Shown here: one piece after another, positions 1-50,597 of the stretch
Numbering within the stretch: position 1 is the stretch's first letter
How the letters are laid out: each line of letters opens with the position of its first letter
Assembly (NCBI GenBank): GCA_902518955.1
Contig: CABYIR010000008.1
Coordinates: 1-50,597 of the forward strand
DNA: 50,597 nt
Direction: 5' to 3'
From: an uncultured Pelagibacteraceae bacterium
Lineage (GTDB): Bacteria > Pseudomonadota > Alphaproteobacteria > Pelagibacterales > AG-422-B15
Translations under genes and position numbers: made by a program
Notes under the pieces: model-generated
Database searches by the model: none
What the model was told of the DNA's origin: nothing
The model's input: only the letters and a program-made list of their open reading frames with translations

Positions 1-1035
1 ATGCATTTAATTATTAAAGGAATCAAGACAAGAGCTGCTGCATCTCCCTTTTCAGAGTTCTTAGCTGGCTTTGGAATTGCAGCTGCACTGTACTATGCTG
101 GAGTGAGAGGAATTCAAGGCGAACTAGCTTTAAATGAATTTGTGTCTTTCTTAGGTGCCATGATGCTCAGCTTTCAACCTTTAAAACGATTATCTGCAAT
201 TAGTACATCAATACAAGATGGTTTTGCAGCTGCAGTTAGAATATTCAATTTGATGGATCAAGAAAGTTATATCAAAGAAGCAGATAATGCTAAACAACTG
301 GCAATAACAAAAGGTAAAGTCGAGTTTAAGGATGTCTCTCTTTCTTACGAAAATGATAAAAACTTAGCATTAAATAGTATAAGTCTTGTTATCGAGCCAG
401 GAAAAACAACTGCCTTAGTTGGTCCAAGTGGTGCAGGTAAATCGTCATGCCTAAATCTAATTCCAAGATTCTATGATCCATCTAATGGATCTATTGAAAT
501 TGACGAACAAAATATCAAACATCTAACTTTAGACTCATTAAGATCTTGCACTAGTTTGGTAAGTCAGGAGCCAAAATTATTTGATGTGTCTATAAAAGAA
601 AATATAAGCTACGGAAATACTAGCGCTTCATATGATGAAATTGTTGATGCGTCTAAATCAGCCGCTGCGCATGAATTTATAATGAGCTTACCTAATCAAT
701 ATGAAACTATTGTTGGCGAAAAAGGATTTAGTCTTTCAGGTGGACAAAAACAAAGAATATCTATTGCCAGAGCATTTTTAAGAGATGCGCCAATTTTGTT
801 GCTAGATGAAGCGACTTCAAGTTTAGATAATGAATCAGAAAATCTTATTCAAACTGCTATAAAAAAATTAATGCAAAATAGAACCACTATTGTTATAGCT
901 CACAGACTTAGTACAATTATTGATGCAAATAAAATTGCAGTATTTGACTCAGGTAAGATTGTCGAGATTGGAACTCATCAAGAATTAATTAAAAATGACG
1001 GTCTTTATTCTAATTTATACAAAAAAGAACTCTAA
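1..1035 (+). CDS. msbA: Lipid A export ABC transporter/permease MsbA, 5' truncated
   Basis: C-terminal part of an MsbA-type ABC exporter, which flips lipid A-core across the inner membrane. The 344 visible residues hold the end of the transmembrane domain (about 1-85) and a complete nucleotide-binding domain. The Walker A motif GPSGAGKSS is at 141-149, the signature LSGGQ at 245-249, Walker B ILLLDE at 265-270 and the switch histidine at H301. Full MsbA proteins are about 580 residues, so the Met at base 1 is probably internal and the gene runs off the window. It is followed 6 bp later by an acyltransferase and then waaA, lpxK and lpxL, which supports a lipid A role over a generic multidrug exporter. 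Confidence 0.85.
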   Translation: MHLIIKGIKTRAAASPFSEFLAGFGIAAALYYAGVRGIQGELALNEFVSFLGAMMLSFQPLKRLSAISTSIQDGFAAAVRIFNLMDQESYIKEADNAKQLAITKGKVEFKDVSLSYENDKNLALNSISLVIEPGKTTALVGPSGAGKSSCLNLIPRFYDPSNGSIEIDEQNIKHLTLDSLRSCTSLVSQEPKLFDVSIKENISYGNTSASYDEIVDASKSAAAHEFIMSLPNQYETIVGEKGFSLSGGQKQRISIARAFLRDAPILLLDEATSSLDNESENLIQTAIKKLMQNRTTIVIAHRLSTIIDANKIAVFDSGKIVEIGTHQELIKNDGLYSNLYKKEL

Positions 1036-1041
1036 CTAACG

Positions 1042-1713
1042 ATGTTTAAAAAGATTGTCAGCAATTTTTTCATTAAAAAAGTTATATCGATTCTTGGACT
1101 GGCTTATATATTAATAACTTATTATACATCAAAAGTTACATTTTCAGATAGGCTTAACATTGACACTCTTTGTAAAAAAAATGAGAATTTTATATACGCC
1201 TTCTGGCATGATCAATTATTGATGTGTCCTTTTACTTGGAAAAATAATTTTGATATTTTGATATTAATTTCAAAACACAAAGATGGTGATATTATCTCAA
1301 AGGTAATTTCCTATATGGGATTCAAGACTATAAGAGGATCAACAAGTAAGCCTGGAAAAATAAAAAATAAAGGGGGATTCATTGCCGCTAAACAAATATT
1401 ATCCTCTCTAAAGAATAATGTTTGTGTTGGAATTGCTCCTGACGGGCCAAGAGGCCCTCGGCATGAGGTTTCAGATGGAATAATTAATATTGCAAGAATG
1501 AGTAATAAAAAAATCGTCCCAGTTGCGCTTGGCTTCAATTCAAAATGGACTTTAAATACATGGGACAAATTCATTGTACCAAAGTTTTTTAGCAGAATAA
1601 ATATTGCCTGGGGTGAACCGATTGAAGTAGATAATGAGGATAACTCCCAATTTCAAATTTTACTTAAGAATAAACTCGATTTACTCACTAAGAATGTAAA
1701 TTCTTTTCAATAG
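1042..1713 (+). CDS. DUF374/COG2121 lysophospholipid acyltransferase-family protein
   Basis: A 223-residue protein of the DUF374 (COG2121) acyltransferase family, often encoded next to waaA and lpxK in alphaproteobacteria. A hydrophobic N-terminal segment (about 8-28) suggests membrane attachment. The acyltransferase HD dyad is at H56-D57 and the family hallmark PDGPRGPR is at 133-140. It sits 6 bp after msbA and 12 bp before waaA in a lipid A/Kdo operon, so its acyl acceptor is probably a lipid A precursor or related envelope lipid. The exact substrate cannot be read from the sequence. Confidence 0.85.
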   Translation: MFKKIVSNFFIKKVISILGLAYILITYYTSKVTFSDRLNIDTLCKKNENFIYAFWHDQLLMCPFTWKNNFDILILISKHKDGDIISKVISYMGFKTIRGSTSKPGKIKNKGGFIAAKQILSSLKNNVCVGIAPDGPRGPRHEVSDGIINIARMSNKKIVPVALGFNSKWTLNTWDKFIVPKFFSRINIAWGEPIEVDNEDNSQFQILLKNKLDLLTKNVNSFQ

Positions 1714-1725
1714 AATGATTTAAAT

Positions 1726-2967
1726 ATGATATTTTTTTACAAACTTGTCACAATTTTATTTTATCCGTTTATCCCAATTTATTTAAAAATTAGAATTTCA
1801 AATAATAAAGAGGATAAAGAAAGAATTTCAGAGAGATATGGAATTGCCAGCAGTAAAAAAAAGGGTGATAGGCTAATATGGTTTCATGCAGCGAGTATTG
1901 GTGAAAGTTTATCAGTCATCTCTCTAATCAAAGAAATACAAAAAAAAAATAATTCTGAAATACTTGTAACGACTGGTACAAAATCAGCATCAAAATTAAT
2001 ATTTCAAAAATTGAATAAAAGTATCACTCATCAATTTTTACCACTGGACAATCCAATTTTTGTTGAACGTTTTTTATCTTATTGGAAACCAAATATTGGG
2101 ATATTTGTTGAGTCTGAGATATGGCCTAACTTAATTTTAAAATCTAAAGATAAGAAAATAAAACTAATAATTATAAACGGGAGAATGACACCAAAAACTT
2201 ATAAAAGATGGTCGGTTTTTCCTAATGCAAGTAAAAAAATATTTTCGTGTTTTGATCACTGTCTTACACAGAACAATGATAGTATGATATTTTATAAAAA
2301 ACTTGGTATTAAAAAAGTTCAATATTCCGGTAATCTAAAATTTACATCAACTCCAGCAAGAATTGATACATTTGCAAAGAAGAAAATTAAAAAACTCCTC
2401 GAAAATAGAAAAGTACTTGTCGCAGCTAGTACTCATCCTGGAGAAGAAGACATTATAGCGGATATTACAAATGAAATCAGAATAGTTAGAAAAGATTTTA
2501 TCTCAATAATTATTCCTAGACATCCAGATAGAAAATCTTTTATTAAAAACCAAGCTTTAGAAAGTGTTATTTTGAGATCTAAATCAAAAAGAATAAGAAA
2601 AAATACATCTATATATATTGCAGATACTCTGGGAGAATTAGAACTGTTTTATAGTGTCGCTGATTTTATTTTTATTGGTGGAAGTTTTGTAAATCATGGC
2701 GGTCAAAATCCAATTGAAGCCTCTTACTATGGTAAATTAATTAATCATGGAAAATTTATACAAAACTTTACTGATGTATATTCAATATTAAGAGAAATGC
2801 GCATAACTAATCTTATTGATACACCTAAGGAATTGGTCCGTCATATTCAAAAAAACTACGATAAACCAAAAAAATCATCAAAAAAAGATAGAGTGAATCA
2901 ATTAAAATTAGAGTCTCAAAATACCCTGAAAAAAAATATGAGTTTATTAAATAAACATTTACCTTAA
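1726..2967 (+). CDS. waaA: 3-deoxy-D-manno-octulosonic acid (Kdo) transferase
   Basis: WaaA/KdtA transfers Kdo from CMP-Kdo to the lipid A precursor at the cytoplasmic face of the inner membrane. The 413-residue length is typical. An N-terminal hydrophobic anchor spans about 3-22. Family motifs are HAASIGE at 54-60 (with the catalytic-region Glu60), VTTGT at 81-85, LPLDNP at 105-110, ESEIWPN at 129-135 and NGRM at 151-154. The C-terminal half is a GT-B fold with a GGSF-containing sugar-nucleotide site. The next gene, lpxK, makes the 4'-phosphate on the same pathway and starts 11 bp downstream. Whether it adds one or two Kdo residues is not visible. Confidence 0.93.
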   Translation: MIFFYKLVTILFYPFIPIYLKIRISNNKEDKERISERYGIASSKKKGDRLIWFHAASIGESLSVISLIKEIQKKNNSEILVTTGTKSASKLIFQKLNKSITHQFLPLDNPIFVERFLSYWKPNIGIFVESEIWPNLILKSKDKKIKLIIINGRMTPKTYKRWSVFPNASKKIFSCFDHCLTQNNDSMIFYKKLGIKKVQYSGNLKFTSTPARIDTFAKKKIKKLLENRKVLVAASTHPGEEDIIADITNEIRIVRKDFISIIIPRHPDRKSFIKNQALESVILRSKSKRIRKNTSIYIADTLGELELFYSVADFIFIGGSFVNHGGQNPIEASYYGKLINHGKFIQNFTDVYSILREMRITNLIDTPKELVRHIQKNYDKPKKSSKKDRVNQLKLESQNTLKKNMSLLNKHLP

Positions 2968-2978
2968 AGTAAATTTTT

Positions 2979-3971
2979 ATGAATTTAGATCAGAAAATTA
3001 CTCAATACATTTGGTATAGCAAAAGTAAATTTAGTTATTTTGTTATATTTATTTTTTTCCCATTATCAATTATTTATTATCTATTATTTTTACTTAAAAA
3101 AATTCAGAGTAATGAAAAATCATTTCAAACTAAAATTGTATGTATTGGAAATTGTTCTGTAGGAGGCGATGGAAAAACATCAACAGTTTTGTCCCTGATA
3201 AACCTATATAAATCAAGAAATATTAAGATTGCTGTTCTCTTAAAAGGATATAAAGGGAAAATTAAAGTACCCACACAAGTAAATATCATTAATCATTCTG
3301 CAGTCGATGTTGGAGATGAGGCCTTGCTATATGTTGAGCATGCCAGAACCTTCATAAGTAACGATAGATTAAAAGGAATTAATTTCATAATTACTAAATT
3401 TTCACCAGATGTTATTTTAATAGATGATGGGTTACAAGACTTTAGAATAAAAAAAGATAAAAGTATTTTAGTTATTAATGGAGAGAGAGGTTTTGGAAAT
3501 GGATTTCTACTTCCAGTAGGCCCATTGAGACAGTTGCCATCTTCCGCTATGCAACTTGCAGACATAATTATTATTGTTGGGGATGACAAAAGTAATAATT
3601 TAGATGCTTATAAAAGTAAATTTAAAAATAAATTATTCTTAAAGGCTGAAATTACTTGTGAAAAAAATCAATTAGATAAAAATTATTTTGCATTTAGTGG
3701 TATTGGAAACAATCCTGGCTTTATAAATACGCTTGATACAAATAATTATAATTTAACTAAGATAAAATCATTTCCAGATCATTATTACTATACAGATAAT
3801 GATATTAAAAATATAAAAAAATATGCTACTGACAATGATTTAGAGATTATTACAACCGAAAAAGACTGGAAAAGGTTAAACACGAAACAAAGATTAGATA
3901 TTAATTTTTTACGAATATCATTAGAATTTTCTAATGGCGAAGCTTTAAGTAAATTTCTATTAAAAAAATGA
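2979..3971 (+). CDS. lpxK: Tetraacyldisaccharide 4'-kinase
   Basis: LpxK phosphorylates the 4' position of the lipid A disaccharide precursor. The 330-residue protein has an N-terminal membrane anchor (about 20-40) and a P-loop at 57-68 (GNCSVGGDGKTS), close to the family GNLTVGGTGKTP pattern. The nucleotide-site motif DDGLQD at 149-154 replaces the usual DDGFQH. ERGFGNG, LLPVGPLR and a C-terminal TTEKDW are also family-like. Its stop overlaps the lpxL start by 4 bp (ATGA), indicating translational coupling. Several signature positions differ from the classic consensus but the overall pattern is convincing. Confidence 0.88.
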   Translation: MNLDQKITQYIWYSKSKFSYFVIFIFFPLSIIYYLLFLLKKIQSNEKSFQTKIVCIGNCSVGGDGKTSTVLSLINLYKSRNIKIAVLLKGYKGKIKVPTQVNIINHSAVDVGDEALLYVEHARTFISNDRLKGINFIITKFSPDVILIDDGLQDFRIKKDKSILVINGERGFGNGFLLPVGPLRQLPSSAMQLADIIIIVGDDKSNNLDAYKSKFKNKLFLKAEITCEKNQLDKNYFAFSGIGNNPGFINTLDTNNYNLTKIKSFPDHYYYTDNDIKNIKKYATDNDLEIITTEKDWKRLNTKQRLDINFLRISLEFSNGEALSKFLLKK

Positions 3972-4828
3972 TTAAATTTATAAAATATCCATTAGAGTTT
4001 TTTATTTTCATTATTTTTTTCTTCTTCTTTTTTATTCTACCACTTAACATCTCAAGAAAACTTGGTGTTTTTCTTGCATTAAGTTTTGGGCAAATAACGA
4101 ACACAAATAAAATTATAAATAAAAATCTAAAGATTGCATTTCCAGATAAGAGCAATGAATGGATCGCCCAAACCAATAGAGGTGTTTGGACTAATTTTGG
4201 TAAGGTATTAGCAGAATACGCACAATTAAATACAATATCAAAAAATAATATCATAAATATAATTGAGAATAATTATTCAAAATCTTTTTTTGAAAGAAGT
4301 GAAAATAAAATTTTAATATCTGCTCACAGTGCGAACTGGGAGATACCTGGTATTGCTTGTAGAATAAAATCAAATAAAATCTCAGGGATTGTAAGAGAGC
4401 CTAACAACCCGTTTATTCGCTTTATTCTCTCATACCTTAGAAATAAATATAGTGTTAGATGTTACCAAAAAAATCTTATCGGTACAAAAAAACTAATGAG
4501 AGATTTTAAAAATGGTTTCTCTTTAGCACTATTAGCTGATCAAAAACTATCTACAGGCATGGAAACAAAATTTTTTGGTAAAAATGTATATGCTACAGCA
4601 CTGCCTGCTCAATTAGCATTAAAATCTAAAAGTGATATATATTTAGCTTGGCCAAAAAGAGATGGCAGCAATTTTGAATTTAAGTTTTGTGAATTAATTG
4701 AGTCTTCAAAATTACAAGATAATGAGGAAAATAAAATTAAAATTATTGAAAAAATAAATTCTTTTTTTGAAAAAAAGATATCAGAGAATCCCTCAGAGTA
4801 TTTTTGGCATCATAATCGCTGGGGATAA
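3968..4828 (+). CDS. lpxL: Lipid A late acyltransferase, LpxL/HtrB family
   Basis: A secondary acyltransferase that adds an acyloxyacyl chain to Kdo-lipid A. It has 286 residues with a strongly hydrophobic N-terminus (about 10-25). The catalytic HX4E motif is HSANWE at 120-125, and ADQK at 190-193 matches the conserved DQ region. The C-terminus ends in the typical WHHNRW-type sequence. It is translationally coupled to lpxK through a 4 bp overlap and is the last gene of the operon. It converges on an M23 peptidase gene 30 bp away with no clear terminator hairpin between. LpxM-type specificity cannot be excluded. Confidence 0.88.
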   Translation: MIKFIKYPLEFFIFIIFFFFFFILPLNISRKLGVFLALSFGQITNTNKIINKNLKIAFPDKSNEWIAQTNRGVWTNFGKVLAEYAQLNTISKNNIINIIENNYSKSFFERSENKILISAHSANWEIPGIACRIKSNKISGIVREPNNPFIRFILSYLRNKYSVRCYQKNLIGTKKLMRDFKNGFSLALLADQKLSTGMETKFFGKNVYATALPAQLALKSKSDIYLAWPKRDGSNFEFKFCELIESSKLQDNEENKIKIIEKINSFFEKKISENPSEYFWHHNRWG

Positions 4829-4858
4829 TATTCAGCTAAAAAAATATTTTAACCAATA

Positions 4859-5695
4859 CTAATTATACTTTTTAAGTAATAACTGGGGATCAATGTAAGT
4901 ATCAAAAACCATGATACCCCAATGTAAATGTGGCCCTGTAGATCTACCAGTAGATCCAACAGTTCCAATAACTTCATTTCTTTTGACAGTATTATTTAAT
5001 TTTACGGCTATAGTGGCTAAATGCGCGTATATACTTTTCACTCCATAGCCATGATCAATAACAATAGTACCTCCAGTATAATAGAGATCAGGCTCCGCAA
5101 GAACCACTAAGCCGTCATTTGTGGACAGAACCGGTGTTCCCTCATCATTTGCGATGTCTAATCCTCTATGTGGACTTTTTGCCTTCCCATTTAATATTCT
5201 TTGACTTCCAAAAACTCCTGTAACAATGCCTTCAACTGGTTGAACAAAACTATTTATAAAATACTCATTATCAATCATAATTTTCTTAGATCTTTTTATA
5301 ATCTTATTTTCAGCAATGATTCGTTCTAAAACTTTTTCATCGGGAGTCACAAGCTTAGAAGGTAAACCATTAATTTCCTGAATATCAAAATTTCTTTTCA
5401 AAACGATTATTTCAGTGCTTTCACATTGATCTTTACAAATTTCCAACAGAACATTATTTTTTCTGTCTCTATCAATTGGAATTACAAAATAACCATTTTT
5501 ACTTACTTTTAGAGGCGCTTTATCTTTAAAAATTTTTACTTTAGCATAATCAGTGTATCCAATTACTTGGCTAATAATCAAATCTCCTTGTAAAACTTTT
5601 TGTGGTAAATCGTATCGATTTTGAGCATTTACAATTTCATATAATAAGAAATAAAAAATTATAAATTTAATTATAAATAAAAAATCAAATTTCAT
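4859..5695 (-). CDS. Secreted M23 (LytM-type) metallopeptidase
   Basis: Periplasmic zinc endopeptidase acting on peptidoglycan cross-bridges or peptides. A signal peptide spans 1-24 (cleavage likely after VNA). The LytM domain is at about 150-278 with a full metal and catalytic set: H176-x3-D180, H225 in YAHL, and the HLH pair at H256/H258. The region at 30-115 is a small beta-rich N-terminal module. An intact active site suggests a true hydrolase and not a regulatory LytM factor. The gene overlaps the upstream DUF2093 gene by 11 bp, so xseA, DUF2093 and this gene form one transcription unit. Confidence 0.9.
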   Translation of the reverse strand: MKFDFLFIIKFIIFYFLLYEIVNAQNRYDLPQKVLQGDLIISQVIGYTDYAKVKIFKDKAPLKVSKNGYFVIPIDRDRKNNVLLEICKDQCESTEIIVLKRNFDIQEINGLPSKLVTPDEKVLERIIAENKIIKRSKKIMIDNEYFINSFVQPVEGIVTGVFGSQRILNGKAKSPHRGLDIANDEGTPVLSTNDGLVVLAEPDLYYTGGTIVIDHGYGVKSIYAHLATIAVKLNNTVKRNEVIGTVGSTGRSTGPHLHWGIMVFDTYIDPQLLLKKYN

Positions 5696-5891
5696 TAATT
5701 TCTTTATATCTTTTTAAGGCTACCTCAGGTCCAAAATATATTTCCTGTAAATCTACATTCCAATATTTTAAATTTTCTAAAGGTATCTTTTGTTTAGTAA
5801 TAGAACAAAGCACATAATCTCCTGGCTCAATTATCTTAAATTGACCATGGTGAAGTTCAATAATTGCGCATTTTTCTAAATCTGAACTCAT
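5685..5891 (-). CDS. DUF2093 family protein
   Basis: A 68-residue protein matching the alphaproteobacterial DUF2093 pattern: [32 protein letters not shown] and a [14 protein letters not shown] tail. The function of the family is unknown. The stop of xseA overlaps its start by 4 bp, and its own 3' end overlaps the M23 peptidase start by 11 bp, so it is translationally linked to both. The xseA-DUF2093 pairing is a recurrent alphaproteobacterial arrangement and is one of the taxonomic clues in this window. Confidence 0.85.
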
Positions 5892-7177
5892 AAATCTATT
5901 TTGCCTTCTAAAATTCCATCTTTCAATTCAATATTAATCTCATTATCACTTAAAATATCTGAAATTTTCTGAACAGGTTTATTATTGCTATTGCGAATAA
6001 CAGCATACCCTCGATTAATTACTGATTTATAACTCAAGCTCTCAATCAATTTGCTCACACTGTTGATTTTTTCAATTTTTGAATAAATATATTGATTGCT
6101 AGAGATACGGATACGATTTGAATAATTGTTTAACATATCTATTTTTGATTTTAATTGTTCTTTTAATATCTTTGTATTTAATCTAGAGGATATCGTTAAA
6201 AAATTTGCATTTAACGTGTTAATGAATAACTTTAGATTTGCAGGAAGCTTATGATCAACTAATTTGAAATGTTGTTTTTTTTCATCAATGGATAATTCAA
6301 TATTCTGATCCAATTCTTTTTGGGTTTTCTTTACAACTTCATATAATTCGGATTTAACAGGAGTAACAAACTCTGCTGCTGCAGTTGGTGTTGGGGCTCT
6401 CAAATCTGAAACTAAGTCAATTAAAGTATTATCTGTATCATGACCAATTGCAGAAATAATGGGAATTTTACTTTCAAATACAGCATTCACAATATTTTCT
6501 TCATTAAAAGCCCATAAATCTTCAATGCTACCACCACCACGAGCTACGATTATAACGTCAGGCTTAATTGACTCCTCAATATCAATATTATTAAAACCTC
6601 TTATAGCTTGAGTAATGAGTTCTGAAGATTCATCGCCTTGAACAGGTACTGGCCAAAGTATCACATTAAGAGGGTATCTCTCTTCAATTCTATGCAGTAT
6701 ATCTTGAATAACTGCCCCAGTTGGAGAAGTAATTACACCAATTCGATGAGGATATTTTGGCATTTGTTTTTTGTGGATCTGATCAAATAACCCTGATGCA
6801 GCAAACTTTTTTTTTCGCTGTTCAAGCAATGCCATAAGTGCTCCCTCTCCTGCTGGCATTAATGAATCTATATGTATTGAATAGTCTGAGCGCCCAGGAT
6901 ATCGATCAGAATAACCTGTGGTAAGTCTCCCCTTACAGATAACTTCTAAACCATCGTGAGGCTGAAAGCTTAGTCTTGAGACATTACTTTTCCATATAAT
7001 ACCATTAATAATAGCGTTTTCATCTTTGAGATTAAGGTAAACATGGCCGGAAGCGGCTTGTTTTAATCCTGAAATTTCTCCTCGAACTCTCACATAACCA
7101 AAAGTATCATCTAAAACTTGTTTAATTGATTTAGAGATTTCAGTAACAGAGTATTCACGAATATTTTCTTTAACCAT
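5888..7177 (-). CDS. xseA: Exodeoxyribonuclease VII large subunit
   Basis: Large catalytic subunit of exonuclease VII, which degrades single-stranded DNA to oligonucleotides. The 429-residue protein has an N-terminal OB-fold (about 8-105), the catalytic domain with RGGGS at 213-217, GHDTD at 245-249 and [10 protein letters not shown] at 260-269, a long helical region (about 275-385), and a C-terminal GYAVI-type segment. The small subunit xseB is not in the window. It is the first gene of a minus-strand operon with DUF2093 and M23, and is divergent from purD across a 51 bp AT-rich gap that must hold both promoters. Confidence 0.95.
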
Positions 7178-7228
7178 TTTTGATAATTTAAACTATGTTA
7201 TGATATTATTAAAGTTAAGTTTATTTAT

Positions 7229-8500
7229 ATGAATATTTTAGTTATTGGAGGTGGCGCACGTGAGCATGCTATATGCTATGCAATCCATCAAAGTTCAAAA
7301 TTATCTAAGTTATATGCAATACCTGGAAACTATGGAATTTCTCAGCTAGCTGAGTGTCATATTGTAGATACAAATAATTTTGATGAATTATTTAGTTTTG
7401 CAATAAAAAAGGCTATTGATCTTATCATTGTTGGTCCTGAGGTACCATTAGTAAACGGCATAGTAGATTTCTTTACTTCTCGAAAAATGAAAATTTTTGG
7501 CCCAGATCAGTTTGCCGCTCAACTTGAAGGGTCAAAAAGTTTTATGAAAGATCTATGTAAAGAACATAGTATACCCACTGCCCAATATGAAAAATTTCAA
7601 AATTCTGATGATGCAATTAAATATTTACAGACACAGAGTTATCCAATTGTAATTAAAGCTGATGGATTAGCTGCAGGCAAGGGGGTAACAATTGCTGAAG
7701 ATTTTAAAACTGCTAGCATAGCAGTACAAGATATTTTCAATGCTAAATTTGGTGTAAATATGGATGTAGTTATTGAGGAATTTATGTATGGAGAAGAGGC
7801 GAGTTATTTTATTTGCTCAGATGGTAAAAATTTTATTTCACTAATAAGCGCTCAAGATCATAAAAGAATTGGAGAAAATGATACTGGACCGAATACAGGG
7901 GGAATGGGCGCTTATTCGCCAGCGCCAGTATTTACTGAAAAAGTAAAAAAACAAGTTGATACTGAAATCATAAAGCCAACTCTCAAAGCAATGTTTGATA
8001 AAGGTCACCCATTTAAAGGTATTCTTTATGCTGGACTAATGATTGAAAATGAAAAAGCGAAATTAGTTGAATACAATATAAGATTTGGTGATCCAGAGTG
8101 CCAAGTTTTAATGATGAGTCTAAAATCAGATCTAATAGATCTAATAATGCATTCAATCAATGGATCAATAAATGATTATGATTGCGATTGGCATGATGAA
8201 GATTGTGCTACTGTAGTTCTTGCTTCAAAAGGATATCCTAGAGAATTTATAAAAGAAACTGAAATTAAAGGACTCGAAAATATAAAGACTAGTCAAAGCC
8301 TTCAGGTATTCCATGCGGCAACAGTTGAGTCTGATAAAAAAATTTTAGCAAATGGAGGAAGGGTTTTATCAATAACTGCTAAGGATAAATCTTTGCGGTC
8401 TGCCCTGAGTACAATATATAATGAAGTTAAAAAAATAGATTGGAACGAATGTTATTATCGAAATGATATAGGCCATAAAGCACTAAAAAATGAAAACTAG
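7229..8500 (+). CDS. purD: Phosphoribosylamine--glycine ligase
   Basis: GAR synthetase, the second step of de novo purine synthesis. The 423-residue length is typical. Motifs include GGGAREHA at 7-14, the ATP-grasp KADGLAAGKGV at 143-153, the substrate loop PNTGGMGAYSPAP around 221-233, and the metal-site RFGDPECQ at 285-292. The last 11 bases overlap the start of the downstream APH-like phosphotransferase gene, so the two are probably co-transcribed although functionally unrelated. Confidence 0.96.
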   Translation: MNILVIGGGAREHAICYAIHQSSKLSKLYAIPGNYGISQLAECHIVDTNNFDELFSFAIKKAIDLIIVGPEVPLVNGIVDFFTSRKMKIFGPDQFAAQLEGSKSFMKDLCKEHSIPTAQYEKFQNSDDAIKYLQTQSYPIVIKADGLAAGKGVTIAEDFKTASIAVQDIFNAKFGVNMDVVIEEFMYGEEASYFICSDGKNFISLISAQDHKRIGENDTGPNTGGMGAYSPAPVFTEKVKKQVDTEIIKPTLKAMFDKGHPFKGILYAGLMIENEKAKLVEYNIRFGDPECQVLMMSLKSDLIDLIMHSINGSINDYDCDWHDEDCATVVLASKGYPREFIKETEIKGLENIKTSQSLQVFHAATVESDKKILANGGRVLSITAKDKSLRSALSTIYNEVKKIDWNECYYRNDIGHKALKNEN

Positions 8501-9554
8501 AGATCAAATATTTTCAGGAACTAAAGAAGTTGATAAAAAGCTATCAATTAATCAATCAAACCTTGAAGAATATCTCAAAAATATTTTTGGAGATAAAATT
8601 TTCATAAATGAAATAAAGCAATTTAAAGGAGGTCAGTCAAATCCAACCTATATGATCACTACTAATCAAGGTGACTTTGTTTTAAGACGTCAACCTCCAG
8701 GAAAACTATTAAAATCTGCTCACGCAGTAGATCGCGAATACAGAGTTATAACAGCGCTAAGTCAAACTAATGTTCCTGTACCTAGAACTTATGGTTATTG
8801 TGATGATGAAGATGTTGTAGGTACTAAATTTTTCTTAATGGACCATGTGAAAGGAAATATATATTGGGAACTAATATTACCAAATCTAGATGAAGTTGCA
8901 CGGAGAAATATTTATCTGTCTATGAATGATACGATTTCAAAATTACATAACGTCAATTTTGAAAAAATAAATTTAGGCGACTATGGAAAACACGAAAACT
9001 ACATGCAGAGACAAATATATAGATGGACTAAGCAATATAAAGACTCTGAAACTCAAGAAATTGGAGAAATAAACGAACTTATAAATTGGCTTCCAAAAAA
9101 TATTCCTTTGGAAGAGGAAACTTCAATAGTTCATGGTGATTTTAGATTAGATAATATGATTTTTGATCCAGAAACGCATCAAGTAAAAGCTATCCTAGAT
9201 TGGGAATTGTCAACATTAGGAAATCCGATTGCAGATTTTACATATCATATGATGTCATGGAGATTACCTGCGGCCGCAAAAGGATTAGGCATGCTTGGAG
9301 CAGACTTAAAGTCTCTAAATATTCCATCCGAAGATGAATATTCAGAACTATACTATAAAAAAACTGGCAGAAATAAAATTGAGAATTGGGATTTCTATAT
9401 GGCTTATAATATTTTTAGATTAGCTGGAATAGCTCAGGGAATAGTTGGTAGAGTTAGAGATGGAACAGCTTCAAGTTCTGAAGCAAAAAACTATGAAGCT
9501 TTTGTCCCAATCTTAGGTAAGATAGGTTGGGATATAATAAGAGAGATTAAATAA
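8490..9554 (+). CDS. APH-fold phosphotransferase, ACAD10/11 kinase-domain type
   Basis: A 354-residue aminoglycoside-phosphotransferase-fold protein (COG3173). It matches the kinase domain that precedes the dehydrogenase domain in mammalian ACAD10/ACAD11, and the stand-alone LvaA of Pseudomonas levulinate catabolism. Motifs are FKGGQSNPTY at 45-54, LRRQPPGKLL from 65, the Brenner motif HGDFRLDN at 215-222 and the metal-binding LDWE at 236-239. By family knowledge it would phosphorylate the 4-hydroxyl of a hydroxyacyl-CoA. An ACAD11-like dehydrogenase lies close by on the opposite strand (10958-12163), which supports this role. The substrate is inferred and not shown. Confidence 0.85.
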   Translation: MKTRDQIFSGTKEVDKKLSINQSNLEEYLKNIFGDKIFINEIKQFKGGQSNPTYMITTNQGDFVLRRQPPGKLLKSAHAVDREYRVITALSQTNVPVPRTYGYCDDEDVVGTKFFLMDHVKGNIYWELILPNLDEVARRNIYLSMNDTISKLHNVNFEKINLGDYGKHENYMQRQIYRWTKQYKDSETQEIGEINELINWLPKNIPLEEETSIVHGDFRLDNMIFDPETHQVKAILDWELSTLGNPIADFTYHMMSWRLPAAAKGLGMLGADLKSLNIPSEDEYSELYYKKTGRNKIENWDFYMAYNIFRLAGIAQGIVGRVRDGTASSSEAKNYEAFVPILGKIGWDIIREIK

Positions 9555-9557
9555 TTA

Positions 9558-10799
9558 ATGACAAATACTCTTGATATAGATTTTGTTAGGAAACAATTTC
9601 CTACTTTTCAAAATCCAAAAACAGCAAATTTTGCATTCTTTGAAAATGCAGGAGGAACCTACGTTCCTAGACAATTAATTGAAAAACTGAATGACTTTAT
9701 GATTACTAAAAAAGTTCAGCCTTATGGTGATTTTGGCCCTTCAATAGAAGCTGGTGAAGAGATGGACCAAAGCCTAGCAAAGATTGCTGAGTTATTAAAT
9801 GTTTCTAAAGATGAGTTTATTATCGGTCCCTCGACAACAATGAATATGTTTTTATTATCAAATGCAATCCAGAATTGGCTAGATGAGGGAGATGAAATTA
9901 TTGTTACTAATCAAGATCATGAAGCAAATATTGGTGCGTGGAGAAAGCTTACTGAGAGAGGAATCATTATTAAAGAATGGAAATTTAACACGGAAACCGC
10001 TGAACTCGAAATTGAGGAATTGAAGAAAATAATAAGTGATAAGACAAAATTTATATGTGTTTGCCATACTTCTAATATTGTAGCTTCAATTAATAATCTA
10101 CATGAAATAACTAAAATTGCTCATGAGAGAGATATTAAAGTAGTTGGTGATGGAGTTGCCTATATGGCTCATGACCTTGCAGACTTAAAAAATATTGATG
10201 TCGATTTTTATAGCTTTAGTTTGTACAAAACTTATGGCCCCCATCTTGCTCTCCTGTATGGAAAAAAAGAATTGCTTCAAAAAACAAAAAATTTAAATCA
10301 TGAATTTTTGTCTGAAGAAATTCCGTACACTCTCAATCCTGGAGGTCCAAATCATGAGGAACTAGCATCCCTGTCAGGGCTGACAGATTACTATGAAGAT
10401 TTATTCAATCATCATTTCAATGAAAATGGCATTAGTCTTCATGAAAAAGGAAAAAAGATCTTTCAACTTATCCATGGTCATGAGGAGAAATTGATAAAGG
10501 TTTTAATTGAATTTCTTAAAAGTAAAAAGAATGTAAGAATTATTGGAAGTCAATCTCATTCAAGAGATATAAGGATGCCTACCTTATCTTTTACTGTTAA
10601 TGGAATTAGCTCAAGAGAAATTGCTTTAGGTGCAGGTAAAAAAGATATCGGTATTCGTAACGGAGAGTTTTATGCTTGGCGCTGTCTTCATGGACTCGGC
10701 ATTGAGCCAAAGGATGGTGTCGTCAGGGTTTCAATGGTACATTACAACAATTTAGAAGAAGTAAATCGACTTATCTCTTATCTAGACACCGTTATTTAG
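9558..10799 (+). CDS. Class V aminotransferase-fold PLP enzyme
   Basis: A 413-residue fold-type I PLP enzyme of the class V/cysteine desulfurase-like superfamily. Visible elements are an ENAGGTYVP N-terminus (29-37), a PLP phosphate-binding stretch GPSTTMN at 90-96, NQDHEAN at 118-124, HTSN at 170-173, the PLP-pyridine Asp in GDGVAYMAH at 197-205, and the Schiff-base Lys K224 in SLYKTYGPH. No obvious catalytic Cys loop of a sulfur-mobilising desulfurase was identified. It starts 3 bp after the phosphotransferase gene and probably belongs to its operon. The reaction cannot be assigned. Confidence 0.85.
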   Translation: MTNTLDIDFVRKQFPTFQNPKTANFAFFENAGGTYVPRQLIEKLNDFMITKKVQPYGDFGPSIEAGEEMDQSLAKIAELLNVSKDEFIIGPSTTMNMFLLSNAIQNWLDEGDEIIVTNQDHEANIGAWRKLTERGIIIKEWKFNTETAELEIEELKKIISDKTKFICVCHTSNIVASINNLHEITKIAHERDIKVVGDGVAYMAHDLADLKNIDVDFYSFSLYKTYGPHLALLYGKKELLQKTKNLNHEFLSEEIPYTLNPGGPNHEELASLSGLTDYYEDLFNHHFNENGISLHEKGKKIFQLIHGHEEKLIKVLIEFLKSKKNVRIIGSQSHSRDIRMPTLSFTVNGISSREIALGAGKKDIGIRNGEFYAWRCLHGLGIEPKDGVVRVSMVHYNNLEEVNRLISYLDTVI

Positions 10800-10980
10800 A
10801 TTTTAACTTTTTTAATCTTTCTTGTTTTTGTCTGATTGACTCACTCATTGATAAATCCTCAAGATAATGATAATCATCCCAATAAGAGTCAAAAGTCTTG
10901 TTCTTTACAGACTGGCTGTACTTATCCTTAATTGATATTTCCTTTTTTTTAGACAAATTAAAGGTACTTTTTAAGCTCAT
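10792..10980 (-). CDS. Small hypothetical protein (62 aa)
   Basis: A 62-residue, Lys/Ser-rich reading frame from an ATG at 10980. A longer in-frame start at 11025 would lie deeper inside the dehydrogenase gene and is less likely. It overlaps the 3' end of the acyl-CoA dehydrogenase gene by 23 bp in another frame and the convergent aminotransferase gene by 8 bp. The visible features are a [10 protein letters not shown] segment and a charged C-terminal helix ([13 protein letters not shown]). I do not recognise a family. It fills an otherwise empty 158 bp, which mildly supports it being a gene. Confidence 0.4.
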
Positions 10981-12163
10981 TTCTAGCAATTGACAATCGA
11001 TGTACTTCATCAGGACCGTCAGCAAGTCTTAGTGTTCGCATGCCGGCATATGCCTGAGCTAATCTTGGATCAGTAGTAACACCTGCACCACCATACGCTT
11101 GTATTGCATCGTCAATTATTTTTAATGCCATATTAGGGGCTGCGACCTTGATCATTGCTATTTCATTTTTAGCAATCTTATTTCCTACTTTATCCATCAT
11201 CGAGGCAGCTTTCAAAGTAAGCAATCTTGTCATTTCAATATTGATTCTCGCATCTGCAATTCTTTCTTGCCAAACCGAGTGTCTTACAACTTCTTTTCCA
11301 AAAGCTTTTCTAGACATTAGTCTCTTACACATTGCTTCAAGTGCAACTTCAGCTAATCCAATTGTTCTCATACAATGGTGAATTCTACCTGGTCCGAGTC
11401 TTCCTTGCGCAATTTCAAATCCTCTACCCTCACCAAGTAGCATATTTTCTGGAGGTACCTTTACATCATTAAATTCTATTTCAGCATGACCATGGGGTGC
11501 ATCATCAAATCCAAATACTGGAAGATGTCTTTTTATTTTTATACCTGGAGCATCTTTATCAACAAGAATCATTGATTGTTGCTTATGCTTATCAGGATTG
11601 TCAGGGTCAGTTTTACCCATAAAAATATAAAATGCGCATCTTGGGTCCATTGCACCAGAAGTCCACCATTTAGTGCCATTTAGAACGTATTGATTTCCAT
11701 CTTTTTTTATTTCACTTGTAATATTTGTTGCATCTGAAGATGCTACTGCTGGCTCTGTCATCGCAAAAGCTGATCTTGTCTTACCTTCAAGCAAGGGCTC
11801 TAAATATTTCTTTTTTTGTTCATCAGTTCCGTATCTAACTAAGACTTCCATATTACCAGTATCAGGCGCTGAACAATTAAATACTTCCGCTGACCACATT
11901 GCTCTTCCCATAATTTCACACATTGGGGCATATTCAGCATTCGTAAGTCCGTGGCCTAAATCACTCTCAGGAAGAAAAAGGTTCCAGAGGTCTTCCTTCT
12001 TAGCTTCTTCTTTGAGGTCTTCAATTATAGGTACAACTTGCCAACGATTATCTCCAAAATCTTCAATTTGTTGGTGATATGTAATATTGTTAGGATAAAC
12101 ATGCTTATCCATAAATTTTTCAAGACGTTCTGTTGTCACTTTAGCTTTTTCTGAAATCGTCAT
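10958..12163 (-). CDS. Acyl-CoA dehydrogenase, ACAD11-like
   Basis: A FAD-dependent acyl-CoA dehydrogenase family protein of 401 residues. Family landmarks are [15 protein letters not shown] (133-147), the WWTSGAMDP strand (166-174), [22 protein letters not shown] (257-266) and [11 protein letters not shown] (356-366). The ADGPDEVH motif at 381-388 puts Asp382 where medium-chain enzymes have the catalytic Glu, as in the ACAD10/11 and LvaC group. That group acts with an APH-fold kinase to remove a 4-hydroxyl group from acyl-CoAs. The matching kinase is encoded at 8490-9554. The start directly abuts the tadA stop, suggesting co-transcription. Confidence 0.9.
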
Positions 12164-12613
12164 TTACCTATATTCCTTAAAAAAATCATTTATTATTTTT
12201 TCACAATCAGATTTTGAAATATTATCGTATATTTCAGGCACATGATTGCAATTCTTTGACTGAAAAAAATTAATGCTACCATTTATAGCACCAAATTTCA
12301 AATCGTCAGCACCAAAATATAGTTTTTTTATTTTTGATCGAGATATTGCAGCTGCACACATAATGCATGGCTCTAAGGTTACATAAAGACTACAATCAAT
12401 AAGTCGATCACTCTTTATTTTCTGACATGCTTCTCGAATAGCATTAATTTCTGCGTGACCAAGTGGATCATATTCATTCACAACCGTATTATGAGCTTGG
12501 GCTAATACTTCTCCATCCTTATTGAGAATAACACACCCAACTGGTATTTCTCCACATTTCTTTCCCTTCAATGCCAGTTCTATTGCTAAATTCATCGGAG
12601 AATTTTTGGTCAT
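12164..12613 (-). CDS. tadA: tRNA(adenine-34) deaminase
   Basis: A 149-residue cytidine-deaminase-fold enzyme that converts A34 to inosine in tRNA-Arg(ACG). Zinc and catalytic residues are H53-A-E55 and the PCIMC motif with C83 and C86. The N-terminal GEIPVGCVIL and HAEINAI sequences are typical. It is divergent from rluB-rsmD across a 51 bp gap, an arrangement common in alphaproteobacteria. A general nucleoside deaminase is the alternative, but length and motifs fit TadA better. Confidence 0.92.
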   Translation of the reverse strand: MTKNSPMNLAIELALKGKKCGEIPVGCVILNKDGEVLAQAHNTVVNEYDPLGHAEINAIREACQKIKSDRLIDCSLYVTLEPCIMCAAAISRSKIKKLYFGADDLKFGAINGSINFFQSKNCNHVPEIYDNISKSDCEKIINDFFKEYR

Positions 12614-12664
12614 GTATTTAATTTAAACTTTCTTTCTGAAATAATATATAGATATAAAAATTAT

Positions 12665-13372
12665 ATGAAAAATAAAGATAATTCAGAACGTATAAGCAAG
12701 GTGATTGCTAGATCATCTCAGTACTCGCGCAGGCAAGTTGAACAGCTTATAATTGAAGGGAGAGTCAGGATTGATGGAAAAATAATTGACCGTCCTAATA
12801 TTAATGTTAATGCATCAAATAAAATTTTATTAGATAAAAAACTAATCAATTATAAAACTCATGATGAAATATTTATATTTAATAAGCCTCGAGGATGTCT
12901 AGTTACTCATTCAGACCCTGAAGGTAGGAAAACAATTTTTGATCTAATTCCAAAAAAATTTGAGAAATATATTTCTATTGGAAGATTAGATTATAATTCT
13001 GAGGGATTGTTACTAATAACAAATAATGGGGATATCAAAAGATACTTTGAGCTTCCAAAAAATAATTTTGAAAGATCTTATAAAGTTAAAGTACAGGGAA
13101 AAGTAGATGAAAAAATAATAAAAAGTCTAAAAAAAGGACTATTCATCAATAAGATTAAGTATAAACCAATTTTAGCATTAATTGATAGTAGTACTCCAAC
13201 TTATACTTGGATTACAATGATTCTAAGAGAAGGAAAAAATCGTGAAATAAGAAATATATTTGAGTCATTTAATATGACGGTTACTCGATTGATACGAATT
13301 TCTTATGGCCCATATAGACTTGGGAAGATTCAAAAAGGTAAGATCGTTAAAGCTAAGATAATTAAAAAGTAA
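12665..13372 (+). CDS. rluB: RsuA/RluB-family 23S rRNA pseudouridine synthase
   Basis: A 235-residue pseudouridine synthase. The N-terminal S4 RNA-binding domain covers about 8-55, and the catalytic domain carries GRLDYNSEGLLL with the nucleophile Asp109. NKPRGCLVTHSDPEGR (73-88) and the REGKNREIRN segment are family hallmarks. Genomic pairing with rsmD (1 bp gap) and divergent tadA fits the RluB group, which modifies 23S rRNA. RluE/RluF specificity is not ruled out. It lacks the long basic C-terminal extension of many alphaproteobacterial homologues. Confidence 0.87.
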   Translation: MKNKDNSERISKVIARSSQYSRRQVEQLIIEGRVRIDGKIIDRPNINVNASNKILLDKKLINYKTHDEIFIFNKPRGCLVTHSDPEGRKTIFDLIPKKFEKYISIGRLDYNSEGLLLITNNGDIKRYFELPKNNFERSYKVKVQGKVDEKIIKSLKKGLFINKIKYKPILALIDSSTPTYTWITMILREGKNREIRNIFESFNMTVTRLIRISYGPYRLGKIQKGKIVKAKIIKK

Positions 13373-13373
13373 A

Positions 13374-13943
13374 ATGAGAATAATCAGTGGAAATAAAAAA
13401 GGTCATAAATTAATAACAAAGAAAAACCAATCTGCTCGACCAATTTCTGACAAAAATCGTGAAACTATTTTTAATCTCTTGGCGCACGGAAATGGTATCA
13501 TTGAGACAGGTTTTTCGCTTCATCAATGCACAATTCTCGACGTATTCGCAGGAACTGGATCATTTTCCTTTGAAGCATTATCTAGGGGTGCCAAAAAATC
13601 TGTGATGCTTGAAAAAGACTCTATGATGATAGATCTTATTTATGAAAACATAAAAAAATTAGACTTTATTGATATAACTGAAGTTCATCATATCGATGCT
13701 CTAAGAATTCAATCAATTGATTTTCAAGATAAATTCGACCTTGTTTATATTGATCCTCCCTATGAAAAAGGGCTCGATATTAAATTTATAGATAGAACAG
13801 GTATGATTGATTGCTTTTCAAGTAATTGTATTTTTATTATCGAGCAAAGTATTGAGGGCAAGGTCTTGGAAAATAATAAGCTCGAATTGATAAGAACCAA
13901 AGATCTTGGAAATTCTAGATTTTCATTTTTTAAAATAAAGTAA
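13374..13943 (+). CDS. rsmD: 16S rRNA (guanine-966-N2) methyltransferase
   Basis: RsmD methylates G966 of 16S rRNA during 30S assembly. The 189-residue protein begins MRIISG with a downstream ARPISDKNRETIFN, the diagnostic N-terminus. The SAM-binding motif DVFAGTGS is at 56-63 and the catalytic DPPY at 127-130. It follows rluB by 1 bp and ends 3 bp from the convergent pgi gene. Confidence 0.93.
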   Translation: MRIISGNKKGHKLITKKNQSARPISDKNRETIFNLLAHGNGIIETGFSLHQCTILDVFAGTGSFSFEALSRGAKKSVMLEKDSMMIDLIYENIKKLDFIDITEVHHIDALRIQSIDFQDKFDLVYIDPPYEKGLDIKFIDRTGMIDCFSSNCIFIIEQSIEGKVLENNKLELIRTKDLGNSRFSFFKIK

Positions 13944-13946
13944 TAA

Positions 13947-15050
13947 CTACTTCAAATATTTTTTTTGTTTCTCAACGGCGTCTTGCCCAAAAGGATCAAC
14001 ACCCCCTAAATGAGCCAATAATAAAGTTTCTAAGATTGAACTAATGAAGAAATATCCTAATTGATAACCAATTGATTGTTCATTATCTCCAAAGTAATCA
14101 GAAATTCTCACGATTGGAAGACTTTCATTTTCAAGAGTCTTTAGCATTGCTTGTTTATGATTTGCTAACGTTAGATCAATAAAATTATTACTCTCCTGAT
14201 AATTTACACTATAAAATTCATAAAATTTATCATTTGGACCATCCAAGTATAATTGTAAAACACTGTGTTGATCCTGGGTCATTTGTGAGATTACTGGCAG
14301 ATAACCAAATCCATTTTTACCTAAACTCTCGGCATACAATTGTTTCATCCAATTTCCAATTTCATAAAGTTCATCACCATACAAGAGAATAATGTCAATT
14401 TTTTTTCCACTCAGAATCAGATCATGCTTTTTAAGAGCTATATCAATCGGTGACATATCATCATTGACTGAATCTTTTTTAAGAAAATCAGATACAGCAG
14501 ATTCAAATCCTTTAAACATATCTAAATAGTTTTTAAAAAATAATGAAATAGGAATCATACTGGTGTGAGTAAAAATTGAAAATCTACCTCCAATATTCGG
14601 ATTATGCTCTATACAATGAAATCCAGAGTGAGTAGCAAACCTATAGAGTGGTGCATCATTATTTTCAGTAATGGCTAAAAAATTTTTTGTTTTATCAAAT
14701 TCATCACCAACGAATTCAGAAATGTAATCATATAGAGTCAATACCTCTGATGTACTTCCTGACTTTGAAATAAAAATAAAACCAGTATCAATATGATTAA
14801 TAGAGTTTAATACCTGATCAACTTTTCTGGCATTTAGATGATCAAAGTAATTAATATTTTTTTGATTTAAAATATGAGAAACGGCTTTCGATCCCTGAGA
14901 TGATCCTCCAATACCAACGATAATATAATTCTCAAAATCAAAATTAAGCTTATCTTTTTCCTTAATATGCTCATTTAAAAGATTTTGATAATCTAAGAAA
15001 GGATATTTATTAGACAAAATATTTTTCTTGATTGCTTCATATGCCGACAT
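13947..15050 (-). CDS. pgi: Glucose-6-phosphate isomerase, short form
   Basis: Interconverts glucose-6-phosphate and fructose-6-phosphate. SIS-domain sugar-phosphate motifs are GIGGSSQGS at 46-54, SKSGSTSE at 95-102 and GGRFS at 154-158, followed by a DQHSVLQLYLDGP segment equivalent to the family GQHS region, and a DPFGQDAVEKQK C-terminus. At 367 residues it is far shorter than the about 550-residue proteobacterial Pgi and closer to compact bacterial forms. It starts 8 bp after the SbmA-like gene and is the last gene of a long minus-strand run. Confidence 0.87.
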   Translation of the reverse strand: MSAYEAIKKNILSNKYPFLDYQNLLNEHIKEKDKLNFDFENYIIVGIGGSSQGSKAVSHILNQKNINYFDHLNARKVDQVLNSINHIDTGFIFISKSGSTSEVLTLYDYISEFVGDEFDKTKNFLAITENNDAPLYRFATHSGFHCIEHNPNIGGRFSIFTHTSMIPISLFFKNYLDMFKGFESAVSDFLKKDSVNDDMSPIDIALKKHDLILSGKKIDIILLYGDELYEIGNWMKQLYAESLGKNGFGYLPVISQMTQDQHSVLQLYLDGPNDKFYEFYSVNYQESNNFIDLTLANHKQAMLKTLENESLPIVRISDYFGDNEQSIGYQLGYFFISSILETLLLAHLGGVDPFGQDAVEKQKKYLK

Positions 15051-15058
15051 GAAACTAA

Positions 15059-16117
15059 CTATGCACTAATGACCTTATCATGAATAGATAAATTTTTCTC
15101 AAACTCGCTAAGTCGTTTAATTATAGATCTTAATTCAGTTATCGTTGTCCAATTTTGAAGAAATAGATCAAAGCTACCATGCACTCTTTGGAATGCGTTG
15201 CTAACTTGAACAACTGTTCCCAACATTATTGCTCCAGTGAATAAACCTGGGCCTACAATTAGATAAGGTACAATAACCATAAATTGACCATAACTGTTTT
15301 GCCAAACATCAAAATATCCATAGTGCATATACAGTCTTTGGTAATTAAACCTTATTCCAAGGAATAGTTCCCATAATCTTTCTGGCTGAGCATAATTTAT
15401 TTTATCGTCCTCTCCTAGGACCAAGTCTTTTCTAAATGCCGCTTCTACTTTTTGATTGTTATATTCTAAACCAGGAAGCTTTATACCTACAAACCAAGAA
15501 ATTATTAGCCCTCCAATAGAAACCAATAATGCTGTCCAAACCAAAGAACCTTCATAATCCCTTAGAATGGGAATATCCACACTTTCAGATAGTGTCCACA
15601 ATACAGGAAGGAATGCAATCAAAGTCATGATTGCTCTAACTGCTTGCAAACCTAGACTTTCTACAATTCTTGCAAAACGATTACAGTCTTCTTGAATCCT
15701 CTGACTAGCTCCTTCAATTTCAACTTCAACGTTTCTCCATCTTGGAATATAATCAAACGTTATAGACTCTCTCCATCTCAATCCATAAATCCGAGTAAAC
15801 CAGCCAGTAAAAGTTGCTAAAATAACATATGGCATGGCTATAACTAAAAAACTAGGCTCTACTGATGTACTTTGATCCACTGATGCGCTTTGTGTAAAAT
15901 ACTTTACAGAAATTAATTTTTCATAAAATAATGAAATTCCAGTTTGAGGATCATCAGAATATTTTTCAGCATTTTGAAGTAAATCATAAAACCCCCCGTA
16001 CCAAGTATTAATAGCAACGGTTAATTGAACTTGTATCCAAAGAGAGAGAACTAAAACTGAACCTCCTCCATAAGCCCAATAAAACCATTTACGTGTATAA
16101 TAAAAACATTTAACCAT
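15059..16117 (-). CDS. SbmA/BacA-like peptide transporter family protein
   Basis: An inner-membrane protein of the SbmA/BacA family, known for proton-driven uptake of peptides such as microcins and Pro-rich peptides. Similarity to SbmA as I know it is clear in VAINTWYGGFYDLLQ (34-48), the GASQRIQED segment, MTLIAFLPVLWTLS, GIKLPGLEYNNQKVEAAFRK and GEDD. It has 352 residues against about 406 in E. coli SbmA. An in-frame TAA lies upstream of the start, so the missing N-terminal membrane segments are not simply a mis-chosen start. It sits between the BamF-like lipoprotein gene and pgi. Confidence 0.85.
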   Translation of the reverse strand: MVKCFYYTRKWFYWAYGGGSVLVLSLWIQVQLTVAINTWYGGFYDLLQNAEKYSDDPQTGISLFYEKLISVKYFTQSASVDQSTSVEPSFLVIAMPYVILATFTGWFTRIYGLRWRESITFDYIPRWRNVEVEIEGASQRIQEDCNRFARIVESLGLQAVRAIMTLIAFLPVLWTLSESVDIPILRDYEGSLVWTALLVSIGGLIISWFVGIKLPGLEYNNQKVEAAFRKDLVLGEDDKINYAQPERLWELFLGIRFNYQRLYMHYGYFDVWQNSYGQFMVIVPYLIVGPGLFTGAIMLGTVVQVSNAFQRVHGSFDLFLQNWTTITELRSIIKRLSEFEKNLSIHDKVISA

Positions 16118-16153
16118 AATTTAAATTTTGATCTGTTTCATTTATCTTGATTT

Positions 16154-16453
16154 TTAAAATTGATCTTCAATAAACTCTTCTAGAGATCCAGTTTCAACTT
16201 CCTCATCATTGGCTTTAGTTATTTCAGATGAGCTAGAACTATCTAAGATCAATGACTCAATATCAGAAGTTTCATTTTCAACTCTTTCAGATGACTCAAT
16301 GTCTAATTCTTCTCCTTCACCAGGTGGAGTTAATTCAAAATCTGGCGGTATTTCAAGCGCTCTTTGTTTCAAAGATGTAAAATCATTTGATTGATTTGAC
16401 GAACATCCAACTAAAAAAATTGTTAGTATTAGTAATATTAATAATCTATGCAT
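16154..16453 (-). CDS. DUF3035/BamF-like lipoprotein
   Basis: A 99-residue lipoprotein with a short signal and lipobox LVGC, lipidated Cys17. The segment ALEIPPDFELTPP matches the conserved core of DUF3035, whose Caulobacter member BamF belongs to the outer-membrane beta-barrel assembly complex. The rest is acidic and Ser-rich, probably disordered. It overlaps lspA by 8 bp. LspA is the signal peptidase that would process it, and this lspA-DUF3035 order is typical of alphaproteobacteria. Confidence 0.8.
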   Translation of the reverse strand: MHRLLILLILTIFLVGCSSNQSNDFTSLKQRALEIPPDFELTPPGEGEELDIESSERVENETSDIESLILDSSSSSEITKANDEEVETGSLEEFIEDQF

Positions 16454-16949
16454 TTTCTTTTTTATTTTTACCTGAAAATAATTCCAGAATAATAACCAGT
16501 AAACATCCTACTGTGATGGTTATATCAGCAAAATTAAACACATACCAATGGTAATTCATATAATGAATATCAATAAAATCTAATACAGCCTGATATAAAA
16601 ATCGATCGATTAAATTTCCAATCGCCCCTCCTATAATAAGACTGAACGCAAAATAATATATTTTTTTATTAATTTTTATTGCATAGAAAAATAAAAAAAT
16701 AATCAAAACAAGCATGATTATCATATAAAAGTTGTTAATTGATTGAAGATCATTTTGAAATAAGCCAAAAGCAAATCCCTTATTCCATATTAAATATAAG
16801 TTAAAGTAGTCATTTATTTTTTCCATGAATTGAGAATTAAGATGACTAGTGTCTATATTATAAATATTGATCAGATAAAATTTAATTGCTTGATCAATAC
16901 TAGCAAAAAGAATTATAAAGAAAGAGAAATTTCTTATTTTACTTAGCAT
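16446..16949 (-). CDS. lspA: Lipoprotein signal peptidase (signal peptidase II)
   Basis: Inner-membrane aspartyl protease that removes signal peptides from diacylglyceryl-modified prolipoproteins. The 167-residue protein has four hydrophobic segments. The catalytic aspartates are D115 in GGAIGNLIDR and D142 in FNFADITI, and WNKGFAFGLF (55-64) is the other conserved block. It directly follows ileS (the usual ileS-lspA pairing, no gap) and precedes a lipoprotein gene that would be among its substrates. Confidence 0.95.
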   Translation of the reverse strand: MLSKIRNFSFFIILFASIDQAIKFYLINIYNIDTSHLNSQFMEKINDYFNLYLIWNKGFAFGLFQNDLQSINNFYMIIMLVLIIFLFFYAIKINKKIYYFAFSLIIGGAIGNLIDRFLYQAVLDFIDIHYMNYHWYVFNFADITITVGCLLVIILELFSGKNKKENA

Positions 16950-19760
16950 TTATTCAATTACTTCTTTGCAGCGAATGCATACGTTATCTGTAATTTTAGA
17001 AAAATACTTCCAGCAGCGTTCACATTTTTGACCGTCTACTCTTGAAACTACTACACCAATAGATTTGTCATCGTCTAAAGTATAACTATTTTGGGGTAAG
17101 TCTTCTTTTTTTATTTCTATCTTTGATACAATTGAAACTTGCTCAACCATTTCGTTATTTACTAAATTAATTTTTTTATCATCATTAATGAACAAAATTA
17201 CTGAGGCTTGAAGACTAGATCCAATTGTTTTATTTTTTCTTTCTACTTCAATAGCGCCATTAATTAACCTCTTTAATTTTTTATAAAAACTCCAACTCTC
17301 ATCAAGGTCATTTCTAATCCATGTTTCATCAATCAAACAGAAATTTTCATTGTGTATACTAGTGTTAGATCCCATCCGGCTTTGCCAAGCTTCTTCAATT
17401 GTAAAACATAAAATTGGAGCTAATAATCTCAATAAATGATGAAACAGAATATCAAGGACAGTCTGAGTAGAACGTCTAATTTTTGAGCTCTTTGAGTCAC
17501 AATAAAGAGAGTCTTTTCGAATATCAAAATAAAAGGATGACAATTCATTGGTACAAAAATTGAATATTAAAGTGAATACTTTCTGATATTCAAAAATTTC
17601 ATAATTTTTTAAAACATTTTTTTCTAAGATGGCTAATTGTGATAATATATATTTATCTAAATCAGTAAGATCATTATATTCCAATGAAGAATCTTCTGAA
17701 AAGTCAGATAAATTGCCTAAAATAAATCTTATGGTATTTCTCAGTCTTCTATAAGTATCAACATTACTTTTAATTATTTCTGATCCAATTTTTAAATCTT
17801 CTGAAAAATCACTGTTAGCTACCCACAACCTTAAAATATCCGCACCCGATTTTTCAATCACTTCAGCTGGAGAAACTATATTATTTGACGATTTACTCAT
17901 TTTTGCTCCATCTTCATGTAGAACAAATCCATGAGTCAAAACTGACTCATATGGAGCGGTACCTCTTGTTCCACACGATTCTAAGAGTGATGAGTGAAAC
18001 CATCCTCTATGTTGATCTGTTCCTTCTAGATAAAGAGATGCTGGCCATGGTTCATCATTATCTTCCAATACGAAGGCATGAGTACAGCCAGAATCAAACC
18101 AAACATCTAGGATGTCATCAACCTTTTCAAAATTATTAGGATCTTCGTATCCTTCTAACCACTCCTCTTTAGAATATTTAAACCATGCATCAGACCCCTC
18201 TTCCGCAAATAACTTAATAATCTTTTTATTAAGCTCGGTATTTATAAGAGGAGAGCCTGTTTTCTTCTCATAAAATATAGAAAGTGGAACCCCCCATGCT
18301 CTTTGACGTGATACAACCCAATCAGGTCTATTCTCAATCATAGAAAATATTCTTTTTTTACCTTGATCAGGGAACCATTTCACTTTTTCAATTGAATCTA
18401 GTGCTTTTTTTCTCAATTCATTAGCTTCCATTCCAATAAACCATTGTGGTGTATTGCGAAAAATAACGGGCGCTTTTGATCTCCACGAATGAGGATAGCT
18501 ATGACGAAGGGAACCTTTTCCTACTAGCGCTTTATTATTTTTTAATTCAATGATTACAGCAACGTTTGCTTCAGCATCAGACCCATCTTCATTAAAAATT
18601 TTTTTACCTGCAAAAATTGGAACATGATCAAAATATTTTCCATCACCATCAACTGTTTCAGGAACATCAATATTATTCTTGATGCCTAATTCATAGTCAT
18701 CTGGACCATGTCCAGGTGCGATATGTACAAGTCCTGTTCCTTGATCAAGAGTAACATAATCTGCCGAATATAATTTTACATTAAAATCATATCCACCATC
18801 CCTAAATGGATGAGAGCATTTTAAACTGCTAATATCGTCAATATCTTTTATTTTATTGAAAGATTTAATTCTACACTCTGATTTTACCGCTTCCTCAAGA
18901 TCTGATGCAAGTATCAATAAGTCACCCTTTTGTGCATGACTATCATCAGAAATATCATCTACCTTAAATAAAGAATATTTTATATCTTTGCCAAAAGCTA
19001 TCGCTCTATTTCCAGGAATAGTCCAAGGCGTAGTTGTCCAAATTACGACTGATGCATTTAATAAATCTGGATCATTTGACTCTAAGATTGGAAACTTTAC
19101 GTATATCCAAGTTGACTTATGTTCTTTGTACTCAATTTCAGCTTCTGCTAATGCAGTTTTTTCAACTGTCGACCACATTACAGGCTTGGAACCTCTAAAC
19201 AAACTTCCATTTTCTAAAAATTTAAAAAATTCTTTTACAATAGTAGACTCTGCATTGAAAGACATGGTCGTGTATGGATTTGACCAATCTCCAATCACTC
19301 CAAGTCTAATAAACTCTTCTCGCTGTATATCTATCCATTTGGAAGCAAACTCTCTACATTCTTTTCTAAATTGAATAATATCAACTTCATCTTTATTTAA
19401 TCCTTTTTCCCTATATTGCTCCTCAATCTTCCATTCAATTGGTAGTCCATGGCAATCCCAGCCAGGAATATATGAACTATCTTTATTTAACATTTGTTGT
19501 GATCGAACAACAAAATCTTTTAAAATTTTATTTAGAGCGTGACCTATATGAAGATGTCCATTTGCATATGGTGGGCCATCGTGTAAAACAAATTTCTCTT
19601 TTCCTTTTGATTGATTGCGTAAAGACTCATAAATCTTTTTTTCAGACCATTGATTTAAGATTAATGGCTCTTGCTCTGGAAGGCCAGCTCTCATAGCAAA
19701 GCTTGTTTTAGGTAAAAACAATGTTTCGCTAAAATCTATTTTTTCATCCTTAGCTGTCAT
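16950..19760 (-). CDS. ileS: Isoleucyl-tRNA synthetase
   Basis: Class I aminoacyl-tRNA synthetase of 936 residues, bacterial type. It has PPYANGHLHIGH with HIGH at 71-74, an editing domain with the WTTTPWTIPG block (241-250), KMSKS at 620-624, and a C-terminal zinc-binding tail with Cys 913, 916, 928 and 931. The presence of the zinc tail places it with the standard IleS1 type. It lies between ribF (5 bp gap) and lspA, a widely conserved order. Confidence 0.97.
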   Translation of the reverse strand: MTAKDEKIDFSETLFLPKTSFAMRAGLPEQEPLILNQWSEKKIYESLRNQSKGKEKFVLHDGPPYANGHLHIGHALNKILKDFVVRSQQMLNKDSSYIPGWDCHGLPIEWKIEEQYREKGLNKDEVDIIQFRKECREFASKWIDIQREEFIRLGVIGDWSNPYTTMSFNAESTIVKEFFKFLENGSLFRGSKPVMWSTVEKTALAEAEIEYKEHKSTWIYVKFPILESNDPDLLNASVVIWTTTPWTIPGNRAIAFGKDIKYSLFKVDDISDDSHAQKGDLLILASDLEEAVKSECRIKSFNKIKDIDDISSLKCSHPFRDGGYDFNVKLYSADYVTLDQGTGLVHIAPGHGPDDYELGIKNNIDVPETVDGDGKYFDHVPIFAGKKIFNEDGSDAEANVAVIIELKNNKALVGKGSLRHSYPHSWRSKAPVIFRNTPQWFIGMEANELRKKALDSIEKVKWFPDQGKKRIFSMIENRPDWVVSRQRAWGVPLSIFYEKKTGSPLINTELNKKIIKLFAEEGSDAWFKYSKEEWLEGYEDPNNFEKVDDILDVWFDSGCTHAFVLEDNDEPWPASLYLEGTDQHRGWFHSSLLESCGTRGTAPYESVLTHGFVLHEDGAKMSKSSNNIVSPAEVIEKSGADILRLWVANSDFSEDLKIGSEIIKSNVDTYRRLRNTIRFILGNLSDFSEDSSLEYNDLTDLDKYILSQLAILEKNVLKNYEIFEYQKVFTLIFNFCTNELSSFYFDIRKDSLYCDSKSSKIRRSTQTVLDILFHHLLRLLAPILCFTIEEAWQSRMGSNTSIHNENFCLIDETWIRNDLDESWSFYKKLKRLINGAIEVERKNKTIGSSLQASVILFINDDKKINLVNNEMVEQVSIVSKIEIKKEDLPQNSYTLDDDKSIGVVVSRVDGQKCERCWKYFSKITDNVCIRCKEVIE

Positions 19761-19765
19761 GTTAA

Positions 19766-20725
19766 TTATCTTAAGATTTGTTTTGCTTTTAAAATATCTT
19801 CATTTAATTGTATTTTTAGAGAGTCGATACCTGAAAATTTTTTTTCATTGCGTATGAAATCAATAAAACTCACTTTTAAAGTAGAATTATAAATATTCAA
19901 ATTAAAATCAAATAAATATACTTCTAATAATGGCTTTTTTTTATTAAATGTAGGTCGAATTCCAAAATTTGCTATACCTTTATAATCCATATTTCTTTTA
20001 CTTTTATTAATAATTTGAACTGTTACAGCATAGACGCCATAGTTTGGTTGAGAGTAACCTTCAATTTCTATATTAGCTGTAGGAAATCCAATGTGTCTCC
20101 CTCTTTGATCTCCTTTTATAACCTTTCCAAAGATAAACCATGATCTTCCTAATATTTTGTTTGCTAATTTTATTTTTCCATTTTCAATTGCTAATCTGAC
20201 ATTTGAAGAAGAAAATATTTTTTTCTTGAAGTGTTTTGCTAATGAAACCGGAAGCTTAAAAATATTTACAGGGGAAACTATAAAATCATTCTTCTTTCCA
20301 AAATCTTTTAAGTATTTATAGTCACCGCTTCTATTGGCACCAAACTTAAAGTTCTTTCCTACAAAAATATATTTCATTTGAATTCCATCACGTAGTATTT
20401 TGCTACAAAAATAATGAGGAGTCATTTTTGCAACTGAGCTAGAAAATTTTAGTATGATTACGTAATCTACCCCATAATTTTTTAGGATTTCACACCTTTT
20501 ATCAATTTGAGTGAGTAAAAAATTTCTTTTTTCTTTCTTAAAAAAAATTTTTGGATGAGGATCAAATAGCAATACTCCAACTTTTTTATTTCTTTTTGAC
20601 TGAATTTTTTTTGCAGAATTAATTATTTTTTGATGACCTAGGTGAATGCCATCAAAATTCCCTAATAAGAGAATCGAGTCCTTAGTATGTTCTGCTATAG
20701 ACTTATAATTAGTAAAAATTTTCAT
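19766..20725 (-). CDS. ribF: Bifunctional riboflavin kinase/FMN adenylyltransferase
   Basis: Makes FMN and FAD from riboflavin. The N-terminal nucleotidyltransferase has GNFDGIHLGH at 22-31 and VGKNFKFG at 122-129. The SSNVR segment near 172-177 corresponds to the ISSTxIR-type motif. The C-terminal kinase domain has GFPTAN at 213-218, NYGVYAV, and a GIANFGIRPTF block. The 319-residue length is normal. It overlaps the upstream HAD gene by 4 bp and precedes ileS. Confidence 0.95.
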   Translation of the reverse strand: MKIFTNYKSIAEHTKDSILLLGNFDGIHLGHQKIINSAKKIQSKRNKKVGVLLFDPHPKIFFKKEKRNFLLTQIDKRCEILKNYGVDYVIILKFSSSVAKMTPHYFCSKILRDGIQMKYIFVGKNFKFGANRSGDYKYLKDFGKKNDFIVSPVNIFKLPVSLAKHFKKKIFSSSNVRLAIENGKIKLANKILGRSWFIFGKVIKGDQRGRHIGFPTANIEIEGYSQPNYGVYAVTVQIINKSKRNMDYKGIANFGIRPTFNKKKPLLEVYLFDFNLNIYNSTLKVSFIDFIRNEKKFSGIDSLKIQLNEDILKAKQILR

Positions 20726-21582
20726 AATTTAAGAGATTTAACTATATTTATCTGATCAGGCACCTGATCAATATATGAATTAAAAAAATTTTTAATATTA
20801 ATTGTATTGATGATTTCGTCTTTGTGAATTCCTGTTTCAACAAAAATAGAATTAATACCAAAATTATTAGCTCCCTTTATATCTGTTCTAAGACTATCAC
20901 CTATTGCTATCATTTGAGATTTGTTTTCAATAAGTCCCTCGGCAAGGGCACTTTCTAGAACGTGAGAGTATATTTCTTGATATGGCTTTCCATAATATCT
21001 TACCTTACCTCCTAACTCAGAATAAAATTCAGCAATACTTCCTGCACAAAATATTTTCTTTTCTCCTCTAATAACCATCAGATCAGGATTAGCGCATACC
21101 ATTGGTAAATTCAGTTGAATCATCTCTGATAAAACATTTTTATAGTCTTTTGGAGTCTGTTGTTCATCGTCATCAAAACCTGTGCATAAAACAAAATCAG
21201 CATTATTTAATGTCTCAACTTTTTCAATTTGAATATCTTCTAAAAGGTCATAATCTTTAGGTGGTCCAAGATGAAAGTACTTATAACCATGATTTAATTT
21301 ATTAATCATATTTATAGTGATATCTCCTGAAGATACTATTGAATGAAATAGATTTTTTGAAAGGCCAAGCTTCTCTATTAATCCTGACTCAACGACTGAA
21401 TTAGGCCTTGGAGCATTAGAAATAAAAATTACTTTTATTTTTCGTTCATTCATATGCTCAAGAAAAACTTTGCTATCTAAGAAAACTTCCTTGCCATTAT
21501 GAATAACACCCCATAAATCGCAAAGAATAACTTTTGAGTCTTCAATAAAATTATTAATGTCTTCGATGTGATTAATTAACAT
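20722..21582 (-). CDS. TIGR01459-type HAD-superfamily hydrolase
   Basis: A HAD hydrolase of the NagD-like class IIA, 286 residues from an ATG at 21582. A longer frame to 21645 lacks conserved sequence before this Met. The nucleophile motif is DLWGVIHNG from D22, the second motif is ISNAPRP, and the C-terminal metal motif is GDSLRTDIKGA followed by GINSIFVETGIH. This matches the alphaproteobacterial TIGR01459 family of unknown substrate. It is translationally coupled to ribF by a 4 bp overlap, which could hint at dephosphorylation of a flavin-related phosphate, but that is speculation. Confidence 0.85.
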   Translation of the reverse strand: MLINHIEDINNFIEDSKVILCDLWGVIHNGKEVFLDSKVFLEHMNERKIKVIFISNAPRPNSVVESGLIEKLGLSKNLFHSIVSSGDITINMINKLNHGYKYFHLGPPKDYDLLEDIQIEKVETLNNADFVLCTGFDDDEQQTPKDYKNVLSEMIQLNLPMVCANPDLMVIRGEKKIFCAGSIAEFYSELGGKVRYYGKPYQEIYSHVLESALAEGLIENKSQMIAIGDSLRTDIKGANNFGINSIFVETGIHKDEIINTINIKNFFNSYIDQVPDQINIVKSLKL

Positions 21583-21593
21583 AAATTTTAATA

Positions 21594-21623
21594 TTGCATA
21601 TTTTGAATTTAATAACCTATAAT
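21594..21623 (+). promoter_or_regulatory. Predicted sigma70-type promoter of the SDR gene
   Basis: TTGCAT at 21594-21599 and a perfect TATAAT at 21618-21623 are separated by 18 bp. A start point near 21630 would leave a leader of about 19 nt before the ATG at 21649. The same gap must also hold the divergent promoter for the HAD-ribF-ileS run. Confidence 0.55.
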
Positions 21624-21648
21624 AAACAAATAACTTTTGTATCAACTT

Positions 21649-22422
21649 ATGTCATCTCTTTTTGATCTAACTGGAAAAAATGCAATAATTACTGGGTCTT
21701 CTAGAGGCATTGGTAAAGCAATTGCTCATCGAATGGCACAACATGGCGCAAAGGTTGTCATAACCAGTCGGAAGCTTGATGCGTGTGAAAAGGTTTCTGC
21801 TGAAATAAATAATGAATTTGGTAGCGATTCATCTATTGCTATCGCATGCAATATTTCTGATAAAGATCAATTAAAAAACTTATACGCCAAATCAAAAGAA
21901 TGGTGTGGTGATATTAGTACCCTTGTTTGTAATGCTGCAGTAAATCCATATTTTGGTCCATCAATTAACACTCCTGATGAAGCTTTTGAAAAAATAATGA
22001 AATCAAATGTTCAAAGTAATTTTTGGCTATGTAATGAAGCTTTGCCTGACATGACATCAATGAAATCTGGCTCTATAATTATTATATCTTCGATTGCGGG
22101 ACTTCAAGGAACTCCTGTTCTTGGAGCATATGCAATTTCTAAGGCAGCTGACTCACAGCTCGCTAGAAATATAGCTGTTGAATATGGCATGAATAATGTT
22201 AGAGCAAATTGCATTTCACCTGGATTAATTAAGACAGACTTTGCAAGGGCTCTATGGGAAAACGAAAGTATTTTAAAGGCAGCTACTTCCCATTCAGCTT
22301 TAAAAAGAATTGGAATGCCTGATGAGATCGCTGGGGCCGCTGTTTTTTTAGCGTCTGAAGCAGGAGCATTTGTGACAGGTCAAAACCTCATTATCAATGG
22401 TGGCGAAGCACCCGGCCTCTAA
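21649..22422 (+). CDS. Short-chain dehydrogenase/reductase (SDR)
   Basis: A classical NAD(P)-dependent SDR of 257 residues. The ATG at 21649 is preferred over an in-frame TTG at 21637 because it follows the promoter-like TATAAT at a normal distance and gives a standard N-terminus. Motifs are TGSSRGIG at 15-22, NAA at 95-97, catalytic Ser147/148, Tyr161 and Lys165 (YAISK), and the C-terminal GGEAPGL ending. An Arg at position 41 after the second beta strand suggests NADP preference. It appears monocistronic between a divergent hydrolase and groES. The substrate is unknown. Confidence 0.88.
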   Translation: MSSLFDLTGKNAIITGSSRGIGKAIAHRMAQHGAKVVITSRKLDACEKVSAEINNEFGSDSSIAIACNISDKDQLKNLYAKSKEWCGDISTLVCNAAVNPYFGPSINTPDEAFEKIMKSNVQSNFWLCNEALPDMTSMKSGSIIIISSIAGLQGTPVLGAYAISKAADSQLARNIAVEYGMNNVRANCISPGLIKTDFARALWENESILKAATSHSALKRIGMPDEIAGAAVFLASEAGAFVTGQNLIINGGEAPGL

Positions 22423-22482
22423 GAAATCTTCAATTTGTAAAAAAAGCTTATTTTTTTGCATAAATCAAAGAAATATCCACCT

Positions 22483-22512
22483 CTTGACAGTTAGGTTCAC
22501 AATCACTATATG
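22483..22512 (+). promoter_or_regulatory. Predicted groESL promoter
   Basis: TTGACA at 22484-22489 and TATATG at 22507-22512 are 17 bp apart. The -35 region reads CTTGAC, which also fits the alphaproteobacterial heat-shock sigma (RpoH) preference. No CIRCE repeat (TTAGCACTC-N9-GAGTGCTAA) is visible in the 146 bp upstream of groES, so heat-shock control by RpoH is more likely than HrcA control. Confidence 0.5.
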
Positions 22513-22554
22513 CCATGTTAGTTAGCATAAAATGCAACTATAAATTTAAATATT

Positions 22555-22559
22555 AGGAG
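22555..22559 (+). promoter_or_regulatory. Strong ribosome binding site of groES
   Basis: AGGAG lies 9 nt before the groES ATG. Strong Shine-Dalgarno sequences are scarce in this window, so this one and the AAGGAG at 22899-22904 (8 nt before groEL) mark highly translated genes. Confidence 0.7.
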
Positions 22560-22568
22560 ACAAAAACA

Positions 22569-22889
22569 ATGGATTTTCGCCCTTTACACGACAGAGTCTT
22601 AGTTAGAAGACTTGATAGCGAAGAAAAAACTGCAGGTGGAATAATTATTCCAGACACAGCTCAAGAAAAACCTCAAGAAGGTGAGATTATTGCTGTTGGA
22701 TCAGGCAATAAAAGTGAAGATGGCAAAGTTACGCCCTTGGATCTGTCTGTAGGTGATAAAGTATTATTCGGCAAATGGTCGGGAACGGAAGTTAAGATCA
22801 ATGGTGAAGAGCTTTGCATAATGAAAGAGTCAGACATCATGGGAATAATCACTACAAAAGCTAAAGCTAAATCAAAAAAGAAAAAATAA
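22569..22889 (+). CDS. groES: Co-chaperonin GroES
   Basis: The 10 kDa co-chaperonin that caps GroEL. It has the [11 protein letters not shown]-terminus, the mobile loop around [17 protein letters not shown], and [15 protein letters not shown]. At 106 residues it is about 10 longer than usual, because of a C-terminal lysine-rich tail ([10 protein letters not shown]). A strong RBS precedes it and groEL follows after 23 bp. Confidence 0.97.
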
Positions 22890-22900
22890 TATTTCAATAA

Positions 22901-24571
<1,671 letters not shown>

Positions 24572-24592
24572 TTCAACCTAATTTAAGTTATA

Positions 24593-24622
24593 AAAAAACC
24601 CAGCTGATGCTGGGTTTTTTTT
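24593..24622. terminator. Bidirectional rho-independent terminator
   Basis: A perfect stem AACCCAGC / GCTGGGTT with a TGAT loop (24597-24616) is flanked by A-runs on the left and T-runs on the right. It can therefore terminate groEL on + and hisG on -. It is the clearest terminator in the window. Confidence 0.9.
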
Positions 24623-25325
24623 ATTTAATTAGATGGATAAAATAATTACACACTTCATTTAAATTATCATTCCAATCAATGCTTTTTGATTTAAAAATTG
24701 CAGCAGAAGATTTTAATATTAATCCATCATCGAGTACTCGTAAATTATTAGCCTTCAGGGTTCGTCCGGTAGATGTTATATCTGAAATGATATCTGCAAA
24801 TCCATTAAATGGAGCACTTTCGGTAGAACCATGACTTTCTACAGTCCTATAATCGACTACACCTCGATTTGAAAAAAAACTATTAGTAAGATTCGGATAC
24901 TTAGTTGCTACTCTAATTCTTTTTGAAGTTTTCATTCTTTGAAAATTGCTTACTTCTTCAAGGTCAGCCATACTTATGACATCGATCCATAAATTTGGAA
25001 TTGCAACAACTAAATCTGCCTTACCAAAGTCTAATTGTAATAATTTATCTACTTTTGCATCAAAATTTCTAATCTTCTCTTGAACTAAATCATCACATGT
25101 CAATCCTAGGTGAATAGACCCCTCATCAAGGCGACCAGTGATTTCTTTTGCTGACAAAAAATAAATTAATAAATTATCTAAACCATCAATTGTAGCTAGA
25201 TAATTTCGATCTTCAGTTTGATTAGATATCTTGATGTTTTTAGATACAAATAGAGCATCTAAATCTTTTCTCAGACGACCCTTACTTGGAAGAGCTATTT
25301 TAATTTTATCTTTATTGTCAAACAT
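24621..25325 (-). CDS. hisG: ATP phosphoribosyltransferase catalytic subunit, short form
   Basis: First step of histidine synthesis, condensing ATP and PRPP. The 234-residue form lacks the C-terminal regulatory domain and needs HisZ. It has ALPSKGRL at 11-18, GSTE at 166-169 and the PRPP loop DITSTGRTL at 182-190. It overlaps hisZ by 8 bp, so the two subunits are translationally coupled. The 3' end touches the shared terminator with groEL. Confidence 0.94.
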   Translation of the reverse strand: MFDNKDKIKIALPSKGRLRKDLDALFVSKNIKISNQTEDRNYLATIDGLDNLLIYFLSAKEITGRLDEGSIHLGLTCDDLVQEKIRNFDAKVDKLLQLDFGKADLVVAIPNLWIDVISMADLEEVSNFQRMKTSKRIRVATKYPNLTNSFFSNRGVVDYRTVESHGSTESAPFNGFADIISDITSTGRTLKANNLRVLDDGLILKSSAAIFKSKSIDWNDNLNEVCNYFIHLIK

Positions 25326-26454
25326 TGGTTAAAGCCTTCAAAATATTATTATTATCTGTAGCAAAACCCACTGCTGAGAATTGATCTTTATCTTCAAGGG
25401 CGTTTAAAAGCTTATCATAACGACCACCAGATATTAGGACATCTGAATTAAGATCATTTGTTATCTCAAAAATTATACCATCATAAAATTCAATCGAATG
25501 GCCAAAGTCACAATCGAAATAAATTGGTTTAGCTGATATTTTTATTAGATTAGATGATAGTTGATTTATCATTTCTTGTCCCACATCAAACCTTTGAATA
25601 TCAAAATCATTTATAAATTTATTCATTTGGTCATCGATTTTTTGAATTGGACCATTTAAAGAAAGAAACTCATTAATAACTTTTTGAATTTCTTTTCCTT
25701 GTTTTGAAGATACAATACTCTCACTTTTAAGATTAAAACGGGAGGCAATTTCATCAATTGTTCTTGATCCAGTTTTTAACTGATCTTCATTTAGTAAAAT
25801 ATCCTTTATTTCTTCATTGACTATTTTATCATCTTCAAAAATATCTCTGATGATATTTGATTTTCTCTCTTTATCATATCCAACTCCATCACTAATACGA
25901 TTTAACAACTTATCAAAATAATCTCGACGATAAAAATGTCTCAATAGTCTTTGCTTCCACCTTTGGGGGAGATCAAGAGAATTTATAAATAAATTAAATA
26001 ATGAAATACTACTAATGCGTATACTAAAATCATTTATACCAATTTGATTCATAGTTTCTATCGCTAGATTTATTGCCTGAAACTCCTTTTCAAAATTGGA
26101 TATTTTAGAACTATCTTTATATATAATTTCAATACCTGACTGATTTAATTCAAGAGACTGTTCAGTAGAAGTCAGTGAGGATCTAAATACTGGACCACTG
26201 TAGCATAGTTGTCCATTTTCAAATTTATTTATATTTTCAAGAAAATGCTTACAAGTAGGTATAGTTAGATCAGGACGAAGGCACATTTCATCGCCAGAAT
26301 TATTCGTAAATGAAAACATTCTTCGTCTTATATCTTCTCCAGACGTTTCATAAAATAACTCGGAATTATAAACTAATGGAAGATCCACATACTGAAAATT
26401 ATTTTCAGTAAATAAATTTTTTAGGAAAATGTTTATATCTTGGATAGAGTTCAT
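25318..26454 (-). CDS. hisZ: ATP phosphoribosyltransferase regulatory subunit
   Basis: A HisRS-like paralogue that activates and regulates the short HisG. The 378-residue protein retains the class II synthetase fold: CLRPDLTIPTCKHF corresponds to the HisRS RYDLTAP motif, and ISGGRYDKLL matches the HisRS motif near the active site. It lacks the C-terminal anticodon-binding domain, as expected for HisZ. It lies between hisS (4 bp gap) and hisG (8 bp overlap). Confidence 0.92.
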   Translation of the reverse strand: MNSIQDINIFLKNLFTENNFQYVDLPLVYNSELFYETSGEDIRRRMFSFTNNSGDEMCLRPDLTIPTCKHFLENINKFENGQLCYSGPVFRSSLTSTEQSLELNQSGIEIIYKDSSKISNFEKEFQAINLAIETMNQIGINDFSIRISSISLFNLFINSLDLPQRWKQRLLRHFYRRDYFDKLLNRISDGVGYDKERKSNIIRDIFEDDKIVNEEIKDILLNEDQLKTGSRTIDEIASRFNLKSESIVSSKQGKEIQKVINEFLSLNGPIQKIDDQMNKFINDFDIQRFDVGQEMINQLSSNLIKISAKPIYFDCDFGHSIEFYDGIIFEITNDLNSDVLISGGRYDKLLNALEDKDQFSAVGFATDNNNILKALTNV

Positions 26455-26458
26455 GAAA

Positions 26459-27850
26459 TTATTTTTTAATAATTTTTAATACAGAAGATATTAAGTTCTG
26501 ACGTTCAATATTTATTTGTCCTGCTTTACTTTCTTTCCACTCATCTCTTTCACTTATTTGTTTTGAAATTTCCTTTCCAGCTGACAGATCTTTGATTGAT
26601 AGCACTCCCTTTTCAAGCTCTTCATCGCCTGCAATAATTGCAATTGAAGCATTGCGTTTGTCACAATATTTAAGTTGCTTACCAAGATTTTGAGATCCAA
26701 ATGAAATCTCACATGGAATATTGTTATTTCTTAACTCTTCAGCGATCTTGACATATTCGCTTAGATTTTCATTGTTCATATTAATGATTACAACCAATGG
26801 ACTCTCTGAAACATCAAAATTATTTCTTTGCTGCAATGCATAAACCAATCGATCAACCCCAATAGAAATACCAGTTGCTGGAACATCTTCTTTTCCAAAT
26901 CGTGAAATTAATTTATCGTATCTACCTCCTCCAGCAACAGAGCCGAAAACAACATCTACGCCCTTATTATTCTTTACCTTGAATAATAATTCTGCCTCGA
27001 AAACCATTCCAGTATAATAATCAAGTCCCCTAACGACTGATGGATCAAAATCAATCGATAAATTTGGGAAGTTAGATAAATAATTTTCAAAATCTAAAAT
27101 TTGTTCATTTGATTTATCTCCATTTTTTATAAATTGGACGATTAACTCTGCTTGCTCATCCGTTAGGCCAACCCCACTCATCACATCACCTGACTGATCT
27201 TTTCGCCCAGTTGTAAGCAGCTCTCTAACTCCATCCTCACCAAACCGATCGAGCTTATCTATGGCCCTTAACACGTCTGAAATCTGGTTTAATGGAATAT
27301 CAGTTTCATTAAACAAATCATTCCAAATCATTCTATTAGAATATTTAATTCTATAATCATTTGAACTGAGGCCAAGTTTCTCAAAAATTTTAGCAACCAT
27401 AACGCAAAGCTCTGCATCAATATTAGTACTTTGAACACCAATGACATCTGCATCAAATTGTCTAAATTCTCTAAACCGTCCTGGTCCAGGTTTTTCATTT
27501 CTCCAAACATTTCCACTCTGATAGCGTTTAAACGGCTTTACAATATTTTGATAATTAGCTGCAATAAAACGAGCTAATGGTGCTGTGAGATCGTACCGTA
27601 AAGATATCCATTGATTATCTTCATCTTGAATTGAAAATACTCCACCACTTGGACGATCAATATCAGGCAAGAATTTTCCTAAGGCATCTGTAAATTCAAA
27701 TGCAGGAGTTTCCAACTCTCTAAATCCAAAATTTTGACACACTTCTTCTATTGTCTTCGAAACTTTTTTTCGAACACTAATTGTAGTCTCGTCATTATCT
27801 TTAAATCCTTTTGGCAATACAGCCTTAGGATTTTTTTGTTCTTTTTTCAT
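26459..27850 (-). CDS. hisS: Histidyl-tRNA synthetase, alphaproteobacterial/eukaryote-like type
   Basis: Class II synthetase of 463 residues. Active-site motifs are RYDLTAPLARF at 85-95, RNEKPGPGRFREF from 117 with QFDADVIG, RGLDYYTG at 274-281 and GGGRYD at 307-312, plus a C-terminal anticodon-binding domain. The GPGR..REFRQFDAD motif 2 region is of the divergent type found in many alphaproteobacteria. The tRNA-His gene at 30274-30350 lacks the usual G-1:C73 pair, which fits co-evolution with this enzyme type. It is first in the operon with hisZ and hisG. Confidence 0.95.
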   Translation of the reverse strand: MKKEQKNPKAVLPKGFKDNDETTISVRKKVSKTIEEVCQNFGFRELETPAFEFTDALGKFLPDIDRPSGGVFSIQDEDNQWISLRYDLTAPLARFIAANYQNIVKPFKRYQSGNVWRNEKPGPGRFREFRQFDADVIGVQSTNIDAELCVMVAKIFEKLGLSSNDYRIKYSNRMIWNDLFNETDIPLNQISDVLRAIDKLDRFGEDGVRELLTTGRKDQSGDVMSGVGLTDEQAELIVQFIKNGDKSNEQILDFENYLSNFPNLSIDFDPSVVRGLDYYTGMVFEAELLFKVKNNKGVDVVFGSVAGGGRYDKLISRFGKEDVPATGISIGVDRLVYALQQRNNFDVSESPLVVIINMNNENLSEYVKIAEELRNNNIPCEISFGSQNLGKQLKYCDKRNASIAIIAGDEELEKGVLSIKDLSAGKEISKQISERDEWKESKAGQINIERQNLISSVLKIIKK

Positions 27851-28079
27851 ACATTCATATTTTTAGTATCTCTATAATACTATATTTTGTTTAATGGTAT
27901 AAGGGGTCGTGGTCTGCTAGTAGTTTTTTTCTAGCAAACTTATATATGTGCGGTGTGATGTTTAAAGTTAAACATAAGCTAGGATTTGCATTATTTAGTG
28001 TAAAAAGTCAAATATAATTGAAATTTTGTATATATGACCAATATTGTGTATTGTAATACCTTTAAATCTCCTCATTTTT

Positions 28080-29282
28080 ATGGATAGTAACGTTAAGCAA
28101 CCTCGTCTAATTACATTTTATGCTGCTACAGGGCATCTTATGATGCATATGTTTGCAGCATTTTATTTTGTAATTGTTCTGGCAATTGAGGATGATTGGA
28201 ATTTTTCTTATGATGAATTAATTAACTTATGGCTTTTGGGCTCACTATTAGTTGGATTAGGTTCTATCCCCGCAGGTTGGCTTAGTGATCGATGGAGTCG
28301 CTCCGGAATGCTTGCGATTATGTTTATTGGACTTGGAACCTCCTCAATACTGTGCGGACTTAGCAATAATAAGTTTTCATTAATGATAAATCTATCAGCT
28401 CTTGGACTTTTCTGCTCAATCTACCATCCTGCAGGTATATCATGGGTTGTAAACACATCTAAAGAAACCGGTAAAGCTCTTGGATTTAATAATATATTTG
28501 GTGGTGTAGGAATTGGATTAGGTGCATTCTCTTCAGGTTTTATCATTGATATGTACAATTGGAATTATGCTTTTATTTTTCCAGGGTTAATATCAATAAT
28601 TATAGGTATTGGTTTATTTCTTCACATTTACCAAGGCAAGATATCATTTAAAAATATTATTTCTGACAAATTTAATGATAACCCAGATCAAAACCAATTA
28701 TTAAAAATTGCTATTATAATGCTTGTTAGCATTACCTGTATGTCATTTGTATATCAAATCTTACAATCTAGTTTGCCTAAAGTTATAGATATTCGTTTAG
28801 CAGAAAAATTAGACTTTGGTGCATCACAAATAGGATTAATAGTATCTTTTATTTATATTGTAAGCGGCTTAATGAATTATATAGGAGGTATACTGGCAGA
28901 CAAATATCAAGAAAAAAATATTTATTTAATAGGTATTTTGGGTCAAGGGATTTTACTCTTTTTTATATTTAGTCTTTCAAATTACCTCCTAATAATCATC
29001 AGTCTTTTCATTGTAGCTTTTAATTCATCCATACTGCCTGCTGAAAATTTATTACTAGCATACTTTTCTCCACAAAAGCATCAAAGTCTTGTGTATGGAG
29101 TCAAATTCATTGTTTCGTTTGCAATAGCACCAATAGCTCTATTTCTAATTTCAACAAGCTATGAAGTAACAAAAGAATTTAGTTATTTATATCTTTCCAG
29201 TGGAATATTGATGCTGATATTATTTTTCGTTGTATTTACTCTTCCTTCGGTGCGAAAAAAGTCTATCAGTGAGGCATTCTAA
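28080..29282 (+). CDS. Major facilitator superfamily transporter
   Basis: A 400-residue MFS transporter with about 12 hydrophobic segments. The start is placed at the ATG at 28080, because the in-frame extension to 28044 adds a non-conserved leader. The MFS motif A region reads GWLSDRWSRSG between the second and third membrane segments, and a second copy GGILADKYQEKN follows the central loop. The substrate cannot be deduced. The 229 bp upstream gap to hisS holds both divergent promoters and only a weak 5 bp stem (27916-27935). The 3' end overlaps the convergent cytochrome gene by 17 bp. Confidence 0.85.
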   Translation: MDSNVKQPRLITFYAATGHLMMHMFAAFYFVIVLAIEDDWNFSYDELINLWLLGSLLVGLGSIPAGWLSDRWSRSGMLAIMFIGLGTSSILCGLSNNKFSLMINLSALGLFCSIYHPAGISWVVNTSKETGKALGFNNIFGGVGIGLGAFSSGFIIDMYNWNYAFIFPGLISIIIGIGLFLHIYQGKISFKNIISDKFNDNPDQNQLLKIAIIMLVSITCMSFVYQILQSSLPKVIDIRLAEKLDFGASQIGLIVSFIYIVSGLMNYIGGILADKYQEKNIYLIGILGQGILLFFIFSLSNYLLIIISLFIVAFNSSILPAENLLLAYFSPQKHQSLVYGVKFIVSFAIAPIALFLISTSYEVTKEFSYLYLSSGILMLILFFVVFTLPSVRKKSISEAF

Positions 29283-29718
29283 ACTTATCATGACAAGTTT
29301 TGCATTGTGACCAGATCATTTTTTTTTGATAATCTTTTAATTCATCGCCCATTAAGTTCATTGCTATTTTAGCAAAGTCGCTAGCATCGTTTGATGCTTT
29401 GTTCATTAATTCATTAAATAATTCTTTTTCTTTCCAAACTGATGGTAACGCTTCAGTGTCATATCCTGTTTTTGTATTATCAGGAAAATAACTAATTAAT
29501 GCTTTATAATTTTCAGACATTTTTAGTGCTAAGTCAGAAACACTCTGATTATTTCCCTTTGTAATTTCAGAGGACATTTTTTTTGCATAGCTATAATTTT
29601 GCTTAAACATGGCTTTTCGACCTTTAATAAGCTCCTTATCACTCATATCATCGGCATACATGCTAATTGAAAATGAAGTTAAAATTATAATGACTAATAG
29701 TTGAATTAGATTTTTCAT
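29266..29718 (-). CDS. Periplasmic cytochrome c' (c556-like)
   Basis: A secreted monoheme cytochrome of the c'/c556 four-helix-bundle family. It has a signal peptide at about 1-21 and a C-terminal heme-attachment motif CKTCH (C139, C142, H143), the placement typical of cytochrome c'. The 150-residue length fits the family. It is divergent from a cytochrome b561 gene 18 bp away, suggesting a shared electron-transfer function. The heme axial Met of c556 cannot be assigned with confidence. Confidence 0.85.
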   Translation of the reverse strand: MKNLIQLLVIIILTSFSISMYADDMSDKELIKGRKAMFKQNYSYAKKMSSEITKGNNQSVSDLALKMSENYKALISYFPDNTKTGYDTEALPSVWKEKELFNELMNKASNDASDFAKIAMNLMGDELKDYQKKMIWSQCKTCHDKFRMPH

Positions 29719-29736
29719 ATATTAAATTATATTATA

Positions 29737-30267
29737 ATGAAATTTTTTAATAATGAAATTAAATATGGAATTATTGCTATTTTATTCCATTGGATAACTT
29801 TATTAATTTTAGTATTTCAAATTCCAATGGGATTCTATTTAGCGGATCTTGAATTCTCAAACTTTAAATTATCAGTAGAGAATTATCATTCAATATTTGG
29901 CATAATTATATTTTATATAACTTTATTAAGAATTATTTGGAAATTTATAAATGTTTCACCACTTGAGACTAATCAAATGGCATCTTGGCAATTAATTGTT
30001 TCTAAAATAAACCACTCGTTATTATATTTTTCACTTCTAGGTATCACTGTATCAGGTGTCATAAAAAAATTATTATCCGGTGAAGATGTAAACTTTCTTT
30101 TTATGTCTGTAACTCTTGATTACTTTAATTTTGAAATTGTTGAAATAGCAGAAAAGACACACCTTTCTGCAACTATTCTTTTAATAATTCTTCTTGTTTT
30201 TCATATTTTAGCAGTTTTGTATCACCATATATTTCTAAAAGACCCAATTTTGAAAAAAATCTCTTAA
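29737..30267 (+). CDS. Cytochrome b561-type membrane protein
   Basis: A 176-residue inner-membrane b-type cytochrome with four hydrophobic segments (about 11-34, 51-71, 90-108, 142-165). Candidate heme-ligand histidines are H18, H51, H142 and H156, matching the bacterial b561 pattern. It probably passes electrons between the quinone pool and a periplasmic partner. The divergently encoded cytochrome c' is the obvious candidate. The gene ends 6 bp before the convergent tRNA-His gene. Confidence 0.85.
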   Translation: MKFFNNEIKYGIIAILFHWITLLILVFQIPMGFYLADLEFSNFKLSVENYHSIFGIIIFYITLLRIIWKFINVSPLETNQMASWQLIVSKINHSLLYFSLLGITVSGVIKKLLSGEDVNFLFMSVTLDYFNFEIVEIAEKTHLSATILLIILLVFHILAVLYHHIFLKDPILKKIS

Positions 30268-30273
30268 ATAATA

Positions 30274-30350
30274 TGGTACAGCTGACTAGATTCGAACTAG
30301 TGACCTCCTGAACCACAACCAGGCGCTCTAACCAACTGAGCTACAGCTGC
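30274..30350 (-). tRNA. tRNA-His (GTG)
   Basis: A 77 nt cloverleaf with encoded CCA. The acceptor strands are GCAGCTG and CAGCTGT, the anticodon stem CCTGG/TCAGG encloses GTG, and the T-loop is TTCGAAT. The first pair is G1:U72, the discriminator is A73 and the base before G1 is T. The usual encoded G-1 and C73 of tRNA-His are therefore absent. It lies just downstream of tRNA-Phe (5 bp gap) and probably shares its transcript. Confidence 0.95.
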
Positions 30351-30355
30351 ATAAG

Positions 30356-30431
30356 TGGTGGCTCGAGGTGGACTTGAACCACCGACACAAGGATTTTCAG
30401 TCCTATGCTCTACCAACTGAGCTATCGAGCC
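30356..30431 (-). tRNA. tRNA-Phe (GAA)
   Basis: A 76 nt cloverleaf with encoded CCA. The acceptor strands GGCTCGA/TCGAGCC pair perfectly, the anticodon loop CTGAAAA gives anticodon GAA, and the T-arm is GGTGG TTCAAGT CCACC. It lies 52 bp after the hypothetical gene that closes the murA-infA-maf cluster. Confidence 0.96.
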
Positions 30432-30483
30432 TTAAACGTAATTCATTGCATAGCAATAAAATTACAAATATCTTTTAACTGTT

Positions 30484-30846
30484 TTATGATAATTCATCTA
30501 GCTTTTTTCTCAAACTATCAATCAGCTCATTTAAATTTTTATATGAATTCATTTCCTCTGAGGAAATAAGTAGTTTCATATCATTAGGCTTTTTTAAGTA
30601 AGCACAGGGTAATGAGGCATCTTTTAGTTTCTGATCATTTATTATTTGATCTTTGTAAATAAACGAGGATTTGATTTTTATTTCCCTGAGAAATGCAGAC
30701 CATTCAGCTTTTCTTCCAAGATTATCGTAAGTTATACCGCAAAGGCTACATTCGTATGTATCAGGTGATACAATTTTGTGTGCCCAATCTATTAGTGAAT
30801 TTACCATTCCACTCTTTGCATTATATATAAAAATAATTTCACTCAT
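30484..30846 (-). CDS. Conserved-looking hypothetical protein (120 aa)
   Basis: No family assigned. The protein is soluble, 120 residues, with a beta-strand start (SEIIFIYNAKSG), a CSLC pair at C33/C36 in YECSLCGITYDN, and a third Cys in LPCAYL. It overlaps maf by 4 bp, so it is translationally coupled. Related alphaproteobacterial clusters often have a small Cys-rich zinc protein (YacG) after maf, but this sequence does not show the YacG four-Cys pattern. Confidence 0.75.
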   Translation of the reverse strand: MSEIIFIYNAKSGMVNSLIDWAHKIVSPDTYECSLCGITYDNLGRKAEWSAFLREIKIKSSFIYKDQIINDQKLKDASLPCAYLKKPNDMKLLISSEEMNSYKNLNELIDSLRKKLDELS

Positions 30847-31409
30847 AAAGCTCCAACAGATTTTAATATGTTGCGTGTCTCATAAAGTGGAAGGCCTACG
30901 ATATTTGAATAAGAACCATTTATAAATTTTATGAATGACTCTGCCTTACCTTGAATCCGATAGGAGCCAGCAACATTTAGCCACTCATTAGAAGTGATAT
31001 ATTGTTCAATTTCATTTTTTGACAATCTCTTCATTAAGATAGTGCTCATAACAGACTTGGTTATTAAATTATTATTTTTATCTAAAATACATAAACTAGT
31101 TATTACTTTATGTCTTTTTCCAGACAAAAAATTAAGATTTTGAATAGCAATTTCTGACTTATCAGTTTTATCAATAAGCCTTCTTCCACAAAAAGCAATT
31201 GTATCCGCTGTTAATATTATGCCGTTAGAGCAATTTTCTTTCAAAGAATTAATTTTTTCAAATGAAATTCTTTTTACATAATCCTTTGGCGTTTCATTTT
31301 TATGAATTGATTCATCTATGTTAGGTGAGATGATTTGATCAGGATTAATTCCAATACTTTTCAATAATTCTAATCTTCGGGGAGATGAACTTCCTAGTAT
31401 AAATTTCAA
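30843..31409 (-). CDS. maf: Maf-family nucleoside triphosphate pyrophosphatase
   Basis: House-cleaning pyrophosphatase that hydrolyses non-canonical or methylated nucleotides. It has SSSPRR at 7-12, a catalytic ADT with Asp69, a GKRHKVITSL block and the C-terminal NIVGLPLYE. The 188 residues match the family length. It follows infA by 17 bp and overlaps the next gene by 4 bp, as in the common alphaproteobacterial infA-maf cluster. The YhdE and YceF substrate groups cannot be told apart here with confidence. Confidence 0.92.
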   Translation of the reverse strand: MKFILGSSSPRRLELLKSIGINPDQIISPNIDESIHKNETPKDYVKRISFEKINSLKENCSNGIILTADTIAFCGRRLIDKTDKSEIAIQNLNFLSGKRHKVITSLCILDKNNNLITKSVMSTILMKRLSKNEIEQYITSNEWLNVAGSYRIQGKAESFIKFINGSYSNIVGLPLYETRNILKSVGAL

Positions 31410-31426
31410 TATAAAATCTCTTTTGA

Positions 31427-31645
31427 TTATTTATAGCGGAAAATAATACGTCCTTTAGTTAAATCATAGGGTGTGATTTGCACTAATACTTCATCTCCAG
31501 CAAGAACTCGTATTCTATTCTTTCTCATTCTGCCTGCAGTGTGAGCCAAAACCTCATGTCCATTCTCTAATGCGACTTTAAACATTGCGTTAGGAAGTAA
31601 ATCTGTAACCTTGCCTTTGAATTCTAATATTTCTTCTTTAGACAT
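31427..31645 (-). CDS. infA: Translation initiation factor IF-1
   Basis: A 72-residue S1-type OB-fold protein that occupies the ribosomal A site during initiation. The whole chain is family-like: [36 protein letters not shown] and [10 protein letters not shown]. It starts 2 bp after the hisD stop. Confidence 0.97.
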
Positions 31646-31647
31646 AT

Positions 31648-32943
31648 TTATTTTTTTGAAAGCCTATATTCTATTGATCGAGCATGACCGTCAAGCCCCT
31701 CATCTTCAGCCATTGACATAGCATCTGAACCAATTTTTTCAAGACTTTCTGGTGTACATTCAATAATTGATGTTCTTTTTATAAAATCAAAAACTGAAAG
31801 TCCAGAGGAATACCTAGCCGTTCTATCTGTTGGAAGAACATGACTTGGTCCAGCCAAATAATCTCCTATTGCTTCTGGAGTTGATGTTCCAACAAAAATA
31901 GCTCCTGCGTGCTTTATATCATTTAAATATTCATTTGCATTTTGAAATGAAAGCTCTAAATGCTCAGGAGCAAGTTGATTTGATATTTGAATTGCCTCAT
32001 CTATATCTTTTGTGACAATAATCGCTCCATGTCTCTCCCAGCTTTCAGAAGCAATAGCTTTGCGAGGCAAAGAATTGAGCTGATCTAAAACTTCAGTCTC
32101 AACTTTATTTGCAAATGAAACACTGTCTGTAATCAAAATACTTTGAGCGCTACTATCATGCTCAGCTTGAGATAGAAGATCAGCGGCAGTAATTTTTGGA
32201 TTATTTGACTCATTAGCAACAATTACTATTTCTGAAGGCCCTGCAAACATGTCAATGCCAACTGATCCAAATACTTGTTTTTTTGCCTCCGCTACATAGG
32301 CGTTTCCTGGCCCAACAATTTTATCTACTTTGTTGATTTTATCAGTTCCAAATGCGAGTGCACCTATCGCTTGAGCACCTCCTATTTGATAAACCTCATT
32401 TATATTAAGTAATTTAGCGGCATATATAGTAGATGGATTGAGCTCTCCATTGCTTGCTGGAGTAACCATGACAATATCTTTTACCCCTGCTACTATAGCT
32501 GGGATCGCATTCATTAATACCGTGCTTGGATAGCTAGCAGTTCCTCCAGGAACATAAATTCCAATTCTTTCAATAGGTTTCCATTGATACCCTAAAGTGG
32601 TTCCTGTCTCATCTGTATATAACTGATCGGTTGGCAGCTGACGCTTATGATACTCAGTAATTCTTTTGGAAGCTATCTCCATTGATTTCTTTATATCTAC
32701 TTCACATCTACTATCGAGATCATTAATATTTTCTTCGCTTAGGTTAATTTGTTCTAATTTTAGAGAATTGGCGTCATATTTATTTGTTAGCTCAATAAGA
32801 GCTTTATCTCCATCACATTTAATTTTTTCTAGTATTGATGCAACAATCTTGCTTACATCTTGGGATGTATTACGATCATTTTCAATTAGCTTGTTAAAGC
32901 TTTCATTAAAATTTTGGTCAACTGTATTAAGTCTGAGTGTCAT
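31648..32943 (-). CDS. hisD: Histidinol dehydrogenase
   Basis: Last two steps of histidine synthesis, NAD- and zinc-dependent. The 431-residue protein has [10 protein letters not shown] (131-140), [11 protein letters not shown] (211-221), zinc-site residues Q259 and H262 in LLSQAEHD, catalytic E327-H328 in APEHLE, and Asp361 in [10 protein letters not shown]. It overlaps DUF2948 by 17 bp and is followed at once by infA. It is separate from the hisS-hisZ-hisG genes 4 kb away. Confidence 0.96.
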
Positions 32944-33355
32944 TTTTTTTATTTACTTCTTCTACAGTCCAAGACTCACCTTGATCTTCTAGCTTTGCTT
33001 GCACTACTTCAGTTTCGAGTTTTATAGTGGCATCATTATTGAAAAGCAATTCAATTTCAATATTTTTGGACTTATTGTAATAAAAGTTAAATGTTAATAA
33101 TTCCAAGACTTTAGCCTTATCCATTTGATCAATATTTTTTGAATGAACAGACAAAACATCCTCAAAAACTAAAACTGCTTTCGTTCGATTATTTGTCTTA
33201 TTAACAATTTTTTCTTCCCACATAAAACGGGTGATCATTACAATAAATGTTCGAATAGATGGCAAGTATTTAACATCATTTACTTCAATTAAGCCATCTT
33301 GAAGAACTGTTGCAATAATTTTTAATTCCTCTGTATCGATTGCATTGAGCTTCAT
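32927..33355 (-). CDS. DUF2948 family protein
   Basis: A 142-residue protein with the DUF2948 signature: LKIIATVLQDGLI, a long FIVMITRFMWEE strand, a VLVFEDVLSVHS segment, and a C-terminal acidic LEDQGESW. The function is unknown. The murA-DUF2948-hisD order is a conserved alphaproteobacterial arrangement. It begins 1 bp after murA and overlaps hisD by 17 bp. Confidence 0.85.
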   Translation of the reverse strand: MKLNAIDTEELKIIATVLQDGLIEVNDVKYLPSIRTFIVMITRFMWEEKIVNKTNNRTKAVLVFEDVLSVHSKNIDQMDKAKVLELLTFNFYYNKSKNIEIELLFNNDATIKLETEVVQAKLEDQGESWTVEEVNKKNDTQT

Positions 33356-33356
33356 T

Positions 33357-34619
33357 CTATTTTATGCGTCTAATTTTTCCACCACATTGGGAAATCTTTT
33401 TTTCTATTTCCTCATATCCACGATCGATATGATAAATTCTATTAATTATTGTTTCACCTTTTGAAATTAGACCTGCTAAAACAAGGCTTACTGAAGCTCT
33501 TAAGTCTGTTGCCATTACTGGCGCACCTATAAGTTCAATAGATGGTGAAATAATTGATTTATTTCCTTCTATTGATATTTGTGTTCCCATTCGATTTAAC
33601 TCAGGCACATGCATAAATCTGTTTTCAAATATATTTTCAATTATTGAGGAATTTTTTTTTGACTTTGATAATAATACCATTATTTGAGCCTGAAGATCGG
33701 TTGGAAAACCTGGATACTCCTCTGTCTGCAAATTGACCCCCACCTCAATATCTGATTTAGATAAAGAAACGCAATCTTTATTTAGTTTAAAATCAATTTT
33801 TAATTCTTTAAATACATTCAAAATATTTTGCATGTGATCTGGTTCAATATTTTGAATTTTTAAATTATTTCCAATCAAAGCTCCAGCAATCATATATGTC
33901 CCCGCTTCAATTCGATCAGGAATTACATCATGAGTTGTTCCTCGAAGATTTTCTTTTCCTTGAATTAAGATTTTTCGATCACCAATAAAATCTATTTCTG
34001 AACCCATAGACTTCAAACACTTAATAAGATCAATAACCTCAGGTTCAATTGCTATATTATTGATCTCACTTTCTCCTCTAGCCAATGAAGCAGCCATTAT
34101 GATATTTTCAGAGGCTCCGACAGAAATTTTTTTTAAATCAATTTTATTTCCCACTAAGCCTTTTGGTGCCTTACAGTTTACATAACCACCATCAAGGACA
34201 AATTCAGCGCCTAATTTTTTGAGCGCATTAATATGAATATCAATTGGTCGCGCTCCTATAGCACAACCACCAGGAAGTGATACTGAAGCTTCTTTTTTTC
34301 TTGCAAGCAGAGGGCCTAAAATAAGAATACTTGCACGCATTTTCCTAACTAAATCATACTCTGCAATATTTTTGTCAATGTTTTCATAGCGAACAGTTAA
34401 TTGATTTTGATTTAGATTTGATATGTCGGCCTTAACACCGAGTGACTCCAAAACTTTTATCATTGTCTGAATATCTTGAAGATTAGGAACATTTGTTAAA
34501 TGAACCGCCTCATCAGTTAAGATGCATGCGGTCATAATTGGCAAGATTGCATTTTTAGAACCACCAATTGTAATATTGCCACTGAGAGGTTCTCCTCCTG
34601 TTATAACAATTTTTTCCAT
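33357..34619 (-). CDS. murA: UDP-N-acetylglucosamine 1-carboxyvinyltransferase
   Basis: First committed step of peptidoglycan synthesis, transferring enolpyruvate from PEP to UDP-GlcNAc. It has 420 residues with K22-N23 in the GGSKNAILP block, RKMRAS at 92-97, and catalytic Cys119 in GGCAIGARP. Since Cys is present, fosfomycin sensitivity is expected at this site. It follows dcd by 6 bp and starts the murA-DUF2948-hisD-infA-maf run. Confidence 0.96.
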   Translation of the reverse strand: MEKIVITGGEPLSGNITIGGSKNAILPIMTACILTDEAVHLTNVPNLQDIQTMIKVLESLGVKADISNLNQNQLTVRYENIDKNIAEYDLVRKMRASILILGPLLARKKEASVSLPGGCAIGARPIDIHINALKKLGAEFVLDGGYVNCKAPKGLVGNKIDLKKISVGASENIIMAASLARGESEINNIAIEPEVIDLIKCLKSMGSEIDFIGDRKILIQGKENLRGTTHDVIPDRIEAGTYMIAGALIGNNLKIQNIEPDHMQNILNVFKELKIDFKLNKDCVSLSKSDIEVGVNLQTEEYPGFPTDLQAQIMVLLSKSKKNSSIIENIFENRFMHVPELNRMGTQISIEGNKSIISPSIELIGAPVMATDLRASVSLVLAGLISKGETIINRIYHIDRGYEEIEKKISQCGGKIRRIK

Positions 34620-34625
34620 GTAGAA

Positions 34626-35180
34626 TTATAACTTAGGAAGTGTGACGCCTTTTTGTCCCATGTATTTACCGCTTCTATCTTTATATGAAACATCAGGCGG
34701 AGCATCACCTTTAAAAAAAAGAAACTGGCAAGCGCCTTCATTTGCATAAACCTTTGCTGGCAATGGAGTAGTATTGGAAAATTCAAGTGTTACATGCCCC
34801 TCCCACTCAGGCTCAAGTGGAGTTACATTTACAATTATACCACACCTAGCATAGGTTGATTTACCTAAACAAATAACAAGAACATCTCTTGGAATTTTGA
34901 AGTATTCAACCGTCCTAGCTAATGCAAATGAATTTGGTGGAATAATACATTCCTTACCTGGACGATCAACAAATCCCTTGTCACTGAAATTTTTAGGATC
35001 GACAATTGCTGAGTCGACGTTAGTAAAAATTTTGAATTCTTCAGAAACACGAGCATCATAGCCGTATGAGGAAACTCCATATGAAATTGTTCCATCTTTT
35101 TTTTGATCATCAACAAATGGTGAGATCATATCCTGCTCCATTGACATCTTTTTTATCCATTTGTCTGACATTATGGTCAT
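34626..35180 (-). CDS. dcd: dCTP deaminase
   Basis: Converts dCTP to dUTP for thymidylate synthesis. The 184-residue trimeric-dUTPase-fold protein has SYGYDARV (38-45), GKSTYARCG with catalytic Ser108 and Arg112, and the catalytic Glu133 in HVTLEFSN. The ATG at 35180 is preferred to the one 9 bp later because AGGA lies 8 nt upstream of it. It is part of the minus-strand run feeding into murA. Confidence 0.93.
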
Positions 35181-35184
35181 AGTT

Positions 35185-35313
35185 CTAATCCTTACTTTTA
35201 ATTTTTTTTTTAAACTCTTTTCTTTTCAATAAGTTTAATCGCAGAGCATCAGACAATTTATCCTTTTTGCTCTTAGTTGTATTTGCTTGTTTTTTATTTT
35301 GATCTACCTTCAA
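35185..35313 (-). CDS. Small basic protein (42 aa), TTG start
   Basis: A short frame that ends 4 bp before dcd and whose only plausible start is the TTG at 35313, inside the end of the upstream small gene. An in-frame stop lies just before it. The protein is Lys-rich with a core [12 protein letters not shown], which resembles the LKxALRxNLxRRK core of short hypothetical proteins I know from alphaproteobacterial genomes. No Shine-Dalgarno is clear, so translation may be coupled to the overlapping upstream gene. Function unknown. Confidence 0.5.
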
Positions 35314-35479
35314 GGAACTGCTTTATTTCTTCTGGATTGAGTCCTGCTTTTTTTAGTTCTTTTACCAACTTCTCTTCCTCTTTTTTTTCAGTATTGTCAG
35401 CAAACTTCGCTTCTCTTTTTTGCTGCTTGGCCATCGCTCGCTCGCCTCGTTTTGATTTATAATCGTGATGAATACCCAT
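35294..35479 (-). CDS. Small charged hypothetical protein (61 aa)
   Basis: A 61-residue basic/acidic helical protein. The ATG at 35479 is chosen because GGAG at 35486-35489 sits 6 nt before it; an earlier in-frame ATG at 35491 overlaps that GGAG. Visible segments are MGIHHDYKSKRGERAMAKQQ, a Lys/Glu-rich middle likely forming a coiled helix, and [12 protein letters not shown] at the end. No family recognised. It probably leads the operon with the 42-aa gene, dcd and murA. Confidence 0.6.
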   Translation of the reverse strand: MGIHHDYKSKRGERAMAKQQKREAKFADNTEKKEEEKLVKELKKAGLNPEEIKQFLEGRSK

Positions 35480-35568
35480 AACAATCTCCATTAAAATATC
35501 GACACTCTATACACTTTTAATCGATTCTCTAGTGAAAACAAGAAGATGAAGTTTAGAGATATTATTTT

Positions 35569-35820
35569 CTAAATATTTATTTCTGATTGAAAAGTCTCAA
35601 GATAATAAAACCACTGGGGAGTAAATAAATAGAAATAAAAGTAAATGCACCAGGCAAGGCCAGTGATTAAATTCATTAACAAGTTCGCCACTCCAACAAG
35701 AGAGTCCTGATTCCACTTGTCTCTGAGTTTCTGTGGATAAAGTGGAAGAGTCCATGTGTAGATAATGAGAAATAGGTTAAGAAAACTTAAAATAATGCAA
35801 ATATAGAGAAAAATCTTCAT
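35569..35820 (-). CDS. Small membrane protein, hypothetical (83 aa)
   Basis: Two hydrophobic segments, about 2-22 and 45-68, separated by a polar LYPQKLRDKWNQDS loop, suggest a small inner-membrane protein. The ATG at 35820 is preferred over 35853 because hydrophobic sequence begins there and an AAGG lies about 8 nt upstream. No family recognised. It stands alone between the dcd cluster and the divergent pilin genes. Confidence 0.5.
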   Translation of the reverse strand: MKIFLYICIILSFLNLFLIIYTWTLPLYPQKLRDKWNQDSLVGVANLLMNLITGLAWCIYFYFYLFTPQWFYYLETFQSEINI

Positions 35821-35916
35821 TTTTAGGCCTTTTTTAATATCAATGTGGCCCAAGAATGATCTAAATTCTATACATACTTTTGCCCTAATCTGGCCTATAT
35901 TTAATATTAATTACCT

Positions 35917-35928
35917 ATTGATATCAAT
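35917..35928. repeat. 12 bp perfect palindrome in the pilin promoter
   Basis: ATTGATATCAAT is a perfect palindrome that overlaps the predicted -35 box of the first pilin gene. A related half, ATATCAAT, occurs at 35837-35844. It could be an operator, but AT-rich DNA yields such palindromes by chance. Confidence 0.4.
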
Positions 35929-35947
35929 TGATTTATTATTGTATCAT
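35918..35947 (+). promoter_or_regulatory. Predicted sigma70-type promoter of the pilin genes
   Basis: TTGATA at 35918-35923 and TATCAT at 35942-35947 are 18 bp apart, each one mismatch from consensus. A start near 35954 gives a leader of about 29 nt. No convincing sigma54 site (TGGCAC-N5-TTGC) is visible, unlike Pseudomonas pilA. Confidence 0.5.
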
Positions 35948-35982
35948 GAAATTACAGTTTTTATTTAATGGAGCGTTCAAAA

Positions 35983-36480
35983 ATGAAAAACAAAATTGAG
36001 AAGAAAAATGGTTTCTCGCTGATTGAGCTTTTAGTTGTTGTTGCAATTATTGGTATTCTAGCGGCTGCAGGTGTTGTAGCATATAACGGCTTTATGGATA
36101 ATGCAAAAAAGAGTTCCTCAAAAGCCAATCATACAAATGTGGTAAAATTTCTAAGTTCAAATTTTACTAACTGCTCAACTGGAGCAACTTATATCGCATG
36201 GTCAACTGGTGGTAACCCATACAATGCTCCTTGTACTTGGTCAGTGACTCAACACGCTTCAAGAATGGCTACTCATTTTGCTGCTGAAAATTTTAAGAAT
36301 CCACACTATTCATCTCAAAATGCTGTTTACTATAGAAATGGAACGCCTCCAACATCGGGTTCTTATGTTGGCCAAACGTGGATCTATTGTCAGAACTCCA
36401 ATCCTCAAAGATGTTTTGTGAATACAAGATGGGGTCCTGGAAGTAGTGACTTCTCAAGAAGTACAGTAACTAAAGAGTAG
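35983..36480 (+). CDS. Type IV prepilin (major pilin candidate)
   Basis: A 165-residue prepilin from the ATG at 35983, chosen because GGAG lies 9 nt upstream; an in-frame ATG at 35968 would include that GGAG. The class III signal is KKNG|FSLIE, with cleavage after Gly10 and the conserved Glu as residue 5 of the mature protein. A hydrophobic N-terminal helix follows. Four cysteines (C64, C84, C136, C144) could form two disulfides in the globular head. The KANHTNVVKFL segment is like marine alphaproteobacterial pilins as I recall them. It has its own promoter-like sequence and a second pilin gene 21 bp after it. Confidence 0.88.
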   Translation: MKNKIEKKNGFSLIELLVVVAIIGILAAAGVVAYNGFMDNAKKSSSKANHTNVVKFLSSNFTNCSTGATYIAWSTGGNPYNAPCTWSVTQHASRMATHFAAENFKNPHYSSQNAVYYRNGTPPTSGSYVGQTWIYCQNSNPQRCFVNTRWGPGSSDFSRSTVTKE

Positions 36481-36501
36481 TTACATTAACTTGATAGTAC
36501 T

Positions 36502-36879
36502 TTGAGAGGTTTCTCTTTATTAGAATTATTAGTTGTCGTTGCTATTATTGGTATTCTGGCAGCTGTTGGAATAGTTTCATATAATGGGTACATTACCGGC
36601 GTAAAAAATAAACAAGCGCAAACAGGTCTTCAATCAATCTACCTCGAGCAAGAAGAGTATAAATCAATCAATAAACAATACTATCGACCAAGCGGTGGTT
36701 GTGGCGACCAAACTACTACTATTAATAATGGTTTGTTTGGTGGCCAGATAACTCTTGATAATGAAAACTTCAGATATTGTATATCCGGTAATACATCGAG
36801 TTATATTGCCTACGCTTATGATAAAATGAATAGCAGTAATCGTTTTTGGATAAGAAATACTAACCAAAAAAGTTGGTAA
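36502..36879 (+). CDS. Type IV prepilin, PilE-like, with a three-residue leader
   Basis: A 125-residue prepilin whose only possible start is TTG at 36502, since an in-frame TAA at 36487-36489 lies just upstream. The leader is only MRG, followed by FSLLELLVVVAIIG with Glu at mature position 5. Two cysteines (C67, C93) may form the C-terminal disulfide loop. The RYCISG segment resembles PilE-type minor pilins. No Shine-Dalgarno is visible. It lies 21 bp after the first pilin and 22 bp before pilD. Confidence 0.8.
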   Translation: MRGFSLLELLVVVAIIGILAAVGIVSYNGYITGVKNKQAQTGLQSIYLEQEEYKSINKQYYRPSGGCGDQTTTINNGLFGGQITLDNENFRYCISGNTSSYIAYAYDKMNSSNRFWIRNTNQKSW

Positions 36880-36901
36880 GCCTTTTAACCTCTTGTCTTT
36901 T

Positions 36902-37672
36902 ATGACTCCCATTGAAATAGCTTTTGTAATCGCTTTTTCGTTGTGTTTTGGAAGTTTTGCAAATGTTTGCATATATCGTCTTCCAGTTGATAAATCAATG
37001 TTTACTCCATCAGAGTGTATGCATTGCAACAAACCAATTCCATTTTATTTAAATATACCCTTGATTGGGTTTTTCATTTTAAGAGGTAAATCTGCATGTT
37101 GTCAAAAATCTCTATCATTTCAATATCCAATCGTTGAGGCATTAACTGGAGTTGGAGCATTATATTTAAGTCTGATATACGGTGTTAATATTGAGTCAGT
37201 GCTTGTATTCTTTTTTTACTTATCGCTGGTGATTATTTTTTTTACAGATCTCAATGAGTACATTATTCCAAATGTTATTACTTATTCTCTTAGCATAGCT
37301 GGAATATTAATCTCTTATTTTTCCTACTCGGTTTTTAACTTATCTTTGTTAGAGAGTTTATTGGGTGGAATAATCAGTGGAGGAATCTTATATTTAACAT
37401 CAAAGATATTTATCCTAATACGTAAAAAAGAAGGCATGGGAATGGGAGATGTAAAAATGATCTCTATGATTGGCTTTTGGATGGGTATTGAAAATACATT
37501 TTTAGTACTGATAGCGTCATCTCTGTTGGGCTCAATCGTTGGAATTGGACTTATTTTAATGAAGAAGATGGAACGATCGCAGTATATTCCATTTGGAACT
37601 TTTTTATCTATTGGGGCAGTATTAGTTTGGTTAATAAAAATTTATTATTTACCAAGCATATTCGTACTTTAA
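36902..37672 (+). CDS. pilD: Prepilin peptidase/N-methyltransferase
   Basis: Inner-membrane aspartic protease that cleaves prepilin leaders and N-methylates the new N-terminus. The ATG at 36902 is preferred to an in-frame TTG at 36893, giving 256 residues. The catalytic aspartates are D116 in FTDLNEYIIPN and D183 in GMGDVKM. The cytoplasmic zinc-binding loop has C39/C42 (CMHC), but the second pair is altered: C66-C67 in SACCQ replaces the usual CxxC. About eight hydrophobic segments are present. It follows two of its substrates and converges on pilY1 with a 4 bp overlap. Confidence 0.93.
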   Translation: MTPIEIAFVIAFSLCFGSFANVCIYRLPVDKSMFTPSECMHCNKPIPFYLNIPLIGFFILRGKSACCQKSLSFQYPIVEALTGVGALYLSLIYGVNIESVLVFFFYLSLVIIFFTDLNEYIIPNVITYSLSIAGILISYFSYSVFNLSLLESLLGGIISGGILYLTSKIFILIRKKEGMGMGDVKMISMIGFWMGIENTFLVLIASSLLGSIVGIGLILMKKMERSQYIPFGTFLSIGAVLVWLIKIYYLPSIFVL

Positions 37673-40600
37673 AAAATTTGTCTCCAAGACTTGATTGTAA
37701 ATGAATTGCTAGAGCCCCCACTTCCTGAGATGGTATTTCCAATAATAAGATTATCTTTAGACGTCCATCCTGAACCCATACCTCCACCAGGGGCTCCACT
37801 AATACCAATATATATCTTTCCTTTATAAATTATTGGTGTAGTTGCCATACCAGACCCTAGTTTAAATTTCTTGAGAGTATTACCACAAGTATATGCATGT
37901 GCACTTAAAGTTGCTGATCCTGGATTACACGGATTCAATTTATTAGGTATATATCTTGGGAAATATACAACTCGATCCATGATCGCTGAAGATCCTGTAA
38001 TTTTTTCGTTAGGCAATAAATCAACATACCATCCTTTATGACTTGCATCAGGACATGAAGCTCCAGCGGACGTTACATTTTTACATTTTGCTGCCGTAAT
38101 AGATGATACTCCACTTTTAAACGATGGATAATTTGTATCCTTAATTGCTAATATTCTATTCTTAATTTTTGGATCCTCATCTGCAATATTGTAGCGATCA
38201 CCAGTTCCAAAGAATGCCCAAAGATCACTATTATCATCTAATGATAAAGTCACATCATGGAAAACTCTTCGTCCATTTGTTTCAGTTGCTTCCCCGTCAA
38301 ATAATTGCTGAAGCTGATACATTGTACCCTTGTTTGTTAAATTAAGTTTCCATAACTTGGATTCAAAGTCTGCAAAGTATACCAATGCACCTTTATAATT
38401 TGCAGTTGATGTTGTATCGGGTGTAACTGGAACTACTGACGCTATAACTGAATTGACGACTTTATTTCCTGCTTTGTCGGCAACATCTATTTTCTTCAAT
38501 ACTTTGCCACCATCTGCAATATCAATTAAATACACTGCAGATCCATATGCAGTTGCAGCACCACCGTTTCCACCTGCTCCAAATATTGCAACCCATTTTT
38601 CTACTCCTCCACTTTGAATTCGAATAATTCTAGGAGTTGAAACCGCCTGTCCTAATTTAGTATAATCTCGAGATGGTGAGATTGATGCATAGGCTTCTTC
38701 AGTTTTAGTTCCTGCAGCATTCCAGTATGTTACGGTCTGAGTTGATGGATCATTTTTAAAAGTCCACATATGTTTGGGAGCATCAATATTTGTTATATCG
38801 AGTGCTGAGTAGGAATGCTCGCCTTCACCCATTCCAAAAACAACGACTGTTTTCCAGGCACCATTATGATAAATATCTTTCACAACAGGAGATCCATCAA
38901 CACCGTATATCGAGTTAGTTTTATTTGCTTTTCCTGAACTAACGCCTCTAAGTTTTGGTATAAGAGACGGTGGTATGAATGCCCATTTTTCAGATCCATC
39001 TGCGTTACTAAACGCATGTAGCATTCCCCCGTTTGATCCAGCTAAGATAGTTGTAGCTCGGGCTTTCCAACGATCCTTAAAGGCTTTATAGCCATTTTGA
39101 CTTCTATAAAAATCATCTGAATTTTTATCAGATGTATCCATGCCAGATGAAGGATTGTTTACGAGCGCAGGAGTTGAGTTATAAATATCTGCAAGTTTCC
39201 ATCTTTCATCAGTTGTGGAACCGTCTAAATCTTCATCATATGAATCAATACCTCGAGTGAAGTTTATTAAATTAGTGGCATCAGCAACCGTGCCCATTGT
39301 ACCACCTAAATATAATTCAGATCTTAAAACGCTTTGATTTGCCGCAACAAAATTATTTAATCCAGCAGGAACATTTGGGCTTACTGTCCAAATATTTCTT
39401 GTATCTGCTGCTCTTGCTTCTAATTTTTCTCCTGAGTCCCATTGTTTAGCTCCAACTGTCCCATCAGCTTTTAATTTATATCGAAGAAGTCTTCCTTGCC
39501 ATTGATGATCTTTTTTATAATTAAACACTGCTTGATAAATTGAGTCTCCTGATGTCATATCGGGCATAATAACAGGCGCTGTAAATGTAAGACGAGATTG
39601 AAGAACTTGTTTAATTGCATATGTCAACTGCTGTAATAATTGATCCTCATCATCAGCGAATAATGGCGTCTTAGTTCCACCAGCTGTTGCAAGATTTTGA
39701 TAATTCCTTGTGTTTCCATATCCAGCGTAACCAAGTGCAAATGTTTTTACGCCCTTATTGGTTCGTAACCAAGTGGCAGTCCTAATATTGGATGTTCCCC
39801 ACCATTGGCCATCACTAAAGACAATATTATAGTTCTGCTGACAGTTTGCTTTAGGGCTTATAGGTGATTGTGATCCTGTCCAGTAAGATTTTGCATTATC
39901 CATACCTCGATCTAAATAAGTTCCCCCACCGGTAGGAAAGCGATCTAAGTCAGTATAAATTTGAGCTGCTCCATTTTTACTAATTGGAATTCTAATTCGA
40001 GCACTTGATCCCCATTCTTGTAGACCAAAGTTTGCACCCGTTGTTAGAGATGTATCAGAGACAAGCTTCTTCAAAACACGTCGCGCAATTGCAATTCGTT
40101 TCTCAGACTTTCCATACAAGCCATCGAATGATGCATTTCCTGTAAGATTTGCCCCTCCAGCACAAAGTGACATTTGAAATTTGACAATTCGACTATTATC
40201 AGTGTCCCCAACAAAAACTTTGTCACCCAGCACTCCAAAACCCTTAGCATTTCTTAATTGGCCTAGGTCAGATCGACTTCCATATCCATCACCTATTGTA
40301 CAAAGATGAGCAAATGTAGTTGCGTTATAAACATAAATTTTATGATTAATGCTACTTAAAATATAAAGGCGATTTGCACCGTCAACTTCAATATCATATG
40401 GTGACCCAAGTGAACTTTTATGAGTTAAATTTGCTTCAGTTTTTTCAACTTGCATGAAGTAGTTTGATGCATTGTTAAATCGTGTCAGAACTTTTGTAAA
40501 ATTATCGAAATAATAACTTTTATTATTTTGGTCAATTGCATGAGGGCCTACTCTATTATAATAATTTGGGTCTGGCGTAATGGTTGATTTTAACGAACAC

Positions 40601-41142
40601 CCAGTATCATAGATATATGCAACGCCAAATTGATTAACTACTATTGAGTCACTAGGTGTTATTTCAAGATCAGCATTAATGTGAGTTGAGTTATTTGGAA
40701 ACGTCGAACTTGTACATCTCCAGTTGCCAGATGAATCATAGGACATGATTCTTTTATTGCCTGTATCTATAAAATAAACATTATCACCACTGTCTACAGC
40801 TACTTTACCAGGATAACGAAATTGTTGTTGACCAGAACCGCCATCGCCACGAATTTCTTTCAATAATTTTCCACCAGCATTATATTTTTTGAGATAACTT
40901 CTGTTATATTCTGTTGCCCAATGCGCATTATTCGAGTCCATAACAACGTCATGAGGGTTATTAACTTGTGCTGTACTTGGAGCCGTCCAGCCCATACTAC
41001 CAGACCGGTCTAACATAATAAGTATGTTGGCCTTTACATCTGACTTTCCTGTTCCTGGAGGCGCACTTTTAGCAAAAACATTATTAGAAGAAATACTTAG
41101 AGATAAAGACAGAACAGCTATAAATGTTAAAAATCTACTCAT
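37669..41142 (-). CDS. pilY1: PilY1-like type IV pilus tip protein with VWA and NHL-like regions
   Basis: A 1157-residue secreted protein with signal peptide 1-24. The VWA domain begins with the MIDAS DxSxS at D45-S47-S49, but its remaining elements come much later: T408 in GGGTYL and D444 in VFSDG. The intervening residues, about 55-330, hold NHL-like repeats such as FRYPGKVAVDSGDNVYFIDT. The C-terminal PilY1 propeller domain covers about 515-1157, with a calcium-loop-like DEDLDG at 636-641 followed by LADIYNSTPALV. PilY1 proteins sit at the pilus tip and act in adhesion, assembly and retraction control. It ends the operon with pilT, fimT, pilV, pilW and pilX. Confidence 0.88.
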   Translation of the reverse strand: MSRFLTFIAVLSLSLSISSNNVFAKSAPPGTGKSDVKANILIMLDRSGSMGWTAPSTAQVNNPHDVVMDSNNAHWATEYNRSYLKKYNAGGKLLKEIRGDGGSGQQQFRYPGKVAVDSGDNVYFIDTGNKRIMSYDSSGNWRCTSSTFPNNSTHINADLEITPSDSIVVNQFGVAYIYDTGCSLKSTITPDPNYYNRVGPHAIDQNNKSYYFDNFTKVLTRFNNASNYFMQVEKTEANLTHKSSLGSPYDIEVDGANRLYILSSINHKIYVYNATTFAHLCTIGDGYGSRSDLGQLRNAKGFGVLGDKVFVGDTDNSRIVKFQMSLCAGGANLTGNASFDGLYGKSEKRIAIARRVLKKLVSDTSLTTGANFGLQEWGSSARIRIPISKNGAAQIYTDLDRFPTGGGTYLDRGMDNAKSYWTGSQSPISPKANCQQNYNIVFSDGQWWGTSNIRTATWLRTNKGVKTFALGYAGYGNTRNYQNLATAGGTKTPLFADDEDQLLQQLTYAIKQVLQSRLTFTAPVIMPDMTSGDSIYQAVFNYKKDHQWQGRLLRYKLKADGTVGAKQWDSGEKLEARAADTRNIWTVSPNVPAGLNNFVAANQSVLRSELYLGGTMGTVADATNLINFTRGIDSYDEDLDGSTTDERWKLADIYNSTPALVNNPSSGMDTSDKNSDDFYRSQNGYKAFKDRWKARATTILAGSNGGMLHAFSNADGSEKWAFIPPSLIPKLRGVSSGKANKTNSIYGVDGSPVVKDIYHNGAWKTVVVFGMGEGEHSYSALDITNIDAPKHMWTFKNDPSTQTVTYWNAAGTKTEEAYASISPSRDYTKLGQAVSTPRIIRIQSGGVEKWVAIFGAGGNGGAATAYGSAVYLIDIADGGKVLKKIDVADKAGNKVVNSVIASVVPVTPDTTSTANYKGALVYFADFESKLWKLNLTNKGTMYQLQQLFDGEATETNGRRVFHDVTLSLDDNSDLWAFFGTGDRYNIADEDPKIKNRILAIKDTNYPSFKSGVSSITAAKCKNVTSAGASCPDASHKGWYVDLLPNEKITGSSAIMDRVVYFPRYIPNKLNPCNPGSATLSAHAYTCGNTLKKFKLGSGMATTPIIYKGKIYIGISGAPGGGMGSGWTSKDNLIIGNTISGSGGSSNSFTIKSWRQIF

Positions 41143-41638
41143 TGTCCATATCCATGTATTTTAATGATAACTCATTGAAGCGATCAGAAACTATTTCAAC
41201 AACCTGCTCTCTTGAATCACCAGAAATTTTATCGATAAGAAAAACTGATTTTTCACTTTTATCCCAGTAATAGTAAGCAAGACCACTTGTTCCAGCTCGA
41301 CCATAACCCTCTGATGGTTCGCCGTAATAATATTTAAGACTTTTCAAATAATCAGCATCATTTTTATAATCTCGGATAATGATTTGATGTAAATCTTTAT
41401 CAATAAAATTGTACTTCACAATTGCCTGCTCGAAGTCATCGCAAATACGTTCAATAGGAATATCATAACCATGTAGCTTGCTGCTATTCGTTCCAGCATC
41501 TCCTACAAATTTATTTTGAAATGAATTTAAAGATGAACCAATTAATACTTTTTCAAAATCACACAAAGCGTGTGCTGCTGTATTTGCTATAAAAAACAAT
41601 ACAACTGAAGAAACATAAATTTTAAAGTACTTAACCAT
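41135..41638 (-). CDS. Secreted protein of unknown function in the minor-pilin operon
   Basis: A 167-residue protein with a signal peptide (about 1-24, before LCDFEK). The mature part has two cysteines (in ALCDFEK and ERICDDFE) that may form a disulfide, a KYYYGEPSEGYG segment and a mixed alpha/beta pattern. I do not recognise a family. It abuts pilX (1 bp overlap) and overlaps pilY1 by 8 bp, so it is translationally coupled on both sides. A role with the tip complex is inferred from position only. It occupies the place where some other systems carry PilE-type minor pilins. Confidence 0.75.
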   Translation of the reverse strand: MVKYFKIYVSSVVLFFIANTAAHALCDFEKVLIGSSLNSFQNKFVGDAGTNSSKLHGYDIPIERICDDFEQAIVKYNFIDKDLHQIIIRDYKNDADYLKSLKYYYGEPSEGYGRAGTSGLAYYYWDKSEKSVFLIDKISGDSREQVVEIVSDRFNELSLKYMDMDNE

Positions 41639-42228
41639 TACTTATTAATTCCTACTATAGCCTCAATTAATGTTCTCGTATAGGCATTCGAAGAGCCTGG
41701 CCCTTTTCCACATGCAAAGACCTTGTAGAGATAGCTTGTCATATTGCCTCCTCCGCCCACATATCCAGTTCCACCGCCAATTCCACCGCCAATTCCAGTG
41801 CCTTTATAATTTGTTGTAGTGTGTTCTGTCGTAAACCATAAAAACGATTGATTATCATAAATCAGCTTTTCATTCCTATTTGTAACTCCTAATTCACTTG
41901 TCATCTTTATGCCTCTGCCACTAGTTCCATCATCTCCTGCAATCTTATATGTATCATCAAGTTGAAACTTACACAGAGTACCAACTGAAGAGCTTCCATT
42001 CTTTGGCAAATTACCAGTTGCCGCTTCAATTGATAGCCAGCGTCGAGCTGCCTCAACTCCTGTTTCAGCAGATAAGAACGTTTGTCGACTGCTCTCACTC
42101 TTTCCAGTAACTTTACTTTGAGATGATGCATTCATTAACAATACTGATCCCATTAGTGTCATCGCTAACAACATCACCATAGATAAAATAAGCGCAAACC
42201 CTTTTTGATTTAATTTACTATTGACCAT
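41638..42228 (-). CDS. pilX: PilX-like minor pilin
   Basis: A 196-residue pilin-like protein. The N-terminus QKG|FALILSMVMLLAMTL is a PilX-type class III signal without the usual Glu at mature position 5, as in PilX/GspK tip pilins. The AETGVEAARRWL segment is typical of the PilX N-terminal family. A Gly-rich loop (GGGIGGGTGYVGGGG) lies in the middle of the globular part. PilX proteins prime pilus assembly with PilV, PilW, FimT and PilY1. It overlaps pilW by 11 bp. Confidence 0.85.
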   Translation of the reverse strand: MVNSKLNQKGFALILSMVMLLAMTLMGSVLLMNASSQSKVTGKSESSRQTFLSAETGVEAARRWLSIEAATGNLPKNGSSSVGTLCKFQLDDTYKIAGDDGTSGRGIKMTSELGVTNRNEKLIYDNQSFLWFTTEHTTTNYKGTGIGGGIGGGTGYVGGGGNMTSYLYKVFACGKGPGSSNAYTRTLIEAIVGINK

Positions 42229-43540
42229 AGTAACTGTTCCTTATGAGTGCAGATATCGAATAGCTATCTCTTATGTAATTATCGTTAGTTGTAATAGGTC
42301 GATTTCCAATATTAAATGTTTGAGATACTGGTGAGGTTCCATGCTCTTCAGGGCTTCTAATTAAAAGTCCTACCTCAACCTCCTGCGGGTTTTGAGGCTC
42401 TCCAAAAACTTCTCCAAAAAATTGTATTTCAGCAATTTCATGCCACCTATGTGTTGTTGCGCCCGAGCAAGTTGTTCCACTTCCGTAATTACACTTTGCA
42501 GTACCACTAGGCCTTATTCCAATTGTCTTTATAACCGACTTTTGAAAATCAGAGTCAACACTTATCTCATGATAGGCTCCATACACGTCATAGTCTTGTG
42601 AGTTTTTATTACCTACTGGTGAACATGAAGAGGACCAAGTGCATTTTGTAGCATTTATGTGAAAACCATATTTACCAAAAATTGCATGTTCTTTCCCCCA
42701 CGGATGAGTAATTCCAGAAAAATTACCAGTTGAAACATTACCTGGTGACTCACTTCCAGATTCAGTATTTGCGCCATTCCAAATAAATATTTTCTCAAGC
42801 CTTACCTCTTTGTTAAACCTAACAGTTAATAGATCAACTCCTGCTATGCCTCCACATTCAGTTCCAACATCAATGTTACAAGACCACATTGTATTAAAAG
42901 AATTATCAAATGCGTAAGCCGCATCCCCACTTTTTGCAAAGCCTGGAAAAATATCAGTCTGTCGAGCAGTTATATTAAAATCTGCTGACGTTATTGTTCT
43001 AACATTTCCTTGACCATAAATTGTACTTCCAGTTCCTAATGCATTACCATTTTTTGTTCCAGTAAACTGAAGATCTTCAACGTAATCTGCTATTGGTGAT
43101 TCTGCTATCACTGTTTGTAAAGAACCAGCGGCACAATTCATTGCATTACATTTTTCAACCTTTTTATAAACCCTCAATCTATTATTATATGTTTTCGTAT
43201 AGTATGAAATTTTTAAACGTTCAGTGTAAGATTTATCATAAATTATCTCTATTGAGTCAGGGGCTGTGGTACCGCCATCAGTAATCTTTATTGCATTTGT
43301 AATTTCTGGTTTTTGTTTTGCTGGACCATCATCATAATTGTATCCTGCCATTCGAACATCACGCATGATCATTGTTGCTACAGCTCTTGATGTTTGGGAA
43401 ATATTTTTCATATCCTTTTGAAAGTCATAATTGTTTTTAATTACTATGTATGAAGCAAAAGATGCGGCAATAATGATCGAACTTATGGCAAGACCAATAA
43501 GTATTTCTGGTAATGTGAATCCCTCTTGATTACGGTGCAT
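42218..43540 (-). CDS. pilW: PilW-like minor pilin with a discoidin-like insertion
   Basis: A 440-residue prepilin. The signal is NQEG|FTLPEILIGLAI with cleavage after Gly7 and Glu12 as mature residue 5. The PilW N-terminal region covers about 8-160, including SRAVATMIMRDVRMAGYNYDD. Residues about 186-377 look like an F5/8 type C (discoidin) domain: an AYAFDNSFNTMWS start, a LLTVRFNKEVRLEKIFIWN core and an EIAEIQFFGE end. The C-terminus (385-440) returns to PilW-like sequence. Typical PilW proteins are about 270-350 residues. It overlaps pilV and pilX by 11 bp each. Confidence 0.85.
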   Translation of the reverse strand: MHRNQEGFTLPEILIGLAISSIIIAASFASYIVIKNNYDFQKDMKNISQTSRAVATMIMRDVRMAGYNYDDGPAKQKPEITNAIKITDGGTTAPDSIEIIYDKSYTERLKISYYTKTYNNRLRVYKKVEKCNAMNCAAGSLQTVIAESPIADYVEDLQFTGTKNGNALGTGSTIYGQGNVRTITSADFNITARQTDIFPGFAKSGDAAYAFDNSFNTMWSCNIDVGTECGGIAGVDLLTVRFNKEVRLEKIFIWNGANTESGSESPGNVSTGNFSGITHPWGKEHAIFGKYGFHINATKCTWSSSCSPVGNKNSQDYDVYGAYHEISVDSDFQKSVIKTIGIRPSGTAKCNYGSGTTCSGATTHRWHEIAEIQFFGEVFGEPQNPQEVEVGLLIRSPEEHGTSPVSQTFNIGNRPITTNDNYIRDSYSISALIRNSYYGQ

Positions 43541-43970
43541 TGATCACTCTTTTGAAATGATTACTTGCTTTACCATCACGAGATGCCATACGAATGGTAA
43601 CAACATAATAATCTTTTCCACTTTTCGTTTTTTTTACGACTTCAATTTTTCTCTTATCACTTGGAAGTACACTGCCTAACTTTTTATTAGCTTTAGCAAA
43701 CCATTTAGCTCTTTTCTTATCATGAGAGCCACTACCAGATGATCCTGATTTAAAGTCCATATTATGATACTTATCTATGTTGACTGTATCAGTAAGCAAG
43801 TCTTCATAGATCATATTGGCTAACATATTTTGTTTTTCACGATCAATGGAACTCATCAAAACCCGTGTTGATGTTGATGCTAAACCGTAGACAGCCACAA
43901 AGCCTATGCCAACTATAACTGCGGCAACTAATGCCTCAATAAGTGCTATACCCTGTTGATTTTTCTTCAT
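43530..43970 (-). CDS. pilV: PilV-like minor pilin
   Basis: A 146-residue prepilin from the ATG at 43970, which overlaps the fimT stop as TAATG and gives a standard leader MKKNQQG|IALIEALVAAVI with Glu12 as mature residue 5. An upstream in-frame start at 43988 would lie within fimT. The rest is a short globular head rich in Lys and Ser. It is coupled to fimT upstream and overlaps pilW by 11 bp. Confidence 0.87.
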   Translation of the reverse strand: MKKNQQGIALIEALVAAVIVGIGFVAVYGLASTSTRVLMSSIDREKQNMLANMIYEDLLTDTVNIDKYHNMDFKSGSSGSGSHDKKRAKWFAKANKKLGSVLPSDKRKIEVVKKTKSGKDYYVVTIRMASRDGKASNHFKRVINAP

Positions 43971-44539
43971 TAATTCCACTCTATCCATGTTCGTTGTTGA
44001 GGCGAATATCGAGTTACATCATAAAAACTTGTTGGTCCAATATCGACTCTAAATTTTGTATCAGCATCACGCGTGACTTCAAATCCACCGCCTTTTGATG
44101 TTCCATCAGGATTAAAACAAATTCTGCTACTAGTGTTACCATAGGAAGATGACCTTGAATTACCTGATGCATCATGTTTCGTTCGAACGGTTGCTTCAAA
44201 CTCTAATGCTACAGGATACTCTGGATCAGTCATTCTAGGTCGACCAGTTGATCCACTGCCAATGTTACAAAAAGAAGAATTAAGGCTATCAATATTCATA
44301 ACCATTATTCGATTACCTGATTGCTCTAAGATAATTGGAAAGCCAATGTTCTGACTTCTTGTTTTTGCATAATCAATAAGGCCTCGAATTTTTGCTACAT
44401 CATTTTCTGCAGTTCGTGATGATGTCCACCCAGCTAAATTTGGAACTGCAAAAAGTGCAACTAAGCCAAGGATTGCGACAGTCACAATAACTTCTAAAAG
44501 TGAGAAACCGTTTTTACGTTTAGTGTCCAATTCCATCAT
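43970..44539 (-). CDS. fimT: FimT/GspH-like minor pseudopilin
   Basis: A 189-residue prepilin with the signal RKNG|FSLLEVIVTVAILG, conserved Glu at mature position 5, and a GspH-like head. The segment AKIRGLIDYAKTRSQNIGFPIIL is typical of FimT/GspH, and a CFNPDG motif lies near the C-terminus. FimT proteins are minor pilins, some of which bind DNA for natural transformation. The start overlaps pilT by 20 bp. Confidence 0.87.
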   Translation of the reverse strand: MMELDTKRKNGFSLLEVIVTVAILGLVALFAVPNLAGWTSSRTAENDVAKIRGLIDYAKTRSQNIGFPIILEQSGNRIMVMNIDSLNSSFCNIGSGSTGRPRMTDPEYPVALEFEATVRTKHDASGNSRSSSYGNTSSRICFNPDGTSKGGGFEVTRDADTKFRVDIGPTSFYDVTRYSPQQRTWIEWN

Positions 44540-45530
44540 GATTAATCACCCCTGAGGTTAAGAGCTCTTCAATCGATTTTTCCATTTGAACCATTCCATC
44601 GGACACACCTGTTTGCATTGTACTTGGAAGTTGGAAAATTTTATTTTCACGGATTAAATTTTGAACAGCATTGTTACTTACAAGAATTTCAAATGCAGCC
44701 ACTCGTCCTGTTCCATCAGCCCTTTTCATCAAACGTTGTGTAATGACCATCTTTAAAGATGTCGCAATCTGTGCTCGAATTTGATCTTGTTGTCCTGGAG
44801 GAAACGCATCTATAATTCTATGAATGGTATTTGGTGCACCACTCGTGTGTAAAGTGCCAAAAACTAAGTGACCAGTTTCAGCTGCCGTCAATGCAAGAGA
44901 AATTGTTTCTTGATCACGAAGCTCTCCCACCAAAATAACATCTGGATCTTCTCTTAAACTTTCACGAAGTGCGTCAGTAAATGATGGGGTATTTGAGCCC
45001 AGTTCTCTTTGAGTGATTATTGAATTTTTTGGCTCATGAACAAACTCAATTGGATCCTCTACAGTAATGATATTGCAATCTTTGTTTGTGTTGATGTAGT
45101 CAATCATCGCAGCAAGGCTTGTTGACTTTCCAGATCCTGTTGGACCAGTGACCAATATTAAACCATTAAGTGGGGTTACTAATTTGCTTTCAATGACAGG
45201 TGGAAAGCCCATTTCATGAAAGACAGGTATCTTAGTTTCAATTTTTCTCATGACAATATTCATACCATTGTATGCAGAGTAAACATTAATTCTGAATCTT
45301 GTTGAGCCAATGATCATTGCAAGATCAAGACCCTTTTGGACTTTTAACTTTTCTTGATTTTCTTTGCTTAGCTTATCTTTAAGAAAGTCATCAATATCTT
45401 TAGCTGAAATAATCTGAGTTGAATCCCTTTGAATCGACCCATTTACACGCAAAGCAAGCGGTAACCCTGATTGAATGTGAATATCCGATAAACCGCTAAT
45501 TTCAGCACTTTTTGTAATGATATCATCCAT
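44520..45530 (-). CDS. pilT: Pilus retraction ATPase PilT
   Basis: Hexameric ATPase that powers pilus disassembly and twitching. The 336-residue protein has an N-terminal PAS-like domain with DIHIQSG, Walker A GPTGSGKST at 129-137, the Asp box around 156-160 (VEDPIE), Walker B ILVGELRD with Glu203, and the His box HLVFGTLHT at 221-229. A C-terminal AVQNLIRENK segment fits PilT. It heads the minus-strand operon, which places retraction and the minor pilins/PilY1 under one promoter. PilU is an alternative, but no second retraction ATPase is in the window. Confidence 0.9.
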   Translation of the reverse strand: MDDIITKSAEISGLSDIHIQSGLPLALRVNGSIQRDSTQIISAKDIDDFLKDKLSKENQEKLKVQKGLDLAMIIGSTRFRINVYSAYNGMNIVMRKIETKIPVFHEMGFPPVIESKLVTPLNGLILVTGPTGSGKSTSLAAMIDYINTNKDCNIITVEDPIEFVHEPKNSIITQRELGSNTPSFTDALRESLREDPDVILVGELRDQETISLALTAAETGHLVFGTLHTSGAPNTIHRIIDAFPPGQQDQIRAQIATSLKMVITQRLMKRADGTGRVAAFEILVSNNAVQNLIRENKIFQLPSTMQTGVSDGMVQMEKSIEELLTSGVINHDGIGH

Positions 45531-45635
45531 AAAAAATAGTCTAGACCTTTTAAAGTAACAAATCTAGGAATTTTCTTTATCTCTCAATGATTTAATACGA
45601 TCGTAATTTAGCAATAATACATTTTATTGTTTAAT

Positions 45636-45641
45636 TATAAT
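45636..45641 (+). promoter_or_regulatory. Candidate -10 box for the pilM/N operon
   Basis: A perfect TATAAT lies in the 172 bp gap between the divergent pilT and pilM/N genes, 61 bp before the pilM/N ATG. The -35 region is weak. The gap shows nothing else convincing, and must also hold the promoter of the pilT operon. Confidence 0.35.
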
Positions 45642-45702
45642 CTGAATAAGGTATTAAATTCATTGGTTTTTATAAATAAAATCCTTAATATTTAATCACA
45701 AC

Positions 45703-47481
45703 ATGTTCAAAAGTATTACAAATATCTTTAGCTCACTTGGATCGATCTTCAGTAAAAAAGGAAGCTCTTCTTCTGCATCTCCTACTGGTGTTGGCGGCAC
45801 GAATGAAAAGAAGTCTTTTTTTGGTAAATTAGTCGCAAAAGTTAGTACAGGCATCATTGACTCACTTAGTAAATATTCTGTTCAGCAAGAAGAAGTTGTC
45901 GGAGTAGATATTGGCCCTAGTGGTATTCGATTGCTTCAATTATCACAAACTGAAAAAGAAGAATGGATTGTTGAAAAATTAACTGCTCGACATGTTGATC
46001 GAGTAGAAGATATTAAAGTTAGTCAAGGACCATTTGTAGAAGCAATCAAAATAGGTTTAGAGTCTGGTAAGTTTACGACTACTAATGCCGCTGTATCTCT
46101 TCCTGTATCAAGCTCAATTGTAAAAGTTATTGCGATGCCTCTTATGAGTGACCTTGAGATGAAAAATGCTATTGAATTTAATTCTCTTTGGGAAAACTTA
46201 ACTCAATTGCCTGGTACAATTGATGAGTATTCGATTTTTCATCAGGTAATTAGAAAAGATTCCTCATCAAATATGATGGATGTTCTTTTTGTTGCTTCAA
46301 AATTAAGTGATGTTAATGCGTATATAGATATTGTAACACAAGCAGGATTACAACCTGTAGTTCTTGATGTAAAATGCTTTGCACTTCGAAATGCATTTGA
46401 AACTATGGCATTGCCAAACATTGCTCAAAAGCCAATGGCCATTTTAGAAATTGGATCTCATGAAAATTATTTACTAGTGCTAAAAGGAGATGATCCATTT
46501 GTCAGTGATTTATTTTTAAGTAATGCAGATAAAGCTATACTTGGAGTAAAGCAAAGTGATACTCTTGCATTAGCTCCAATTATTGATCGATACATCTTAC
46601 AAATTAGACAGAACTTAACGGCATACCAAAATCGATTTAAGTCTGACAAGGTTGACTCAATTTTTATTGTTACGGACACTCCAAATAGTGAAATGATTAA
46701 TAAAGTTTTATCAGAAAAATTAACTGATCTTACAGTTGTAAACTTCAATCCTTTTTCAAAGATGCAAATTCCAGCTAACGTTCAAAGTAAGATTGACGCT
46801 GAGGAAAATAACTCATCATTTGCTGCTGTGACTGGTCTTGCTACTCGAAAACTTGATATTTTTGGATACTATCAAAAAGTTACTGGTGTTAAAAATATCA
46901 ACCTTCTTCCAAACCGTGAAGGGGTTAAAAGCTCAATTAAAAACAAGTTTATTTCTGGGATTTTTGCGATCGGAATTTCGATAGCTGTGATTGTCTTCGG
47001 AATATATGCTTTTTCTTCATACTATTTTCAGTCTTCTTCCAATCAAGAAGCGTTATCAGACTACGATATGCTTAAAATGGAAATTGAGCAACTTCAAGGC
47101 CAGTATTCAGCCCTAATAAGTGAAAAAGATAAAATTAACGAACAATTAAAGTTATCTGAGACAGCGACAACAAATCAAAATATAGCTGCAAAAGTATTGC
47201 GTGAGATCGCTTATCAGGCAGGATTTAATATTGTGCTAACAAATCTTGATTTTAATGGACAAGAGAAATATGAAGTCAAGGGAGAAGCTTTGTCTGATGC
47301 AGACGTTATAAAGTATATTACCCGTGTTAAAGAAACAGAATTATTTGAAAATGTTGTACTTGAAAAATCATCACTTGCTCAAGAAGGATCAACAATTAAA
47401 AAGTTTGTTGTGAAATTAATAATTAAACCAGAGTTAATAAACTCTCAACTTGTAGAAGTAAATGAGGAGGTTGAAGAATAG
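45703..47481 (+). CDS. pilM: Fused PilM-PilN type IV pilus alignment protein
   Basis: A 592-residue single frame that joins two normally separate proteins. Residues about 63-385 are actin-like PilM, with VGVDIGPSGIRLLQL at 66-80 and a late GLATRKL segment. Residues about 396-592 are PilN, with the NINLLPN motif at 398-404, one membrane helix (about 418-438), a coiled coil (455-485) and the periplasmic ferredoxin-like fold. In Pseudomonas the cytoplasmic INLLP peptide of PilN binds PilM, so here the ligand and receptor are in cis. The first 60 residues are a Ser/Lys-rich extension. It abuts the pilO start with no gap. Confidence 0.88.
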   Translation: MFKSITNIFSSLGSIFSKKGSSSSASPTGVGGTNEKKSFFGKLVAKVSTGIIDSLSKYSVQQEEVVGVDIGPSGIRLLQLSQTEKEEWIVEKLTARHVDRVEDIKVSQGPFVEAIKIGLESGKFTTTNAAVSLPVSSSIVKVIAMPLMSDLEMKNAIEFNSLWENLTQLPGTIDEYSIFHQVIRKDSSSNMMDVLFVASKLSDVNAYIDIVTQAGLQPVVLDVKCFALRNAFETMALPNIAQKPMAILEIGSHENYLLVLKGDDPFVSDLFLSNADKAILGVKQSDTLALAPIIDRYILQIRQNLTAYQNRFKSDKVDSIFIVTDTPNSEMINKVLSEKLTDLTVVNFNPFSKMQIPANVQSKIDAEENNSSFAAVTGLATRKLDIFGYYQKVTGVKNINLLPNREGVKSSIKNKFISGIFAIGISIAVIVFGIYAFSSYYFQSSSNQEALSDYDMLKMEIEQLQGQYSALISEKDKINEQLKLSETATTNQNIAAKVLREIAYQAGFNIVLTNLDFNGQEKYEVKGEALSDADVIKYITRVKETELFENVVLEKSSLAQEGSTIKKFVVKLIIKPELINSQLVEVNEEVEE

Positions 47482-48342
47482 ATGGCAAAGATATTTGGCA
47501 TAGATACTGCGAACCTATTTAAAAAGAAATCTGATGCTCCTGCCGCGCATGGGGATGAAAAAAAAGGCGCAATTGGTAAATCGCTATTTAATGATGCAAA
47601 ACTTGTTCGACGTGCAGGTATCACGGGTGGGCTGATCATTTTCGTATTTGGTGGATATTTCATATTCATAAATCCATCACTTAATAAACAAGAAGATAAA
47701 ATCGTTGAGATTGATAAATGGAATCAACAATTGATTAGTTGTAATGATGAAATTGAAAACCTGAAACAAGAGGTAGCAGAATTAAATGATCAAAAAAAAT
47801 CAAAAAGTGGTTTGTTTGTAACTGATGATGAGTTTGAAGCTTTCTATGCAGACTTAACAGAAGCATCAGTTTTATATCGATTAACAATTAAGGATATAAC
47901 AAGAGCAGAAGAAGTTCCAGTTAGACAAAAATCAGGAGCTGGAGATGATATGATGATGGATCCTATGATGGATCCTATGATGGATCCAAATATGGATCCT
48001 AATATGATGATGGATGATGGTGATATGTTTGCTGTTAGATGTGATGATGGTATGGATATGTTTGCAATGGACATGGGTATGGACATTGGAATGGATATGG
48101 GAATGGATATGGGAGAGATGAATTTTGAAGATCCAAATGCTGAAGGTGGGCCTATAGCATATTATAAATTAATGGTTAATTTTGAAATAACTGGCTCTTT
48201 TACTAACTACCTTAAGTTTAGAAATGTAATAGCTAATAAAAACAAAATCGTTAATATTGAGTCTGAGAAAATAGATACAGATGAAACACCAGGTCAAATT
48301 GTTGCTGCTGCAACAGTATCATTAGTTAAGGCTGCTGATTAA
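47482..48342 (+). CDS. pilO: PilO-like alignment protein with Met/Asp-rich insertion
   Basis: A 286-residue bitopic inner-membrane protein. The cytoplasmic N-terminus covers 1-45, one membrane helix about 46-64, a coiled coil about 70-108 and a periplasmic ferredoxin-like domain. Between the two halves of that domain, residues 155-216 form a low-complexity tract with 22 Met and many Asp, in MMDP and DMGM-type units. PilO proteins pair with PilN and bind PilP. It immediately follows pilM/N and is 1 bp before pilP. The assignment rests on position and topology as well as sequence. Confidence 0.83.
   Translation: MAKIFGIDTANLFKKKSDAPAAHGDEKKGAIGKSLFNDAKLVRRAGITGGLIIFVFGGYFIFINPSLNKQEDKIVEIDKWNQQLISCNDEIENLKQEVAELNDQKKSKSGLFVTDDEFEAFYADLTEASVLYRLTIKDITRAEEVPVRQKSGAGDDMMMDPMMDPMMDPNMDPNMMMDDGDMFAVRCDDGMDMFAMDMGMDIGMDMGMDMGEMNFEDPNAEGGPIAYYKLMVNFEITGSFTNYLKFRNVIANKNKIVNIESEKIDTDETPGQIVAAATVSLVKAAD
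47944..48129 (+). repeat. Tandem low-complexity repeat inside pilO
   Basis: Short units such as ATGATGGATCCT (near 47953-47990) and ATGGATATGGGA (near 48070-48115) recur in frame, encoding the Met/Asp-rich tract of PilO. The regular units point to expansion by slippage or unequal recombination. Confidence 0.8.
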
Positions 48343-48343
48343 T

Positions 48344-48760
48344 ATGAAAAAAAGTTTAATATTTCTAACATTTATATTAGGTCTTCTTTCTACAAGTTTT
48401 TCTTTTGCTGATGTTGATCCATTCTCAAGAAGTTTCACAAAGCAATCCAGTGGTGATCAAACATCAATGTCTGCATCGCCTGCAGCTGGAGATAATAGTG
48501 TACATCCTATGCTTCGTCTAAGCCTTGATCAATATTTCGTTAAAGGAGTTGTTACATCATCAAAAGGATCACTTGCTATTGTTAGTTTCCCAGGAGGTGA
48601 TGATTATTTTTTATATGTAGGAGATCCGATAGGAAATGATGAACATAGTTTAAAATCAATTTCTATTGATGGAGTAATTTTTGAAAAAGAAGGTGCGGAT
48701 GAAGTTGAAAAGCAGGTATTTAATCCTGTGCAAACTATAACTGGATCGGATATGCAATAG
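48344..48760 (+). CDS. pilP: PilP-like periplasmic protein
   Basis: A 138-residue secreted protein with signal peptide 1-22 (after SFSFA). The mature region begins DVDPF, and residues about 50-115 form the short beta-sandwich typical of PilP (SLDQYFVKGVV, SLAIVSFPGGDDYFLYVGDPIG). PilP links the PilNO inner-membrane complex to the secretin PilQ. Most PilP proteins are lipoproteins, but no lipobox Cys is present here. Position between pilO and pilQ supports the call. Confidence 0.82.
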   Translation: MKKSLIFLTFILGLLSTSFSFADVDPFSRSFTKQSSGDQTSMSASPAAGDNSVHPMLRLSLDQYFVKGVVTSSKGSLAIVSFPGGDDYFLYVGDPIGNDEHSLKSISIDGVIFEKEGADEVEKQVFNPVQTITGSDMQ

Positions 48761-48762
48761 AT

Positions 48763-50349
48763 ATGAATACTTTACAAATATTTATGAGAAAGTTTGGAAT
48801 TATTATTGCAATTCTAACTCCTTTATTACTTTTATCTTGTGCTGAATACATGATGTTGGATAGTGAAGTTAAAGAAGATTTCAAGCCAACTGAATTTGCA
48901 AAAGAAAACCAACCTGTTATTGAAGAAAGTGTAAAACTGGGCCCAAGACCAAATACAAAAACAGACACAGCTTTACGACCTGATAGAAGAATCTTTATCG
49001 ATGAAAGTATAATGACTGATTATACAAAAATTATTGATAAAAATTTCACTCAAACATTTCCTATTTCAGTAAATTTTGAAAATGTTGAAATTAGAGAAGT
49101 GATGCAAACATTCTCAATTATTACAGGCAAGAACATACTTGTTGGAGATGAAGTTAAAGGAAATGTTAAAGCAAGAATTGTAAATGAAGATTGGGATGAC
49201 GTACTAGAAGCTATTCTAGAAATTAAAAATATCGCTTTAACATTAAACCCAAAAACAAATATTGTTCGTATACATTCAAAAGATGTTTTAACTGCTCAAG
49301 AAGCATATAATTTAAAACGTAAGGCTGAAATTAGAAAAGCAATGGATTTAAACAAGTCTATTGCACCTGTGAGATCTGAAATATTTAAACTTTTCTATAG
49401 TAATCCAACAGTAGTTAAAGCTCAGATTGAAGATATTCTAAAAAATATGGATTCTACTGCTTCAGCAGGTGAGGGAGATGAAGGAGAATCCTCCGGTGGT
49501 ACAGCTGATCGAGTTAAAATGACAGTTGATGCAAGACTAGGATCTCTAATAGTTCTTGGTGGAGCCGAAGACCTTAATTTCATAGAAAAACTTATTAACC
49601 AAATTGATGTCCCTACCCAACAAATTTTGATTGAAGCATTTGTTGTTGAGGTAGGCTCAGACTTTGACAAAGCTTTTGGTACTCGAATTGGTCAATCAAT
49701 GAATAATATAACTGGAGATAGTTCAAAATCACTTTCTTTAGGAACCCCTTTTTATGATGAGGAAACAAAACTATGGACTGTTCCATTGCAAGATGGAGGC
49801 TTATCTAATAATCCAATAAGTGCAATGACAGGTTCTCTTGGTATGTTGCTAAGATCTAACAATATTGATTTATTAGTAGAACTCCAAGCTCTTGAAACTC
49901 TTGGCTTAAGTAAAATTGTATCAAATCCTAAAATTTTCACGCTTGATAATGAAACTGCAACAATTACTCAAGGGATGGAAATTCCTTTCACTACAACTGA
50001 AGATGGAGAAACTAAAACAGAATTTAAAGATGCAGATCTTAAACTTGAAGTAACGCCTAGTATTGTTGGAGATGGAAATATAATCTTAAATATAGATATT
50101 AATAAAGATAATGCTGATACATCACAAGCTAATCCACCTATTTCAAGCACTAAAGTCACTACTAGATTATTGGTTGAAGATCAAACAATCGTAATGATTG
50201 GTGGTATTTATGAACAAACATCTACGAAGGGCTCATCAAAGACTCCAATACTTAGTGATATACCTGTCTTCGGTAACTTATTTAAAAGTGTCACAAAAGA
50301 CGATAAGCTTGATAGGTTACTAATATTTATCGCACCGAGGATTTTATAA
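48763..50349 (+). CDS. pilQ: Type IV pilus secretin PilQ (lipoprotein)
   Basis: Outer-membrane secretin through which the pilus emerges. The 528-residue protein has a lipobox LLSC with Cys26. An STN-like N0 domain covers about 95-170 (VNFENVEIREVMQTF, GKNILVGDEVKG), followed by an N1 domain (about 205-225), an acidic loop, and the secretin beta-domain from about 285 (QILIEAFVVEVGSDF) to SDIPVFGNLFKS near the end. It lacks the AMIN domains of longer PilQ proteins, so it resembles the lipoprotein secretin MshL in size. pilB begins immediately after its stop codon. Confidence 0.92.
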   Translation: MNTLQIFMRKFGIIIAILTPLLLLSCAEYMMLDSEVKEDFKPTEFAKENQPVIEESVKLGPRPNTKTDTALRPDRRIFIDESIMTDYTKIIDKNFTQTFPISVNFENVEIREVMQTFSIITGKNILVGDEVKGNVKARIVNEDWDDVLEAILEIKNIALTLNPKTNIVRIHSKDVLTAQEAYNLKRKAEIRKAMDLNKSIAPVRSEIFKLFYSNPTVVKAQIEDILKNMDSTASAGEGDEGESSGGTADRVKMTVDARLGSLIVLGGAEDLNFIEKLINQIDVPTQQILIEAFVVEVGSDFDKAFGTRIGQSMNNITGDSSKSLSLGTPFYDEETKLWTVPLQDGGLSNNPISAMTGSLGMLLRSNNIDLLVELQALETLGLSKIVSNPKIFTLDNETATITQGMEIPFTTTEDGETKTEFKDADLKLEVTPSIVGDGNIILNIDINKDNADTSQANPPISSTKVTTRLLVEDQTIVMIGGIYEQTSTKGSSKTPILSDIPVFGNLFKSVTKDDKLDRLLIFIAPRIL

Positions 50350-50597
50350 ATGGCTGATATAATCTCAAATGATGCTGTTAGAGAAATCATTACTATTGCT
50401 TCTCAGCAGGGAATATTATCTCAAAAAGATGTAGACAATACTATAGCTCATAGTAATGAGACAGGTAAACCTATGTCATCCATTCTTTTTGAAAGAAATC
50501 TGATGGATGAGCAATCGCTTGCAAGCTTTATAGCTTCAAGCTATGGATTACAGTTGACTGAAATTGATCCTGAAGGAATAAATGAAGAAGCAACAAA
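50350..50597 (+). CDS. pilB: Pilus assembly ATPase PilB, N-terminal part
   Basis: The frame opens at an ATG directly after the pilQ stop and runs to the window end without a stop, giving 82 complete codons. The sequence MADIISNDAVREII, then LSQKDVDNTIAHS, GKPMSSILFERNLMDEQSL and ASSYGLQLTEIDP matches the N-terminal T2SSE/MshEN domain of PilB/GspE assembly ATPases. The ATPase domain itself lies beyond the window. Following pilM/N, pilO, pilP and pilQ it is the expected extension motor. Confidence 0.82.
   Translation, partial: MADIISNDAVREIITIASQQGILSQKDVDNTIAHSNETGKPMSSILFERNLMDEQSLASFIASSYGLQLTEIDPEGINEEAT

Follow-up and report, generated by a model that had tools for sequence, protein, structure and literature searches.

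A predicted NHL-type beta-propeller inserted in the VWA domain of a PilY1-type pilus-tip protein, and its spread across SAR11

SAR11 bacteria (Pelagibacterales) count among the most numerous cells of the ocean, and the usual description is that of free-living, non-adhering organisms. Their adhesion has been observed neither in culture nor in the environment (PMC12636525), and PilY1 was known from SAR11 genomes before, as an annotation (PMC3686209). What such a protein might carry at the tip of a SAR11 pilus is the question raised by an intact open reading frame of 1157 codons in the window, that is, the whole stretch of 50,597 nucleotides analyzed here. The host is a SAR11 genome of 1.17 Mb, 79% complete, and the nearest named match, "uncultured Pelagibacteraceae bacterium AG-912-N08", is 98% identical over the PilY1 protein. 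As judged from their profile matches, the genes surrounding pilY1 form a type IV pilus locus, with the following members:

35968-36879, +, two pilin genes, 35968-36480 and 36502-36879 (N_methyl)
36893-37672, +, prepilin peptidase, PilD (Pfam Peptidase_A24)
37669-41142, -, PilY1-type pilus-tip protein, 1157 aa (Pfam T4P_PilY1, 2.5e-19; PDB 3hx6 PilY1, 8.8e-21)
41135-41638, -, small secreted protein between the pilX-like gene and pilY1 (open reading frame; no Pfam match)
41638-42228, -, PilX-like minor pilin (Pfam PilX_N, 6e-07)
42218-43540, -, PilW-like minor pilin of 440 aa with an additional domain in the middle (N_methyl, 2.5e-06; PilW, 0.005, under the cut-off)
43530-43988, -, PilV-like minor pilin (N_methyl; order kept in relatives)
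43970-44539, -, FimU/GspH-like minor pilin (N_methyl; GspH, 5e-04)
44520-45530, -, PilT-like ATPase, 336 aa (Pfam T2SSE, 4.7e-50)
45703-47481, +, fused PilM-PilN pilus assembly protein (Pfam PilM_2, PilN)
48763-50349, +, PilQ-like secretin (Pfam Secretin, 4.8e-43)

The PilX_N, PilW-like, N_methyl and GspH genes lie directly upstream of pilY1, and the gene order from the pilins to pilY1 is kept in relatives. The second pilin gene (36502-36879) gives a sub-threshold match to ComP_DUS (23.0 bits for a cut-off of 27.3). The other T2SSE ATPase of the genome is located on another contig (C20), beside T2SSF. In the PilY1-type protein itself, PF05567 (T4P_PilY1) is matched with 69.9 bits at residues 681-938, above its curated cut-off of 28.1, and a phmmer search of the PDB aligns the PilY1 structure 3hx6 with the C-terminal half. 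The parts of the protein, all encoded on the minus strand, are as follows:

41071-41142, -, probable signal peptide, residues 1-24, MSRFLTFIAVLSLSLSISSNNVFA (by eye, from the sequence only)
40993-41031, -, VWA strand 1 with the MIDAS DxSxS, residues 38-50 (D45, S47 and S49 at 40996-41010)
40123-40992, -, inserted NHL-type beta-propeller, probably six-bladed, residues 51-340 (Pfam NHL; PDB; blade model)
39598-40122, -, VWA remainder, residues 341-515 (Pfam VWA at 350-506; excised-VWA profile match)
39919-39921 and 39811-39813, -, MIDAS Thr408 and MIDAS Asp444, in the VWA remainder
38329-39102, -, core of the C-terminal PilY1 beta-propeller, residues 681-938 (Pfam PF05567)

The first-pass annotation had placed the MIDAS motif DxSxS at residues 45-49 and its partner ligands far downstream, at Thr408 and Asp444. 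These positions are correct, the motif reading DRSGS, and they are conserved in 14 SAR11 homologues, in which D45, S49, T408 and D444 never vary, S47 reaches at least 90% conservation, and the stretch between DxSxS and T408 is barely alignable. In the uncut N-terminal half, Pfam recognizes a VWA domain at residues 350-506 with 32.8 bits, and this match begins at profile position 17 and ends at position 171, strand 1 with its DxSxS thus being missing from it. When the insert is deleted in silico, a single PF00092 match scoring 41.3 bits (cut-off 23.8) spans positions 1-172 of the 174 in the profile, and the strand 1 segment fills positions 1-16. The C-terminal VWA part alone (residues 335-512) is not detected by the VWA profile. 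Moreover, five of the sampled PilY1 proteins (L105, L111, L124, L141 and L150) have little or no insert, their DxSxS running almost straight into helix 1. The conserved MIDAS, the result of the excision and these small-insert homologues together indicate that the insert leaves the VWA domain through MIDAS loop 1, which links strand 1 to helix 1. The profile matches thus support a VWA domain split just past the DxSxS strand and taken up again near residue 341, with helix 1. The resumption of the fold, announced for about residues 335-510, is supported by the uncut Pfam match and by the excised profile, which set the restart at about residue 340. The whole VWA fold is accounted for in the sequence along with the DxSxS, Thr and Asp ligands, and a metal site is predicted.

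A reading with no insertion at all would treat residues 1-340 as an independent propeller following a chance DxSxS, with a VWA domain behind it that lacks or has relocated strand 1. Such an arrangement would agree with the native VWA match covering positions 17-171 only and with the low confidence of the structure models described below. It is nevertheless very improbable, as the SAR11 homologues conserve DxSxS along with T408 and D444, removal of the insert fills up the VWA profile and raises its score, and the small-insert homologues show the same motif leading straight to helix 1.

The insert is probably an NHL-type propeller with six blades. Pfam NHL scores 31.2 bits on the whole protein (residues 108-132, two stretches) and 37.3 bits when the insert is searched alone against PF01436, for a cut-off of 20. 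In a phmmer search of the PDB with the protein, NHL propellers (Thin, TRIM2/3/71, Pizza) match approximately residues 50-173, and a profile built from 13 SAR11 inserts retrieves Thin, TRIM71, TRIM2, Pizza designs, PknD and NHLRC2, with E-values down to 1.7e-18. A model of the blade derived exclusively from other SAR11 species reaches 32.1 bits on the insert of the window, the maximum in 500 shuffles being 7.5. Its matches fall at residues 60-90, 107-142, 202-227, 244-278 and 307-328, with a spacing of about 47 residues; five blades are thus scored, and the gap fits a sixth, blade 3 being the one without a score. The NHL-like propeller proposed within the VWA domain is therefore upheld by the Pfam and PDB profiles, by the excision that completes the VWA domain, by the MIDAS residues on both sides and by co-linear homologues with little or no insert. 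The limits first given for the propeller, residues 55-330, differ trivially from those found here, which are nearer to 55-335.

Structure prediction adds little to this picture. AlphaFold2 was run with a two-sequence alignment (the window protein and L028, 98% identical) and returned a pLDDT of 30 for residues 25-540 and of 41 for the insert alone, the latter model displaying six groups of 3-4 strands and no closed ring. Foldseek ranks NHL structures first for this low-confidence insert model, but with a TM of about 0.28 and an rmsd of about 18 A, which amounts to a weak local echo. Because they stem from two-sequence alignments only, the models are uninformative, and the fold is therefore deduced from sequence profiles.

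The propeller type recurs in the order. A profile of the N-terminal region matches 128 of 397 sampled Pelagibacterales genomes, about a third (59 of the 151 good ones), and all 36 distinct SAR11 genes that were read encode a split VWA domain with an insert of 292-389 residues. A longer and more divergent class of inserts (351-389 aa) matches NHL proteins weakly (E=3.8e-5), and its sharing of the NHL fold is less sure. In the family to which the window belongs, a matching head is present in just three genomes. This recurrence across SAR11 makes the finding broader than could be known from a single stretch of DNA. Outside the order, matches become scarce. Among 385 genomes of Alphaproteobacteria, two match, one being the window's own genome and the other a fragment truncated by the end of its contig at the very point where the insert is expected. 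In a sample of 399 Pseudomonadota genomes, 107 of them with PilY1, no PilY1 from outside Pelagibacterales was matched by the N-terminal profile over the insert, the proteins concerned matching only in the VWA end and the linker; a wide spread of the propeller beyond SAR11 was rejected on this ground. As a separate observation from the same 399 genomes, one open reading frame of 658 aa outside the order matches the profile over the propeller part alone. Viral contigs yielded no relatives.

The insertion site is shared much more widely than the propeller. In 33 non-SAR11 proteobacterial PilY1 proteins, the distance from DxSxS to the MIDAS Asp is mostly 240-730 residues, with a few at 120-170; a value of 95 for L144 comes from a wrongly chosen motif. 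In a few proteins (L127, L129, L147 and L152), an insert of another kind sits further along the VWA domain. Since most of the sampled proteobacterial PilY1 VWA domains carry long inserts downstream of DxSxS, novelty of the site itself was rejected, and the topology is less exceptional than the first-pass annotation supposed. That the inserts of other lineages would also be NHL propellers was considered and rejected, as Pfam gives no NHL match in ten non-SAR11 PilY1 VWA regions and a profile of five non-SAR11 inserts finds no NHL structure in the PDB. It has been described that the VWA domains of PilY1/ComC are altered lineage by lineage by insertions of differing origin (PMC10374093), another paper counts 68 PilY1 architectures by InterPro (PMC8179133), and a 2026 survey states that the N-terminal domains published for PilY1 so far are vWFA and DUF4114 only (PMC13190605). 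No paper combining PilY1 with an NHL repeat was found in the literature searched, and an NHL entry may exist among the 68 architectures of InterPro. Inserts in the PilY1 VWA domain are thus already known; what is new is the identity of this insert and its spread across SAR11, an NHL propeller within a PilY1 VWA domain not having been described earlier in the searchable literature.

The role of the propeller has to be considered from its predicted position. In PilY1 proteins, the C-terminal propeller docks on the minor-pilin priming complex, and the N-terminal head stands at the pilus tip. The C-terminal propeller of the SAR11 protein would dock in the same way, putting its N-terminal head at the tip, and as the insert exits from MIDAS loop 1, the NHL propeller would sit beside the metal site. 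There, it could serve as a variable module that binds ligands or sets specificity in concert with the MIDAS, by which the pilus would catch a substrate, a cell or DNA before retraction. The best explanation, and a fairly likely one, is that of a split-VWA PilY1 tip protein whose NHL propeller would form a variable head for ligand binding next to the MIDAS; that no adhesion by SAR11 has been seen (PMC12636525) speaks against it. The suggestion, first made from the sequence, that the propeller could present a second ligand-binding surface at the pilus tip is plausible.

The main rivals to a ligand-binding head are a spacer and a phage-exposed surface. As a spacer or scaffold at the usual PilY1 insertion site, the propeller would stiffen or shield the MIDAS and bind no ligand itself. 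Long inserts of other kinds fill the same site in most of the sampled proteobacterial PilY1 VWA domains, so that bulk may be what matters, and a shield of folds surrounds the MIDAS in ComC of A. baylyi (PMC10374093). The reading is held to be unlikely, however, because the five small-insert PilY1 proteins do with little or no such bulk, and because a pure spacer would not need to remain an NHL propeller across the order.

Conservation bears on the second rival. Across species, the insert shows the lowest conservation of all domains, with 18.6% mean identity versus 37-48% elsewhere (37% for the VWA remainder and 41% for the C-terminal propeller). Between the window and its closest relative, the insert has a pN/pS of 0.08, that is, purifying selection. 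It is constrained in the short term and divergent in the long term, as expected of an outward-facing surface. The low conservation could also reflect relaxed constraint or phage escape instead of ligand choice. In the case of phage escape, the propeller would be mainly a surface exposed to phages or used by them as a receptor, and it would have diverged to escape pilus-tip phages. That it diverges faster than any other domain, and would be exposed at the tip, would suit such a role, and phages can use minor pilins as receptors (discussed for CofB/TcpB in PMC8179133). Yet no link to phages was found, and the pN/pS between the two closest sequences does not point to rapid escape at this scale, which makes this explanation quite unlikely. 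The reading preferred, and deemed rather probable, is a head specific to the lineage, exposed at the tip and binding a ligand next to the MIDAS.

Known systems offer partial parallels. The PilY1 of Pseudomonas aeruginosa and Legionella shares with the SAR11 protein a C-terminal PF05567 propeller, an N-terminal VWA domain with MIDAS and a pilin cluster, whereas no NHL propeller is reported in its VWA domain. The NHL propellers of TRIM2/3/71, Thin, Brat and PknD, which give the best PDB matches, resemble the insert in repeat sequence and blade length; they are terminal or free-standing domains and are not known to occur inserted in a VWA domain. In I-domain integrin alpha subunits, VWA/MIDAS and beta-propeller are likewise joined by domain insertion, the VWA domain lying inside the propeller. 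The nesting is thus the reverse of that in SAR11 PilY1 and the propeller is of another family, so that an analogy is drawn and no homology is claimed. By this analogy, SAR11 pilus tips might carry a two-propeller adhesin, whose NHL propeller, extending from MIDAS loop 1, would bind a ligand, couple the binding to the metal site and set the adhesion or uptake target of each SAR11 lineage, as a reverse-nested counterpart of I-domain integrins, a tentative and rather doubtful extension. Among pilus VWA adhesins, PilB of Streptococcus sanguinis and RrgA of S. pneumoniae have a MIDAS flanked by inserted arms (PMC8179133); unlike SAR11 PilY1, PilB is a modular pilin and RrgA a sortase-pilus subunit, and the arms are small. 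A precedent for function comes from A. baumannii ComC, a pilus-tip PilY1 with a lineage-specific insertion in its VWA domain, in which deletion of no more than the inserted finger impairs adhesion, twitching and DNA uptake (PMC10374093); this finger, some 90 residues long and built of antiparallel beta strands, is not a propeller.

With this propeller, a folded and identifiable module is added to the growing case that the PilY1 VWA domain is a platform for lineage-specific heads beside the MIDAS. Inserts of this type, which the papers searched had not named before, recur across a very abundant bacterial order, and the PilY1 head provides a defined and expressible target for finding what SAR11 pili touch, whether particles, other cells, DNA or phages.

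Three PilY1 genes are found in a single Pelagibacteraceae genome (G044), two of them standing in tandem at one locus, each bearing an insert after DxSxS.

L027:3428-7861, first tandem PilY1 gene
L027:7926-12311, second tandem PilY1 gene

A different large beta-rich insert, located later in the VWA domain, past the second strand, occurs in four PilY1 proteins from outside SAR11 (L127, L129, L147, and L152). Judged by eye from its sequence, this later insert looks DNRLRE/CBM-like, and no family was named by Pfam for the two tested (L127 and L129).

The window includes three genes encoding a secreted protein or pilins.

36502-36879, (+), small pilin
41135-41638, (-), secreted protein of 167 aa, between the pilX-like gene and pilY1
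42218-43540, (-), PilW-like minor pilin of 440 aa with an additional middle domain

The secreted protein is without known family, with no Pfam match. The middle domain of the PilW-like pilin (AYAFDNSFNTMWSC...VRLEKIFIWNG) has a discoidin-like appearance by eye; Pfam and PDB searches of that piece returned no match, and the F5_F8_type_C match in the homologue from L017 is sub-threshold (16.2 bits, cut-off 28.2). The sub-threshold ComP_DUS score of the small pilin (23.0 bits, cut-off 27.3) hints at a DNA-uptake pilin.

In two SAR11 genomes, pilY1 is directly followed downstream by a large repeat-rich autotransporter-like gene.

L019:7327-9921, autotransporter-like gene
L023:9102-11747, autotransporter-like gene

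The autotransporter adhesin of coastal SAR11 is reported always to adjoin pilus genes (PMC12636525), and these two genes possibly correspond to it.

Follow-up and report, generated by a model that had tools for sequence, protein, structure and literature searches.

A PilW-type minor pilin of a SAR11-type bacterium with a conserved inserted domain of plausibly discoidin-like character

Introduction

Modular pilins, as defined by Raynaud et al. (2021), combine a prepilin signal with a recognised extra domain that is not specific to type IV pili. In the available text of PMC8179133, pilins with vWA modules serve as adhesins, and lectin-type modules are found in others. In Streptococcus sanguinis PilB (vWA) and PilC (lectin), described in the same text, a class III prepilin bears a C-terminal non-pilin module that is proposed to face outward at the tip for adhesion. 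Insertions within the pilin sheet are also described. According to the accessible part of PMC6561018, Thermus thermophilus ComZ has an extra beta-rich domain, a beta-solenoid that binds DNA, between the penultimate and the last strands of the sheet, and this protein is argued to be a DNA receptor located at the tip. The tip pseudopilin GspK of type II secretion likewise has a domain inserted in its pilin sheet, but this one is alpha-helical (accessible parts of PMC6561018 and PMC8179133).

Regarding the position of PilW, the part of PMC7541494 that is accessible describes the minor pilins and PilY1 of Myxococcus xanthus as a priming complex proposed to remain at the pilus tip, PilW3 being tentatively placed just below PilX3. 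A subunit order FimU-PilW-PilV-PilX-PilY1, obtained by modelling, is quoted in the available text of PMC13190605. Large additions to PilW can block the pilus machine, as the M. xanthus PilW3-sfGFP fusion does not support motility (PMC7541494, same part).

Here we report on a PilW-type minor pilin from a SAR11-type bacterium. It resembles the core PilW of the FimU-PilV-PilW-PilX-PilY1 complex, as presented in the accessible part of PMC7541494, by operon order, N-terminal prepilin signature and a PilW resemblance of its C-terminus, and differs from it by about 220 extra residues in one loop. In contrast to the S. sanguinis proteins as given in the available text of PMC8179133, the module is placed inside the pilin module, is not recognised by Pfam and is found in a SAR11-type host. 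Unlike in ComZ (PMC6561018, accessible part), the insert is followed by further pilin sequence, and its similarity is to discoidin domains. With regard to the definition of modular pilins, the prepilin signal is present, and so is the extra domain, which passes no database cut-off. Our literature search returned no relevant combination of a discoidin or F5/8C domain with a pilin, although such an architecture may already stand in the supplementary list of PMC8179133, a source available in part.

Results

The window, i.e. the whole stretch of DNA that was analysed, is the complete contig G000:C8 (50597 bases) of a 1.17-Mb genome, 79% complete, which belongs to the Pelagibacterales (SAR11-type). 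Over 38.9 kb it is 95.9% identical to contig C10 of a sister-species genome (G001). The ORF list and Pfam searches give an operon of overlapping minus-strand genes in the order pilT-fimU-pilV-pilW-pilX-orf-pilY1; fimU, pilV, pilX and pilY1 are encoded together with pilW in the overlapping run 37669-44539. A prepilin peptidase gene and pilM/N-O-P-Q-type genes flank this operon.

44520..45530, minus strand: PilT-type retraction ATPase, 336 aa (PF00437)
43970..44539, minus strand: FimU/GspH-like minor pilin, 189 aa (PF07963; PF12019 GspH 20.9 bits, cut-off 21)
43530..43988, minus strand: PilV-like minor pilin, 152 aa (PF07963; operon position)
42218..43540, minus strand: PilW-type minor pilin with inserted domain, 440 aa (ORF; PF07963 over cut-off, PF16074 below cut-off; codon comparison with G001)
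41638..42228, minus strand: PilX-like minor pilin, 196 aa (PF14341 PilX_N over cut-off)
41135..41638, minus strand: small protein between pilX and pilY1, 167 aa (no Pfam family)
37669..41142, minus strand: PilY1 tip adhesin with NHL repeats and VWA domain, 1157 aa (PF05567, PF01436 and PF00092 over cut-off)
36893..37672, plus strand: prepilin peptidase PilD (PF06750, PF01478)
45703..50349, plus strand: genes for a PilM/N fusion, PilO-like, PilP-like and PilQ secretin proteins (PF11104, PF05137, PF00263; the PilO- and PilP-like ones named from order and size only)

Both the NHL repeats and the VWA domain of PilY1 are located in its N-terminal half. An ORF similar in size and N-terminus to that of the 167-aa protein occupies the same position in two other loci (L025 and L070), and compared with G001 this gene (30 synonymous, 11 nonsynonymous codons) is conserved less than the adjoining pilX. 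Elsewhere in the window, a small pilin encoded at 36502-36879 shows a sub-threshold match with ComP_DUS (E 1.5e-4, 23 bits, cut-off 27.3), ComP being the DNA uptake sequence receptor. The pilin gene at 35968-36480 is the most divergent of ten pilus genes in the comparison with G001 (86.7% DNA identity; 52 synonymous and 10 nonsynonymous codons).

The open reading frame that the initial annotation had placed at 42218-43540 is intact, with exactly these coordinates, and encodes a protein of 440 aa (P0001). It is read from the minus strand, a point on which that annotation was silent; the plus-strand frame at the same place is full of stops. P0001 starts with a class III prepilin signal and a hydrophobic helix (PF07963, 27.3 bits, cut-off 21.2, residues 3-27). 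Its C-terminal part, residues 351-435, reaches 17.2 bits with PF16074 (PilW), below the cut-off of 26, a score that may be lowered because the insertion splits the PilW domain. We therefore name P0001 PilW-type from its operon position and from alignment, not as a PF16074 member. A split PilW-type sequence had been suggested, and indeed the PF07963 N-terminus and the PF16074-like C-terminus are some 220 residues apart.

To compare insert-bearing and insert-free proteins, P0001 was aligned with the PilW of another genus (P0003, from genome G021), with a second, orphan PilW of its own genome (P0002) and with five SAR11 PilW-like proteins of another family that do not have the insertion (eight rows). 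In these five proteins, the strand that corresponds to DYVEDLQF (about residues 152-159 in P0001 numbering) passes through a short loop into the one that corresponds to EVEVGLLIRS (about 387-396), and between the same two strands P0001, P0002 and P0003 each hold 220-287 extra residues. The insertion proposed earlier is thus real, with a span of about 161-380 that is somewhat wider than the 186-377 first given. The two strings on which the initial annotation was based are found in the translation, AFDNSFNTMWS at residues 210-220 and EIAEIQFFGE at residues 368-377. The protein can be divided as follows.

43061..43540, minus strand: first part of the pilin module, residues 1-160, with class III signal, N-terminal helix and first strands (PF07963 at 3-27; 88.6% identity to the orphan paralogue over 158 aa)
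42401..43060, minus strand: inserted domain, discoidin-like (F5/8C-like) by hhalign to F5/8C, residues 161-380 (absent from insert-free SAR11 PilWs; no Pfam match)
42881..42913, minus strand: N-terminal F5/8C-like signature AFDNSFNTMWS, residues 210-220 (translation; F, D, T and W do not vary among the three inserts)
42410..42439, minus strand: C-terminal F5/8C-like signature EIAEIQFFGE, residues 368-377 (translation; weak alignment to the F5/8C C-terminus)
42221..42400, minus strand: last part of the pilin module, residues 381-440 (the match to the Pfam PilW model ends at residue 435)

The insertion is not only real but conserved. Between the window and G001, pilW differs by 36 synonymous codons and a single nonsynonymous one, V390I, which lies outside the insert. 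Within the insert (146 synonymous and 514 nonsynonymous sites) the differences are 17 synonymous and 0 nonsynonymous; under neutrality such a pattern has a probability of about 7e-12, rising to 4e-10 if a sixfold transition bias is assumed. This contrast indicates a maintained protein domain under strong purifying selection, not junk. For PilY1 the corresponding counts are 190 synonymous and 23 nonsynonymous codons.

The initial annotation had recognised an F5/8C (discoidin) pattern in the insert. Traces of it are limited to profile-profile comparison and a sub-threshold NF047619 match, and every direct search of P0001 with PF00754 was negative, an outcome that the initial annotation had itself named, in this strict form, as counting against its reading: this model of 127 positions (Pfam cut-off 28.2 bits) gave no match in the search of the window's own genome (E up to 1), nor in hmmscan of the whole protein and of the insert alone (E up to 10). 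The NCBIfam model NF047619 'NADase_discoid' matches P0001 over residues 206-260 with E 0.072 and 13.2 bits, below its cut-off of 38. No Pfam, NCBIfam or PHROG domain was found on the insert over cut-off or at a useful E-value. Searches of the PDB with the sequence and with a profile built from the alignment of the three inserts (P0001, P0002, P0003) returned weak chance matches only, none better than E 0.56 for the profile.

The three-insert profile was compared by hhalign with an F5/8C alignment of 25 domains, one per locus, taken from the 45 matches listed in the sampled genomes. The score was 30.7 and the probability 47%, insert columns 38-76 falling on F5/8C columns 9-41. This register corresponds to the N-terminal DG-x-x-T-x-W region of F5/8C, and the confident part covers only about 33-47 columns. 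None of 500 column-shuffled controls reached 30.7 (mean 10.9, maximum 20.7). Taken singly, the inserts of P0001, P0002 and P0003 scored 25.2, 20.3 and 26.3, respectively. We also ranked 289 ORFs against F5/8C, each 150 aa or longer and located in the window or in a fetched locus, leaving out the loci from which the F5/8C domains came. Ranks 1-4 (26.4, 25.5, 25.5 and 20.4) went to insert-bearing PilWs, namely P0003's ORF, P0001, a one-residue variant of P0001 in G001, and P0002, all aligned at the same F5/8C positions; the fifth ORF scored 19.6. The result held when the F5/8C domains were extended at both ends (22 domains, score 30.2), and with this extended set the P0001 insert alone gave a second weak alignment, of its AEIQFFG end with the F5/8C C-terminus (probability 1.4%). 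As positive control, NADase_discoid, a known F5/8C relative, scored 41.1 (92%) against the same F5/8C alignment, and as negative control a Laminin-G alignment gave a probability of 0.66% against the inserts. By these profile scores, the inserts fall between a true F5/8C relative and noise.

The discoidin-like N-terminal signature recurs in the divergent inserts of P0002 and P0003, neither of which had been seen when the pattern was first proposed. In many F5/8C lectins, structural calcium ligands are provided by a DGxxxT loop and by the acid of an AE[IV] end. All three inserts retain D212 and T217 as well as an acidic residue at the end. The likeness to F5/8C (PF00754) and to the NADase-type discoid family (NF047619) consists of an N-terminal [F/A]-D-x(3-4)-T-x-W signature and an AEIxxxG-type end. 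The inserts differ from both families in that neither cut-off is passed, and in being longer (220-287 aa, exceeding the 127-position F5/8C model) and cysteine-rich, with a THPWG motif kept in P0001, P0002 and P0003. A discoidin-like nature of the insert is plausible from these comparisons but below formal thresholds, and for the latter reason the insert is not filed as a PF00754 member.

Several further leads were set aside. The window insert alone aligned with seven NADase_discoid members at the right place but with a probability of 1.05%, and the three-insert profile with 0.2%, so no subfamily is claimed. A weak PF00754 match of P0003 (E 0.0073) was dropped as spurious, since residues 110-143, which it covers, belong to the pilin part and not to the insert. 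A hand-made regular expression of two motifs retrieved 4 of 420 ORFs, three of them insert-bearing PilWs, but it recognised only 1 of the 22 real F5/8C domains and did not retrieve P0002, so that it cannot serve as a test. Two single-sequence AlphaFold models had mean pLDDT values of 37.0 and 28.6, too low for any fold.

The orphan pilW of the window's genome is located on contig C1 (L024:6278-7756, minus strand), directly after livG, and is intact (492 aa); no other pilus genes were seen in the 14 kb read around it. Compared with P0001, its first 158 residues are 88.6% identical, its last part 64% and its insert, at residues 159-433, 29%. A three-way alignment gives P0001 and P0002 82.5% identity in the pilin part but 27.9% in the insert, and P0002 and P0003 46.6% in the pilin part and 38.3% in the insert. 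Over 2000 column bootstraps, the P0002 insert was nearer to that of P0003 than to that of P0001 in 99.4%, while its pilin part was nearer to P0001 in 100%. Since the P0002 insert is closer to that of another genus, the inserts seem to have been swapped, or to have diversified, independently of the pilin part. This is the simplest reading of the alignments; alternatively, the P0001 insert may have diverged very fast.

The gene lies in a stretch at the 3' end of livG (L024:6119-7953, i.e. G000:C1:60118-61952) with direct repeats at both ends. The outer repeat is of 37 nt (86%, with 27 of 28 positions identical in the core), its copies are 1798 bp apart, and the first one spans the last codons and the stop of livG. 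The inner repeat is of 31 nt with an identical core of 15 nt. Allowing at most one mismatch, this 15-nt core occurs in the window's genome at these two places only and was not found in G001, G002, G021 or G005. Similarity to G005 stops exactly at the livG stop codon. No convincing integron-type attC site was noticed by eye around the gene. From its sequence, the orphan pilW looks like a small single-gene mobile element inserted at a gene 3' end, although it may also result from a chimeric assembly.

Within the window's family, 3 of 53 genomes have the insert-bearing PilW, and the PilY1 marker is present in the same three, so that the pilus seems sporadic in this family. In the order sample, a PilW-type match was obtained for 127 of 397 genomes, the long matches to the model being limited to the three insert-bearing ones; for the other 124, the PilW sequence was read fully in 13 and the rest were judged by match coverage and frame length. 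In one set of fifteen loci, nine lay on the opposite strand and yielded no PilW that could be read. PilWs that are free of the insert also occur in operons with other minor pilins. Further insert-bearing relatives came to one locus among genome contigs and, in the class sample, to 1 of 385 genomes, which is the window's own; none was found in the viral contigs or plasmids searched.

Other large PilW-type proteins were noticed. In another SAR11 genus (G053), L063:3945-5792 encodes a PilW-type pilin with a long C-terminal extension that appears C-type-lectin-like by eye, for which the PDB search gave a weak C-type lectin match (E 0.55) and Pfam no match. Giant PilW-type proteins of about 1221-1231 aa are encoded at L060:4729-8424 (G046), L061:1396-5070 (G039) and L062:1651-5316 (G049); in the two that were scanned, Pfam found nothing beyond a weak N_methyl match.

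Discussion

On balance, we lean towards P0001 being a modular minor pilin. It would be a PilW-type subunit of a FimU-PilV-PilW-PilX-PilY1 priming and tip complex, in which a domain of about 220 residues, set in a loop that joins two beta-strands of the pilin sheet, would most likely adopt a divergent form of the jelly-roll fold of the discoidin (galactose-binding-like) superfamily and recognise a surface ligand near the tip. The conserved minor-pilin/pilY1 operon and the M. xanthus work (accessible part of PMC7541494) suggest that the pilin part would position this module next to PilY1, at the pilus tip or directly beneath it. There it may bind a glycan, a lipid or a glycoprotein on particles or on other cells, and PilT-driven retraction could then pull on the bound ligand. 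Adhesion or capture is proposed here by analogy with modular pilins and ComZ.

The insert could also have a beta-rich fold other than discoidin, perhaps an unknown one, and have come to resemble F5/8C in its FDxxxxTxW motif and AEIxxxG end by convergence. The short F5/8C alignment, the lack of a useful Pfam or PHROG match and a PDB profile search with nothing better than E 0.56 would fit such a domain, but convergence accounts poorly for a score well beyond those of 500 column shuffles and higher than in 285 of the 289 local ORFs, for four insert rows at the same F5/8C positions, and for two insert ends that align, if weakly, in the right order. We regard it as doubtful, while giving it some weight. 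A role of the insert as DNA receptor in a competence-type pilus, like that argued for the inserted beta-solenoid of Thermus ComZ, appears improbable. ComZ is the closest architectural precedent, with its insertion in the pilin sheet, tip location and DNA binding (PMC6561018, accessible part), and the window also encodes, at 36502-36879, the small pilin that matches ComP_DUS below threshold. However, a PDB search with the three-insert profile retrieves no ComZ chain, and such similarity as exists is to discoidin, not to a solenoid.

Finally, the insert might be a structural part of the tip complex that packs on PilY1 or PilX or acts as a stopper of the machine, with no external ligand. For M. 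xanthus it is proposed that large globular domains, those of PilW3 included, contribute by steric clash to stopping retraction (PMC7541494, accessible part), and the insert is strictly conserved between sister species while PilY1 changes (23 nonsynonymous versus 190 synonymous). Yet inserts of the two PilWs of one genome that are 27.9% identical, against 82.5% for the pilin part, are unlike a fixed interface, and PilWs in operons with other minor pilins can be insert-free. We consider a purely structural role unlikely.

Taking P0001 as a modular tip pilin, one may speculate that some SAR11-type bacteria exchange tip recognition modules, an idea that we put forward only tentatively. The operon PilW would carry one discoidin-like module, and the 1.8-kb free-standing cassette at livG, with its mobile-element-like direct repeats, would supply a spare PilW that is almost the same in its pilin part but has another module. 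If this is true, swapping or co-expressing such PilWs would change the recognition by the pilus tip. The repertoire of modular pilins would also gain a discoidin-like module that is inserted instead of appended. SAR11 cells are commonly viewed as free-living, non-adhesive drifters. If a tip pilin bears a conserved and exchangeable domain of recognition type, some SAR11-type cells are predicted to grasp particular surfaces or molecules, and the insert offers a defined fragment of protein for finding out which.
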